Shown: positions 1 to 44,909 of the stretch, piece by piece
Numbering within the stretch: position 1 is the first letter of the stretch
Layout of the letters: every line of letters starts with the position of its first letter
From: an uncultured Solirubrobacteraceae bacterium
GTDB lineage: Bacteria > Actinomycetota > Thermoleophilia > Solirubrobacterales > Solirubrobacteraceae
Direction: 5' to 3'
Assembly (NCBI GenBank): GCA_902806175.1
Contig: CADCVQ010000167.1
Location: 1 to 44,909, forward strand
Length of the DNA: 44,909 nt
Translations under genes and position numbers: made by a program
The notes under the pieces: generated by a model
What the model saw: only the letters and a program-made list of their open reading frames with translations
What the model was told of the DNA's origin: nothing
Databases searched by the model: none

Positions 1-157
1 CAAGTTCTGCGGGTTTTCCGGGCGCCCGATCCGCGCCTGACGTCCGCCGGCGCCCGCCCCCGTGCCACCAGCACGAAGGTCGGACACCGTCGACCGTCAG
101 ATCACGGCCGGGCATCCCGCAAAACCTCGCACAACTTCCGGACGCGCCCACTAGCGC
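1..157. repeat. Long-palindrome repeat element, copy A (left end cut off by the window)
   Basis: Bases 1-108 match the last 108 bases of the window with two adjacent substitutions (81-82). Aligning the copies gives a full element of about 176 bp, of which copy A lacks the first 19. The element is one imperfect palindrome. Its outer ends read GCGCTAGTGG (seen at 44783) and the complement of that sequence at 147-157. The arm at 1-22 pairs with 116-138, and the exact centre is a small hairpin, CGTGC (61-65) with GCACG (71-75) around loop CACCA. No protein is encoded. MITE-like or BIME-like dispersed repeats look like this; the family is not recognised. Confidence 0.8.
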
Positions 158-214
158 GAAGAGCAGCACGCTCAACCCCCTCCACCCCGCCAACGAGCCT
201 TCGCGCCGACCGTT

Positions 215-574
215 TCAATCGTCGAGTTGGAGCGTCCCCGCGCGGAGCTCCTCCAGCACGTACTCGGCGGCCATCGCGTGCAGCCCATCGCCGCAGGCCA
301 GCGCCTCGAGTGCCGCCACGGCGACGTCTGGGCAGAGGTCCAGGCTGCGCGCGGCCGCGAGGACCCGGACGCCGCTGAGCGGATGGTCGATCAGGGCGGC
401 GATTGCGGCGCGGCCCTCCGCCGACGCGCGCAGCTCCCGCGCCAGCCGCGCGTTCTCGTCGAACACCGGGTTGGCGGCGCGCGCGTCGGTGCGCAGCTCG
501 TGCCAGCGCTCGGCGGTCGCCGTGTATGCCGTCAGCAACTCGGCGACGGCGGCCGCAGCAACCGGCCGGCTCAC
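215..574 (-). CDS. DUF2019-like helical repeat protein
   Basis: A 119-residue protein, probably cytoplasmic, with no signal peptide or membrane segment. It is all-helical, with an N-terminal helix (AELLTAYTATAERWHEL) followed by two HEAT-like helical pairs around the motif LIDHPLSGVRVLAAARSLDL. That layout and the 'DHP...VR..AA' signature resemble DUF2019, whose function is unknown. The GTG at 574 overlaps the csoR stop codon (GTGA), so the gene is translationally coupled to csoR and probably lies in the same copper-responsive transcript. A longer in-frame reading upstream is Arg-rich and overlaps csoR, so I rejected it. The family assignment is from motif memory and moderately sure; a role in copper handling is only contextual. 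Confidence 0.7.
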   Translation of the reverse strand: MSRPVAAAAVAELLTAYTATAERWHELRTDARAANPVFDENARLARELRASAEGRAAIAALIDHPLSGVRVLAAARSLDLCPDVAVAALEALACGDGLHAMAAEYVLEELRAGTLQLDD

Positions 575-852
575 CCGCGCTTGACGAGCCGCCCGACGGC
601 GGCCATCAGCTCGTCGGTGCGGTCGGCCTGCAGCTCGCCCTCGGAGCCGAGCACGCACGAGCGCGCGTGCTCGTCGAGCAGGCCGAGCGCGACCTTGTCC
701 AGCGCCGCCTGGGCGGCGGAGATCTGCGTGAGCACGTCGATGCAGTAGCGGTCGTCGACGACCATGCGCTCGATCCCGCGGACCTGACCCTCGATCCGGC
801 GCAGGCGCGCGAGCAGCTGATCCTTGCTTGCGGAGTAGCCTCGTTCAGTCAC
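571..852 (-). CDS. csoR: Copper-sensing transcriptional repressor CsoR
   Basis: A 93-residue CsoR/RcnR-family repressor. These all-helical DNA-binding proteins release their operator on binding Cu(I). The family Cu ligands are present in the usual spacing: Cys37 (YCIDVLTQ), His62 and Cys66 (DEHARSC). The N-terminal LLARLRRIEGQVRGI segment is the standard first helix. I chose GTG at 852 because a -10 box TACGCT (860-865) sits 7 nt before it and the protein then has normal family length; an earlier in-frame ATG at 924 would add 24 residues and run through the operator. The gene diverges from copZ across a CsoR-type palindrome, and is followed by an overlapping DUF2019 gene. Confidence 0.93.
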   Translation of the reverse strand: MTERGYSASKDQLLARLRRIEGQVRGIERMVVDDRYCIDVLTQISAAQAALDKVALGLLDEHARSCVLGSEGELQADRTDELMAAVGRLVKRG

Positions 853-859
853 GACCACC

Positions 860-865
860 AGCGTA
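860..865 (-). promoter_or_regulatory. -10 box of leaderless csoR promoter
   Basis: TACGCT on the minus strand, 7 nt before the csoR GTG at 852. The spacing places the transcription start at or next to the start codon. The CsoR palindrome lies directly upstream, covering the -35 region. Confidence 0.5.
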
Positions 866-869
866 GCAG

Positions 870-884
870 TACCCCTCAGGGGTA
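870..884. promoter_or_regulatory. CsoR operator palindrome
   Basis: TACCCCTCAGGGGTA is an inverted repeat with 7-bp perfect arms around a single central base. It matches the G/C-tract palindromes bound by actinobacterial CsoR. It lies between csoR and copZ and overlaps the predicted copZ -10 box, so one site could repress both directions. Confidence 0.8.
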
Positions 885-888
885 TGCT
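883..888 (+). promoter_or_regulatory. -10 box for the copZ operon
   Basis: TATGCT overlaps the right end of the CsoR palindrome, as expected for a repressed promoter. Transcription would start near 895, about 46 nt before the copZ ATG. Confidence 0.5.
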
Positions 889-894
889 AGCTTG

Positions 895-957
895 ATGCGT
901 GCAGATACCCCCGCCCCGTACCAATCGGACGAAGAGAGCGATGCTTCCAACTCGTAA
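895..957 (+). CDS. Possible 20-residue leader peptide upstream of copZ
   Basis: An ATG lies 6 nt after the copZ -10 box, where a leaderless message would begin. It opens a 20-codon frame rich in Asp, Glu and Ser (SDEESDASNS near its end) that stops with TAA at 955-957, out of frame with and overlapping the copZ start at 941. Translation could couple to, or compete with, copZ. It could equally be chance, since short open frames are common in GC-rich DNA. Confidence 0.25.
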   Translation: MRADTPAPYQSDEESDASNS

Positions 958-1147
958 CTACACCGTCGACGGCATGACCTGCGGGCATTGCCGCAAGTCC
1001 GTCATCGAGCAGGTCCTGCAGGTCCAAGGCGTCAAGGGCGCAGATGTCGACCTCGACAGCAAGCAGCTGACGGTCGCGGGCGAGTCCTTCGAGGACAGCG
1101 CGATCCAGGCGGCGGTGGACGAGGCGGGATACACGCTCGTGTCATGA
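941..1147 (+). CDS. copZ: CopZ-like copper chaperone (HMA domain)
   Basis: A 68-residue single heavy-metal-associated domain, the usual size of CopZ. The Cu(I) site is MTCGHC (Met12-Cys17) in the loop after the first strand (YTVDGMTCGHC), and the rest follows the ferredoxin-like beta-alpha-beta-beta-alpha-beta pattern. It would carry Cu(I) in the cytosol and hand it to CopA. ATG at 941 is chosen because the purine-rich GAAGAGAG (931-938) sits just before it; a GTG at 899 in the same frame would add a Pro/Arg-rich tail absent from the family. The stop overlaps the next gene's start (ATGA at 1144), so this is the first main gene of the copper operon. Confidence 0.9.
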   Translation: MLPTRNYTVDGMTCGHCRKSVIEQVLQVQGVKGADVDLDSKQLTVAGESFEDSAIQAAVDEAGYTLVS

Positions 1148-1967
1148 CGGCGGGCGGACGCGTAGCGGCGTTCGGTGCGCTGCTCGCGGCGATCTTCGCC
1201 CTCGCCGCGATCGCCGGGAGCGCCGCCGGGCCGGTCACGATCGCCGGCGGCGGTGACCGCGAGTCACACGCGGACGCCGGCGCCGGCAGCCACGCCTCGC
1301 CCCGCGCGGCGGCCACCGGCGCGGCGCCGGACAAGCTGCGCCTCGCCGCCGGCGACACGACGCTGACGCCCGGTCGCCCCTCCCGCCTGAACTTCGCGAT
1401 CTTCGACGAGCACGGCGAGCGGCTGCGCGACTTCGAGGTCGAGCAGGGCCGCCGCATGCACCTCATCGTCGTGCGCCGCGACCTGCGCCGCTTCCAGCAC
1501 CTGCATCCGAGGGAGGTCGCGCCCGGCGCCTGGACCGTGAGCCTGACGCTGCCCGACGCCGGTGTCTATCAGGCCTTTGCCGACTTCCAGACCGACGGCG
1601 AGCGCGACGCGCTGGGCGTCGACCTCTTCGCCGCCGGGCGCTTCGAGCCGCTGGCGCTGCCGGCAGCGAGCGCGACCGCATCTGCCGACCGCTACGACGT
1701 CGCGCTGCGTGCCCGCGGCGGCGAACTGGACTTCGCCGTCAGCCAAGACGGCACGCCCGTCGCCGACCTGCAGCCATACCTCGGCGCGGACGGGCACCTC
1801 GTCATGCTGCGCGCCGGCGACCTCGCCTACGAGCACGTGCACCCGCTCGCGGGCCGCAGGCTCGCCTTCGACGCCTCCGGCGCTGCGCCGGGCACGTATC
1901 GCCTGTTCCTGCAGTTCCGCCACGCCGACCGCGTCCACACGGTGGCCTTCACGCACGAGGTCGCGCG

Positions 1968-1971
<4 letters not shown>
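1144..1971 (+). CDS. Membrane-anchored or secreted protein with duplicated His motif, copper operon
   Basis: A 275-residue protein between copZ and copA, coupled to both by ATGA overlaps. Residues 8-35 form one hydrophobic segment (signal anchor or signal peptide), and 36-62 are Ala/Gly/His-rich and probably disordered. The remainder looks like two beta-sandwich repeats. Each carries the same metal-binding-like pattern: H106...H119-L-H121-P and H218...H231-V-H233-P, with identical 13-residue spacing and a shared D-L-x-x-[FY] before the H-x-H. Proteins of this type sit beside CopZ and CopA in other actinobacteria, but I know no named function. I infer extracytoplasmic copper binding. Met residues (M105, M221) next to the first His of each repeat strengthen that reading. 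Confidence 0.85.
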
Positions 1972-4304
<2,333 letters not shown>

Positions 4305-4542
4305 CGGCCAGCTGCGTCACGGCGGCACCGACCCAGACGGCCTCCCAGATCTCGAGCTGGCGCTCGAGATCGGCCATGTACTCCGGATCGGAGTCCAGCC
4401 CGATCGAGACCGCGAGCTGGTGCTCGATCCGCAGCAACTCGAGGCGCTCACGCACCTCTGAAGGGTCCTTGGACTCCACAGGGTTCCGTTTGCTCACTCG
4501 ATCGTTCGGCCAAACGTCGATCACTTTGCCTGGCATGATCGG

Positions 4543-4549
4543 CATACTG
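4543..4549. promoter_or_regulatory. Possible bidirectional -10 region
   Basis: CATACT on the plus strand lies 7 nt before GTG 4556. CAGTAT, on the minus strand over 4544-4549, lies 7 nt before ATG 4536. Both spacings fit leaderless starts; the hexamers are weaker than elsewhere in the window. Confidence 0.35.
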
Positions 4550-4555
4550 CGCCTC

Positions 4556-5287
4556 GTGACCCGCCGCCGCTGCACGCTGCCCGGATCCCTGGCGGTGCTC
4601 GCCGCCGCGCTCGTGCTGTCCGCCTGCGGCGAGAGCGAGGCTCCGTCACCGGCGTCGAGCGCGTCGCGCGCGAGCGCCGATGCTGCGATCGAGCCGCTGC
4701 CGACGCGCAAGACGCGCTCCAAGGCCGTCGAGCCGGTCGCCGGCGAGAGCGCCGAGACCGCCGCTCTGCCGACCGAGGAGCCGGGCGCGGAGCCGACGCC
4801 GACGCCGACCGGCGCATCCGCCCCGCTGGGCAAGGGCAAGCGCAAGAGCGGCAACGGGCCCTCGAGCGACGCCGCGATCTCCGACGCCGAGGTCCTGAAG
4901 AACGGCATCGCGCTGCCGCCGATCGAGGCGCCCGACGAGGTGCGCAGCATCATCCAGGCCGGCAACCAGATCGCGCGCACGCCGTACCTTTGGGGCGGCG
5001 GGCACGGCAAGTGGCTCGACAAGGGCTATGACTGCTCGGGGTCGGTCTCCTACGCACTCGCCGCCGCGGGGCTGCTCAACGGGCCGCAGGCGTCGGGTCC
5101 GCTGATGGGCTGGGGCAAGCCCGGCAAGGGCAAGTGGGTCACGCTCTACACGAACCCCGGCCACGTCTTCATGGTCGTCGCCGGCGTGCGCTTCGACACG
5201 AGCGGCAACCGCGTCACCGGCTCGCGCTGGCAGTCGACGATGCGCCCCACCGGCGGCTACGTCGTCCGCCATCCGCCGGGCCTTTAA
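4556..5287 (+). CDS. NlpC/P60-like cell-wall peptidase lipoprotein
   Basis: A 243-residue lipoprotein. From the GTG at 4556 it has an n-region MTRRRC, a hydrophobic core and the lipobox LSAC (Cys24), so it should be anchored on the outer face of the membrane. Residues 25-110 are a Ser/Pro/Glu-rich linker. From about 130 the sequence shows an NlpC/P60-type cysteine peptidase fold: TPYLWGGGH, then YDCSGSVSYAL with catalytic Cys160, and PGHVFMVV with His203. The family cleaves peptide bonds in peptidoglycan stems. GTG 4556 is preferred over an ATG at 4535 because it gives a standard signal peptide and matches the CATACT box 7 nt upstream. Substrate is not predictable from sequence. Confidence 0.85.
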   Translation: MTRRRCTLPGSLAVLAAALVLSACGESEAPSPASSASRASADAAIEPLPTRKTRSKAVEPVAGESAETAALPTEEPGAEPTPTPTGASAPLGKGKRKSGNGPSSDAAISDAEVLKNGIALPPIEAPDEVRSIIQAGNQIARTPYLWGGGHGKWLDKGYDCSGSVSYALAAAGLLNGPQASGPLMGWGKPGKGKWVTLYTNPGHVFMVVAGVRFDTSGNRVTGSRWQSTMRPTGGYVVRHPPGL

Positions 5288-5327
5288 AGCTAGGTCGCAG
5301 CGCCCTTACTAGAATCTCGCGCCAGCG

Positions 5328-5657
5328 ATGACCATCCCGTCCTTCGACCTGCGCGTCGCCCGCAGCGGCCGCTCGATGCACATCGCGCCGTGCGGTGAGC
5401 TGGACATCGCCACGACACCGGAGCTCGAACAGGCGCTGACCGAGGCCACGACCGAAGCCGTGGCCGAGATCGTGCTCGACCTGCGCGAGCTGACGTTCAT
5501 GGACTCCACCGGGCTGCGCGCCCTCGCCCAGGCCAACGCCGGCGCCGACGAGCGCGGCGTCACGCTGTCGATCATCCGCGGCCCGCGCCAGATCGAGCGG
5601 GTGCTCGAGATCTCCGGCCTCGGCGCGCTGCTGCCGCTCGTCGACGCGCCGCAGTAG
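5328..5657 (+). CDS. STAS-domain anti-sigma factor antagonist
   Basis: A 109-residue single STAS domain of the SpoIIAA/RsbV type. The phosphorylatable-serine motif is present as DLRELTFMDSTGLRAL, with Ser in the expected DST position, and the opening G-ELDIATTPEL strand-helix is typical. Such proteins bind an anti-sigma kinase when unphosphorylated and so free a sigma factor. No cognate kinase or sigma gene is in the window, so this is an orphan antagonist here. TAGAAT (5310-5315) lies 12 nt before the ATG and could be its -10. It converges with the hydrolase gene, 10 bp away. Confidence 0.92.
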   Translation: MTIPSFDLRVARSGRSMHIAPCGELDIATTPELEQALTEATTEAVAEIVLDLRELTFMDSTGLRALAQANAGADERGVTLSIIRGPRQIERVLEISGLGALLPLVDAPQ

Positions 5658-5667
5658 CGGCGCGCCG

Positions 5668-6636
5668 CTAGCGCGAGAAGGCCGCGGCCCTGGACTTGAA
5701 GGTCGCGAACACCGGCCGTGGCGTCCCGTCGGGGTCGACGAGACCCGCGTCGAACCGGCACCCCGTGCCGCAGCCGTAGGCGGCGTCCTCGATCCCGAAG
5801 AAGTTGTAGGAGTAGATCCGCTCGACGCCGCGCGAGCGGTAGCGCGTCGCGAACGTGAACATGTTCCTCATGCGTGCCGCCTGGCGCGCCTCGCTGTACG
5901 GAAACGAGCGCTGGAAGCTCGCAAGCGCGCCGGTCTCGGTGAACCAGAACTTCGTGCGCTTGTTGTAGCGGCGCACGGTGTTGATGATCTTCGCGGTGCC
6001 GGTCGAGCGGCCGCGGTTGACATCGGAGTAGTTGTGGATCCCGACGATCTTCAGGCGCGCGCGCCAGGTGCGGTCCAGACGCGCGTAGAAGCTGCGGATG
6101 TAGCGATCTGAGCCTGCCTGGTCGAGCATGTCGAGGCCGACGACGTTGCAGGTCGCGCAGCGCCGCTTGACGGCGGAGTACATGCTCTTGAAGTACGACA
6201 CGGCGTTGCCGACGCGGTTCCACGTTTCCTGCGTCTTGTGGTTGACCTCGTTCCAGGCGCCGAAGTCGCGCACGCCGAGCGGCCTGAAGTAGGCGACCAA
6301 GCGGGCGACGTCGCGGCGGTACCGGCTCGTGGAGACGATCGGGCCGCGCTTGTCGCGCAGGTCGGTGGTGGAGATGTGCAGGAACGTCGAGACGCCGTTG
6401 CGCCGCGCGGCGAGGACGAAGGCGCGCGCCTTGGCGCGCTCGCTGGCGTCCTGCATGACGTCGGACGGAACAAAGTAGCGGGTGCGCTTGATCCTCAGCT
6501 CCTTGAAGTACGGCGAATCGAACATCGTGGGGCTCTGGTCGGCGAGGCCGACGCGAATCGAGCTGCGGGCGCCGGCGGGCGACGCCGGGACCAGCACGAT
6601 CAGGGCCAGGAAGATGGGAAGGATGAGTCGTCGCAT
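5668..6636 (-). CDS. Secreted clan GH-A-like glycoside hydrolase
   Basis: A 322-residue protein with a signal peptide (MRRLILPIFLALIVLVPASPAGA, cleavage near residue 23), so it is exported. The body has the pattern of a clan GH-A TIM barrel: FGAWNEVNH carries the acid/base Glu130 in the 'NE' signature at the end of strand 4, and FWFTETGALAS carries the nucleophile Glu234 of strand 7. The subfamily and sugar substrate cannot be told. ATG 6636 starts the signal peptide, and GGAAGGG lies just before it. It is 13 bp downstream of the metallophosphoesterase stop, in the same direction, so probably co-transcribed; TAGGTT (6647-6652) could also give a separate start. Cys160 and Cys163 (CATC) may form a disulfide. 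Confidence 0.8.
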   Translation of the reverse strand: MRRLILPIFLALIVLVPASPAGARSSIRVGLADQSPTMFDSPYFKELRIKRTRYFVPSDVMQDASERAKARAFVLAARRNGVSTFLHISTTDLRDKRGPIVSTSRYRRDVARLVAYFRPLGVRDFGAWNEVNHKTQETWNRVGNAVSYFKSMYSAVKRRCATCNVVGLDMLDQAGSDRYIRSFYARLDRTWRARLKIVGIHNYSDVNRGRSTGTAKIINTVRRYNKRTKFWFTETGALASFQRSFPYSEARQAARMRNMFTFATRYRSRGVERIYSYNFFGIEDAAYGCGTGCRFDAGLVDPDGTPRPVFATFKSRAAAFSR

Positions 6637-6649
6637 ACGCCCTTCCAAC

Positions 6650-8113
6650 CTAGCCACCCGGCGAAGGTTGCGAACCCGCCGGGTCAGCGTCGAGCCGCGA
6701 CCGCCGCGCCTGCGCCTCGCCGTCACCCGGATCGATCTGCACGAGGTCGGCCGCGCGCGGCAGAAACGCCGGCTGACTCGTGTACGTCACGCGCGCCAAG
6801 CCGATGTCGCCGTCGGCCTCGGCGAGCTTGCCCGTCCCGCCGCCCCCGACGGAGCCGGGGTTGAGCAGCGTGAGGAGCTCGATCTGCTCGAGCGACTGCT
6901 CGTGCGTGTGCCCCTGGACGAGCAGCAGCGGGGACGTCGGCGGCGCTTCCCTGAGGCTCTCGACCGCCAGCCTCGCGAGCCTTGGGGAGTGGACCATCAC
7001 GATGTCCACCTGGCCGAGCAGCGGCGCCAGCCAGTCGGCGAAGCGCTGCTGCTCCTCGGGCGCCTGCTCCGCACCATGGTCGCGGTAGCGCTCGCGCGCC
7101 AGGCGCTTGAGCGGGTCGTCGTAGCCGGCGATCCGCAGCCCGGCGACGCGCTGGATGACCGTGCCGTCGGTCGTTCCGTCGTCACGCAGCCGACCGTTGC
7201 GGGTCAGCACGATCGCGCCGGCCCGCGCGAGCTTGCGCTCGAGCACGTCGGAGTCGTGGTTGCCCGCGACGAACACCAGGCGCGTGCCCGCGCGAGCGAC
7301 GCGCAGCACGAGCCGCTGCTCGACGGGCGAGCCGCGGTCGGTCAGGTCGCCGGCGAGCAGCAGCAGCCCTCCGCGCGCGGCGCGCTCGAGCGCGGGCAGC
7401 GCGATGACGTTGTTGTGCAGATCCGACGCCACCGTCAGCCGTGGCAGGCCGCTGCCCAGCCGCGCGCGGCCGGCCGGCGCGCTGACGAAGCGCGCGATGC
7501 CGACGAGCTGCTCGTCGATCTCCTCGTCGAGCGTCTGAGCGGAGGCGCCGAGCGATTGCAGCGCGCGCAGCGCAGTCGGGACCTCGGGTCCGTTGGCGTA
7601 GTACTGCGGGCTGCCGATGTGCGAGCGCGGCGGCAGCAGGACGGCCAGCGCGGCGGCGGCGACGAGCGCCGTGGCGAGCGTTGTCAGCAGCGTGAAGCGC
7701 AGGCGCGGGCCGGCGCCGCCGCGGACGGCCAGCGCGACGAGCATGCCGAGCGTCAGGCCGCAGAGCGCGGAGACGACGATCGCGAGGCGCAGGAAGTACG
7801 CAAGCGCGTCGCGCGCCTGCGAGCGCACGCCCGCCGCGTTCAGACGGCCCGACTCGGCGAGCTCGGCGACCGCCCGGCGGTCGACCGAGCGCACGTCGAC
7901 GTTGACGCGCGCCGGCGCCCGCACGCCGGGAAAGCGCACGCCCCAGTCGACGAGCGGGACGTAGAGGTCAAGCGCCCCCTCATGCCCCGGATCGACCGAG
8001 AGGCGCACGGTGCCGACGTCGAGCCGGCGCTCCAGGCTGAAGGTCGCCAGCGCAGCGACGCAGCCGCACAGCGTGGCGAGCACGACGACGAGGACGATCA
8101 CGACCCGGCGCAT
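6650..8113 (-). CDS. Membrane-anchored calcineurin-like metallophosphoesterase
   Basis: A 487-residue protein. Hydrophobic helices at about 4-24, 108-130 and 142-160 anchor an N-terminal extracytoplasmic loop; the C-terminal half is a calcineurin-type phosphoesterase. The metal-ligand motifs appear in order: DLH (231-233), GDLTDR (255-260), GNHD (285-288), VHS (His375) and GHTH (401-404). All ligands are present, so it should be an active dinuclear metal enzyme. Depending on helix count, the catalytic domain faces outside. Substrate is unknown; this family includes phosphodiesterases and lipid-head-group phosphatases. TAGCCT (8122-8127) lies 8 nt before the ATG. The hydrolase gene follows 13 bp downstream. 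Confidence 0.9.
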   Translation of the reverse strand: MRRVVIVLVVVLATLCGCVAALATFSLERRLDVGTVRLSVDPGHEGALDLYVPLVDWGVRFPGVRAPARVNVDVRSVDRRAVAELAESGRLNAAGVRSQARDALAYFLRLAIVVSALCGLTLGMLVALAVRGGAGPRLRFTLLTTLATALVAAAALAVLLPPRSHIGSPQYYANGPEVPTALRALQSLGASAQTLDEEIDEQLVGIARFVSAPAGRARLGSGLPRLTVASDLHNNVIALPALERAARGGLLLLAGDLTDRGSPVEQRLVLRVARAGTRLVFVAGNHDSDVLERKLARAGAIVLTRNGRLRDDGTTDGTVIQRVAGLRIAGYDDPLKRLARERYRDHGAEQAPEEQQRFADWLAPLLGQVDIVMVHSPRLARLAVESLREAPPTSPLLLVQGHTHEQSLEQIELLTLLNPGSVGGGGTGKLAEADGDIGLARVTYTSQPAFLPRAADLVQIDPGDGEAQARRSRLDADPAGSQPSPGG

Positions 8114-8121
8114 GCCGCCAG

Positions 8122-8127
8122 AGGCTA
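8122..8127 (-). promoter_or_regulatory. -10 box before the metallophosphoesterase gene
   Basis: TAGCCT on the minus strand, 8 nt before ATG 8113, with no Shine-Dalgarno between: a probable leaderless or near-leaderless start. Confidence 0.45.
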
Positions 8128-8214
8128 GAGCGACTCAGTTTTGCTGCGGAGGTTGCGGGGAGGACGGTGCTCGCGCCTTGACCAGAGGGGTCGCGCACGT
8201 GTGACATCCGATGC

Positions 8215-8400
8215 ATGTACGAAGATCGTCTCGTGCAGCCGCGGCAGATCTACGCGAGCACCGTCACGCGTCGTGATCGACGCAGGCGCGGCCGCGGCCG
8301 CGGCCGCGGGCGCGCCGCGCTCGCCGTCGCCGTCCTGAGCAGCGCCGCGCTGCTGGCGGCGATCACGGTGCTGGCCGCGCTGGCGCCCGGTCTGCACTGA
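8215..8400 (+). CDS. Possible small single-pass membrane protein
   Basis: A 61-codon frame beginning MYEDRLVQPRQIYAS. It has a very basic Arg/Gly stretch at about 19-33, then one hydrophobic helix of about 24 residues (about 34-57), and ends LAPGLH. The positive-inside rule would put the N-terminus in the cytosol. The Arg/Gly stretch comes from a CGCGGC repeat and could be compositional. No family is recognised and no ribosome site is evident. The layout (basic segment then transmembrane helix) is the only support. Confidence 0.4.
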   Translation: MYEDRLVQPRQIYASTVTRRDRRRRGRGRGRGRAALAVAVLSSAALLAAITVLAALAPGLH

Positions 8401-8405
8401 GCCGC

Positions 8406-8714
8406 TCACTCCGCCGGCAGCACGAGCTCCGCGATCGGCGCGCGGTGGTCGCTACCGGCGACCGCGTGTGACGTGAGCGCCGCACGCGGATCGTGTCGGG
8501 CGAGCACGTGGTCGATCGTGATCGGCGGCAGCGACCGGGTCGACGGGACGGTCGCGCGCAGGCCATCGCCGGCTCGCATCGGCGGCGTCGGTGTAGCCGC
8601 GCCCGAGCACACGGCGCAGGTCACGATGGTCGAGCGTCGCTTTGAAGTCGCCGGCGAGCACGTTGCGCCGTTCGTCCTGCAGCGGCGCGACCGTCCACTC
8701 GCGCGCGTCGGGCC
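8406..8714 (-). pseudogene. Remnant of an endonuclease/exonuclease/phosphatase (EEP) family gene
   Basis: Two frames on the minus strand together spell the C-terminal third of an EEP-superfamily enzyme. The first (from about 8714 down to about 8580) contains RRNVLAGDFKATLDH, the family's 'GDFN' catalytic strand with Asn changed to Lys. A shift then leads into a frame ending at 8406 that contains PPITIDHVLAR and AGSDHRAPIAELVLP, the 'IDH' and terminal 'SDH' motifs. The N-terminal two thirds are absent: ctaA ends immediately upstream. The combination of truncation, frameshift and changed active-site residue marks it as a decayed gene. A sequencing error could explain the frameshift but not the truncation. 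Confidence 0.7.
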
Positions 8715-9683
8715 CTAACTGGCGGGCGCGGCCTCGCCGGCCGTGCCCGGCGCGCGCGCCGGCCGTGCCTGCAGCTCGCCCGCCGCGACGACGACCCAGA
8801 CGATCGCAAGCCATGTCGTCGCCGCGAGCGACGCGTGCAGCCAGACGATCTCGGCGGGCAGCTCGAGCTGGTACTGCACGCCGCCGATCACGCCCTGCAA
8901 CCCGAGCAGCACGCACAGCCACGTCAGCGGCTTGCGCGCGGCGCGCGCAAGCCCGCGCCGGCGCGCGAGGATCCACAGCGCGACTGCGACGATCCCCAGC
9001 AGCGTCGCGATCCGCGCGTGCTGCTCGATGACGAAGTTCAGCGTCTCGGCGCCCTTGAAGTCCAGCCGCGGGACGATGTCCTTCGTGCCCGTTCCGCCGG
9101 TGTGCGGGCCCGCCGCGGTGGCGGCCGTGCCGGCGAGGATCGCCAGCGCACCGAGCGGGATCAGCGCCCGGATCCCCCACGTCAGCAGCCGGTCGCCCGA
9201 TCCGCCATCCCGGCGCGCGGCCAGCTCCTCCGGCTCGTGACGGGCGCGCCAGTCGAGCATCACGCAGGCGACGAGGATCAGCATCGACAGCATGAAGTGG
9301 CTCATCACGAAGCCGGGCGCGAGGTCGTAGAGCACGGTGAACCCGCCGAGCACGATCTGCGCGACGACACCGAGCGGCAGCAGCACCGCGAGGCGCATCA
9401 GGTCGCGCCGGTAGGGCCGCCGGCGGTAGGCGCCGAGCAGCGCCAGGAGTGCCGCCAAGGTGACGAATCCGGTCAGCATGCGGTTGCCGAACTCGATGAC
9501 GCCGTGCGTGTTGAGCTCGGTGTAGAGCGACGTCTCGGTGCACTTCGGCCAGGTCGGGCAGCCGAGGCCCGATCCGGTCACGCGCACGGCGACGCCGGTC
9601 ACGACGATCAGCGTGAAGGCGACGAGCGCGGTGCGCGCGATCAGGGCGTAGCGCGCGGGCGTGATGTTCAAGCGCTCCAGCAT
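8715..9683 (-). CDS. ctaA: Heme A synthase, COX15/CtaA family
   Basis: A 322-residue integral membrane enzyme with about eight helices that oxidises the C8 methyl of heme O to give heme A for cytochrome oxidase. After the first helix comes GSGLGCPTWPKC with the paired Cys of the bacterial enzyme. The four heme-ligand histidine positions are present in their usual settings: NTHGVIEFGNRM, VMSHFMLSML, FVIEQHARIA and VWLHASLAAT. Two four-helix halves are evident. No ctaB or cox genes are in the window. TAAGCT (9692-9697) lies 8 nt before the ATG. Its presence implies aerobic respiration with an aa3-type oxidase. Confidence 0.95.
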   Translation of the reverse strand: MLERLNITPARYALIARTALVAFTLIVVTGVAVRVTGSGLGCPTWPKCTETSLYTELNTHGVIEFGNRMLTGFVTLAALLALLGAYRRRPYRRDLMRLAVLLPLGVVAQIVLGGFTVLYDLAPGFVMSHFMLSMLILVACVMLDWRARHEPEELAARRDGGSGDRLLTWGIRALIPLGALAILAGTAATAAGPHTGGTGTKDIVPRLDFKGAETLNFVIEQHARIATLLGIVAVALWILARRRGLARAARKPLTWLCVLLGLQGVIGGVQYQLELPAEIVWLHASLAATTWLAIVWVVVAAGELQARPARAPGTAGEAAPAS

Positions 9684-9691
9684 CGGCGAGA

Positions 9692-9697
9692 AGCTTA
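9692..9697 (-). promoter_or_regulatory. -10 box before ctaA
   Basis: TAAGCT on the minus strand, 8 nt before ATG 9683, in the same geometry as other probable leaderless starts here. Confidence 0.4.
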
Positions 9698-9733
9698 GAA
9701 GCCGACCCGCCGGCCATCGTGCGCCGGCCGCGA

Positions 9734-11266
9734 TCAGGCCGCGGCCGCGGCAGGCTGCGCCTGCAGCTCCTCGCGGCGCGGGTTCTCGATGCCGACGAGC
9801 GCGATCAGGCCGCCGGCGATCATCAGCAGGCCGGCGACGATCATCCCGCTGTGGAACGCCTCGACGTTGGCCTCGCGCACTGCGGCACGAGTGGCCCGGT
9901 CGACGCGCCCCGCGGGCAGCGCCAGCGGGCGCTCGCGCGCCTGCGCGACGTAGGCGCGGCTGGCGCCGCCCGCCGCCCCGTTGGCCGCGACCTCGCGCTC
10001 GACCGCCGCGCCGAACTGCGCCGACACGACCGCCCCGACGACGGCGATCGCCAGCAGCGCCGCGACGCGCGCGATCGCGTTGTTGACGCCCGAGGCGATC
10101 CCGGCGTGGCGGCGCTCGGCGGCCTGCAGGACCGTTGCCGTCAGCGGCGCGACGGTCATCGCGAGGCCGAGGCCGAAGAGCAGCGTCGCCGGCAGCACGT
10201 CGGTCACGTACGAGCCGCGCTCGTCGACGCGCGTGAACGCGAGCAGCCCGATCCCGCCGAGGATCGGTCCGGCGCTCATCAACAGCCGCGGGCCGATGCG
10301 CGTCGCCAGCGCACCGAAGCGGCGTGACAGGCCGATCAGCAGCAGCGTGATCGGCAGCATCGCGATGCCGGCCTCGAACGCGCTGTAGCCGGCGATCTGC
10401 TGCAGGAAGATCGCGATGAAGAAGGAGGCGGCGCCGAGCCCGGCGTAGGCCGTCAGCGTCACGACGTTGCCGACGGCGAAGTTGCGCGAGTGAAAGATCG
10501 ACGGCGGCAGCATCGGGGTGGGCGTCCGGCGCTCATATGCGACAAACGCGCCCAGCGCGCCGATGCCGCCGATCAGCGCCGTCCAGACGGCCGGGTGAGA
10601 CCAGCCCAGCAGCGGCTGCTGGATGAGCGCGTACGTCGGACCGGCGAGCCCCAGGACGCACAGCACGGCGCCGGGGATGTCGATGCGCCGCTCGCGGTCG
10701 CCGGCGCACTCCGGCACCGCCCGCGCGATCAGCCACAGGCAGACGAGCACGAGCGGCACGTTCATCGCGAAGATCACGCGCCACGAGAGCGCGTCGACGA
10801 GCAGCCCGCCGAGCGGCGGGCCGAGTGCGATCGCCGCGCTCGTCCCGGCCGTCCACGAGCCGATCGCGCCGGCACGCTCGCCCGGGGGGTAGATGGTCGT
10901 GATGATCGCCAGCGAGCTTGGGACGAGCAGCGCGCCGAAGGCGCCCTGCAGCGCGCGCGCCGCGATCAGCACCTCGACCGACGGGGCGACCGCGCACGTC
11001 AGCGAGGCGCCGCCGAAGCCCGCCACGCCGATCGCGAAGATCCGCCGGCGGCCGTAGAGATCGCCGAGCGCGCCGCCGACGAGGATCAGCGCGGCGAGCA
11101 GCAGCAGGTAGGCCTCGACGACCCACTGCTGGTCTGCCAGCGAGGCCTGCAGGTCCTCGCGCAGCGCCGGAAGCGCGACGTTCACGACCGTCTGGTCGAC
11201 GAACACGATCGCCGAGCCGAGGATGCAGGCGATCAGCGTCAGCCGCCTGGCGCGGGCCTCGTCCAT
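9734..11266 (-). CDS. MFS drug:H+ antiporter, DHA2 (EmrB/QacA) family
   Basis: A 510-residue transporter with about 14 membrane helices, the DHA2 number. Helix 1 has the family motif FVDQTVVNVALPAL; the loop after helix 2 has GGALGDLYGRRR (motif A); helix 5 shows the antiporter motif around SAAIALGPPLGGLL. It should export hydrophobic compounds using proton motive force; substrate unknown. It is transcribed away from rfbC with only 25 bp between start codons, and its -10 (TAATGT, minus strand) is 7 nt before the ATG. No regulator gene is adjacent. Confidence 0.93.
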   Translation of the reverse strand: MDEARARRLTLIACILGSAIVFVDQTVVNVALPALREDLQASLADQQWVVEAYLLLLAALILVGGALGDLYGRRRIFAIGVAGFGGASLTCAVAPSVEVLIAARALQGAFGALLVPSSLAIITTIYPPGERAGAIGSWTAGTSAAIALGPPLGGLLVDALSWRVIFAMNVPLVLVCLWLIARAVPECAGDRERRIDIPGAVLCVLGLAGPTYALIQQPLLGWSHPAVWTALIGGIGALGAFVAYERRTPTPMLPPSIFHSRNFAVGNVVTLTAYAGLGAASFFIAIFLQQIAGYSAFEAGIAMLPITLLLIGLSRRFGALATRIGPRLLMSAGPILGGIGLLAFTRVDERGSYVTDVLPATLLFGLGLAMTVAPLTATVLQAAERRHAGIASGVNNAIARVAALLAIAVVGAVVSAQFGAAVEREVAANGAAGGASRAYVAQARERPLALPAGRVDRATRAAVREANVEAFHSGMIVAGLLMIAGGLIALVGIENPRREELQAQPAAAAA

Positions 11267-11273
11267 CGCGCAG

Positions 11274-11283
11274 ACATTAGATT
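11274..11283. promoter_or_regulatory. Divergent leaderless promoter with two -10 boxes sharing TA
   Basis: ACATTAGATT reads TAATGT on the minus strand (7 nt before the MFS ATG) and TAGATT on the plus strand (8 nt before the rfbC ATG). The two hexamers share the TA at 11278-11279. Confidence 0.6.
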
Positions 11284-11291
11284 GCCGGGCG

Positions 11292-11840
11292 ATGAAGCTG
11301 ATCGAGACGCGGCTGCAGGGCCCGATCCTGCTCGAGCCCGCCGCCCACGGCGACGCGCGCGGGTTCTTCCTGGAGAGCTACCGCGCAAACGTCTGGGCCG
11401 AGCATGGGGTCGGCGACGTCTTCGTGCAGGACAACCATTCGCGCTCGCGCCGCGGCGTGCTGCGCGGGATGCACTTCGCGGTCGGCGCCGGGCAGGCCAA
11501 GCTCGTGCGCTGCGCGCGCGGCGCGATCCTCGACATCGTCGTCGACATACGCCGCGATTCGCCGACCTGGATGGAGTGGGAGGCGCACGTGCTCGACGAC
11601 GAGCACGCGCGCCAGCTCTACATCCCGATCGGCTTCGCGCACGGCTTCTGCGTGCTGTCAGACGTCGCCGACGTGACCTACAAGTGCTCCACCTACTACG
11701 ACCCGGAGCTCGAGCGCGGCTTTCGCCACAACGACCCGGACGTCGCGATCGACTGGCCCCAGGACATGGAGCTGATCGTCTCACAGCGCGACCTCGAGGC
11801 GCCGCTGCTGCGCGAGATCTACGACACGCTCCCGTTCTGA
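11292..11840 (+). CDS. rfbC: dTDP-4-dehydrorhamnose 3,5-epimerase
   Basis: A 182-residue cupin-fold epimerase that inverts C3 and C5 of dTDP-4-keto-6-deoxyglucose, the third step to dTDP-L-rhamnose. Signature segments are RGFFLESY, QDNHSRS, VLRGMHF with catalytic base His61, and DVTYKCSTYY with Tyr130 as acid. Length is normal for RfbC/RmlC. No rfbA, rfbB or rfbD is in the window, so rhamnose synthesis is completed elsewhere, or this is a variant epimerase for another deoxysugar. It overlaps the next gene by one base (TGATG) and leads a three-gene set with two methyltransferase paralogues, hinting at a methylated deoxysugar. Confidence 0.93.
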   Translation: MKLIETRLQGPILLEPAAHGDARGFFLESYRANVWAEHGVGDVFVQDNHSRSRRGVLRGMHFAVGAGQAKLVRCARGAILDIVVDIRRDSPTWMEWEAHVLDDEHARQLYIPIGFAHGFCVLSDVADVTYKCSTYYDPELERGFRHNDPDVAIDWPQDMELIVSQRDLEAPLLREIYDTLPF

Positions 11841-12361
11841 TGCTGCGCGCGCGCCGTCGCTTCAAGCAGCGCGTCGCGGTCCTCTCGCTGCCCGATCTGG
11901 CGGGTAAGTCCTTCCTCGTCAGCGGCCCCGACGCGCACGCGTTCGCGGCGCAGGCCGAGCGCGGCGGCGCCGTGGACGTCGCCACCGCGCGTCACCTCAT
12001 GGAGTGCGATCTCGCCGCCGTCGGGCGGTGGGACGTCGTCCTGTACCTCGGCGAGCTGCAGGACGTCGAGGATCCCCTCGGCGCGCTGCGCAGCGTCCGT
12101 GCCGTCACGCGCGAGCTGGCCGTCGTCGAGACCGAGGCCGCCGCGATCCCCGGCCTCGAGCACGAGGCGGTGTGGCGCTTCGTCGCGGGTGAGGACGGTC
12201 GCGGCCGCTGGGAGCCGAACCTCTCCGGCCTCGGCGGAGCGCTGACCGCAGCGGGCTTCAGCGACGTCCGCGCGGTCGCGGGCGCGCCGACGGAGCTCGT
12301 CGATCGGCCCGATGGGCCGCACGGCTACCGCGCCGTCGTCCAGGGCGCGGTGGCGCGCTGA
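11840..12361 (+). CDS. Truncated, SAM-site-less methyltransferase paralogue
   Basis: A 173-residue protein, clearly a shortened copy of the next gene. The halves align well: LPDLAGKSFL with LPDLHGKSVL; WDVVLYLGELQDVEDPLGAL with WDVVLYLGVLYHMTDPLGAL; VTRELAVVETEA is identical. In the glycine-rich SAM motif, the neighbour's DIGGWDGYF is replaced by VSGPDAHAF. About 70 residues between motif I and the WDVV strand are missing. It therefore should not bind SAM. The frame is intact and overlapped on both sides (TGATG), so it may still be translated, perhaps as a partner of the active paralogue. A young pseudogene is the alternative. Confidence 0.8.
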   Translation: MLRARRRFKQRVAVLSLPDLAGKSFLVSGPDAHAFAAQAERGGAVDVATARHLMECDLAAVGRWDVVLYLGELQDVEDPLGALRSVRAVTRELAVVETEAAAIPGLEHEAVWRFVAGEDGRGRWEPNLSGLGGALTAAGFSDVRAVAGAPTELVDRPDGPHGYRAVVQGAVAR

Positions 12362-13182
12362 TGCTCGAGGGGGCGCGCGACCGGCTGCAGGAGCGCGTCG
12401 AGGCGGTGCCGTACTGGTTTCACTCGATCGACCTCGGCGACGGGATCGTCACGCCGGGGCACAAGCCCGCCGCGGTCCTCGCGCAGGAGTTCGACGCGCT
12501 CGGCCTGCCCGACCTGCACGGCAAGTCGGTGCTCGACATCGGCGGGTGGGACGGCTACTTCGCGTTCGAGGCCGAGCGCCGCGGCGCCGTCCGCGTCGGC
12601 GTCGTCGACCACCTCATGTGGTCGGTCGACCGTTCCCTGTGGACGGCCTCCGAGGAGGAGAAGGACGCCTACCGGCGCGAGCACCACGAGGCGGGCACGC
12701 CGCCTCCGCAGCACGAGCTGACCGAGTTCTGGCACCCCGACACGATGCCCGGCAAGCTCGGCTTCGACATCGCGCGCGCGGCGCTGTCGAGCGGCGTCGA
12801 GGACTTTGCGGTCGACTTCATGGACTGCGATCTGGAGGCGATCGGGCAGTGGGACGTCGTCCTGTACCTCGGCGTGCTGTACCACATGACCGACCCGCTG
12901 GGAGCGCTGCGGCGCGTCGCCGCCGTGACCCGCGAACTCGCGGTCGTCGAGACCGAGGCGGTCGTCTTTCCCGGGCTCGAGCACGAGCCGCTGTGGCGCT
13001 TCTTTCCCGAGGACGAGCTGTCTGGCGACATCACCAACTGGTGGGCGCCCAACCGCCGCGGCCTGCATAGCGCCCTGACGACGGCGGGCTTCCGGTCGGT
13101 GCGGTCCCTGAAGGACCCGACCGGCGAGGAGCTCGAGCACGCGCTGCCGCACTTCCGCGCGGTCGCGCAGGCGACGAAGTAG
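12361..13182 (+). CDS. Class I SAM-dependent methyltransferase, CmoB/DUF1698-like
   Basis: A 273-residue methyltransferase. The N-terminal YWFHSIDLGDGIVTPG segment is typical of the CmoB-like/DUF1698 group, followed by the SAM motif SVLDIGGWDGYFAFE (about 54-68) and the later strand WDVVLYLGVLYHMTDP. All core motifs are intact. In such loci these enzymes are annotated as sugar or small-molecule methyltransferases; a tRNA role as for CmoB is less likely given the setting after rfbC. The start overlaps the stop of the degenerate paralogue (TGATG). It converges with the glycosyltransferase fusion gene with one base between stops. Confidence 0.85.
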   Translation: MLEGARDRLQERVEAVPYWFHSIDLGDGIVTPGHKPAAVLAQEFDALGLPDLHGKSVLDIGGWDGYFAFEAERRGAVRVGVVDHLMWSVDRSLWTASEEEKDAYRREHHEAGTPPPQHELTEFWHPDTMPGKLGFDIARAALSSGVEDFAVDFMDCDLEAIGQWDVVLYLGVLYHMTDPLGALRRVAAVTRELAVVETEAVVFPGLEHEPLWRFFPEDELSGDITNWWAPNRRGLHSALTTAGFRSVRSLKDPTGEELEHALPHFRAVAQATK

Positions 13183-13183
13183 C

Positions 13184-15370
13184 TCAGGCGGCGGCGGGCG
13201 TCGCGTTGCGCACGACGACTGCGTAGTCGCGGTTGGCGTAGACGTCGGCGTCGACGTTGCCCGTCTCCGCGGGGAAGCGAACCGCACCGGACTCGAAGCC
13301 CGCCAGGCGACAGAGCGCCAGCAGCACCTCGGGAAAGAGCGGGTGGTGGTGCGTCGTGTCGGTCCAGAAGGCCTTCATCGCCGCTGGGTTGTGCGGGTTG
13401 ACGGTCTCCATGATCGCCATGCCGGCCGGGGCCAGCTTGCGCTGCATGAGGGCGAGCAGCTCGCTGAGCTGCTGCGCGCTGAGGTGCTCGACGACCTGCG
13501 CGGCGAACATCGCCGGCACGGAGCCGTCGACGAGCTCGCGCAGATGGCTCGCCGCGTCGGCGAGCCTCACGTCGAGCCCCTTCTCCACGCAGCGCGCGAC
13601 CATGCTCTCGTCCATGTCGGCGCCGCGCGCGCCGATGCCGCGCGCGATCAGCGCCTCGAGGAACTCACCGCGGCCGCAGCCGAGGTCGAGCACCCACTCG
13701 CTGCGGGCCTGCGCGAACAGCTCGACGTAGGCGAGCTGCTGCTCGCGGACGACGCGCTCGTCGCCGCGGAAGATGTCCTCGAAGCCGCGGTATGTGGCGG
13801 TGTCGCTCGAGGCGCCGTCGAAGCGCAGCACGCGGCGGCCGTGCTCGTCGGTCTGCGAGATCGCGGGGTGCGTCGACGCCGGGCGGGCGCGCAGCCCTTC
13901 GAGCAGCAGCTGCAGGTCGCTGTCGCCCATCGCGCCGGAGATCTTGCGCAGCGCGATCTGCAGGCGCTGGGTCTCGAGCAGGACGTCCTCGATGCGCTCG
14001 TTGGTCTCCTGCAGAGCGCCGAGCAGCGCGCGGTTGAGCTCGTCCTGGTGGTGCGTGTAGGGCCGCATCGCCTGCAGCGCGGTCTTGCGCAGCGCGCCCT
14101 TCGCGCCGCCGGTCTCGCGCGCGTCGCGCATCGGGTCGTAGGAGAGCTTCAGCTCGGCGAGCCCGAGGTAGGTGTCGGGCGGCAGCGTCGGGTCGCTGTA
14201 GGCGCCGTTGCCGCGGGCGTTGTGGCGGCGCACGCCCGCCAGCCGCTTCAGGCGCGAACGTGCCGCCTCGCCGACGGCCTCCAGCGAGAAGTGCTCGGCG
14301 ATCTCGCGTTTGGCGCGGATGCCGCGCTCGCGCGCCTCGTCCTGGTGCTCCCACACGTGGCGCATGAGCTCGGCGGCGTGGTCGAGGTCGGGCTCGGCCC
14401 AGGTTCCCTGCGCGGGGTAGTTCTCGCCTTCGGGGCCGACCTGCGTCTCCGTGTGGCGCACGAGGTAGGAGTTCTCGGCGGTCATGAAGTCGAGGTTGGC
14501 GCTGAAGCCGGTCGCGATCACGGGCTTGCCGAGCGCCATCGTCTCGCCGAGCGTCAGGCCGAAGCCCTCGGCGCGGTGCAGCGAGACATAGCAGTCGGCG
14601 CGCCGCATGAGCGCCGCCATGTCGGCCTGCGACAGGAAGCGGTCGACGACGTGGATGTCGGGCCGGTCGCCGATCGCGTCCTGCAGTCGGGCGAGCCGGT
14701 CGGGCTTGAAGTCGCCGTTGTGGCTCTTGAGGATGAGCTGCGGCCCCTCGCCGGGAGCAAACGCGCGCGTGAACGCGTCGACGAGGCCGAGCGGGTTCTT
14801 GCGCTGCAGCGTCGAGTAGAAGTCGAACAGAAAGAGGAACATGAAGCCGCCGGGTAGGTGCAGGCCCGACAGGTCGCCGCCCGGCGCCGGCGCGACGATC
14901 GGCAGCGGGACGCGCACGACCGGCACCGGCGAGACGTGGCTGAGGATCTCCTCGACGTAGCGCGAGTAGACCCATATCTCGTCGACGAGCGCGAACGCGC
15001 GGTCCCAGCTCGCCGGTACGACGTCGACCTCCCAGGCCCACACGCCGATCGTGTAGCGGTCCTCGAAGAACTCCGGGCCGAGCTCGGCGTGGAAGGCGGG
15101 CAGCTCGGGTGCGTTGACGCAGATGAGGTTGAACGGCAGCTCGCCCTCGACCTGCAGGTCGGCGAAGTCGGTCGTCTTGATCTGGGCGCGCCGCCCGTCG
15201 GGCGCGATCACGTCGGGCAGGTTGACGTCGAGCGTCGTCGTGCGCACCGGCACGCCGGCGGCGTGCAGCGCCTGCACGTACAGGCGCGCGGCCTGCCCGA
15301 GTCCGAGACCGCCGCGCAGGTAGCCGACCGCGTTGACGCCCAGCGAGGCGAGCTGAAGGTTGCGGGTCAT
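13184..15370 (-). CDS. Glycosyltransferase (GT4)-methyltransferase fusion protein
   Basis: A 728-residue two-enzyme protein. Residues 1-380 are a GT-B glycosyltransferase of the GT4 type, with the nucleotide-sugar motif EGFGLTLGE (E268-x7-E276) and a preceding YVSLHRAEG strand. Residues 425-480 are a linker with the motif AMRPYTHHQ followed by a coiled-coil-like stretch. From about 505 to the end is a class I SAM methyltransferase with LDLGCGRGEF (561-570), AQVVEHL (624-630) and a METVNPHN strand. Both active-site sets look intact, so one chain could add a sugar and methylate the product, as in chain-capping enzymes. ATG 15370 gives a clean N-terminus; upstream in-frame sequence is Arg-rich. 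The linker motif recurs in the GT4 gene at 23210. Confidence 0.88.
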   Translation of the reverse strand: MTRNLQLASLGVNAVGYLRGGLGLGQAARLYVQALHAAGVPVRTTTLDVNLPDVIAPDGRRAQIKTTDFADLQVEGELPFNLICVNAPELPAFHAELGPEFFEDRYTIGVWAWEVDVVPASWDRAFALVDEIWVYSRYVEEILSHVSPVPVVRVPLPIVAPAPGGDLSGLHLPGGFMFLFLFDFYSTLQRKNPLGLVDAFTRAFAPGEGPQLILKSHNGDFKPDRLARLQDAIGDRPDIHVVDRFLSQADMAALMRRADCYVSLHRAEGFGLTLGETMALGKPVIATGFSANLDFMTAENSYLVRHTETQVGPEGENYPAQGTWAEPDLDHAAELMRHVWEHQDEARERGIRAKREIAEHFSLEAVGEAARSRLKRLAGVRRHNARGNGAYSDPTLPPDTYLGLAELKLSYDPMRDARETGGAKGALRKTALQAMRPYTHHQDELNRALLGALQETNERIEDVLLETQRLQIALRKISGAMGDSDLQLLLEGLRARPASTHPAISQTDEHGRRVLRFDGASSDTATYRGFEDIFRGDERVVREQQLAYVELFAQARSEWVLDLGCGRGEFLEALIARGIGARGADMDESMVARCVEKGLDVRLADAASHLRELVDGSVPAMFAAQVVEHLSAQQLSELLALMQRKLAPAGMAIMETVNPHNPAAMKAFWTDTTHHHPLFPEVLLALCRLAGFESGAVRFPAETGNVDADVYANRDYAVVVRNATPAAA

Positions 15371-15646
15371 CGGGGCGATGGTGGCACAACGTGCAGCGCC
15401 CGCCTCGCAGCGGACCGTCCGCATGATCGGCGAACGGCGTCCGCGTCGACAGTGCCTGCGGCGACGCCCCCGCGTCGGGAGCCCGCGTCGGGATGCTCGC
15501 GGCGCCGGGGGCGTCGACGGCTCGTCAGCGCTCCACAGGCGGGACCTGCGCTTTGTCGATGGACCGCTCAGGCGCCTACTACCGTTCGACAGGGGGTCGC
15601 GCGGCATCGCGCGGCCGGGTTTGGATGTGAAGACGGCGGTCGCTGG
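15371..15646. other. Intergenic stretch with a strong inverted repeat
   Basis: No gene is convincing here. An 11-bp perfect inverted repeat, CGACGCCCCCG (15462-15472) and CGGGGGCGTCG (15506-15516), encloses 33 nt that include a tandem copy of CGCGTCGGGA (15471-15480 and 15485-15494). It could terminate the ABC gene ending at 15647, although it lacks a T-tract and lies about 130 nt away, or act in the 5' leader of the fusion gene. Confidence 0.45.
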
Positions 15647-17578
15647 TCACGACTTGCGTAAGGAAGCCGTGTCGTGGCGCTCCGCGGCCTGCCGGCGCTC
15701 CAGGTACGCCGACGCCTGCAGGCTGAACAGCTCGGAGTACAGCCCGCCGCCCGCCATCAGGTCGTCGTGCGTGCCGCTCTCGGCGATCTTCCCGTCCTGC
15801 AGCACATAGATGCGGTCGGCCATCCGCACGCTCGAGAAGCGATGGGAGATCAGCAGCACGGCGCGGTCGTGAAACAGCTCGCCCATCGTGTGGAACAGCT
15901 CGCTCTCGGCGCGCGCATCCAGCGAGGCGGTCGGCTCGTCCATGATCACCAGCGGCGCATCGCGGAAGAACGCGCGCGCCAGCGCGAGGCGCTGCCACTG
16001 GCCGATCGACAGGTCATGGCCTTTGTGAAAGCGCCGTCCCAGGCGCGTGTGGTAACCCTCGGGCAGATCGTCGATGAACTCGTCGGCGCCGGCGTGGCGG
16101 GCGGCTTCGACGACCGCGTCGAGGTCGGCGAGTGAGGCGAGGTCGCCGAAGCCGATGTTGTCCTTGGCGGCCAGCTCGTAGCGCACGAAGTCCTGGAAGA
16201 TCACCGCGATCCGCGCGCGCAGCTCGTCGGGGTCGCACGTCGCGATGTCGCGGCCGTCCCAGCTGATCGTCCCGCCGTCGGGGTCATACAGGCGACAGAG
16301 GAGCTTGGCGAGGGTCGTCTTGCCGGCACCGTTCTCCCCCACCACCGCGACCGTCTCGCCGAGGTTGATTTCCAGTGACACGTGGTCGAGCACCGGCTCG
16401 GGCCGGTTGGGATAGCTGAAGCTCAGATCCTCGACACGCAGGGTCTGGAACGTCGACGGCGCCGGCGCGGTCGAGATCGGCGTGCTCTGCTTCGGCGCGA
16501 CGGCGAGAAACGACCACAGGTCCTCGACGAACAGCGCGTTCTCGTGCATGAGCCCGATCCCCGTGACGAGGTTCCCGATCCGCGGCAGCAGCAGCAGCAG
16601 CGCGCCGGATGCGGCGATCGCCTCGGGAAGCGAGATCCGCTGCGAGAAGTGCAGCCACAGGATGAACACGACGCCGGCTGCGTTGACGATCGAGCCAGCG
16701 AGCGTGGCAAGGACCTCGCGACGCTGGCGTTGGCGGACGACCCGGCGGAACTCGTCGAGCTCCTCGTCATACAGCTCGCCGTGGCGCGCCAGCAGGTACG
16801 GCCCGAGCCCGAACACGCGCGTCTCCTTGGCGGAGTCGAGCATCGTCAGCAGAAACTGCAGGTACTGGATGATGCGCCGCCGCGGCGTGCGCCGGACGGC
16901 GTTGCGGTAGTAGTCGCGGCCGCCCGTCATGTTCGACCACGCCAGCGGCAGCATCGTCACCAGCAGCCCCAGGACGAGCAGCGGGTGCACCGTGAACAGC
17001 AACACCGCGAGGCCCAGCACGGCCACCGACGAGCTGACGATGCGCGCCATGTCGGTGACCATGTTCGCCGGGCGAAAGGCGGCATCGTGCTGCGCGCGAA
17101 CGAGACGGTCGTGGAATGCGGGCGTCTCCAGCGCCTGCAGGTCGAGCGTCGCCGCCTTCCTGGCGAGCATCTCCTGTGACGCCCTGCCCGCAAGCTCGGG
17201 CAGCAGCCGCGACCGGTGCCGCGAGCTCGTCGCCAGGCACTGACCCGCCGCCATCGCGGTCAGCGCGATGACGACCGCGGGAAGCGCGTCCCCCAGGCCG
17301 CCGCCGGTGCGACTTGCGCCGAGGATCGAATCCAGGGCCCACTTTCCCGCGAGCACCTGCGCCGGCAGCACCAGCCCCGTGATCGTCTGCGAGACGACGA
17401 GGTAGATCGTCTCGCGCGGGCTCGCGATCCAGACGAGCTTCGCAGCGGGGCGGATGAGTTCGACCAGGCGGCGGGGGCTGAGCGGCACCTCCTCGTGGTC
17501 CCACAGGTCCACCGCCGGCTTCCGCTCGGCGGGCTTGAGCGGCGCGGGCTCGTGCTTGCCTCGCTGGCGCAGTCGCAC
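15647..17578 (-). CDS. ABC-type exporter, fused permease and ATPase
   Basis: A 643-residue half-transporter of the type I exporter kind. Residues 55-345 hold about six membrane helices. The ATPase follows from about 378: Walker A GENGAGKT (414-421), signature LSIGQWQR (523-530), Walker B LVIMDEPTAS (543-552) and H-loop ISHRFSS. The signature has IGQ rather than the usual SGGQ, seen in some exporters. It should act as a homodimer. Substrate is unknown; position beside polysaccharide genes does not decide between lipid, peptide and drug. The GTG at 17578 follows TAGCCT by 6 nt, which supports this start. Confidence 0.9.
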   Translation of the reverse strand: MRLRQRGKHEPAPLKPAERKPAVDLWDHEEVPLSPRRLVELIRPAAKLVWIASPRETIYLVVSQTITGLVLPAQVLAGKWALDSILGASRTGGGLGDALPAVVIALTAMAAGQCLATSSRHRSRLLPELAGRASQEMLARKAATLDLQALETPAFHDRLVRAQHDAAFRPANMVTDMARIVSSSVAVLGLAVLLFTVHPLLVLGLLVTMLPLAWSNMTGGRDYYRNAVRRTPRRRIIQYLQFLLTMLDSAKETRVFGLGPYLLARHGELYDEELDEFRRVVRQRQRREVLATLAGSIVNAAGVVFILWLHFSQRISLPEAIAASGALLLLLPRIGNLVTGIGLMHENALFVEDLWSFLAVAPKQSTPISTAPAPSTFQTLRVEDLSFSYPNRPEPVLDHVSLEINLGETVAVVGENGAGKTTLAKLLCRLYDPDGGTISWDGRDIATCDPDELRARIAVIFQDFVRYELAAKDNIGFGDLASLADLDAVVEAARHAGADEFIDDLPEGYHTRLGRRFHKGHDLSIGQWQRLALARAFFRDAPLVIMDEPTASLDARAESELFHTMGELFHDRAVLLISHRFSSVRMADRIYVLQDGKIAESGTHDDLMAGGGLYSELFSLQASAYLERRQAAERHDTASLRKS

Positions 17579-18002
17579 CGGCGCAGGCTACTCGCGAGGC
17601 ACGCATGGCGTGGCATTTGTCGCAATGCGCTGGTCCCTCGGCGAAGACCAATACAGGAGCCGGCCAGCGAGTCCGCGACGCTCAGGACGCGCCCATGGCA
17701 CCCCAGTCAGTGCAGGAGTCATGACCACGACCCCGTGCCCGTCGACACGACAGGACACGCTCTGCGACGAGGATGCGTCGTCGTCGTCGGCGGCGTCGGC
17801 GTCGGCGTCTGGCACGTGCCTCACGCGACCAGCGGCGAGACCGCGAATCGACGCTCATAGCCGCGAGCTGCGTCCATGTCGGCAGCGACCGATCAAGGCG
17901 CTGCGATGGATGGTCGATCGCGAGGAGGTTCGGGCGGCTCAGCGCGTCGTCGGGCAGGCGATCATCGATGTGCAGTCGCGCCCCCGACGGTGACGAGGCA
18001 TC
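17579..18002. other. Stretch without a convincing gene; TCG/GGC trinucleotide run
   Basis: Beyond the promoter for the ABC gene I see nothing I can call a gene. A run of TCG and GGC triplets (17776-17810) gives Ser/Ala/Asp-rich or Arg-rich products in different frames, none convincing. The right part probably holds the decayed beginning of the GGDEF gene that follows. Confidence 0.5.
17585..17590 (-). promoter_or_regulatory. -10 box before the ABC exporter gene
   Basis: TAGCCT on the minus strand, 6 nt before the GTG at 17578, consistent with a leaderless transcript. Confidence 0.5.
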
Positions 18003-19274
18003 GGAGCGCAAGCTCGTCGACGTGCAGGCCTGCGCGGCAACAGGCCTGGCAGATTTGGGCGACGAGGCGGTGGCGGGCGCCTCACACGCCCGCGTAGACG
18101 GGCGCCGCGACCGCCTGTACCCGGTTCGTCGCAGCAAGCGACGAACTGCTCAACGAACTTGCCGAGGAACGCGAAGTCGTGCGCGAGAACGCCGCGCGGC
18201 GGCCGGTCATACTCGTGGTCGCGCTGTTCATCGTCTTCGGTCTGCTGCACCTATTGCTCGTCGAGCGCCCAGCTAATCGCGAGCGCCGCGGCCGCCGCGG
18301 ACAGCACGAGTTCGGCGAAGCGATGCAGGTCGCACGCTCTGAGGCCGAGGCGTATGGCGTGCTGGCGCGGCACGTCGACCGCGTTGCCGGCGCGCTGCAC
18401 GTGACAGTGCTCAACCGCAACAACTCCGCCGACCGCCTCGAGCCGGTCACGCCGCTCGGCGACGGCTCTGCGATCGCGCGTGGTCTCGAGGGCGCCAGCC
18501 CGGATTCCTGTCTTGCGGTTCGCTTGGCGCGCACGCACCAACGCGCTGCCGACGATCAGCGCCTTCTGAGCTGCGAGGTTTGTGGGCGCAGCGCAGAGCA
18601 AACGACGTGCGTGCCATCACTCGTCGGCGGCGAGGTCGTCGGCGCAGTGCTGAGCGAGCATCGCGGCGCGCTCGAGGGAGAGCGTCAGCAGATGATCGAG
18701 CAGTCCGTCGCCGAAGCGGCACCCGTGGTCGCCAACCTGCGCAACCTCGCGATCGCCGAGCTGCGCGCCGCCACCGATGGGCTGACCGGGCTTCCCAACC
18801 AGCGTGCCGTGCACGAAATGGTCAACCGCGCGGCTGCGCTGGCCGGGCGCACCACCTCGCCGCTGGCGCTCGTGACCTTTGACCCTTGACCACTTCAAGG
18901 CGATCAACGACACCTACGGCCACGGCAAGGGCGACGACGTGCTCGCCGCCGTCGGCGCCGTCGCCGCCAGCACCGTCCGCGCCGGTGACTTCGTTGGTCG
19001 CTTCGGCGGCGAGGAGTTCGCCGCCGTCCTACCAGACACCGATCGCGCCGGAGCGCTCGAAGCAGCCGAGAAGCTGCGCGCCGCGATCGCCACGATCACC
19101 GTGCCAGGCATCGATCGCCCCATCACCGCATCCTTCGGCGTCGCGGTCATGCCCGACGATGCCGGTGAGCCTGACCTTCTGCTCCGCGAAGCCGACCGCG
19201 CGCTCTACAGCGCAAAAAGAGCCGGCCGCAACCGCGTCGAGACAACGACTGTCGTCGCCGCCACCACCGCCTAA
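18003..19274 (+). pseudogene. Frameshifted GGDEF diguanylate cyclase with membrane sensor region
   Basis: The C-terminal part is a complete GGDEF domain split by one extra C in a CCC run at 18883-18885. The first frame (from GTG 18179) ends ALVTFDP; the second resumes at 18894 with HFKAINDTYGHGKGDD and runs through RFGGEEF, the active-site loop, to TTA. Deleting one C restores FDLDHFKAIND. Upstream lie a membrane helix (VILVVALFIVFGLLHLLLV), a GAF-like region to about residue 195, and, before 18179, the in-frame stretch ASDELLNELAEERE that is cut by a stop at 18095-18097. That extra break suggests real decay of an N-terminal sensor, not just a read error. If repaired, it would make cyclic-di-GMP. 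Confidence 0.75.
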
Positions 19275-19351
19275 GCTATGAGATTGACAACTTGCTGCTG
19301 CGCTGCGCGCAGGAGCTGGCGCGGTCGGTTTGACCGTGGGAGCATTGGCTC

Positions 19352-20458
19352 ATGACCGACACAGCTTCGGCAGCCGACGCTGCCGCCGCTCGCCGCGATG
19401 CTCTGGTCGAGCGGCTGTTTCTCGCCACGGTAGGAACCTGGGACGTGCTCGCCGTCTACGTCGGCGACCGACTGGGCCTCTACCGGACCTTGGCCGAGCG
19501 GGGCCCGATGACGTCCGGCGAGCTCGCCGGCGCGGCCGGGCTCAGCGAGCGCTACGTACGTGAGTGGCTCGAGCAGCAGGCATCGAGCGCGATCCTCGAG
19601 GTCGACGACGCGGGCGCCGATGTCGGCGCGCGGCGGTACACCCTTCCGCGGGGTCACGACGAGGCACTCGTCGACGAGACGAGCCTCAACTGCATCGCCC
19701 CGATCGGCCAGCTGGTGGTCGCGTGCGCGAAGCCGATGGACGCCGTGCTGGACGCGTTTCGCAGCGGTGACGGCGTTCCGTACGCGGAGTACGGCAGCGA
19801 CCTCCACGAGGGGCAGGCCCGGTTCACGCGGCCGATGTTCGACGCGCTGCTGGCGACCGAATGGCTCGGGGCGATCCCGGACGTACACGAGCGGCTGCTG
19901 GCTGATCCCCCGGCTCGCGTCGCCGATGTCGCCTGCGGCGAGGGACGCTCGACGATCGCGATCGCGCGCGGCTACCCCAAGGTCCGTGTCGACGGGATAG
20001 ACATGGACACGGCATCGATCGACGCGGCGCGCCGGCACCTCGCCGACAGCGAGCTCGACGACAGGGTCGCCTTTTGCCGGCGTGACGCGGCCGACAAGGA
20101 GCTGGCCGGCAACTACGACCTCGTCTACATCCACGAGGCGCTGCATGACATGTCCTACCCCGTCGCCGTCCTCGCCGCCTGCCGCACGTTGCTGGCAGAC
20201 GGCGGCTCGGTGATCGTGGGCGACGAGCGCGTGCCCGACGAGTTCGACCCTCCGGGCGACGAGATCGAGCGCTTCTACTACGGCTTCAGCATCTTTCACT
20301 GCCTGCCCGTCGGCATGGTCGGCGAGGATGCCGCCGGAACCGGAACCGTCATGCGCTGCGCCACCGTCCGCGCCTATGCCGAGCAGGCCGGATTCAGCGG
20401 CTTTGAGGTGCTGCCGATCGACAACGACTTCTATCGTTTCTACCGACTCACCCCCTAG
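19352..20458 (+). CDS. Rv2258c-like SAM-dependent methyltransferase with winged-helix N-terminus
   Basis: A 368-residue protein. Residues 20-95 look like a winged-helix dimerisation domain (RLGLYRTLAERGPMTSGELA, then LSERYVREWL). Residues 170-300 are a class I methyltransferase with VADVACGEGRS as motif I and YDLVYIHEALHDM later. This order is that of the Rv2258c group of Mycobacterium, whose substrate is unknown. O-methyltransferases of natural-product pathways share the layout. The gene stands alone, 77 bp after the GGDEF remnant and converging with the TetR gene. No good promoter is evident; a TTGACA at 19284 has no matching -10. Confidence 0.85.
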   Translation: MTDTASAADAAAARRDALVERLFLATVGTWDVLAVYVGDRLGLYRTLAERGPMTSGELAGAAGLSERYVREWLEQQASSAILEVDDAGADVGARRYTLPRGHDEALVDETSLNCIAPIGQLVVACAKPMDAVLDAFRSGDGVPYAEYGSDLHEGQARFTRPMFDALLATEWLGAIPDVHERLLADPPARVADVACGEGRSTIAIARGYPKVRVDGIDMDTASIDAARRHLADSELDDRVAFCRRDAADKELAGNYDLVYIHEALHDMSYPVAVLAACRTLLADGGSVIVGDERVPDEFDPPGDEIERFYYGFSIFHCLPVGMVGEDAAGTGTVMRCATVRAYAEQAGFSGFEVLPIDNDFYRFYRLTP

Positions 20459-20606
20459 AACGAACCTCTGAGGGGCCGCGGGCGGGCTGGCGCAGGATCT
20501 GACCGCATCGTCTCGCGGCGTAGTCCTCGTTCCGGCAGATCCAGTGGACCGCATCCGCCACGAGAATCCAACCAGCGGACGAGCTGAAGGTCGTCGTGGC
20601 GCCCGC

Positions 20607-21140
20607 TCATGGGCGGAGCGCGTCGAGGCCGCGCTGCCAGGCGGCGTCGAGGTCGGCGTCTGCTGGGAAGCGGTTGTCGAGCTCGAGGATCGTCATGCCG
20701 TGGGCGAACGCCCACACGGCGCGGGCGAGGTCGCGATCGCCGTCGAGGGCCTGGACCATGGGTTGGGCGGCGCGCTCCTCGATGCCGGGGTTGAGGCGGT
20801 CGCGGTCGAGCGATCGTTGGGTCATCAGGCGGTAGAGGTGGGGGTGGCGGCGCGCGAAGTCGCGGTAGGCGGTGGCGAGCGCGCCAAGCGGATCAGCGCT
20901 GCCAGCCAGAGCGGCCTCGAAGAGGGCGGCCTGTTCTTCGAAGGTAGCTGAGATCAACGCGTGCTCGAGCGCCCGTTTGTCGGGGAGGTGCTTGTAGATC
21001 GAGGGGGCGCGAATCCCGAGGCGGTCGGCCAGGTGGCGCATCGAGAGCGCGTCAAGGCCCTCCTCCTCGACGAGCTCTCGGGCTGCCGCAACGATCTGGC
21101 GAACGCGTGGGCTCGGCACATCAGGTTGTTCGTCGGTCAT
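20607..21140 (-). CDS. TetR/AcrR-family repressor
   Basis: A 177-residue regulator. The N-terminal helix-turn-helix is clear: IVAAARELVEEEGLDALSMR, HLADRLGIRAPSIYKHLPDK. The ligand domain fits the WHG-type TetR C-terminal group (ATAYRDFARRHPHLYRLMTQ). ATG 21140 is chosen because AAAGG lies shortly before it and it gives the usual short N-terminus. The gene diverges from an SRPBCC gene across two near-identical palindromes, the classic TetR layout, so it very probably represses that gene and itself. The ligand is unknown; SRPBCC partners often handle hydrophobic molecules. Confidence 0.93.
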   Translation of the reverse strand: MTDEQPDVPSPRVRQIVAAARELVEEEGLDALSMRHLADRLGIRAPSIYKHLPDKRALEHALISATFEEQAALFEAALAGSADPLGALATAYRDFARRHPHLYRLMTQRSLDRDRLNPGIEERAAQPMVQALDGDRDLARAVWAFAHGMTILELDNRFPADADLDAAWQRGLDALRP

Positions 21141-21155
21141 CCGGCAGCCTTTCAC

Positions 21156-21184
21156 TTGATGCGCTAACACCGTTAGCCTATCAT
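21156..21184 (+). promoter_or_regulatory. Promoter of the SRPBCC gene
   Basis: TTGATG (21156-21161) and TATCAT (21179-21184) are separated by exactly 17 bp. This is the best sigma-70-type promoter in the window. One operator palindrome fills the spacer, and a second follows the -10. Confidence 0.7.
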
Positions 21185-21203
21185 TGGCTTACACCGTTAG
21201 CCA
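21163..21203. promoter_or_regulatory. Double TetR operator
   Basis: Palindrome 1, GCTAAC-ACC-GTTAGC (21163-21177), is perfect. Palindrome 2, TGGCTTAC-ACC-GTTAGCCA (21185-21203), has one mismatch. The 12-mer ACACCGTTAGCC recurs at 21167 and 21191, 24 bp apart. Site 1 lies between -35 and -10; site 2 lies at the transcription start. Confidence 0.8.
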
Positions 21204-21223
21204 ACCTCAGGAAGGGGATCCCC

Positions 21224-21673
21224 ATGACCCGCGAGATCCAGCACACCGTCGACATCGACGCCCCGCCTGCCGTCGTGTGGGAACAGCTCGCCGACACCGC
21301 CGCCTACGCTCGCTGGAACCCGTTTGTGCGCCGGCTCAGCGGAAAGCTGACAGCGGGCGCGACGCTGACCGTCACGATCGCGCCTCCGGGTGGCCGCGCG
21401 ATGACGTTCAAGCCGACGGTGCTCGTGTCCGAGGTGGACCGCGAGCTGCGGTGGCTCGGGCGCTTCCTCGTCCCAGGCCTCTTTGACGGGGAGCACAGCT
21501 TCCGGCTGGAGGAATTGCCCGGCGGGCGCACCCGCCTGATCCAGGCCGAGCGCTTCCGCGGGCTGCTCGTCGGCCTCTCGCGCGGCACGCTCGAGAACAC
21601 GCGGATCGGATTCGAGCAGATGAACCGCGCGCTCAAGCAGCGCGCCGAGGCAGCGGTCGCACGAGCCTCCTGA
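21224..21673 (+). CDS. SRPBCC-family protein
   Basis: A 149-residue START/Bet v1-like (SRPBCC) protein. It opens with REIQHTVDIDAPPAVVWEQL and YARWNPFV, the typical first strand, helix and 'W-NP' motif of polyketide-cyclase-like SRPBCC members, and ends in the long C-terminal helix (NTRIGFEQMNRALKQRAE). The fold binds hydrophobic ligands in a central cavity; the actual function is not predictable. A strong ribosome site, AGGAAGGGG (about 21208-21216), precedes ATG 21224, unlike the many leaderless genes here. It is controlled by the adjacent TetR through two operators. Confidence 0.9.
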   Translation: MTREIQHTVDIDAPPAVVWEQLADTAAYARWNPFVRRLSGKLTAGATLTVTIAPPGGRAMTFKPTVLVSEVDRELRWLGRFLVPGLFDGEHSFRLEELPGGRTRLIQAERFRGLLVGLSRGTLENTRIGFEQMNRALKQRAEAAVARAS

Positions 21674-21735
21674 CGAACGCGAACCTCGGCCTGCGCTTCA
21701 TGCCCGCGAGGTTTGGCCATGGCCAGTCTTTCGGA

Positions 21736-22251
21736 TTAGCGCGATCGGTAGACGAGCAGCTCACCTCGAGCATCTTCAACACGCTCGTCAAGGGACAGTC
21801 CAGAGCGTTCCGCCACGCGAACAGAACGAATGTTCCAGGGCCGGATAGTCGCGTAGACGCGGTGGCCGGCGCGGAGCGCTGAAGCGACCGCAGCTTGCGT
21901 CGCCTCCGTGGCATAGCCGCGGCCCCACAACGGCGCTTTGATGACGTAGCCGAGCTCGATCTCGTCGCGCCTGTCGTGCGCGAAGAATCCGCAGAGGCCC
22001 ACCATCTGGCCGGTGGCTAGTTCGTCAACGCTCCACATGCTCAACCCGCACCGCCGCTGCTGTTCCATGCGCCGATTCAGCCACCTCAGGGCAGCACCCG
22101 CGTCTGGCTGGCGCCACGAGACCCCAGCGGTGGTCGCTTCATCGCCCAGGACGCCAAACACCTCGCTGTGGTCAGCGGCGGTGAGCGTCCGGAGGCGCAA
22201 CCGGTTCGTGGTCAACGGGACGAGCGACACGTCCGTAGTTTTGCTCAGCAC
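21736..22251 (-). CDS. GNAT-family N-acetyltransferase, RimJ-like
   Basis: A 171-residue acetyltransferase. TNRLRLRTLTAADHSEVF is the standard RimJ/RimL opening, and ELGYVIKAPLWGRGYATEA is motif A with the acetyl-CoA pyrophosphate loop (WGRGYA). TIRPWNIRSVRVAERSG is motif B. It should acetylate an amine, perhaps a protein N-terminus or an antibiotic. The GTG at 22251 is the longest start; a GTG at 22230 (MSLVPLTTNRL) would fit the family equally well. The base composition of this stretch is a little less GC-rich than that of its neighbours. Confidence 0.88.
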   Translation of the reverse strand: MLSKTTDVSLVPLTTNRLRLRTLTAADHSEVFGVLGDEATTAGVSWRQPDAGAALRWLNRRMEQQRRCGLSMWSVDELATGQMVGLCGFFAHDRRDEIELGYVIKAPLWGRGYATEATQAAVASALRAGHRVYATIRPWNIRSVRVAERSGLSLDERVEDARGELLVYRSR

Positions 22252-22548
22252 GCAACCCCTGGCAGGATGCTTCAGTGGCCGAGTGTGCGCTGCGGGCGTT
22301 CGGGGCGCAGTAGCGTTGGTTCGTTGCCCCCCTCACCACCACGCTGTCCGCAAGCCGTCGTCCACCGGAACGATGTTCCCCCCACATGGCGGGAACGGCT
22401 GTCCATCGGGGCCGGCGGTCGTCAGGGTGCCCGGACGGTCGGCGTGCGCCACGGCGCAGGCGAGCAGACGCGAGCCGTTGCTCGAGCTCCACCGCGCGGT
22501 GGGGTCGCCAACACGGACGCCGGCATGACCTACGAGGATGGGCAGGAC
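22252..22548. other. Intergenic stretch, no gene seen
   Basis: Frames here are short or Arg/Ala-rich. A small inverted repeat GGAAC-GAT-GTTCC (22368-22380) is the only structure noted and may be chance. Confidence 0.5.
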
Positions 22549-22731
22549 ATGAGCGATCTAGACACACTGAAGACGGGCGGCGGCCAGACTGTGAGCTTCG
22601 CGATCGCGCGCTTGGAGTCACGCAGCCTGCTGCCCGAGCAGCTGACCGACCTGCTGATCGAGACGGCCGAGAAGAACGGCGACCTCGATCTACGCATCGA
22701 GGATCGCGGGACCGGACCGGCCGCGAAGTAG
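22549..22731 (+). CDS. Small acidic protein of unknown function
   Basis: A 60-residue frame, MSDLDTLKTGGGQTVSFAIA at its start. It has a balanced composition, one predicted amphipathic helix (LPEQLTDLLIETAEKNG) and an acidic C-terminal stretch (DLDLRIEDRG). I do not recognise a family. ATG 22549 is preceded by GGCAGGAC, a possible ribosome site; an ATG at 22525 in frame would add eight residues. Composition unlike the random GC-rich frames is the main support. Confidence 0.5.
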   Translation: MSDLDTLKTGGGQTVSFAIARLESRSLLPEQLTDLLIETAEKNGDLDLRIEDRGTGPAAK

Positions 22732-22754
22732 CCGGGTCGCCGGCCCGCGCCGCG

Positions 22755-23213
22755 TCAGCGCCCGAACGTGCGCGACAGCACGCGCGCCTGCACGGGCACC
22801 TCCGCGACGAGCTCTCTGACCTTCGCGAGGCCGGCGCGCAGCGCCTCGTCGCCGACCTCGATCGGCATCATCGAGTCCTGCAGCGTCGCCAGCGTGGCGT
22901 CGGCGCTCGTGACGGCCGCGACGGCGTCGTCGATGTAGCCCTTCAGCCCGCCCGACGGCGCGCCCGGCGTCGCGCTCTCGAACGCGCGCGCGGCCAGGCC
23001 GTGACGCGCGGCGAAGTCGGCGTGGGTGCGCCGGCCGCGGCCGTAGGCGGCCTGGACCGGTCCGAAGAGCGTCTCCTCGAGCTCGTCGGCCTTGTGCTCG
23101 TCGAGCAACTCATACGCGGCGCCGAGCGCCGCGAGCGCCCGCGCGAGGTCGTCGATCGCATCGGCCACGGCGTCGAGCAGGTCCTGGCGCGCGTCTGCGG
23201 TGGAGTAGGTCAT
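22755..23213 (-). CDS. Helical protein of unknown function, coupled to a glycosyltransferase
   Basis: A 152-residue soluble protein that looks like a four-helix bundle: DLLDAVADAIDDLARALAAL, AAYELLDEHKADELEETL, DDAVAAVTSADATLATLQDS and GLAKVRELVAEV. There is no signal peptide or membrane helix and no family I recognise. It overlaps the stop of the GT4 gene (ATGA, 23210-23213), with GGAGGT two bases before its ATG, so it is made together with that enzyme and may be a partner or regulator of the surface-glycan pathway. Confidence 0.75.
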   Translation of the reverse strand: MTYSTADARQDLLDAVADAIDDLARALAALGAAYELLDEHKADELEETLFGPVQAAYGRGRRTHADFAARHGLAARAFESATPGAPSGGLKGYIDDAVAAVTSADATLATLQDSMMPIEVGDEALRAGLAKVRELVAEVPVQARVLSRTFGR

Positions 23214-24607
23214 GTACCTCCATCATCCTCGCGGCGCAGGCGGGCAAGCTCCGCTGCCAGCGCCTGCTGTCCGGCCGCCAACCCGCGGACGCGGTCGTCG
23301 AGCGACTGCAGCGCGCGCAGCAGTTCCTCGTCGACGAGCCGCTGGTGGACGGTGTAGGGACGCATCGCGCGCAGCGCGGCGTCGCGGATCGCGCCGCGCG
23401 CCCCGCGATCGGCGCCGGGTGCCGCGCGCGGACCCAGCGCCATCCGCTCGCGCACGCCGCGCAGGTCTGCGGCCGCGCTGCGCCCGGTGCCGTCGAGCGG
23501 GTGCTTGAGCACGCGTGTCAGGCGCTCGGCCATCGCGCGCCCGGCGGCCTCCGGGGCGTGGCGCGCGGTCACGTCGGCGCGTGCGCGCTGAGCGCGTGCC
23601 TGTGCGGCCTGAGGATCGGCGCGGACTGCTCGCATCTGCGCCGCCGCGTGGGCGAGGTCGGGCTCGGCCCACTCGCCGTCGGGGGGGTAGGGCTCGTGAC
23701 CGGCGCCGATCGCGACGGGACGCGCATCGACGAGCAGCGCGTTGAACGGCGTGACGATGTCGCGCGAGCCGCCGTAGTCGGTCGCGATGACGGGCGTGCC
23801 GAGCAGCATCGCCTCGACGATCGTCAGGCCGAAGCCCTCCGAGCGGTGCAGCGAGACGTAGCAGTCAAGCTCGCGGATGAGCGCGTTCTTGTCCTCGCCG
23901 GAGTGGTGCGCATCGATGACCGTGATCGCCGGATGCGCGGCCGCCGCGGCGAGCACCGCGGCGTGCTCGCCCGCATGGCGCTCCCCGCCGAGCGTCTTGA
24001 GCACGAGCGCGACGCCGTCGTCCGAGCCGGGCGCGAACGCCCGCATGAACGCCTCGATCAGCCCGAGCGGGTTCTTGCGCGCCGTGACGCTCGCGTAGTC
24101 AAAGACGAAGCCGAACAGAAAGGCGTCCGCCGGCAGGCCCAGCTGCGCGCGCCCCTTGTCCGAGGCGACCGGCGCGCCGATCGGGATCGGCACGTGCACG
24201 ACGGGCACCGGCGCGACCGCGGCGAAGACGTCGGCGACGAAGCGCGAGCCCGCCCAGACCTCGTCGACGAGGTCGAACGCGCGCAGCCAGCGCGGGGGCA
24301 GGGCCGCAACCTCCCACCACCACAGCCCGATGACGTGGCGGCCCTCGAACGCCGCCGCACCGAGCTCGTCGCGCGCTCCGACCATGCCGTCGGGATTGGC
24401 GCACACGAGCGTCACCGCATGCACGGCGTCGCCGCCCGGCAACGGTGCGCCGCGCGGCGCGCCGCGGCTGCTGAGCGGCAGTGCAGCGACGGCCACGCCG
24501 GCCGCCTCGAGCGCCGCCTGCACGTTGCGCGCCGACTCGCCGACGCCGACCGTCGCGTCGAGGTAGCCCGCGAGGTTGACGCCCAGTGGCAGGGCCGGTT
24601 GCGCCAT
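23210..24607 (-). CDS. GT4-type glycosyltransferase
   Basis: A 465-residue GT-B enzyme. The C-terminal domain carries YVSLHRSEGFGLTIVEAM with E257-x7-E265, the sugar-nucleotide site of GT4, and the N-terminal half aligns with the GT part of the fusion gene at 13184 (NLAGYLDATVGVGESAR; HVIGLWWWEV). After residue 405 a tail follows with AMRPYTVHQ and a coiled coil, the same motif that links the two domains in the fusion. TAGCCT lies 6 nt before ATG 24607, giving a leaderless start. It diverges from the acyltransferase gene and is coupled to the unknown helical protein downstream. Acceptor and donor are not predictable. Confidence 0.9.
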   Translation of the reverse strand: MAQPALPLGVNLAGYLDATVGVGESARNVQAALEAAGVAVAALPLSSRGAPRGAPLPGGDAVHAVTLVCANPDGMVGARDELGAAAFEGRHVIGLWWWEVAALPPRWLRAFDLVDEVWAGSRFVADVFAAVAPVPVVHVPIPIGAPVASDKGRAQLGLPADAFLFGFVFDYASVTARKNPLGLIEAFMRAFAPGSDDGVALVLKTLGGERHAGEHAAVLAAAAAHPAITVIDAHHSGEDKNALIRELDCYVSLHRSEGFGLTIVEAMLLGTPVIATDYGGSRDIVTPFNALLVDARPVAIGAGHEPYPPDGEWAEPDLAHAAAQMRAVRADPQAAQARAQRARADVTARHAPEAAGRAMAERLTRVLKHPLDGTGRSAAADLRGVRERMALGPRAAPGADRGARGAIRDAALRAMRPYTVHQRLVDEELLRALQSLDDRVRGLAAGQQALAAELARLRREDDGGT

Positions 24608-24613
24608 CGGCCG

Positions 24614-24623
24614 AGGCTACCCT
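24614..24623. promoter_or_regulatory. Divergent leaderless promoter with two -10 boxes sharing TA
   Basis: AGGCTACCCT reads TAGCCT on the minus strand (6 nt before ATG 24607) and TACCCT on the plus strand (6 nt before ATG 24630). The two share TA at 24618-24619. Only 22 bp separate the start codons. Confidence 0.65.
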
Positions 24624-24629
24624 TCTGCG

Positions 24630-25157
24630 ATGGGCGGTGTGCTGCGTGCGCGATTGCGGGGGTTGATCGAGCAGATCGTCGACGAGCGGCTCGCGGCGGC
24701 GCTGCCCGCCGCCGAGGAGCGCGCAGCGCGCGCCGGCTACGAGCGCGGGCGGGCGGCGGCGTTGACCGAGCCGCTGCTGTGGGGGCCGCCGGGGCGCGTG
24801 CACCTCGCCGAGGGCGCGGTCGTCAACGACGCGCTGCTGAACACCGAGTCGGGCTCGATCACCGTCGAGCAGCACGCGTTCTTCGGTCACCGCGTGAGCG
24901 TGCTGACGGGGACGCACGACGTCACGCAGCGCGGCACGCAACGCCAGCGCGCGGTGCCGTCGGACGGTCGCGACGTGCATGTCGAGGAGGGCGCGTGGGT
25001 CGGCAGCGGCGCGATCCTGCTCGGCCCCTGCAGGATCGGAGCCCATGCCGTCGTCGCCGCGGGTGCCGTGGTCACCGCCGACGTCGCCCCCGAGACGGTC
25101 GTCGCGGGGGTGCCGGCACGACCGGTTCGCTCGCTGCGCGACGACGTCGCCAGGTAG
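24630..25157 (+). CDS. Hexapeptide-repeat (LbH) O-acyltransferase
   Basis: A 175-residue acyltransferase of the left-handed beta-helix fold (WbbJ/maa-like). After a helical N-terminal region come imperfect hexapeptide turns, for example VVNDAL, VEEGAWVGSGAILLGPCRIG and HAVVAAGAVVTADVAPETVVAGVPARPV; the last segment is the diagnostic C-terminal turn of sugar O-acetyltransferases. FFGHRVSVLTGTHDV contains the catalytic His region. It probably acetylates a sugar of the exported glycan, using acetyl-CoA in the cytosol. TACCCT lies 6 nt before the ATG. Confidence 0.88.
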   Translation: MGGVLRARLRGLIEQIVDERLAAALPAAEERAARAGYERGRAAALTEPLLWGPPGRVHLAEGAVVNDALLNTESGSITVEQHAFFGHRVSVLTGTHDVTQRGTQRQRAVPSDGRDVHVEEGAWVGSGAILLGPCRIGAHAVVAAGAVVTADVAPETVVAGVPARPVRSLRDDVAR

Positions 25158-25190
25158 TAGCTCGCGCGCAGCGCCGACACCCGCCAGGAC

Positions 25191-25196
25191 TACCCT
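25191..25196 (+). promoter_or_regulatory. -10 box before the Wzt-like gene
   Basis: TACCCT lies 7 nt before ATG 25204, the same hexamer as at 24618. It probably starts a leaderless transcript of the ABC exporter pair. Confidence 0.5.
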
Positions 25197-25203
25197 TGAG
25201 CGC

Positions 25204-26460
25204 ATGAGCGCTGCGCCCGCAGACGATGTCGCTGTGAAGGCCGACGGTGTCGCGAAGAGCTTTCGCCTCCCGACGGAGCAGGTCTCCACGCTCAAGGAGC
25301 GCTTCGTGCATCCCACCCGCCGGCGCCGCCACGAGGACCTGCACGCGCTGCAGGACGTGAGCTTCGAAGTCGCGCGCGGCGAGGTCTTCGGGATCGTCGG
25401 GCGCAACGGCTCGGGCAAGAGCACGCTCATGAAGTGCCTCGCGGGCATCTACCGCAGCGATGCCGGGGAGATGTGGCTGCGCGGGCGGATGGCGCCGTTC
25501 ATCGAGCTCGGCGTCGGCTTCAACCCCGATCTCACCGCCCAGGACAACGTGCTCGTCAACGCCGTCATGCTCGGGCTGACGCCCGAGCAGTCGCGCGCGC
25601 GCTACGGCTCGATCATGGACTTCGCCGAGCTGCACGAGTTCGCCGAGCTGAAGCTCAAGAACTACTCCTCGGGCATGCAGGTGCGCCTCGCCTTCAGCGT
25701 CATGGTGCACGTCGACGCCGACCTGCTGCTGATCGACGAGGTTCTCGCGGTCGGCGACGCCGCCTTCCAGGAGAAGTGCTACGACGTCCTGCAACAGGCA
25801 CGCGACGAAGGCCGCACGATCCTGCTCGTCACCCACGACATGGGGCAGGTGCAGCGCTTCTGCGATCGCGCGCTGCTGCTGGACCGCGGCCGCGTCGTGG
25901 CGATCGGCGACTCGCGCAGCATCGCGCGCCAGTACACCGAGCTGAACTTCGCCACGCCGCTGCAGCGGGAGTCGATCGTCGCGCGATCGACGTCGGCACG
26001 GCGCGGTCTCGGCGGCGCCGTCACGATCGTCGACGCCTGGGCGCAGAGCGTCTCCGCCGAGGGGCGCACGGTGCTCGTCGAGCGCGGCGAGCCGGCCTCG
26101 CTGGCGATGCGGGTGCGCTTCGACGTCGCCGCGGAGGATCCCGTCTTCGTCTTCGAGGTCGTCGACGAGCACGAGCGGCGCGTGCTCGTGCTCTCCAGCG
26201 ATCGCACGCTGCTGCGATCGGGCCGCCACGCGGCCGGCGACGAGCTCGACGTCGTCGTCGCCTTCGAGAACTACCTCGCGCCGGGGCGCTACTGGATCTG
26301 GCCGCGCGTGTCCGCCGCCGGCGGGGAGGAGCTGCTCGCCTTCCGCGAGGGCAACTACCCGTTCGCCGTCAGCGGGACGGGGGCCGGCGGCGCCGTCATG
26401 GAGGTGCCGCACCTCTTCGAGCTGCACCCCGCCCCGTCGATGCAGCAGCCCGCGTCGTGA
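25204..26460 (+). CDS. Polysaccharide ABC exporter, ATP-binding subunit (Wzt/TagH-like)
   Basis: A 418-residue ATPase of the Wzt/TagH type that powers export of undecaprenyl-linked glycans. In order: Walker A GRNGSGKS (66-73), signature YSSGMQVR (154-161), Walker B LLLIDEVLAVGD (174-185) and H-loop His211. The C-terminal 160 residues form a separate beta-rich domain like the Wzt carbohydrate-binding module, which in other systems reads a terminal modification of the chain before export. That fits the acyltransferase upstream and the methyltransferases in the window. The stop overlaps the permease start (GTGA). Confidence 0.92.
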   Translation: MSAAPADDVAVKADGVAKSFRLPTEQVSTLKERFVHPTRRRRHEDLHALQDVSFEVARGEVFGIVGRNGSGKSTLMKCLAGIYRSDAGEMWLRGRMAPFIELGVGFNPDLTAQDNVLVNAVMLGLTPEQSRARYGSIMDFAELHEFAELKLKNYSSGMQVRLAFSVMVHVDADLLLIDEVLAVGDAAFQEKCYDVLQQARDEGRTILLVTHDMGQVQRFCDRALLLDRGRVVAIGDSRSIARQYTELNFATPLQRESIVARSTSARRGLGGAVTIVDAWAQSVSAEGRTVLVERGEPASLAMRVRFDVAAEDPVFVFEVVDEHERRVLVLSSDRTLLRSGRHAAGDELDVVVAFENYLAPGRYWIWPRVSAAGGEELLAFREGNYPFAVSGTGAGGAVMEVPHLFELHPAPSMQQPAS

Positions 26461-27293
26461 GCGTCGAGGCCTACCGCGTCCGCGGCCCGACCGCGCTCGG
26501 GCGCGACCCGCGGCGCTTCTGGAACCTCACGCGCACGCTCGCGGCGACCGACTGGAAGGTGCGCTTCTACGGCTCGGCGCTGGGCTACCTGTGGTCGCTG
26601 CTGCGCCCGCTGATGCTGTTCGGGATCGTCTACTTCGTCTTCTCGTACGTCGTGCAGGCCGGCGCGGGCGTCGAGCACTACGGCGTGATCCTGCTGCTCG
26701 CGATGATCCTGTACTTCTTCTTCTCGGAGGTGACCGCCGCGGGCGTGACGTCGATGGTCGACCGCGAGTCGCTGCTGCGCAAGGTCGGCTTCCCGCGGGC
26801 GGTCGTACCGCTGGCGGTCGCCCTCGTGGCGGCGATGAACCTCGCTCTGAACCTCGTCGTCGTCGCGATCTTCGTCGTCGCAAGCGGCGTGCAGCCGCGC
26901 TGGACGTGGCTGCTGCTGCCGATCCCGCTGGCGCTCATGCTCGTCTTCGCGACGGGCGTCGCGATGCTGCTCAGCGCGCTCTACGTCCGCTACCGCGACG
27001 TCCGCCCGATCTGGGAGGTCGTCCTGCAGGGGCTGTTCTACGCGACGCCGATCCTCTACCCGATCGAAGCGGTCATCGGCCATTCGCAGACGCTCGCGAA
27101 GATCGCGCTGTGCAACCCGATCGCGGCGATCATCCAGCAGTCGCGATACCTGCTCGTCGGCGGGACCTCGCTCGGCGAGGGGCTCGGGTCCAGCGCGCTT
27201 GCGGCGATCCCGCTCGTGATCCTCGTCGCGGTGACGGTGCTCGGCTTTCTCGTGTTCGACCGCATGGCGCCGCGCGCGGCCGAGGAGCTGTGA
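26457..27293 (+). CDS. Polysaccharide ABC exporter, permease subunit (Wzm/TagG-like)
   Basis: A 278-residue ABC-2-type permease with six predicted membrane helices. Signature stretches are WKVRFYGSALGYLWSLLRPL before helix 1, and YRDVRPIWEVVLQGLFYATP and FDRMAPRAAEEL at the end. This is the usual size for Wzm. The GTG at 26457 overlaps the stop of the ATPase gene, so the two are made together as a 2+2 transporter. It should carry the finished lipid-linked glycan across the cytoplasmic membrane. Confidence 0.93.
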   Translation: MSVEAYRVRGPTALGRDPRRFWNLTRTLAATDWKVRFYGSALGYLWSLLRPLMLFGIVYFVFSYVVQAGAGVEHYGVILLLAMILYFFFSEVTAAGVTSMVDRESLLRKVGFPRAVVPLAVALVAAMNLALNLVVVAIFVVASGVQPRWTWLLLPIPLALMLVFATGVAMLLSALYVRYRDVRPIWEVVLQGLFYATPILYPIEAVIGHSQTLAKIALCNPIAAIIQQSRYLLVGGTSLGEGLGSSALAAIPLVILVAVTVLGFLVFDRMAPRAAEEL

Positions 27294-27314
27294 GCTCGGC
27301 ACGGGCCGGCTCGG

Positions 27315-29732
27315 TCAGCGTCTGACGATCTCGATCCAGTCCAGCCGCGCGTCGCCGCGGCACAGCTGCATCGCACGGGCGCCGTCGACCCACTGCACCT
27401 GCCTGGTCACGCTGTCGGCGGGCACGAACATCAGCGGTCCCAGTCGTGTCGTCGCGCCGTCGCTACCGACGTCGTTGCCCGTGCTGGGCAGCGGGCTGCC
27501 GCCGCCGCGCACGAGTTCGACGTCGTGCACTCCGGGCGCGAAGCTGGCCCGGCCCAGCGGGATGTACTGGTACGGGAAGCTCTCGTCGAGGCGCACCTCC
27601 GCCAGCTGCCTGCCGTCGACGAGGATCCGCACCGCGCGGCCGACCGAGCCCCGCAGCCAGACCGCATAGGGGCCGCCGCGCGGAAGCGTCACCGGCTGCT
27701 TGAGCCGCCCCGGTCCGTTGGGGAAGTGATCGAGGTCATCGGACTCCCAGCCGGCGCTGACGAACTCCGGGCGTCCGGTCCGCACGGCGGCGGAAGCCGC
27801 GGCGAAGGCGACTCGCGCGCCGCGGCCGGCGCGCCGCAGGTCCGTCTGCAGGTCGTCGCACATCCGCGCCGTGCGCTCGTTGCGCTCGCCTTCCAGCGCG
27901 ACGTGCTCGACGACGTTGCGCGCGGGCGCCGTGCGCCGCCAGACGTCGTAGTAGTCCATCCGCGTCACGAGGCTGTAGTTCGACGGCGGTCGGCTGGTCG
28001 TCGGATCGCGGCGCAGCACGAGCAGCGGGTAGGTCTGCACGAACTTCGGGTCGAAGTCGTCCAGATCGCGCGTGTACGCCGTGCCGCCGCGCGCGTCCGC
28101 GCGAAACGGCAATCCCGGGCGCGGCGGGTTGAACATCCCGGTCACCTCGACGTCGCGCAGCAGGTACTCGGGGTAGTCGTCGAGCGTCGTGTGCAGGGCC
28201 GGCCCCAGCCCGGCGTAGCGCTCGGCGATCTGCTCGAGCTCGACGAACCGCGCGTAGGGCGTGATCGTGGAGTCGTGGTAGACGAGCGCGTTGCCGGTCA
28301 GGACGCTGGCGCCGATCGCGACGATCGCCAGCGGCGCGAGCCAGCGCGCCCGCCGCGGCAGCTGCCACAGCGCGGCCGCTCCCGCGAAGGCGAGCGTGAG
28401 CACGAGCGGGGCGGTGATCGTGTAGGCCTTGAGGTCGACCCACGGCCCGGCCCGGCGCGAGACGAAGACCAGCGCGACCACGGCGGCGACGGCGAGCCCG
28501 AGCATTCGCAGGTCGCGGCGGCGCAGCGACCACAGCAGGCCGAGCACGGCGAAGGCGAGGACCAGGCCGATGAGGACGTAGGTGACCGTCGCCGCGTTGG
28601 CGACTTCGAGCGGGAAGCGGTGGTCGGAGGTCAGCCATGGGCCCACCGCCGACCAGGCCGGGACCGGGGCGGCGAGGTTGCCGAGGTCGGGGGGACCGCC
28701 GGAGCCCGCCACCGGCGCGAGCCTGCGGGCGACGATGATCGTCGGGACGGAGAGGATCGCGACGCCGGCGGTGAGCGCGCCCCAGCGCACGAGCGCGCCG
28801 CGGCGCGCCTCGCGGCGGGTGACGAAGTCGGCGGCGAAGCCGACCGCCAGCAGCATCCCGATCCACGGCAGGACGCCGAGGTTGAACACCGCGAACGCCG
28901 CCGCGGTCGCCACGGCAAGCGGGATCAGCTCCCGCGGCCGCCCGTCGCCGGGATGGCGCGCGAACAGCAGCGCCGCGACCAGCGTGATCCCCGCGACCGC
29001 CGCCAGCTCCTTGATCCCAGCGGCCAGCGCGTAGGAGTAGAGGATCGTCGGCTGTGCCGCGACGCCCGCCGCCAGCGCGCGCCACGGCCGCGACGCGATC
29101 GCCGTGCTGAGCAGCGCGTACAGCGACAGCCCCATGCCGCCCGCGACGAGCGCCAGGAACGCCTGGTAGCTCCACAGCGGGTCGACGCCGATCAGGGCGC
29201 TCGTCCCGCCGAGCGCGCCCTGCGCGCCGCCGGGGTAGCCGACGCCCAGCATCTTGATGACGGTCTCCAGGTAAGACGAGTCGACCGCGGATTCGGGCGG
29301 GATCGTCCGCCCCGAGTGCGTGATCCACTGGGTGAACTGCAGCTGGTGCATGAGGTCGGGGATCCGCGTGTAGCCGGTCAGGCCGGGCTTGCCGGTGAGG
29401 ACGACGGGCGCGGCGATCGTCACCGCCGGAAGCAGCGCGGCGAGCGACGGCCAGATCCAGCTCCTCGCTGGCCGCAGCTGCGACAGGGAGCGTCCCGTGG
29501 CGACGAAGCCGGCGACGGCGATGACGAGGATGCACGGCGCCGTCAGCTCCGCGAGCGCGTCGAACTGCGTCGTCAGGGCGCTGACGGTCACGATCGCGGC
29601 CATCCCGGCCGGCAGCACGAGCACGCCCGCAAGCGCGCCGCTGCCGGCGAGCCGCCGCAGCCCGAGCCCCGCGCCCAGCGACAGGGCGACGACGACGACG
29701 GGGTAGACGACCCAGCTGAGAAAGAAGGTCAT
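27315..29732 (-). CDS. Large integral membrane protein, GT-C-like
   Basis: An 805-residue protein with about twelve hydrophobic helices in residues 1-480 and a soluble C-terminal region (about 490-805) that should face the outside. An early outer loop has RIPDLMHQLQFTQWIT with an acidic residue, as in GT-C glycosyltransferases that use polyprenyl-phosphate sugars; the fold is inferred from topology only. The C-terminal part contains beta-rich segments (GGPYAVWLRGSVGRAVRILV, GVHDVELVRGGG), perhaps a carbohydrate-binding module. I do not recognise a named family. It follows two GT2 genes in the same direction, one of which may make its lipid-linked donor. Confidence 0.75.
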   Translation of the reverse strand: MTFFLSWVVYPVVVVALSLGAGLGLRRLAGSGALAGVLVLPAGMAAIVTVSALTTQFDALAELTAPCILVIAVAGFVATGRSLSQLRPARSWIWPSLAALLPAVTIAAPVVLTGKPGLTGYTRIPDLMHQLQFTQWITHSGRTIPPESAVDSSYLETVIKMLGVGYPGGAQGALGGTSALIGVDPLWSYQAFLALVAGGMGLSLYALLSTAIASRPWRALAAGVAAQPTILYSYALAAGIKELAAVAGITLVAALLFARHPGDGRPRELIPLAVATAAAFAVFNLGVLPWIGMLLAVGFAADFVTRREARRGALVRWGALTAGVAILSVPTIIVARRLAPVAGSGGPPDLGNLAAPVPAWSAVGPWLTSDHRFPLEVANAATVTYVLIGLVLAFAVLGLLWSLRRRDLRMLGLAVAAVVALVFVSRRAGPWVDLKAYTITAPLVLTLAFAGAAALWQLPRRARWLAPLAIVAIGASVLTGNALVYHDSTITPYARFVELEQIAERYAGLGPALHTTLDDYPEYLLRDVEVTGMFNPPRPGLPFRADARGGTAYTRDLDDFDPKFVQTYPLLVLRRDPTTSRPPSNYSLVTRMDYYDVWRRTAPARNVVEHVALEGERNERTARMCDDLQTDLRRAGRGARVAFAAASAAVRTGRPEFVSAGWESDDLDHFPNGPGRLKQPVTLPRGGPYAVWLRGSVGRAVRILVDGRQLAEVRLDESFPYQYIPLGRASFAPGVHDVELVRGGGSPLPSTGNDVGSDGATTRLGPLMFVPADSVTRQVQWVDGARAMQLCRGDARLDWIEIVRR

Positions 29733-29836
29733 GGCAACGAGCAATTCGTGAGCAGCGACTGGTCGGATCTCTGCAACAGATCGTCGTGGGCCGCGATGCG
29801 GTGGTCGCGGTCGCGGACGCTCACGCCGATCCGAGT

Positions 29837-30886
29837 CTAGGGACGGGCCGGGCGGCGCCCGACCGCCTTGACCGCCGCCACCGCCGCCCAGCGGTAGGCG
29901 ACGAGCAGCGGCCCGGCGCGGCGCCCGACACCGGAGCTGATCTGCGGTGAATCGACGCGCGCCTGGAAGCGGTCGATGATCGCGGCGTCCGGCAGCACGC
30001 GCATCGCCGCGAGCCTGCGCCGGCGCGCAACGATCCAGCCACGCGCCTGCCACACCGAGCGGTAGGCGCGCAGCTTGTGCGCGAGCCAGCCCTCGGCGCG
30101 CGCGACGAACAGCAGCGACAGCTCGCTGCCCAGCATCAACGGCGCGAGGATCAGCAGCGTCGAGATCTGCAGCGTGCTCAACATCGACAGCAGACGGTGG
30201 CGCTCGAGGTAGTACCACTTCTCGTTGCTCACGCCGAAGGAGTAGTGATGCAGGACCGTCGCGCGCGGCACGTACCAGACCTCGGCGCCGACGATCCACG
30301 CGCGCAGGCAGATGTCCGGATCCTCGTAGAACAGGAAGAACTGCTCGCAGTAGCCCTCCAGCCTGCGGTAGAGGCCGGCGTCGATGAGCATCGCGGCGCC
30401 GGTCGTGATGAGCGCCTGGCGCGGCGGCCCGTCCTCGCGTCGCTGCTCGTAGCGGCCGCACCACGCGATCCCGGTCAGGTGGATCTCGTTCTCGCCGGCG
30501 TTGATGGTCTCGCCGTCGGGGAAGAGGATCTGCGGCGTGATGATGCCCGCGGCAGGGTGCTCGGCCGCGACCTGCAGCAGGAGCTCCAGGCAATCCTGCG
30601 CCGCCGCCGCGTCCGGGTTGAGGAAGAACAGCCAGTCGCCGCTCGCTACCGCGGCGCCGCGGTTGCAGGCAGGCGCGTAGCCGATGTTGTCCTCGTGCAG
30701 CAGCCGCACGTCGGGATGCGCCGCGCGCATCGGCTCGCGCACCGAGTGAGCGGGATCGTTGTCGACGACGATGATCTCGTGGATGGGCACGCTCTGGGAC
30801 TTCAGGCTTGCGACCGCGGCAAGCGTCAGGTCGAGCTCCTTGTAGGTCACGATCACCGCGCTGACGAGCGGCTGGGCGGCCGGCAC
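29837..30886 (-). CDS. GT2 glycosyltransferase, rhamnosyltransferase-like
   Basis: A 349-residue GT-A enzyme. VSAVIVTYKELDLTLAAV and EIIVVDNDP start the nucleotide-binding half; FFLNPDAAA (about 87-95) is the metal-site region of the WbbL-like group, where NPD replaces DxD. LFYEDPDICLRAWIVG is the acceptor-side base motif. A hydrophobic stretch near 255-275 (LQISTLLILAPLMLG) suggests membrane association. The GTG at 30886 lies two bases after the upstream GT2 stop. WbbL-like enzymes typically add rhamnose to a lipid-linked sugar, which would fit rfbC in this genome. Confidence 0.88.
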   Translation of the reverse strand: MPAAQPLVSAVIVTYKELDLTLAAVASLKSQSVPIHEIIVVDNDPAHSVREPMRAAHPDVRLLHEDNIGYAPACNRGAAVASGDWLFFLNPDAAAAQDCLELLLQVAAEHPAAGIITPQILFPDGETINAGENEIHLTGIAWCGRYEQRREDGPPRQALITTGAAMLIDAGLYRRLEGYCEQFFLFYEDPDICLRAWIVGAEVWYVPRATVLHHYSFGVSNEKWYYLERHRLLSMLSTLQISTLLILAPLMLGSELSLLFVARAEGWLAHKLRAYRSVWQARGWIVARRRRLAAMRVLPDAAIIDRFQARVDSPQISSGVGRRAGPLLVAYRWAAVAAVKAVGRRPARP

Positions 30887-30888
30887 CG

Positions 30889-31644
30889 TCAGATGCTCGC
30901 CTCGGCCGCCACCGGCGGTTCGTCGCCGCGCTCGATCACCGGACGCTCGCGAAACAGCCCCACGAAGATCGCCAGCGTGACCTTCAGCATGTAGTAGGCC
31001 GAGCGCGACGCGTTGATCGACGAGACCCCGGTCGTGCGCGGCCGCATCGTGACGGGGATCTCCGCGCTCTTGAGGCGATGGGCGTGGACCATCAGCACGG
31101 CCTCGACCTCCGGATAGTCGTGCGGGTAGTCGCGCGCGAACAGCTCGATCCCGCGGCGGTTGGTCATCCGAAAGCCGGAGGTCGGGTCGGTGACGCGCTG
31201 GCCCGTGATCCGCGACAGCACGCCGGCGAACAGTCGGATACCCAGCCGCCGCGAGGCGGTGCTGCGATGGCCGTCCTCGCACAGCTCGCGAAAGCGCGAG
31301 CCGGTGACCATGTCGATGTCCGGGTGCGCATGCAGGTACTCGAGCAGCCGGTAGACCTCGCGCGGGTCGTGCTGGCCGTCGCCGTCGACCTGGACGGCGT
31401 AGTCGTAGCCGTTCTCGAGCGCGAACTGATACCCCGCCTGCACCGTGCAGCCGATCCCCAGGTTGAAGGGCAGGCGCACGACGCGCGCGCCCGCGGCGCG
31501 CGCCACGTCGCGCGTCGCGTCGGTCGAGCCGTCGTCGATGACGAGCACGTCGAACTCCGGCGCGTGGCGCTGCAGCTCGCGCACGACGGAGGCGACGCTC
31601 GCCTCCTCGTTGTAGGCGGGAACGATGGCGAGATGGGAGGACAC
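30889..31644 (-). CDS. GT2 polyprenyl-phosphate sugar synthase (DPM1-like)
   Basis: A 251-residue glycosyltransferase resembling dolichyl-phosphate mannose synthase. IVPAYNEEASVASVVREL opens the GT-A fold; VQVDGDGQHDP (about 85-95) holds the DxD-type metal site, and GSRF and DPTSGFRMTNRR are typical downstream. There are no C-terminal membrane helices, so it is the soluble kind. It should transfer a sugar to a polyprenyl phosphate, making a donor for outer-face GT-C enzymes such as the membrane protein two genes downstream. GTG 31644 is chosen for its position before SSHLAIVPAYNEE; TAGCCT lies 5 nt upstream. Confidence 0.88.
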   Translation of the reverse strand: MSSHLAIVPAYNEEASVASVVRELQRHAPEFDVLVIDDGSTDATRDVARAAGARVVRLPFNLGIGCTVQAGYQFALENGYDYAVQVDGDGQHDPREVYRLLEYLHAHPDIDMVTGSRFRELCEDGHRSTASRRLGIRLFAGVLSRITGQRVTDPTSGFRMTNRRGIELFARDYPHDYPEVEAVLMVHAHRLKSAEIPVTMRPRTTGVSSINASRSAYYMLKVTLAIFVGLFRERPVIERGDEPPVAAEASI

Positions 31645-31649
31645 GGCTA

Positions 31650-31655
31650 AGGCTA
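31650..31655 (-). promoter_or_regulatory. -10 box before the DPM1-like gene
   Basis: TAGCCT on the minus strand, 5 nt before GTG 31644; would serve the three-gene run down to 27315. Confidence 0.4.
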
Positions 31656-31817
31656 AGACGCAGCGCGGCCGCGAAAGGTGCGGGGATCGGGGCCCGGTAG
31701 CCGGGGCCACGTCGGCTCGCTATCGTAGCGATCGGCAGGGCAGATCCTGCGTTACACGCGTCGCGACGGACCGTCGGCGCCGCACCTCTCTCAAGACGTT
31801 CCCTTCCCGGCAGCCTC

Positions 31818-32225
31818 GTGGACTCTCGTATCCAAGTCGTCTCGATCGTCGCCATGCTGGCGGTGTTCGTCCTGATCTTCGAGCTCGTCCGGCGGCGGCG
31901 ACTGATGGAGCGCTACGCGCTGCTGTGGCTGTTCAGCGCGACTGTGCTGCTGGCGCTCGCGCTGCTGCAGGGCCTGCTCGAGTCCTTCGCCAGGCTCGTC
32001 GGGGTCGCGTACGCGCCATCCGCGCTGTTCGCGGTGGCGCTGGGCTGCGGGCTGCTGCTGATGCTGCACTTCTCGCTGGTCATCTCGCGCCTGACCGACC
32101 AGACGAAGCTGCTGGCGCAGGGGCTCGGCAGAGTCCAGCAGCAACTCGACGAGCTGCAGGCCACGCACGCGGACGAGCGTTCCCGCCTGGATGCCGAACG
32201 CGATCGCAGCCTCGTCGGCGATTGA
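31818..32225 (+). CDS. DUF2304 membrane protein
   Basis: A 135-residue protein with three membrane helices (about 5-23, 34-52 and 65-88) and a C-terminal coiled-coil tail (LGRVQQQLDELQATHADERS). The LVRRRRLMERYALLWLFSA segment is typical of DUF2304, a small family found beside GT2 polyprenyl-phosphate glycosyltransferases in surface-glycan loci; its biochemical role is unknown. GTG 31818 starts just before SRIQVVSIVAML. The degenerate GT2 gene follows within a few bases. Confidence 0.85.
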   Translation: MDSRIQVVSIVAMLAVFVLIFELVRRRRLMERYALLWLFSATVLLALALLQGLLESFARLVGVAYAPSALFAVALGCGLLLMLHFSLVISRLTDQTKLLAQGLGRVQQQLDELQATHADERSRLDAERDRSLVGD

Positions 32226-32236
32226 CGCCGGCGTCG

Positions 32237-32965
32237 GTGCAAGACAGCGAGATCACGGTCTGCGCCGTCGTCGGCGACGTTGCCATGCTCGACGGGCAGC
32301 GACGCGCGCCCGAGCGCGTCGAGCGCGTCGCTGAGGACGGCATCGGTGCCGCGGTCGTGCGCGCGGCCGCGACCGGAGCCACCTGGCTGTGGCTGCTCGA
32401 CGGCTCCGTCGAGCCCGCCGCGAACGCGCTCGAGGAGCTGCTCGCGCCGCTCACGCGGGCGCCGGCGCTCGGCGACCCGATCCTGCTCAGCAGCATGATC
32501 GTGACCCAGGACGGCGAACTCGACACGCTCGCGCCGCCGTGGCCACGGCTGTTCTGGCGCGAGAACGCGATCGTCGGCGCCGAGCACCGTCTCCCCGCGC
32601 TGCGCGCCGCGTCGTGGGGCTCGCTGCTCGTGCACCGCCGTGCGCTGAGCCTCTACGGCGCGCCGCGCGTGGACTTCGCCGGGGCCGGCGACGACCTGGA
32701 GTGGACGGGTCGCATGCTGCGCGAGACGCCCGGCTACCTCGTGCCGGGCAGCGTCGCGGTGCGCAACCGGCCGCTGTCGACGCGCGGCGTCGCCTATACG
32801 CGCAGCCGCGTGCGGATCCTGGTCGGGGACGGGTGGCACGGCACCGACCGGGTCTGGTTCGCCTTCGTGCTGGTCCGTGATGTCACGGGGCGGCTCGCGG
32901 CGCGACCGAGCGCGGCGCTGCGCCGGCTGCGCGCCGCGACCGCGGGCATCCGCGGCGGCTCCTAG
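32237..32965 (+). CDS. Degenerate GT2-like protein lacking the catalytic Asp cluster
   Basis: A 242-residue relative of the neighbouring GT2 enzymes. WLWLLDGSVEP (50-60) aligns with IWLMDDDAEP in the gene at 33903, but the DDD metal site has become LDG. GDDLEWTGRMLRETPGYLVP (151-170) matches SDDIEYTARVTRRRAGYLVP of the gene at 32975. The first 45 residues are short and lack the VVVTYNR and DNASTDGT strands that bind the nucleotide-sugar. It is therefore unlikely to be an active transferase, yet the frame is open and composition normal. A TTG at 32222 that overlaps the DUF2304 stop could be the real start. Confidence 0.8.
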   Translation: MQDSEITVCAVVGDVAMLDGQRRAPERVERVAEDGIGAAVVRAAATGATWLWLLDGSVEPAANALEELLAPLTRAPALGDPILLSSMIVTQDGELDTLAPPWPRLFWRENAIVGAEHRLPALRAASWGSLLVHRRALSLYGAPRVDFAGAGDDLEWTGRMLRETPGYLVPGSVAVRNRPLSTRGVAYTRSRVRILVGDGWHGTDRVWFAFVLVRDVTGRLAARPSAALRRLRAATAGIRGGS

Positions 32966-32974
32966 GCGAAGGGG

Positions 32975-33874
32975 TCACATCGCCGGGACCGGCCTGAGCC
33001 CGTCGCGCACCCCGCGCAGCACGATGCGGACGTTCGCGCCGCGAAAGCGGTTCAGGCGCAGGTAGTCCGTCGTCGTCTTGAGCAGAAACCACAGCACGGA
33101 GAGCTTCTCCTGCTTTGACCACGTGTTCTTTCCGCGCAGCATGTAGATGCTGTTGCGCACGTGGTAGTAGAAGCGCCCGCCGCTGCTGGTCACCGCGGAG
33201 TACGCGGTGTTCGTCTTGTGCACGACCACGCTGCGGGGGACGAGGTAGCCCGCGCGCCGGCGGGTGACCCGGGCCGTGTACTCGATGTCGTCGCTCCAGA
33301 TGAAGAAGTGCTTGTGCGGCAGGCCGAGCTCGTCGATCGCGCTGCGGTGCACGAGCAGCGAGACGAACGTCGCCGCGCGCAACGGCAGCAGCCCGTGGGT
33401 GCTGGCCGTCACGAACCAGTCGACGCGGTTGTTGACGAAGCCGGGGTGGTTCATCGGATGCAGCCTGCCGTCGGTCCAGACGACCTTGCTCGACAGCAGC
33501 GCCGGCGGGCGCAGCGAGCCGACGTCGTCGCGCGCGCTCAGCAGCTGCTCGAGCGCGTCGGGCAGGGCGATCGTGTCGTCGTCCATCAGCCAGATCCACT
33601 CGGCCCCGGCCGCGTGCGCCGTCTTCAGGCCCTCGTGGAAGCCGCCGGCGCCGCCCTGGTTCTCGGTCAGCGCGAGCAGCTGCACCTGCGGATGCGCGCT
33701 GCGCACGTAGTCCGCGGTGCCGTCGCTGCTGGCGTTGTCGACCACGAGCGTGCGCTCGGGAGGGCGCGTCTGGGCGGCGAGCGCCTGCAGGCACTCGGCG
33801 AGCAGGGCACGCCGGTTGTAGGTCACGACGACCGCGACGACGGCCGGTGCCGGAGAGCGAGAGGCATCGGCCAT
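32975..33874 (-). CDS. GT2 glycosyltransferase, galactofuranosyltransferase-like
   Basis: A 299-residue GT-A enzyme. AVVAVVVTYNRRALLAECL and LVVDNASSDGTADYV form the nucleotide-sugar site; IWLMDDDT (95-101) carries the DDD metal cluster; FFIWSDDIEYTARVTRR is the second acidic motif, in the WSDD/WADD style of GlfT-type enzymes. With glf in the same locus, UDP-galactofuranose is a reasonable donor, though other sugars are possible. TAGGTT lies 6 nt before ATG 33874. It diverges from two paralogues and converges with the degenerate copy, 9 bp apart. Confidence 0.9.
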   Translation of the reverse strand: MADASRSPAPAVVAVVVTYNRRALLAECLQALAAQTRPPERTLVVDNASSDGTADYVRSAHPQVQLLALTENQGGAGGFHEGLKTAHAAGAEWIWLMDDDTIALPDALEQLLSARDDVGSLRPPALLSSKVVWTDGRLHPMNHPGFVNNRVDWFVTASTHGLLPLRAATFVSLLVHRSAIDELGLPHKHFFIWSDDIEYTARVTRRRAGYLVPRSVVVHKTNTAYSAVTSSGGRFYYHVRNSIYMLRGKNTWSKQEKLSVLWFLLKTTTDYLRLNRFRGANVRIVLRGVRDGLRPVPAM

Positions 33875-33880
33875 CGTGGG

Positions 33881-33890
33881 AACCTACACT
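33881..33890. promoter_or_regulatory. Divergent promoter with two -10 boxes sharing TA
   Basis: AACCTACACT reads TAGGTT on the minus strand (6 nt before ATG 33874) and TACACT on the plus strand (12 nt before ATG 33903). They share TA at 33885-33886. Confidence 0.6.
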
Positions 33891-33902
33891 GGCTTGCGCG
33901 CG

Positions 33903-34910
33903 ATGATCGAGAGCTCTGAGACGGCGACGCGGGGCGCTGTCTGCGCCGCCGTCGTCACCTACAACCGCAAGGATCTACTCGTCGAATGCCTCGACGCGCT
34001 GCTGCGCCAGACGCATCGCCTGGAGCGGATCTTCGTGATCGACAACGCCTCGACCGACGGGACCCAGGAGCTCCTGCGCCAGCGCGGCCTGCTCGACGAG
34101 GAGCGCCTCGAGCACGTGCTGCTCGAGCACAACAGCGGGGGTGCCGGAGGGTACGCGCGGGCCGTCGAGGTCAGCCGCGCGCTCGACGTCGACTGGATCT
34201 GGCTGATGGACGACGATGCCGAGCCCTCGCCCGACACGCTCGCGCGCCTGCTGGCCGCGCCGCCCGCCGGCGACGAGGCCACGGCGGCGTTGTGTCCGGC
34301 CGTCGTCAGCCCCGACGGCACGCTGCAACTCGGCGCCCGCGGGACGTTTCACGGCCGTCCGCGACCGCTCGCCCAGCAGGCCTACGTCCACGGCGGTCAT
34401 CCGGAACTCGGCTTCGCGACGTTCGTCGGCATGCTCGTGCGCAACTCGGTGGCGCGCGCGACCGCACCGCCGCGCGCGGACTTCTTCATCTGGGCCGATG
34501 ACTACGAGTGGTGCTTTCGGCTGCGCCGGCACGGCAGCCTGCGCCTCGTTGCCGAGGTCTCGATCCTGCACAAGGACGTCGGCCATGGCTTCGAGACGCG
34601 CCGCTCGCGGCTCATCAACCGCTTCACGCCGCTGAGCTACGGCGCCACGCCGTGGTCTGGCTTCTGGCGCAACATCGCCGGCGTGCGCAACTACGTCTGG
34701 GTCAAGAAGACCTATCTCGGCGAGTCGGCGCTCGGCGCGGTCGGCACCGTCGCGCAGTTCGCGCTCAAGGCCCTGCTCTACGACGAGCGGCCGCTGATGC
34801 GCATCCCGTGGATCGTGCGCGCCGGCATCGACGGGCGCCTCGGCGTGTTTCAGACGATCACGCCGCAGGAGTGGGCGCTGCGCCTGCGCAGCGAGGAGCG
34901 CGCCGGGTGA
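33903..34910 (+). CDS. GT2 glycosyltransferase, galactofuranosyltransferase-like (tandem copy 1)
   Basis: A 335-residue GT-A enzyme: AAVVTYNRKDLLVECLDALL, FVIDNASTDGTQELL, then IWLMDDDAEPSP with DDD at 103-105, and DFFIWADDYEWCFRLRRHG as the acceptor-site acidic motif. All catalytic elements are present. It is a tandem paralogue of the next gene, overlapping it by GTGA, and they share the C-terminal pattern of a WRNIAGVRNY-like helix and an IPWIVRAGIDGR-type end. Two such enzymes acting in turn could build an alternating or branched chain. A TTG at 33894 in frame is another possible start. Confidence 0.9.
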   Translation: MIESSETATRGAVCAAVVTYNRKDLLVECLDALLRQTHRLERIFVIDNASTDGTQELLRQRGLLDEERLEHVLLEHNSGGAGGYARAVEVSRALDVDWIWLMDDDAEPSPDTLARLLAAPPAGDEATAALCPAVVSPDGTLQLGARGTFHGRPRPLAQQAYVHGGHPELGFATFVGMLVRNSVARATAPPRADFFIWADDYEWCFRLRRHGSLRLVAEVSILHKDVGHGFETRRSRLINRFTPLSYGATPWSGFWRNIAGVRNYVWVKKTYLGESALGAVGTVAQFALKALLYDERPLMRIPWIVRAGIDGRLGVFQTITPQEWALRLRSEERAG

Positions 34911-35890
34911 GCGCCCAGCCGCAGGTCTGCGCGGCGGTCATCACCTTCAACCGCAAGGACCTGCTCGTCGAGTGCATCCAGGCGCTCGTGAGCCAGACGC
35001 ATCCACTGGCGCGGATCGTGATCGTCGACAACGCCTCCACGGACGGCACCGAGGACGAACTGCGCCAACGCGGGCTGCTGGCGCGCGCGGACGTCGAGTA
35101 CATCCGGCTGGAGCGCAACATGGGCGCGTCGGGCGGCTTTGCCCGCGGCGTCGGCGCGGCCCGCATGCTCGACACCGACTGGATCTGGATCATGGATGAC
35201 GACGCCGAGCCGCGGCGTGACGCGCTGGCGACGCTGCTGGCCTCGCCGCCCGCCGCCGATCCCGCGACGGTCGCGGTCTGCCCGAAGGTCGTCTACGCCA
35301 ACGGCGAGATCGACGCCAACCAGCGCGGCCACTTCCACCGCCGCCTGCGGCCGCTGGCGGCCGGCGAGTACCGCGCGGGGCACCACCCCGCGATCGGCTT
35401 CTTGTCCTTCGTCGGCGCGCTGGTGCGCACCTCCGCGGCCCGGCAGACCGACCTGCCGCGGGCGGACTTCTTCATCTGGGCCGACGACGTGGAGTACTCC
35501 CTGCGCCTGCGGCGGCGCGGCGAGATCCGCCTCGTCAGCGAGAGCGTCATCGTCCACAAGCGCGTGACGCACTCCTTCGAGACGGCGCGCTCGCGCTTCT
35601 GGAATCGCGTCCTGCCGGTCACGATGTGGCCGACGCCGTACGAGCGCTTCTGGCAGAACCTCTGCGGCCTGCGCAACTACCTGTGGATCAAGCGCGAGTA
35701 CGAACATCAAGGCGCGCTGTCGGCGATCGGGACGACGTTGCAGTTCGTCGTCAAGCACGCGCTCTACGACGACCGGCCGCTGCGCCGCATCCCGTGGATC
35801 GTGCGCTTCGCGCGCGACGGCCGGCGCGGGCGCTTCGTGAACATCCCGCCGGAGCGCTGGGCGCAGATGGTGCGTGACGGGGTCGCCTGA
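34907..35890 (+). CDS. GT2 glycosyltransferase, galactofuranosyltransferase-like (tandem copy 2)
   Basis: A 327-residue paralogue of the preceding gene. AAVITFNRKDLLVECIQALV, IVIVDNASTDGTEDEL, IWIMDDDAEPRRD (DDD 97-99) and DFFIWADDVEYSLRLRRRG are intact. The N-terminus begins directly with the first strand at the GTG 34907, which overlaps the upstream stop. The two copies are alike over their full length but clearly diverged, so this is an old duplication with probable division of labour. It converges with the flippase gene with 6 bp between stops. Confidence 0.9.
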   Translation: MSAQPQVCAAVITFNRKDLLVECIQALVSQTHPLARIVIVDNASTDGTEDELRQRGLLARADVEYIRLERNMGASGGFARGVGAARMLDTDWIWIMDDDAEPRRDALATLLASPPAADPATVAVCPKVVYANGEIDANQRGHFHRRLRPLAAGEYRAGHHPAIGFLSFVGALVRTSAARQTDLPRADFFIWADDVEYSLRLRRRGEIRLVSESVIVHKRVTHSFETARSRFWNRVLPVTMWPTPYERFWQNLCGLRNYLWIKREYEHQGALSAIGTTLQFVVKHALYDDRPLRRIPWIVRFARDGRRGRFVNIPPERWAQMVRDGVA

Positions 35891-35896
35891 GCGCGG

Positions 35897-37429
35897 CTAC
35901 GCCGGCTGGCCGCGCGCGGCCCGCCACTGCGCGAAGGCATCGCGCAGCTCGCTCGGGATCGCGCCCAGCGCGGCCAGCGTCGCGAAGTAGGCCAGCGTCG
36001 CCAGCAGGAGCGCGACGACGTCGGGCAGCCCCGGGATCAGGGCGACGGCCAGCGCCACCAGGCCGGCGGCGATCACCCGCGGCACGAAGCGCAGCTGCGG
36101 GCGCAGGTGGGGATACAGCGCCAGCAGCGCCACGCCGGACATGAGTGTCAGCAGCGTGTCGCCGATCAGCACGGCGGTCGCGGCGCCGTGGGCTTCGAAG
36201 CTCGGCACGAGCACGAACGTCAGCGTCACGATGAGCAGCAGGGCGATGCCGTTGACGACGAGCAGCGCGCGGTGGCAGTGCAGCGACAGCAGGGTCGTCT
36301 GCAGCGCGATGTTCAGGAACACCGGGATCAGGATCAGCGCCTGGATCCGCAGGACCTCCGCCACCGGGCCCGCCTCGTCGGCGTCGGTCAGCACGCGCGC
36401 GATCAGGTCCGCGCCGAACGCCGTGACGAGCGTCATCCAGATGCCCCCGATCAGGGCGACCTCCAGCACTCGTTGCAGCACGTACCGCAGCCGCGCGTGG
36501 TCGTCGCGAGCGGCGCGCGCAAGCACCGGCGATGTCATCCCGATGAGCGCGAACGGGATCCCGGCGGCGACGTCGACGACGCGGTACGCCGTTCCGAAGT
36601 AGCCCGTGGCGAGCTCGGTGGCGATCAGCGACATGATGATGATCACGATCCGCGCGTAGAGCGTGCCGAGGATCATCGCTCCCGCCAGCGGCAGCGTCTC
36701 GCGCAGCAGCCGGCGCAGCTCGCCGAGGTCCAGCGAGGGGCGCAGGGGGACGCGCCCGCGCGTCAGCCAGACCATGACCACGAGCGTGATGAGGCCGGTG
36801 GGGACCGTGACGGCGAGAAACGCCTCCACCTCCGCCGCGACGAGGACGAGCGCGACGATCAAGGCGACGGCGAGCGCCTGCCCGCCGAGCTCGAGCGCCG
36901 CCAGGCGCCCCGCCCGCAGCTGTGCCGTCAGCGACACCGCGAACGTGTGCGCGATGACCGCCAGCAGAAGCCCGATGCCGGCGAGCGCCGTCCCCAGGAC
37001 AAGCGCCGCGCCGTAGCCGGCCACTGCGGCAAACGCCGTCGCCGCCAGCACGCCGGCGGTGGTGAGGGCGATCCGTGCGCCGAGCACCGTGCGCATGAAC
37101 GCATCGCGCGCCGCGCCCTCGCGCTGGCTGTACTCGCGCAACGCCACAGCACCCAGCCCGACGTCCGTCACCCCCGCGACGAGGGTGATCAGCGACACGA
37201 CCGTGAAGTAGCGCCCGAAGTCCGCGACGCCGAGATAGCGCACGAGCAGCGGCGCCGACACGAGGCCCAGCAGCGCACCGGCGACATAGCCGCCGGCGCG
37301 CGTCGCGCTGCCGCGGATCGCGCGCGGCCCGGCGTCGGGGCGATCGAGGTCGTCGGGCGGCGCAGCTGCGATCTCGCGATCGTCGGCTCCGCGGACCCCC
37401 TCAGCGCGCTCGTCAGGGCGCCCGGGCAT
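35897..37429 (-). CDS. Wzx-like oligosaccharide flippase (MOP superfamily)
   Basis: A 510-residue membrane protein with about 12-14 helices. Residues 1-38 are Asp/Arg/Pro-rich and probably disordered; the true start may lie further in. RYLGVADFGRYFTVVSL is the typical polysaccharide-biosynthesis-protein motif after helix 1, and FGTAYRVVDVAAGIPFALIGMTSP matches the mid-region of Wzx/RfbX proteins. It should flip lipid-linked oligosaccharides to the outer face. No Wzy polymerase is obvious in the window, although the GT87-like or GT-C-like proteins could be mistaken for one. Its presence beside a Wzm/Wzt pair suggests two export routes. Confidence 0.9.
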   Translation of the reverse strand: MPGRPDERAEGVRGADDREIAAAPPDDLDRPDAGPRAIRGSATRAGGYVAGALLGLVSAPLLVRYLGVADFGRYFTVVSLITLVAGVTDVGLGAVALREYSQREGAARDAFMRTVLGARIALTTAGVLAATAFAAVAGYGAALVLGTALAGIGLLLAVIAHTFAVSLTAQLRAGRLAALELGGQALAVALIVALVLVAAEVEAFLAVTVPTGLITLVVMVWLTRGRVPLRPSLDLGELRRLLRETLPLAGAMILGTLYARIVIIIMSLIATELATGYFGTAYRVVDVAAGIPFALIGMTSPVLARAARDDHARLRYVLQRVLEVALIGGIWMTLVTAFGADLIARVLTDADEAGPVAEVLRIQALILIPVFLNIALQTTLLSLHCHRALLVVNGIALLLIVTLTFVLVPSFEAHGAATAVLIGDTLLTLMSGVALLALYPHLRPQLRFVPRVIAAGLVALAVALIPGLPDVVALLLATLAYFATLAALGAIPSELRDAFAQWRAARGQPA

Positions 37430-37534
37430 CGGGTCAGGCGGCCTGGTGGCGGGCGGCGATCACCGCGCGAGCGTAAAGGGTGCGCGAGCGGTCCAGGGTC
37501 GGCGGCGACCTCGCCGCTATGGTGGCGGCCCTCG

Positions 37535-38602
37535 ATGGATTCCGTCCCGCCGGACACGCAGCCGCGGCTGTCGATCTGCATCCCGACCCATGACGGCCGC
37601 GCGTTCGTCCTGGACCGCGCGCTGCGCGGCGTCGTCGAGCAGCTGACGGGCGACACGCAGAGGCGCGTGCAGGTCTGCATCAGCGACAACGGCTCGCGCG
37701 ACGGCACGCAGGAGGTCATCGAACGCCACCGCCCCGCGCTCGCCGGCCGGCTCGTCGAGCACCGCTACGAGGACAACCTGGGCTTCACGACCAACCTCCT
37801 GAAGGTCGTCGAGCTCGCGAGCGGTGACTTCTGCTGGCTGCTGGGCTCCGACGACGAGATCGCCGACGGCGCGATCGCCGCCGTCCTGGAGATCCTGGAC
37901 CGCAATCCCGACCTCTGCGGCATCACCCTCAACCGGCTCAACGTCAACGACCTGCAGCCGCAGATCGTCTGGGGCGACGATCCGCGGGTGCTGCCTCCCG
38001 CCGGGACGGCGCTGATGACGTCGGCCGAACAGATCTTCGCCGAGCTGGCGATGCTGCAGGATTACATCTCGACGCAGATCGTCTACCGCGACGCCTGGCT
38101 GGCGGCCACCCGCGAGCTGGGGCCGGCGGGCATCGCCGCAGCCGGCATCTTCCCGCACATCGCGATCCTCGGAGCGATGATCAAGCGCACGCCGCGGTGG
38201 TGGTGGCACGGCGAGCAGCTGATCATCCATCGCCTCGGCGTCGAGGCGCTCGACGCCCCGTACGGGCGCGATCTCGTCGACTACACGCTCAAGGTCACCG
38301 CAGAACGGTCGCGGATCTGGGGCGACATGTTCGGCAAGCGCTCGCCGGTGTACAAGACCGCCATGCGGCGCATCTGGCGCGTGCAGGTCCACGCGCTGGC
38401 CGTCGCACACCTCAAGCTGCAGGCCGGTCAGAGCCTGCGCAGCGATCTGCGGCTGCTGACCGGTCTCGTGCGCTTCTACTGGATCCTGCCGGAGTTCTGG
38501 CTGCGCAGCTTTCCCGTGCTGCTCGCTCCCCACCAGGCGATCCGCCTCGCCGGCCAGGTGGTCCTGCGGGTGCGCCGCATCCGCGCCGCACTCGCCGGCT
38601 GA
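37535..38602 (+). CDS. GT2 glycosyltransferase (abequosyltransferase-like)
   Basis: A 355-residue GT-A enzyme. RLSICIPTHDGRAFVLDRAL and VCISDNGSRDGTQEVI open the fold; CWLLGSDDEIADG (100-112) holds the SDD metal motif of the GT2 group that includes abequosyltransferases. The long C-terminal region is helical and basic with a hydrophobic stretch (TGLVRFYWILPEFWLRSFPV), so it probably sits at the membrane. The abequosyl-type motif is notable because rfbH, a 3,6-dideoxyhexose gene, lies close by; this enzyme could use that sugar. TATGGT lies 11 nt before ATG 37535. It converges with the next GT2 gene. Confidence 0.85.
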   Translation: MDSVPPDTQPRLSICIPTHDGRAFVLDRALRGVVEQLTGDTQRRVQVCISDNGSRDGTQEVIERHRPALAGRLVEHRYEDNLGFTTNLLKVVELASGDFCWLLGSDDEIADGAIAAVLEILDRNPDLCGITLNRLNVNDLQPQIVWGDDPRVLPPAGTALMTSAEQIFAELAMLQDYISTQIVYRDAWLAATRELGPAGIAAAGIFPHIAILGAMIKRTPRWWWHGEQLIIHRLGVEALDAPYGRDLVDYTLKVTAERSRIWGDMFGKRSPVYKTAMRRIWRVQVHALAVAHLKLQAGQSLRSDLRLLTGLVRFYWILPEFWLRSFPVLLAPHQAIRLAGQVVLRVRRIRAALAG

Positions 38603-38610
38603 TCCGGCGA

Positions 38611-39591
38611 TCAGGGGCGCTCCTCCAGCGACGGAAACGGCGACAGCTCCGGCGCCCCGCCGCGCGAGCGCAGCGCGTACCCCGCGACGCGCCGCAGGAC
38701 CGGCAGGGGGGCGAGCGCCGTGACGACGGCGAGCGGCAGCGCCGCACGCTGGCGCCCGACGAGCGCGGCACTGAGCTCTAGCACCAGCCGCCAGACGCGC
38801 TCGGGGTGATACAGGCGCTCGATCGCGACGGTCGCCACGACCAGCCGCCACCAGGCGGCCGGCGTCTGGGCGATCTCGTAGATCGCCTGCCTGCGCTGCT
38901 GCGGCGAGGCGATCACCCCGCAGCTGCGCGCCCAGCCGCGCAGCCAGTACAGCGGGCTCGACGGCACGCCGGGATCGCCGGCGCGTAGGACGAGCACCCG
39001 GCGCGAGACGTGCACCGAGGCGTCGCGCTCGGCCTGCCGGCGATAGAACGCGAAGTGCGGAAAGAGGTCGTCGGCCAGGCGGTAGCCCTCCGACAGCGCC
39101 CGCGAGTCAAACAGCTCCGTGCGGAAGATCATGCTCGGCAGAAACGCCACGGTCCACCAGAAGCGCCTGCCGGCGGCGCTCAGCGCCTGCACCGACGACC
39201 GCCCTGGCTCCCAGCCCTCGCGCGCGCCGCCGACGCAGATCAGGTCGACCTCGCCTGCCTGCAGCTCGCGCAGGACATCGTCGCAGTCCTCGAAGTCGTA
39301 GTAGTCGTCGTCGGCGAGGATCCAGGTGTAGGTGCCTTCGGAGAGCTCCGCCGCCCGCAGCAGGTTGGCGTTGCCGCCGATGTTTCGCCGGTGGCGGATC
39401 ACCTCGAGGTCGGCGAAGCGCTTGCGCCAGCGCGCGCAGACGGCTGGTGTGTCGTCGTCGGAGCAGTTGTCCAGGATCCGGACCGCGCAGCCGGCGAACG
39501 GGCTGGCGTGCAGGCACCCGAGCGTGTGTTCCAGTGCAGCGGCGCGGTTGAAGGTGATCAGCTGGATCTGCAGGTGCTCGGACAGCGCCAT
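38611..39591 (-). CDS. GT2 glycosyltransferase
   Basis: A 326-residue GT-A enzyme. IQLITFNRAAALEHTLGCL and VRILDNCSDDDTPAVC form the donor site; TYTWILADDDYYDFEDCD (88-105) contains the ADDD metal cluster. The C-terminal third is basic and partly hydrophobic (LVVATVAIERLYHPERVWRL), suggesting membrane contact. ATG 39591 is chosen because in-frame sequence upstream is Pro/Thr-rich without family support. It diverges from rfbH, with about 155 bp between starts. Its sugar cannot be assigned. Confidence 0.88.
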   Translation of the reverse strand: MALSEHLQIQLITFNRAAALEHTLGCLHASPFAGCAVRILDNCSDDDTPAVCARWRKRFADLEVIRHRRNIGGNANLLRAAELSEGTYTWILADDDYYDFEDCDDVLRELQAGEVDLICVGGAREGWEPGRSSVQALSAAGRRFWWTVAFLPSMIFRTELFDSRALSEGYRLADDLFPHFAFYRRQAERDASVHVSRRVLVLRAGDPGVPSSPLYWLRGWARSCGVIASPQQRRQAIYEIAQTPAAWWRLVVATVAIERLYHPERVWRLVLELSAALVGRQRAALPLAVVTALAPLPVLRRVAGYALRSRGGAPELSPFPSLEERP

Positions 39592-39733
39592 GTGCGGCGG
39601 GAGCCTAGTGGTCGTCCCCGCAGGTACGTGCCCTGTCAGCGGCGGCCTGACAGGGTGCGTATGTGCAGGGGCGGCCACTGGTGCGCCCCCGGCGTCAGCC
39701 GGGCGTGGCGCGCGCGCCGGCCGGGCGTTGCGC

Positions 39734-39739
39734 TAGCTT
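39734..39739 (+). promoter_or_regulatory. -10 box before rfbH
   Basis: TAGCTT lies 7 nt before GTG 39747, which supports that start and a leaderless rfbH-glf transcript. Confidence 0.5.
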
Positions 39740-39746
39740 GTCGAAC

Positions 39747-41132
39747 GTGGGCAATGGTCCCCCAGAGCCTGCGAGCCGGGCCGACGCACTGCGAGCGCAG
39801 ATCCTCGAGCTGACGCGCGAGTATCACGCGGAGGCGTTCCCCGAGCACGAGTTCGTGGCGGGCGAAAGTGCCGTTCCGGTGTCCGGAAAGGTCTTCGACG
39901 CACACGAGATCGAGCTGCTCGTCGACTCGTCGTTGGACTTCTGGCTGACCACGGGGCGCTACGCGGAGACGTTCGAGAAGCGCTTCGCCAAGGTCTTCGG
40001 CCGGCGCCACGCGATCCTCGTGAACTCGGGCTCGTCGGCGAACCTCGTGGCCTGCTCGGCGCTGACGTCGCCGAAGCTCGGCAAGCGGCGCCTGAAGCCC
40101 GGCGACGAGGTCATCACTGCGGCGACGGGCTTTCCGACGACGGTCAACCCGATCATCCAGAACGGCGCAGTGCCGGTCTTCCTCGACGTCGACATCGGCA
40201 CCTACAACGCTGACCTCACGCACCTCGAGGACGCGCTGACGCCGCGTACCCGCGCGGTGATGATGGCCCACACGCTGGGCAACCCCTTCGACCTCGACAC
40301 GGTCGCGCGCTTCTGCGCCGACCACGACCTGTTTCTCGTCGAGGACTGCTGCGACGCCGTCGGCTCCACCTACGGCGGTCAGCACGTCGGCTCGTTCGGC
40401 GACTTCGCGACCGTGAGCTTCTACCCGGCCCACCACATCACGATGGGCGAGGGCGGCGCGGTCATCACCAACAAGGGCCGGCTGAAGGTGCTCGCGGAGT
40501 CCTTCCGCGACTGGGGCCGTGACTGCTGGTGTGAACCGGGCAAGGAGAACACCTGCGGCAAGCGCTTCGATCAGCAGTTCGGCGACCTGCCGCACGGCTA
40601 CGACCACAAGTACGTCTACTCGCACCTGGGCTACAACCTCAAGCTGACCGACATGCAGGCGGCCGTCGGCGTCGCGCAGCTCGACAAGCTCGACGGCTTC
40701 GTCGCCGCGCGGCGCGAGAACTTCCGCCGGCTGCACGAGGGGCTGCGCGACCTCGAGGAGGTCTTCGTCCTGCCCGAGGCGACGCCCGGCAGCGATCCCT
40801 CCTGGTTCGGCTTCCCCCTGGCGGTACGTCCCGAGGGTCCGGTCGATCGCAACGAGGTCATCGCGGGCCTGGAGGAGCGCAAGGTCGCCACGCGCCTGCT
40901 GTTCGCCGGCAACGTCATGCGCCAGCCCGCCTACCGGCATGTCGCGCATCGCGCGGTGGGCTCGATGGACAACGCCGACTACGTCATGGCGAACGCGTTC
41001 TGGCTCGGCGTCTACCCAGGTCTCGACAGCGACCGCATCGACTACATGATCGACGTGCTGCACGAGGTCGCCGAGCGCGGGCTGCGCCGCTCGGGCGCCG
41101 TCGGCGCGGTTCCCGCATCCGGAGGCTCCTGA
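39747..41132 (+). CDS. rfbH: CDP-4-dehydro-6-deoxyglucose 3-dehydrase (E1, RfbH family)
   Basis: A 461-residue PMP/[2Fe-2S] enzyme that removes the C3 hydroxyl of CDP-4-keto-6-deoxyglucose, the key step to CDP-3,6-dideoxyhexoses. It belongs to the aminotransferase fold, but the PLP lysine is replaced by His: [16 protein letters not shown] (His229), the hallmark of E1. The cluster cysteines lie in [17 protein letters not shown] (C260, C262, C270). [13 protein letters not shown] is the cofactor-ring Asp motif. RfbF, RfbG and the E3 reductase are not in the window, so they must lie elsewhere. GTG 39747 is picked for the TAGCTT box 7 nt upstream. glf follows 2 bp later. Confidence 0.95.
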
Positions 41133-41134
41133 CC

Positions 41135-42280
41135 ATGTCGCATGTCCTGATCGTCGGCGGCGGGCTCACCGCCTGCACCCTGGCGCATCGACTGGCACAG
41201 GAGGGCGTCTCGTCGGTACTGCTCGAGCGCGAGGACGTGCCCGGCGGGCTGATCCGCTCCGAGCACATGGGCGGCGTGCTCTACGAGCCGCACGGCTCGC
41301 ACATCTTCCACACCGAGGACGAGGAGGTCTGGCGGCTGGCCAACCGCATGACCCCGTTCAACGACTACCGCCACCGGGTCGACATCCTCGCCGACGGCCA
41401 GGTCCTCAACTGGCCGATCCTGCTGTCGGACATCGAGCGCCAGTCGCGCGGCGAAGAGATCATGGCCCAGCTCGAGGAGCGCAAGGACGTCGACGCGACC
41501 GCCCGCGCGCAGGCCGCGAACTTCGAGGACTGGTGCCTGGAGCTCATGGGCCCGATCCTCTACGAGCGCTTCATCCGCCCTTACACCGAGAAGCAGTGGG
41601 GGCGTCCCGCGCGCGAGCTGTCGGCGCAGTGGGCGCCGCGGCGCGTGTCGGTGCGCTGGGACAACGACCCCTACCTGTTTCCCGACCCCTACCAGGGCTG
41701 GCCGTCCGGGCCCAACGGCTACACAGACCTCATCGACGGCCTGCTCGACAACGAGCTCATCGAGCTGCGCACCGGTGTCGACGTCACCCTGGAGAACCTC
41801 GACGACCACGTCCGCGAGGCGGGCGCGGCGATCGTCGTGCTGACCTGCCCGCTCGACGTCTTCGCCGGCGCGCGCTTCGGCACGCTGGAGTGGCGCGGCA
41901 TCCTCGTACGCAACGTCCACATCCCGCACGTCGACTACGCGCAGGGCGCGATGGTCGTCAACTATCCCGGCCTGGAGTTCCCCTTCATCCGCGTGCACGA
42001 GACCAAGCACGCCTCGGGTCAGCAGTGCGCGGGCACGGTGCTCGGCTTTGAGTTCACCAACGCGCCGACGCGCTACTACCCCATCGAGCTGCCCCACAAC
42101 AGGGAGCTCAACACCCGCTACCAGGACTTCCTGCGCGAGCAGATCGGCAGCGAGCGGACCTTCTTCGCGGGCCGCCTGGCCAACTACCTCTACATCGACA
42201 TGGACGACTGCATGCGTCAGGCGCTGGATGCATCCGACGACGTGCTGGCGGCCGTGCGCGCACAGGCCGCCAACACCTGA
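41135..42280 (+). CDS. glf: UDP-galactopyranose mutase
   Basis: A 381-residue flavoenzyme that interconverts UDP-galactopyranose and UDP-galactofuranose. The N-terminal FAD motif is HVLIVGGGLTACTLAHRLA; EPHGSHIFHT and RFIRPYTEKQWGRPA are strongly conserved Glf segments around the substrate site; FAGRLANYLYIDMDDCM is the C-terminal FAD motif. Length and motifs are standard for the bacterial enzyme. GGAGG (41121-41125) provides a ribosome site within the end of rfbH. It supplies the galactofuranose donor probably used by the GlfT-like GT2 enzymes between 32975 and 35890. It converges with the GT87-like gene two bases away. Confidence 0.95.
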   Translation: MSHVLIVGGGLTACTLAHRLAQEGVSSVLLEREDVPGGLIRSEHMGGVLYEPHGSHIFHTEDEEVWRLANRMTPFNDYRHRVDILADGQVLNWPILLSDIERQSRGEEIMAQLEERKDVDATARAQAANFEDWCLELMGPILYERFIRPYTEKQWGRPARELSAQWAPRRVSVRWDNDPYLFPDPYQGWPSGPNGYTDLIDGLLDNELIELRTGVDVTLENLDDHVREAGAAIVVLTCPLDVFAGARFGTLEWRGILVRNVHIPHVDYAQGAMVVNYPGLEFPFIRVHETKHASGQQCAGTVLGFEFTNAPTRYYPIELPHNRELNTRYQDFLREQIGSERTFFAGRLANYLYIDMDDCMRQALDASDDVLAAVRAQAANT

Positions 42281-42282
42281 CG

Positions 42283-43563
42283 TCAGCCCGCCGCGACCCC
42301 TTCGGCGGCTCGGGAGCGACGGCCCAGCCCGCCGCGGATCGCGCCCAGCCGTTCGCGGCTCGCAGGGTCGCTGGCGGCGGCGACGACGGCGGCGGCCATC
42401 AGCGCCGCCAGCAGCAGCGGGTTGACGACCGTGCCGACGTTGACGTCGGCGTAGAGGATCGGCAGTCCCTTGGGTACGAGCAGCAGGCCGAACAGCGCGA
42501 CGAACAGCGCGTCGCTGCGGCGCGGCGCCGCCGCTCCCAAGAACAGCAGCAGCGGGAGGTAGAGGTGGATCATCCGGTACTCGTATGACACGCTCGGCAC
42601 GAGGATCATCGCCCCGACCAGCAACGTCACGCGCTGCCAGAGCAGCGGCCTGAGGAGCGCCAGCGCCAGCGCCACGGCGGCCAGCACTGCGAGCGCGACG
42701 AGGGAGTAGTTGACGACGAAGAAGTTGAAGTTCTCCTCCCACCGCCCGAGGCCCGAGAAGGCCGACTTCAGGCTGACGCTGTGGCGCAGTCCGACGGTTC
42801 CCTCGTCGGTCGCCGTCAACAGGGTGTCCAGCGCGCTGCGCAGGCCGTCCACGTTGGCCTGGGTGCCTCCGGGCAGGACCAGCAGGGCGCCGACCGTCCC
42901 CAGTGCGAACGTGGCGACCGAGAGCAGCAGCGCGCGGATCTGGCCGTCGAAGAGAAACAGCAGCCAGAAGACCCCGGCGCTGCCCTTCATCGCTACCGGT
43001 ACCGCCAGCAACACCGCCGCGAGGTAGAAGCGCTCGCGGCGATAGGCCAGGAGCATGCCCATGAGCGCGACGAACAGCAGTCCCTCGATGTTGGCGCGAT
43101 CCAGCAGGAACAGCACCGGGGTCGAGCACGCCGTGAGCACGAGCGCCGCCTGCGTGCGCGCCAGCCGGTCACCGCCGGCGCTGCGAAAGAGCAGCACGGC
43201 GAGAAACGCCGTGAACGCCGCGAGGTAGAGCGCCAGCGCGAGCTTCAGCGGCAGCTGCGCGAGCGGAAAGAGCAGGATGTGGGTTACCGGGAAGTACGAG
43301 CTCGGCGCCGTGAGCGGGAAGTCGACGTACGGGTGCGGGCCGCGACTGGTCGTCCACGCCTCGAAGAAGTCACCGAAATAGTGGCTGCCGATGATGTTCG
43401 GCCCGCCGGCCAAGGGCGTGGCGTCCAGCGGATCGAACAGGAAGGTCGAGTACGGATAGCCACGCAGCACGTACTGGCCGACGACGTAGTGGGCGCCGAC
43501 CGCGACGACGAAACCGATCAGGACGACGAGCACCAGCCACGAGGTTTTGCGCTCCCGGCTCAC
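42283..43563 (-). CDS. GT87-like (DUF2029) membrane glycosyltransferase
   Basis: A 426-residue membrane protein with about ten helices. The first outer loop contains FGDFFEAWTTSRGPHPYVDF, with acidic residues like the catalytic Asp of GT-C enzymes; LLDRANIEGLLFVALMGMLL is the characteristic DUF2029/GT87 stretch. In mycobacteria relatives transfer mannose or arabinose from polyprenyl-phosphate donors outside the membrane. The sugar here is unknown. It starts with a GTG at 43563, diverging from the small lipoprotein, and could use the donor made by the DPM1-like enzyme at 30889. Confidence 0.82.
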   Translation of the reverse strand: MSRERKTSWLVLVVLIGFVVAVGAHYVVGQYVLRGYPYSTFLFDPLDATPLAGGPNIIGSHYFGDFFEAWTTSRGPHPYVDFPLTAPSSYFPVTHILLFPLAQLPLKLALALYLAAFTAFLAVLLFRSAGGDRLARTQAALVLTACSTPVLFLLDRANIEGLLFVALMGMLLAYRRERFYLAAVLLAVPVAMKGSAGVFWLLFLFDGQIRALLLSVATFALGTVGALLVLPGGTQANVDGLRSALDTLLTATDEGTVGLRHSVSLKSAFSGLGRWEENFNFFVVNYSLVALAVLAAVALALALLRPLLWQRVTLLVGAMILVPSVSYEYRMIHLYLPLLLFLGAAAPRRSDALFVALFGLLLVPKGLPILYADVNVGTVVNPLLLAALMAAAVVAAASDPASRERLGAIRGGLGRRSRAAEGVAAG

Positions 43564-43641
43564 GCAGCGGTACCGTGGTCATCGGCCGTGCGAGCCGCCG
43601 GCCAGCCGCGGCGTGTGCGCGCTCGGGGACTCACGGCGTCG

Positions 43642-43647
43642 TAGACT
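43642..43647 (+). promoter_or_regulatory. -10 box before the small lipoprotein gene
   Basis: TAGACT lies 7 nt before GTG 43655, matching the leaderless pattern. Confidence 0.45.
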
Positions 43648-43654
43648 AACGCCA

Positions 43655-43957
43655 GTGACCAGGACGCCTGTCGTCGCCGCGACGCTCGTGCTCGCTGCGT
43701 CTGTCGCGACCGGCTGCGCGGGCAGCGGCGTCGTGATCAGCGACGGCACCAACTGCCGGGCGTGGCTGGACGGCAACGGCCGCGATGCCTACCTGCATGC
43801 CCATGGGCTGCGCGGATACGACTCCGGCCAGCGGCCCGCGACGGCGAACGTGGCGCGGGCGCTGACCGACATCTGCGCGCGCGATCCCGCGCTTGCGGTC
43901 GGGGTGGCGCTGCAACGGGCAGCCGGTTCACCGCCACCCGCGCCCCCGAAGAGATAG
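43655..43957 (+). CDS. Small lipoprotein of unknown function
   Basis: A 100-residue protein. From GTG 43655 it begins MTRTPVVAATLVLAASVATG and the lipobox ATGC (Cys21), so it should be lipid-anchored outside. The mature part has two further Cys (NCRAWLDG and DICARDP) that could form a disulfide bracketing a small helical domain with YLHAHGLRGYDSG between; the spacing recalls small HdeA-like folds but the resemblance is weak. The end is Pro-rich (GSPPPAPPKR). It overlaps the -10 box of the next gene. No function is known. Confidence 0.7.
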   Translation: MTRTPVVAATLVLAASVATGCAGSGVVISDGTNCRAWLDGNGRDAYLHAHGLRGYDSGQRPATANVARALTDICARDPALAVGVALQRAAGSPPPAPPKR

Positions 43958-43960
43958 CCT
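43955..43960 (+). promoter_or_regulatory. -10 box before the last methyltransferase gene
   Basis: TAGCCT lies 10 nt before TTG 43971 and overlaps the lipoprotein stop codon. Confidence 0.35.
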
Positions 43961-43970
43961 GGCCGCGAGC

Positions 43971-44789
43971 TTGTCGCTGCCGCCCGCACACGATCGTGAT
44001 CACGTCACGCGGGTCAACGCGGCCTACCACGACGCGATCGTCCAGAAGTACGACAACCGCCTGGAGGCGCATTCCCCCGCCGTCCGCGAGTGGCTGCAGA
44101 ACCTGCTTGCGCGCGAGGTCTTTCCGGCGCTGGATGCCGTCAGCACGACACCCAGGGCAATCGACTTCGGCTGCGGCTCGGGATACCTGGAGGGGTACCT
44201 GGCCGGCCGCGACCTCGATCTCCTCGGGCTCGACGTCTCGGCGAAGATGCTCGACGTCGCCCGTGCCGCGTATCCGCAGTGGCGCTTCGAGCAGGCCGAC
44301 GTCTACGACTTTCAGACCGACGAACGCTTCCACCTCGTCATGGAGAACGCGGTCCTGCACCACCTGGTGGACTACGAACACCTCGTCGACATGATGGCCG
44401 AGCTGACGCTGCCCGGCGGCGTGCTGTTTCTCGGCAACGAGCCCAACCGCCTCGCCTACAGGTACCTGGCGCCGCTCGCGAAGCTCTGGCGCACGACGAT
44501 CAACCGCTATCGCACCGAGGATGCCGAGCACCTGGCCGGCGACGCGAACTTCGAGGCGCTCAGCGAGTACCACCTGTTCTACGGCCAGGGCATCGACGCG
44601 GGGGCGCTGAAGCGGCGCCTGGAGGAGCGCCATGGCTTTCGGCGCGTGACGATCCACTACTCCTTCCGCGAGCTGTTCAGCGCAGTCGAGGAGCAGTACC
44701 CTCGCGTCAGGCTCAACCGCTGGGCGCCGGCGTCGCTGCGCGACGGCTGTCCGCTGTCGCGCAACTTCAACCTCACCGCGCAGCGCTAG
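43971..44789 (+). CDS. Class I SAM-dependent methyltransferase
   Basis: A 272-residue methyltransferase. AIDFGCGSGYLEGYLAG is the SAM motif I, DLLGLDVSAKMLDVAR carries the acidic ribose-binding Asp, and FHLVMENAVLHHLVDYE is the motif IV/V region. The C-terminal 110 residues are a family-specific cap. It could methylate a sugar of the locus or a small molecule; nothing fixes the substrate. The TTG at 43971 is my choice, since no ATG or GTG lies between it and motif I; an ATG at 43893 would overlap the lipoprotein gene heavily. The stop codon is contributed by the repeat element, whose left end (GCGCTAG) covers the last codons. Confidence 0.85.
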   Translation: MSLPPAHDRDHVTRVNAAYHDAIVQKYDNRLEAHSPAVREWLQNLLAREVFPALDAVSTTPRAIDFGCGSGYLEGYLAGRDLDLLGLDVSAKMLDVARAAYPQWRFEQADVYDFQTDERFHLVMENAVLHHLVDYEHLVDMMAELTLPGGVLFLGNEPNRLAYRYLAPLAKLWRTTINRYRTEDAEHLAGDANFEALSEYHLFYGQGIDAGALKRRLEERHGFRRVTIHYSFRELFSAVEEQYPRVRLNRWAPASLRDGCPLSRNFNLTAQR

Positions 44790-44909
44790 TGGACGCGTCC
44801 GCAAGTTCTGCGGGTTTTCCGGGCGCCCGATCCGCGCCTGACGTCCGCCGGCGCCCGCCCCCGTGCCACCAGCACGAAGGCGGGACACCGTCGACCGTCA
44901 GATCACGGC
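44783..44909. repeat. Long-palindrome repeat element, copy B (right end cut off by the window)
   Basis: Second copy of the element at 1-157. It supplies the left end missing there: GCGCTAGTGGACGCGTCCGC, followed from 44802 by the 108 bases shared with copy A. It differs from copy A at 44882-44883 (CG instead of TC), a change that improves pairing with the opposite arm. It begins inside the methyltransferase gene and provides its TAG stop. Confidence 0.8.

What the first reader, a model, noticed from the sequence alone, without database searches (positions are those of the whole stretch)
44783..44909. A 176-bp single-hairpin repeat element bounds the window at both ends
Combining the two partial copies gives one element with outer ends GCGCTAGTGG, about 40-bp imperfect terminal inverted repeats, and a central CGTGC-CACCA-GCACG hairpin at its exact midpoint. 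Mismatches between arms at three places are C opposite C. No coding capacity, a length under 200 bp and full-length palindromy fit a MITE or BIME moved by an enzyme encoded elsewhere. The family is not one I recognise.
Basis: seen in the sequence. Interest (0 to 1): 0.7.

Follow-up and report, generated by a model that had tools for sequence, protein, structure and literature searches.

The report
Order-wide mobile hairpin moved by IS630
Both ends of this DNA piece lie inside copies of a 170-base mobile hairpin without genes, found about 35-45 times in this bacterium's genome and throughout its order; a common kind of transposase (IS630) probably moves it onto gene stop signals, and it keeps a fold that suits one strand only, which hints at an unknown role as RNA.

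Summary
The repeat is real and more than chance. The element is 170 bp, CTAG...CTAG (not 176; the outer GCG is flank), and forms one hairpin over its whole length. The window is contig C167 of a 183-contig draft; its two ends stop inside two different copies. The genome holds about 40 matching places.

It is a MITE of the IS630 family. Its terminal 28 bp match an IS630 element in a related genome at 27/28, and similarity stops there. Five IS630 copies with the same type of ends sit in a same-genus genome. Orthologous sites lack the element, and two show a single CTAG. No cognate transposase was found in this genome itself.

Its ends differ between lineages, its core and length do not, and pairing is kept by compensatory changes. 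In 61 of 111 elements a neighbouring gene's stop codon is the terminal tetranucleotide. One strand carries nearly all wobble pairs (G-U 802, A-C 121). This suggests selection on one folded strand, of unknown function.

The parts
1..154 (-). Left partial copy of the 170-bp element (element nt 17-170 as read on the plus strand); the more stable strand of the hairpin is the minus strand of the window
44786..44909 (-). Right partial copy (element nt 1-124 as read on the plus strand), cut by the contig end; same orientation as the left copy
127..154 (-). 28-bp IS630-type terminal inverted repeat, ending in CTAG (151-154)
44786..44813 (+). 28-bp IS630-type terminal inverted repeat CTAGTGGACGCGTCCGCAAGTTCTGCGG, 27/28 identical to the IS630 element of G033
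61..75 (.). Apical stem-loop CGTGCCACCAGCACG at the midpoint of the left copy
44862..44876 (.). Apical stem-loop CGTGCCACCAGCACG at the midpoint of the right copy
43893..44789 (+). ORF whose stop codon TAG (44787-44789) is the terminal CTAG of the right copy

Best explanation
The element is a non-autonomous IS630-family (Tc1/mariner superfamily) MITE. Shown: IS630-type terminal repeats, many near-identical dispersed copies, orthologous empty sites (a single CTAG at two of them), no IS630 transposase gene inside. Inferred: an IS630 transposase supplied in trans binds the terminal repeats, cuts the element out and inserts it at the TA of CTAG; the TA is duplicated, so CTAG stands at both ends and a TAG stop codon at the site is restored. 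CTAG is rare in this genome and is often a stop codon, so insertions land at gene ends with little harm. The family is an old lineage of the order: length (166-171 bp), full-length pairing and core are kept while the terminal repeats changed between lineages, in at least one other genome in step with that genome's own IS630. Inferred with less certainty (about 0.55): the copied lineage is also under selection to fold as one strand (RNA, or single-stranded DNA), because the wobble pairs lie on one strand only. The most likely role is an RNA hairpin that limits damage by the element or its cleavage, as reported for Correia/NEMIS transcripts and RNase III; this last step is a guess from precedent (about 0.2).
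For: About 40 places in the own genome, young copies 95-99% identical. IS630 element of 1251 bp in G033 with ends 27/28 and 25/28 identical, similarity falling to 4-5 of 12 beyond base 28. Five copies of a related IS in same-genus G001 and one in G020 with the same kind of ends. G036 hairpins and the G036 IS630 share a different end type. Empty sites. CTAG preference and TA duplication are known for IS630 (PMC2170065 and its reference list). Stop-codon placement 61 of 111 against 23 of 95 control CTAG sites, p = 9e-6. Order-wide family by covariance model. Covariation. Strand asymmetry: G-U 802, A-C 121 in 101 elements; 186 against 97 inferred changes; young copies 1 against 4.
Against: No cognate transposase in G000: its only IS630 is about 29% identical and has other ends. 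Six carrier genomes gave no DDE_3 hit at all, G018 (4 contigs) among them. G013 elements end in CTNAG with unequal middle bases, which simple target duplication does not explain. No orientation bias relative to genes (35 against 32), which speaks against a role as sense 3'-UTR. Part of the G-U excess is shared by descent at about 20 columns.
Confidence: 0.87

Rival explanations
1. REP/BIME-like element moved as single-stranded DNA by a Y1 (RAYT or IS200/IS605) transposase, which would explain a fold on one strand only.
For: The one-strand wobble pairs; tetranucleotide at the foot of the hairpin; in 9 of 11 usable elements the stable strand reads against the replication fork (positions, counted by hand, not significant).
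Against: PF01797 absent from G000, G001, G015, G036, G013, G011, G078 and G067; single weak members only in G018, G035 and G028. Ends match IS630 elements and not Y1 elements. REPs are 20-40 bp (abstract of PMC3733652).
Confidence: 0.04
2. A host-useful structured RNA or bidirectional terminator, dispersed and then kept at the 3' ends of genes for its function rather than as a parasite.
For: Stop-codon placement, extreme stability, covariation, one-strand wobble pairs.
Against: Orthologous sites in sister species lack it; no orientation bias; the stop-codon placement is partly explained by the CTAG target, since 24% of other CTAG sites are stop codons; no run of T after the stem was looked for or seen.
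Confidence: 0.12
3. Assembly artefact, or the two ends are one locus of a circular molecule.
For: Both window ends carry it, and several other contig ends stop in it at 127 nt.
Against: More than 20 complete internal copies with unique flanks; the two window copies differ at two positions; the family is present in single-contig genomes of other species.
Confidence: 0.01

Closest known systems
RUP (Repeat Unit of Pneumococcus), MITE linked to IS630-Spn1
   Same: Non-coding, palindromic, IS630-type ends, insertion at TA, high copy number, excess between convergent genes (PMC3049150, PMC2229807).
   Different: RUP is 107 bp, AT-rich, and found in pneumococcus and close relatives; this one is 170 bp, about 70% GC, unrelated in sequence, and spans an order with changing ends and a constant core and length.
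Correia/NEMIS elements of Neisseria
   Same: About 107-155 bp mobile hairpins with TA at the ends whose transcripts pair end to end; RNase III cleavage reported (PMC2229807, PMC2649163).
   Different: Sequence unrelated; the RNA role is only inferred here; no IHF site or promoter was tested.
REP/BIME elements with RAYT transposases
   Same: Dispersed palindromes, tetranucleotide at the foot of the hairpin.
   Different: REPs are 20-40 bp and depend on a Y1 transposase, which is missing here.

Membership tests
IS630-family MITE | Terminal inverted repeats matching an IS630-family element | tested here: met
   27/28 bp with the IS630 of G033, sharp end of similarity at base 28; similar ends in G020 and five copies in G001
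IS630-family MITE | No transposase gene inside, short length | tested here: met
   170 bp, one hairpin over the whole length
IS630-family MITE | Insertion at TA (CTAG) with TA duplication | tested here: met
   Single CTAG in the empty sites of L037 (G001) and L009 (G002), CTAG on both sides of nearly all young copies; TA and CTAG duplication cannot be told apart. G013 copies differ
IS630-family MITE | Mobilisation by an IS630 transposase in trans | not testable with these tools
   Needs a transposition assay; the cognate enzyme was not found in G000
REP/BIME with RAYT | Y1 transposase (PF01797) in the genome | tested here: not met
   Absent from G000 and seven other carriers, one member each in three
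Known structured RNA family (Rfam) | Match to a covariance model above its gathering score | tested here: not met
   No match in the window or in five loci with members
Structured single strand under selection | Compensatory changes in the stem | tested here: met
   40 of 55 pairs with two-sided changes, 0 of 500 shuffles reach it
Structured single strand under selection | Wobble pairs tolerated on one strand only | tested here: met
   G-U 802 against A-C 121; relatedness of copies limits the strength
Structured single strand under selection | Transcription of the stable strand | not testable with these tools
   No expression data available

The most novel reading that the evidence does not exclude
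An ancient, order-wide mobile hairpin whose one folded strand (an RNA of about 168 nt, or single-stranded DNA) is itself under selection for the element's own propagation: core, length and one-strand pairing persist while the terminal repeats change to match the IS630 transposase at hand. It would be a SINE-like parasite of bacterial DNA transposons with a selected RNA.
Probability: 0.3. Interest if true: 0.8.

Novelty: new variant of a known kind. Interest (0 to 1): 0.55.

Why it matters
Bacterial MITEs are usually seen as short-lived leftovers of one insertion sequence, tied to a species or genus. This family has kept its length, core and fold across an order while its ends changed, and it settles on stop codons through the CTAG preference of IS630. 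The wobble pairs on one strand make a selected RNA or single-stranded DNA form directly testable. The window also shows why such repeats break draft assemblies.

Tried and rejected
Circular molecule or artefact: rejected. REP/RAYT: rejected. Known Rfam RNA: none. Orientation relative to the gene that runs into the element: no bias, 35 against 32. Orientation relative to replication: with dnaA placed in G035, G036 and G018, the stable strand reads against the fork in 9 of 11 usable elements (positions, counted by hand), too few to conclude. The end pattern in genome contigs gave no hit. A 20-base core pattern in genome contigs gave a truncated list; of 22 loci then checked with the model only the Solirubrobacter records held true elements, the chance hits served as negative controls. 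A model search of 150 genomes failed technically. Searches for a described family found nothing; only open-licence PMC papers are held, so a description elsewhere may exist.

Full report
1. What is there. The window is contig C167 (44,909 bp) of a 4.12-Mb draft genome in 183 contigs. Its first 154 bases and last 124 bases are parts of one 170-bp element that starts and ends with CTAG. The two window copies are direct repeats and differ at two positions. About 40 places in the genome match; more than 20 are complete with unique flanks, and several contig ends stop inside the element after exactly 127 bases, which I read as assembly breaks at k = 127. Young copies are 95-99% identical; older ones, and a second subfamily with ends CTAGTACAC, are 80-90% identical.

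2. Structure. The whole element is one hairpin: 75 pairs and -138.8 kcal/mol on the minus strand of the window, -99.8 on the plus strand. For the consensus of young copies the energies are -141.5 (z = -15.0) and -107 (z = -11.1).

3. Who moves it. In G033, a genome of the same family, a 1251-bp element with an IS630-type transposase (Pfam DDE_3) has ends CTAGTGGACGTGTCCGCAAGTTCTGCGG and CTAGTGGGCCTGTCCGCAAGTTCTGCGG, 27/28 and 25/28 identical to the element's end; beyond base 28 similarity falls to 4-5 of 12. The same-genus genome G001 has five copies of a related IS and G020 has one, all with CTAGTGGAC ends. In G036 the hairpins have other ends, CTAGTGACCTGACACGG, and the local IS630 has matching ends. 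G000 itself carries only one distant IS630, with other ends. The cognate enzyme is either lost or missing from the draft.

4. Insertion. Flanks of ten own copies were joined and searched in four same-genus genomes. Orthologous sites of five copies lack the element; the site of the L037 copy in G001 reads CTAGGCGATCACG and that of the L009 copy in G002 reads CCTAGACGG, a single CTAG in both. This fits the reported preference of IS630 for the TA of CTAG, with duplication of TA (PMC2170065 and its cited reference). Because CTAG is a palindrome, duplication of TA or of CTAG gives the same sequence. CTAG is rare in the window: 14 found, 117 expected from base composition. In 61 of 111 elements the stop codon of a neighbouring gene is the element's terminal tetranucleotide, in six of them on both sides. 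Of genes that reach three or more bases into the element, 67 end at base 3 or 4 and three go deeper. Other CTAG sites near these loci are stop codons in 23 of 95 cases (genes were predicted by a simple GC3 rule of mine). In the window the ORF 43893-44789 ends with the TAG at 44787-44789.

5. The family. Diverged relatives in other genera turned up first by DNA similarity. A covariance model of 19 members finds the element in 24 of 61 relatives, 17 of 42 genera, in three families of the order, with lengths of mostly 166-171 bp and up to dozens of matches per genome (an element can match on both strands). Among about 50 genomes of other families of the class there was no match. The named records with true matches are Solirubrobacter species, so I take the order to be Solirubrobacterales. 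The terminal repeats differ between lineages (CTAGTGGTCGTCCCC, CTAGTGTCGTGA, CTAGTGACCTGA and others); the core around GTCAGGCG is widely kept and the length is constant.

6. Evidence that one folded strand is selected. On 19 members 91.8% of cells of the 55 model pairs are standard pairs, 40 pairs have changes on both sides, and no shuffle of 500 reaches any measure; slid structures give 33-44%. Complementary arms alone could come from any palindrome. The telling point is the kind of mismatch. With a pairing rule that treats both strands alike, 101 elements show 802 G-U and 121 A-C on the chosen strand, while A-G against C-U and G-G against C-C differ by about three-fold only. All nine clusters show more G-U, although the 75% linkage clusters are coarse. 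Choosing the strand after the fact would not yield about 8 to 1 in nearly every element. Parsimony gives 186 changes from a standard pair to G-U and 97 to A-C. In 14 young own copies fresh changes were 1 to G-U and 4 to A-C, so mutation does not seem to favour G-U; the numbers are small. I infer selection on the folded strand of the lineage that is copied, not on each copy after insertion. Orientation relative to genes is even, 35 against 32, so a plain 3'-UTR role is not supported. Whether the folded strand is RNA or single-stranded DNA, and what it does, is open.

7. Comparison. By mechanism and by the tested features it is an IS630-family MITE like RUP of pneumococcus (PMC3049150, PMC2229807). 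It differs in sequence, in GC content, in its order-wide persistence with changing ends, and in the one-strand wobble pairs. It is not a REP/BIME (no Y1 transposase) and matches no Rfam family. No earlier description was found in the held papers.

8. Limits. The genome is a draft, and the copy number lies between about 35 and 45. Gene calls are mine. The IS630 link rests on sequence; no transposition was tested. Six carrier genomes gave no DDE_3 hit. G013 elements end in CTNAG with unequal middle bases, which I cannot explain.

Noticed in passing
L162, L205-L212 (G013): The hairpins of this genome end in CTNAG instead of CTAG, and the middle base often differs between the two ends of one copy (for example TGA and TAA), so it is not a plain target duplication.
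   Followed up: partly
L014, the 41 bp left of the element (C70 near 32700): A 41-bp palindrome CTAGTGGGCCGCC...GGGCGACCCACTAG, which resembles the end of the distant IS630 at C59 of G000; it abuts the 170-bp element, so elements seem to stack at CTAG sites.
   Followed up: partly
L347 (G006), orthologous site of L009: At the empty site of one copy the sister species has a tiny palindrome CTAGTGGGCCATCCACTAG.
   Followed up: no
L070 5718-5823 (G000 C104:13717-13822): A 106-bp copy with an internal deletion that still has both ends.
   Followed up: no
L039 1464-1685 (G000 C163): A complete element followed directly by a partial second copy, a nested or stacked insertion.
   Followed up: no
G035, G036, G018 elements: In 9 of 11 elements placed relative to dnaA the more stable strand reads against the replication fork; not significant.
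   Followed up: partly
window, whole: CTAG occurs 14 times outside the elements against 117 expected from base composition.
   Followed up: partly
L109, L117, L129, L137, L143: The IS630 transposase of these elements is split into two overlapping frames in several genomes, which suggests programmed frameshifting.
   Followed up: no
window 571-1147: A CsoR-like ORF (minus strand, 571-924) beside a CopZ-like heavy-metal domain ORF (plus strand, 899-1147); looks like a copper-handling locus, judged from motifs only.
   Followed up: no
window 33939-35617: Two adjacent stretches repeat at a distance of 986 bp with 71-73% identity, probably duplicated genes.
   Followed up: no
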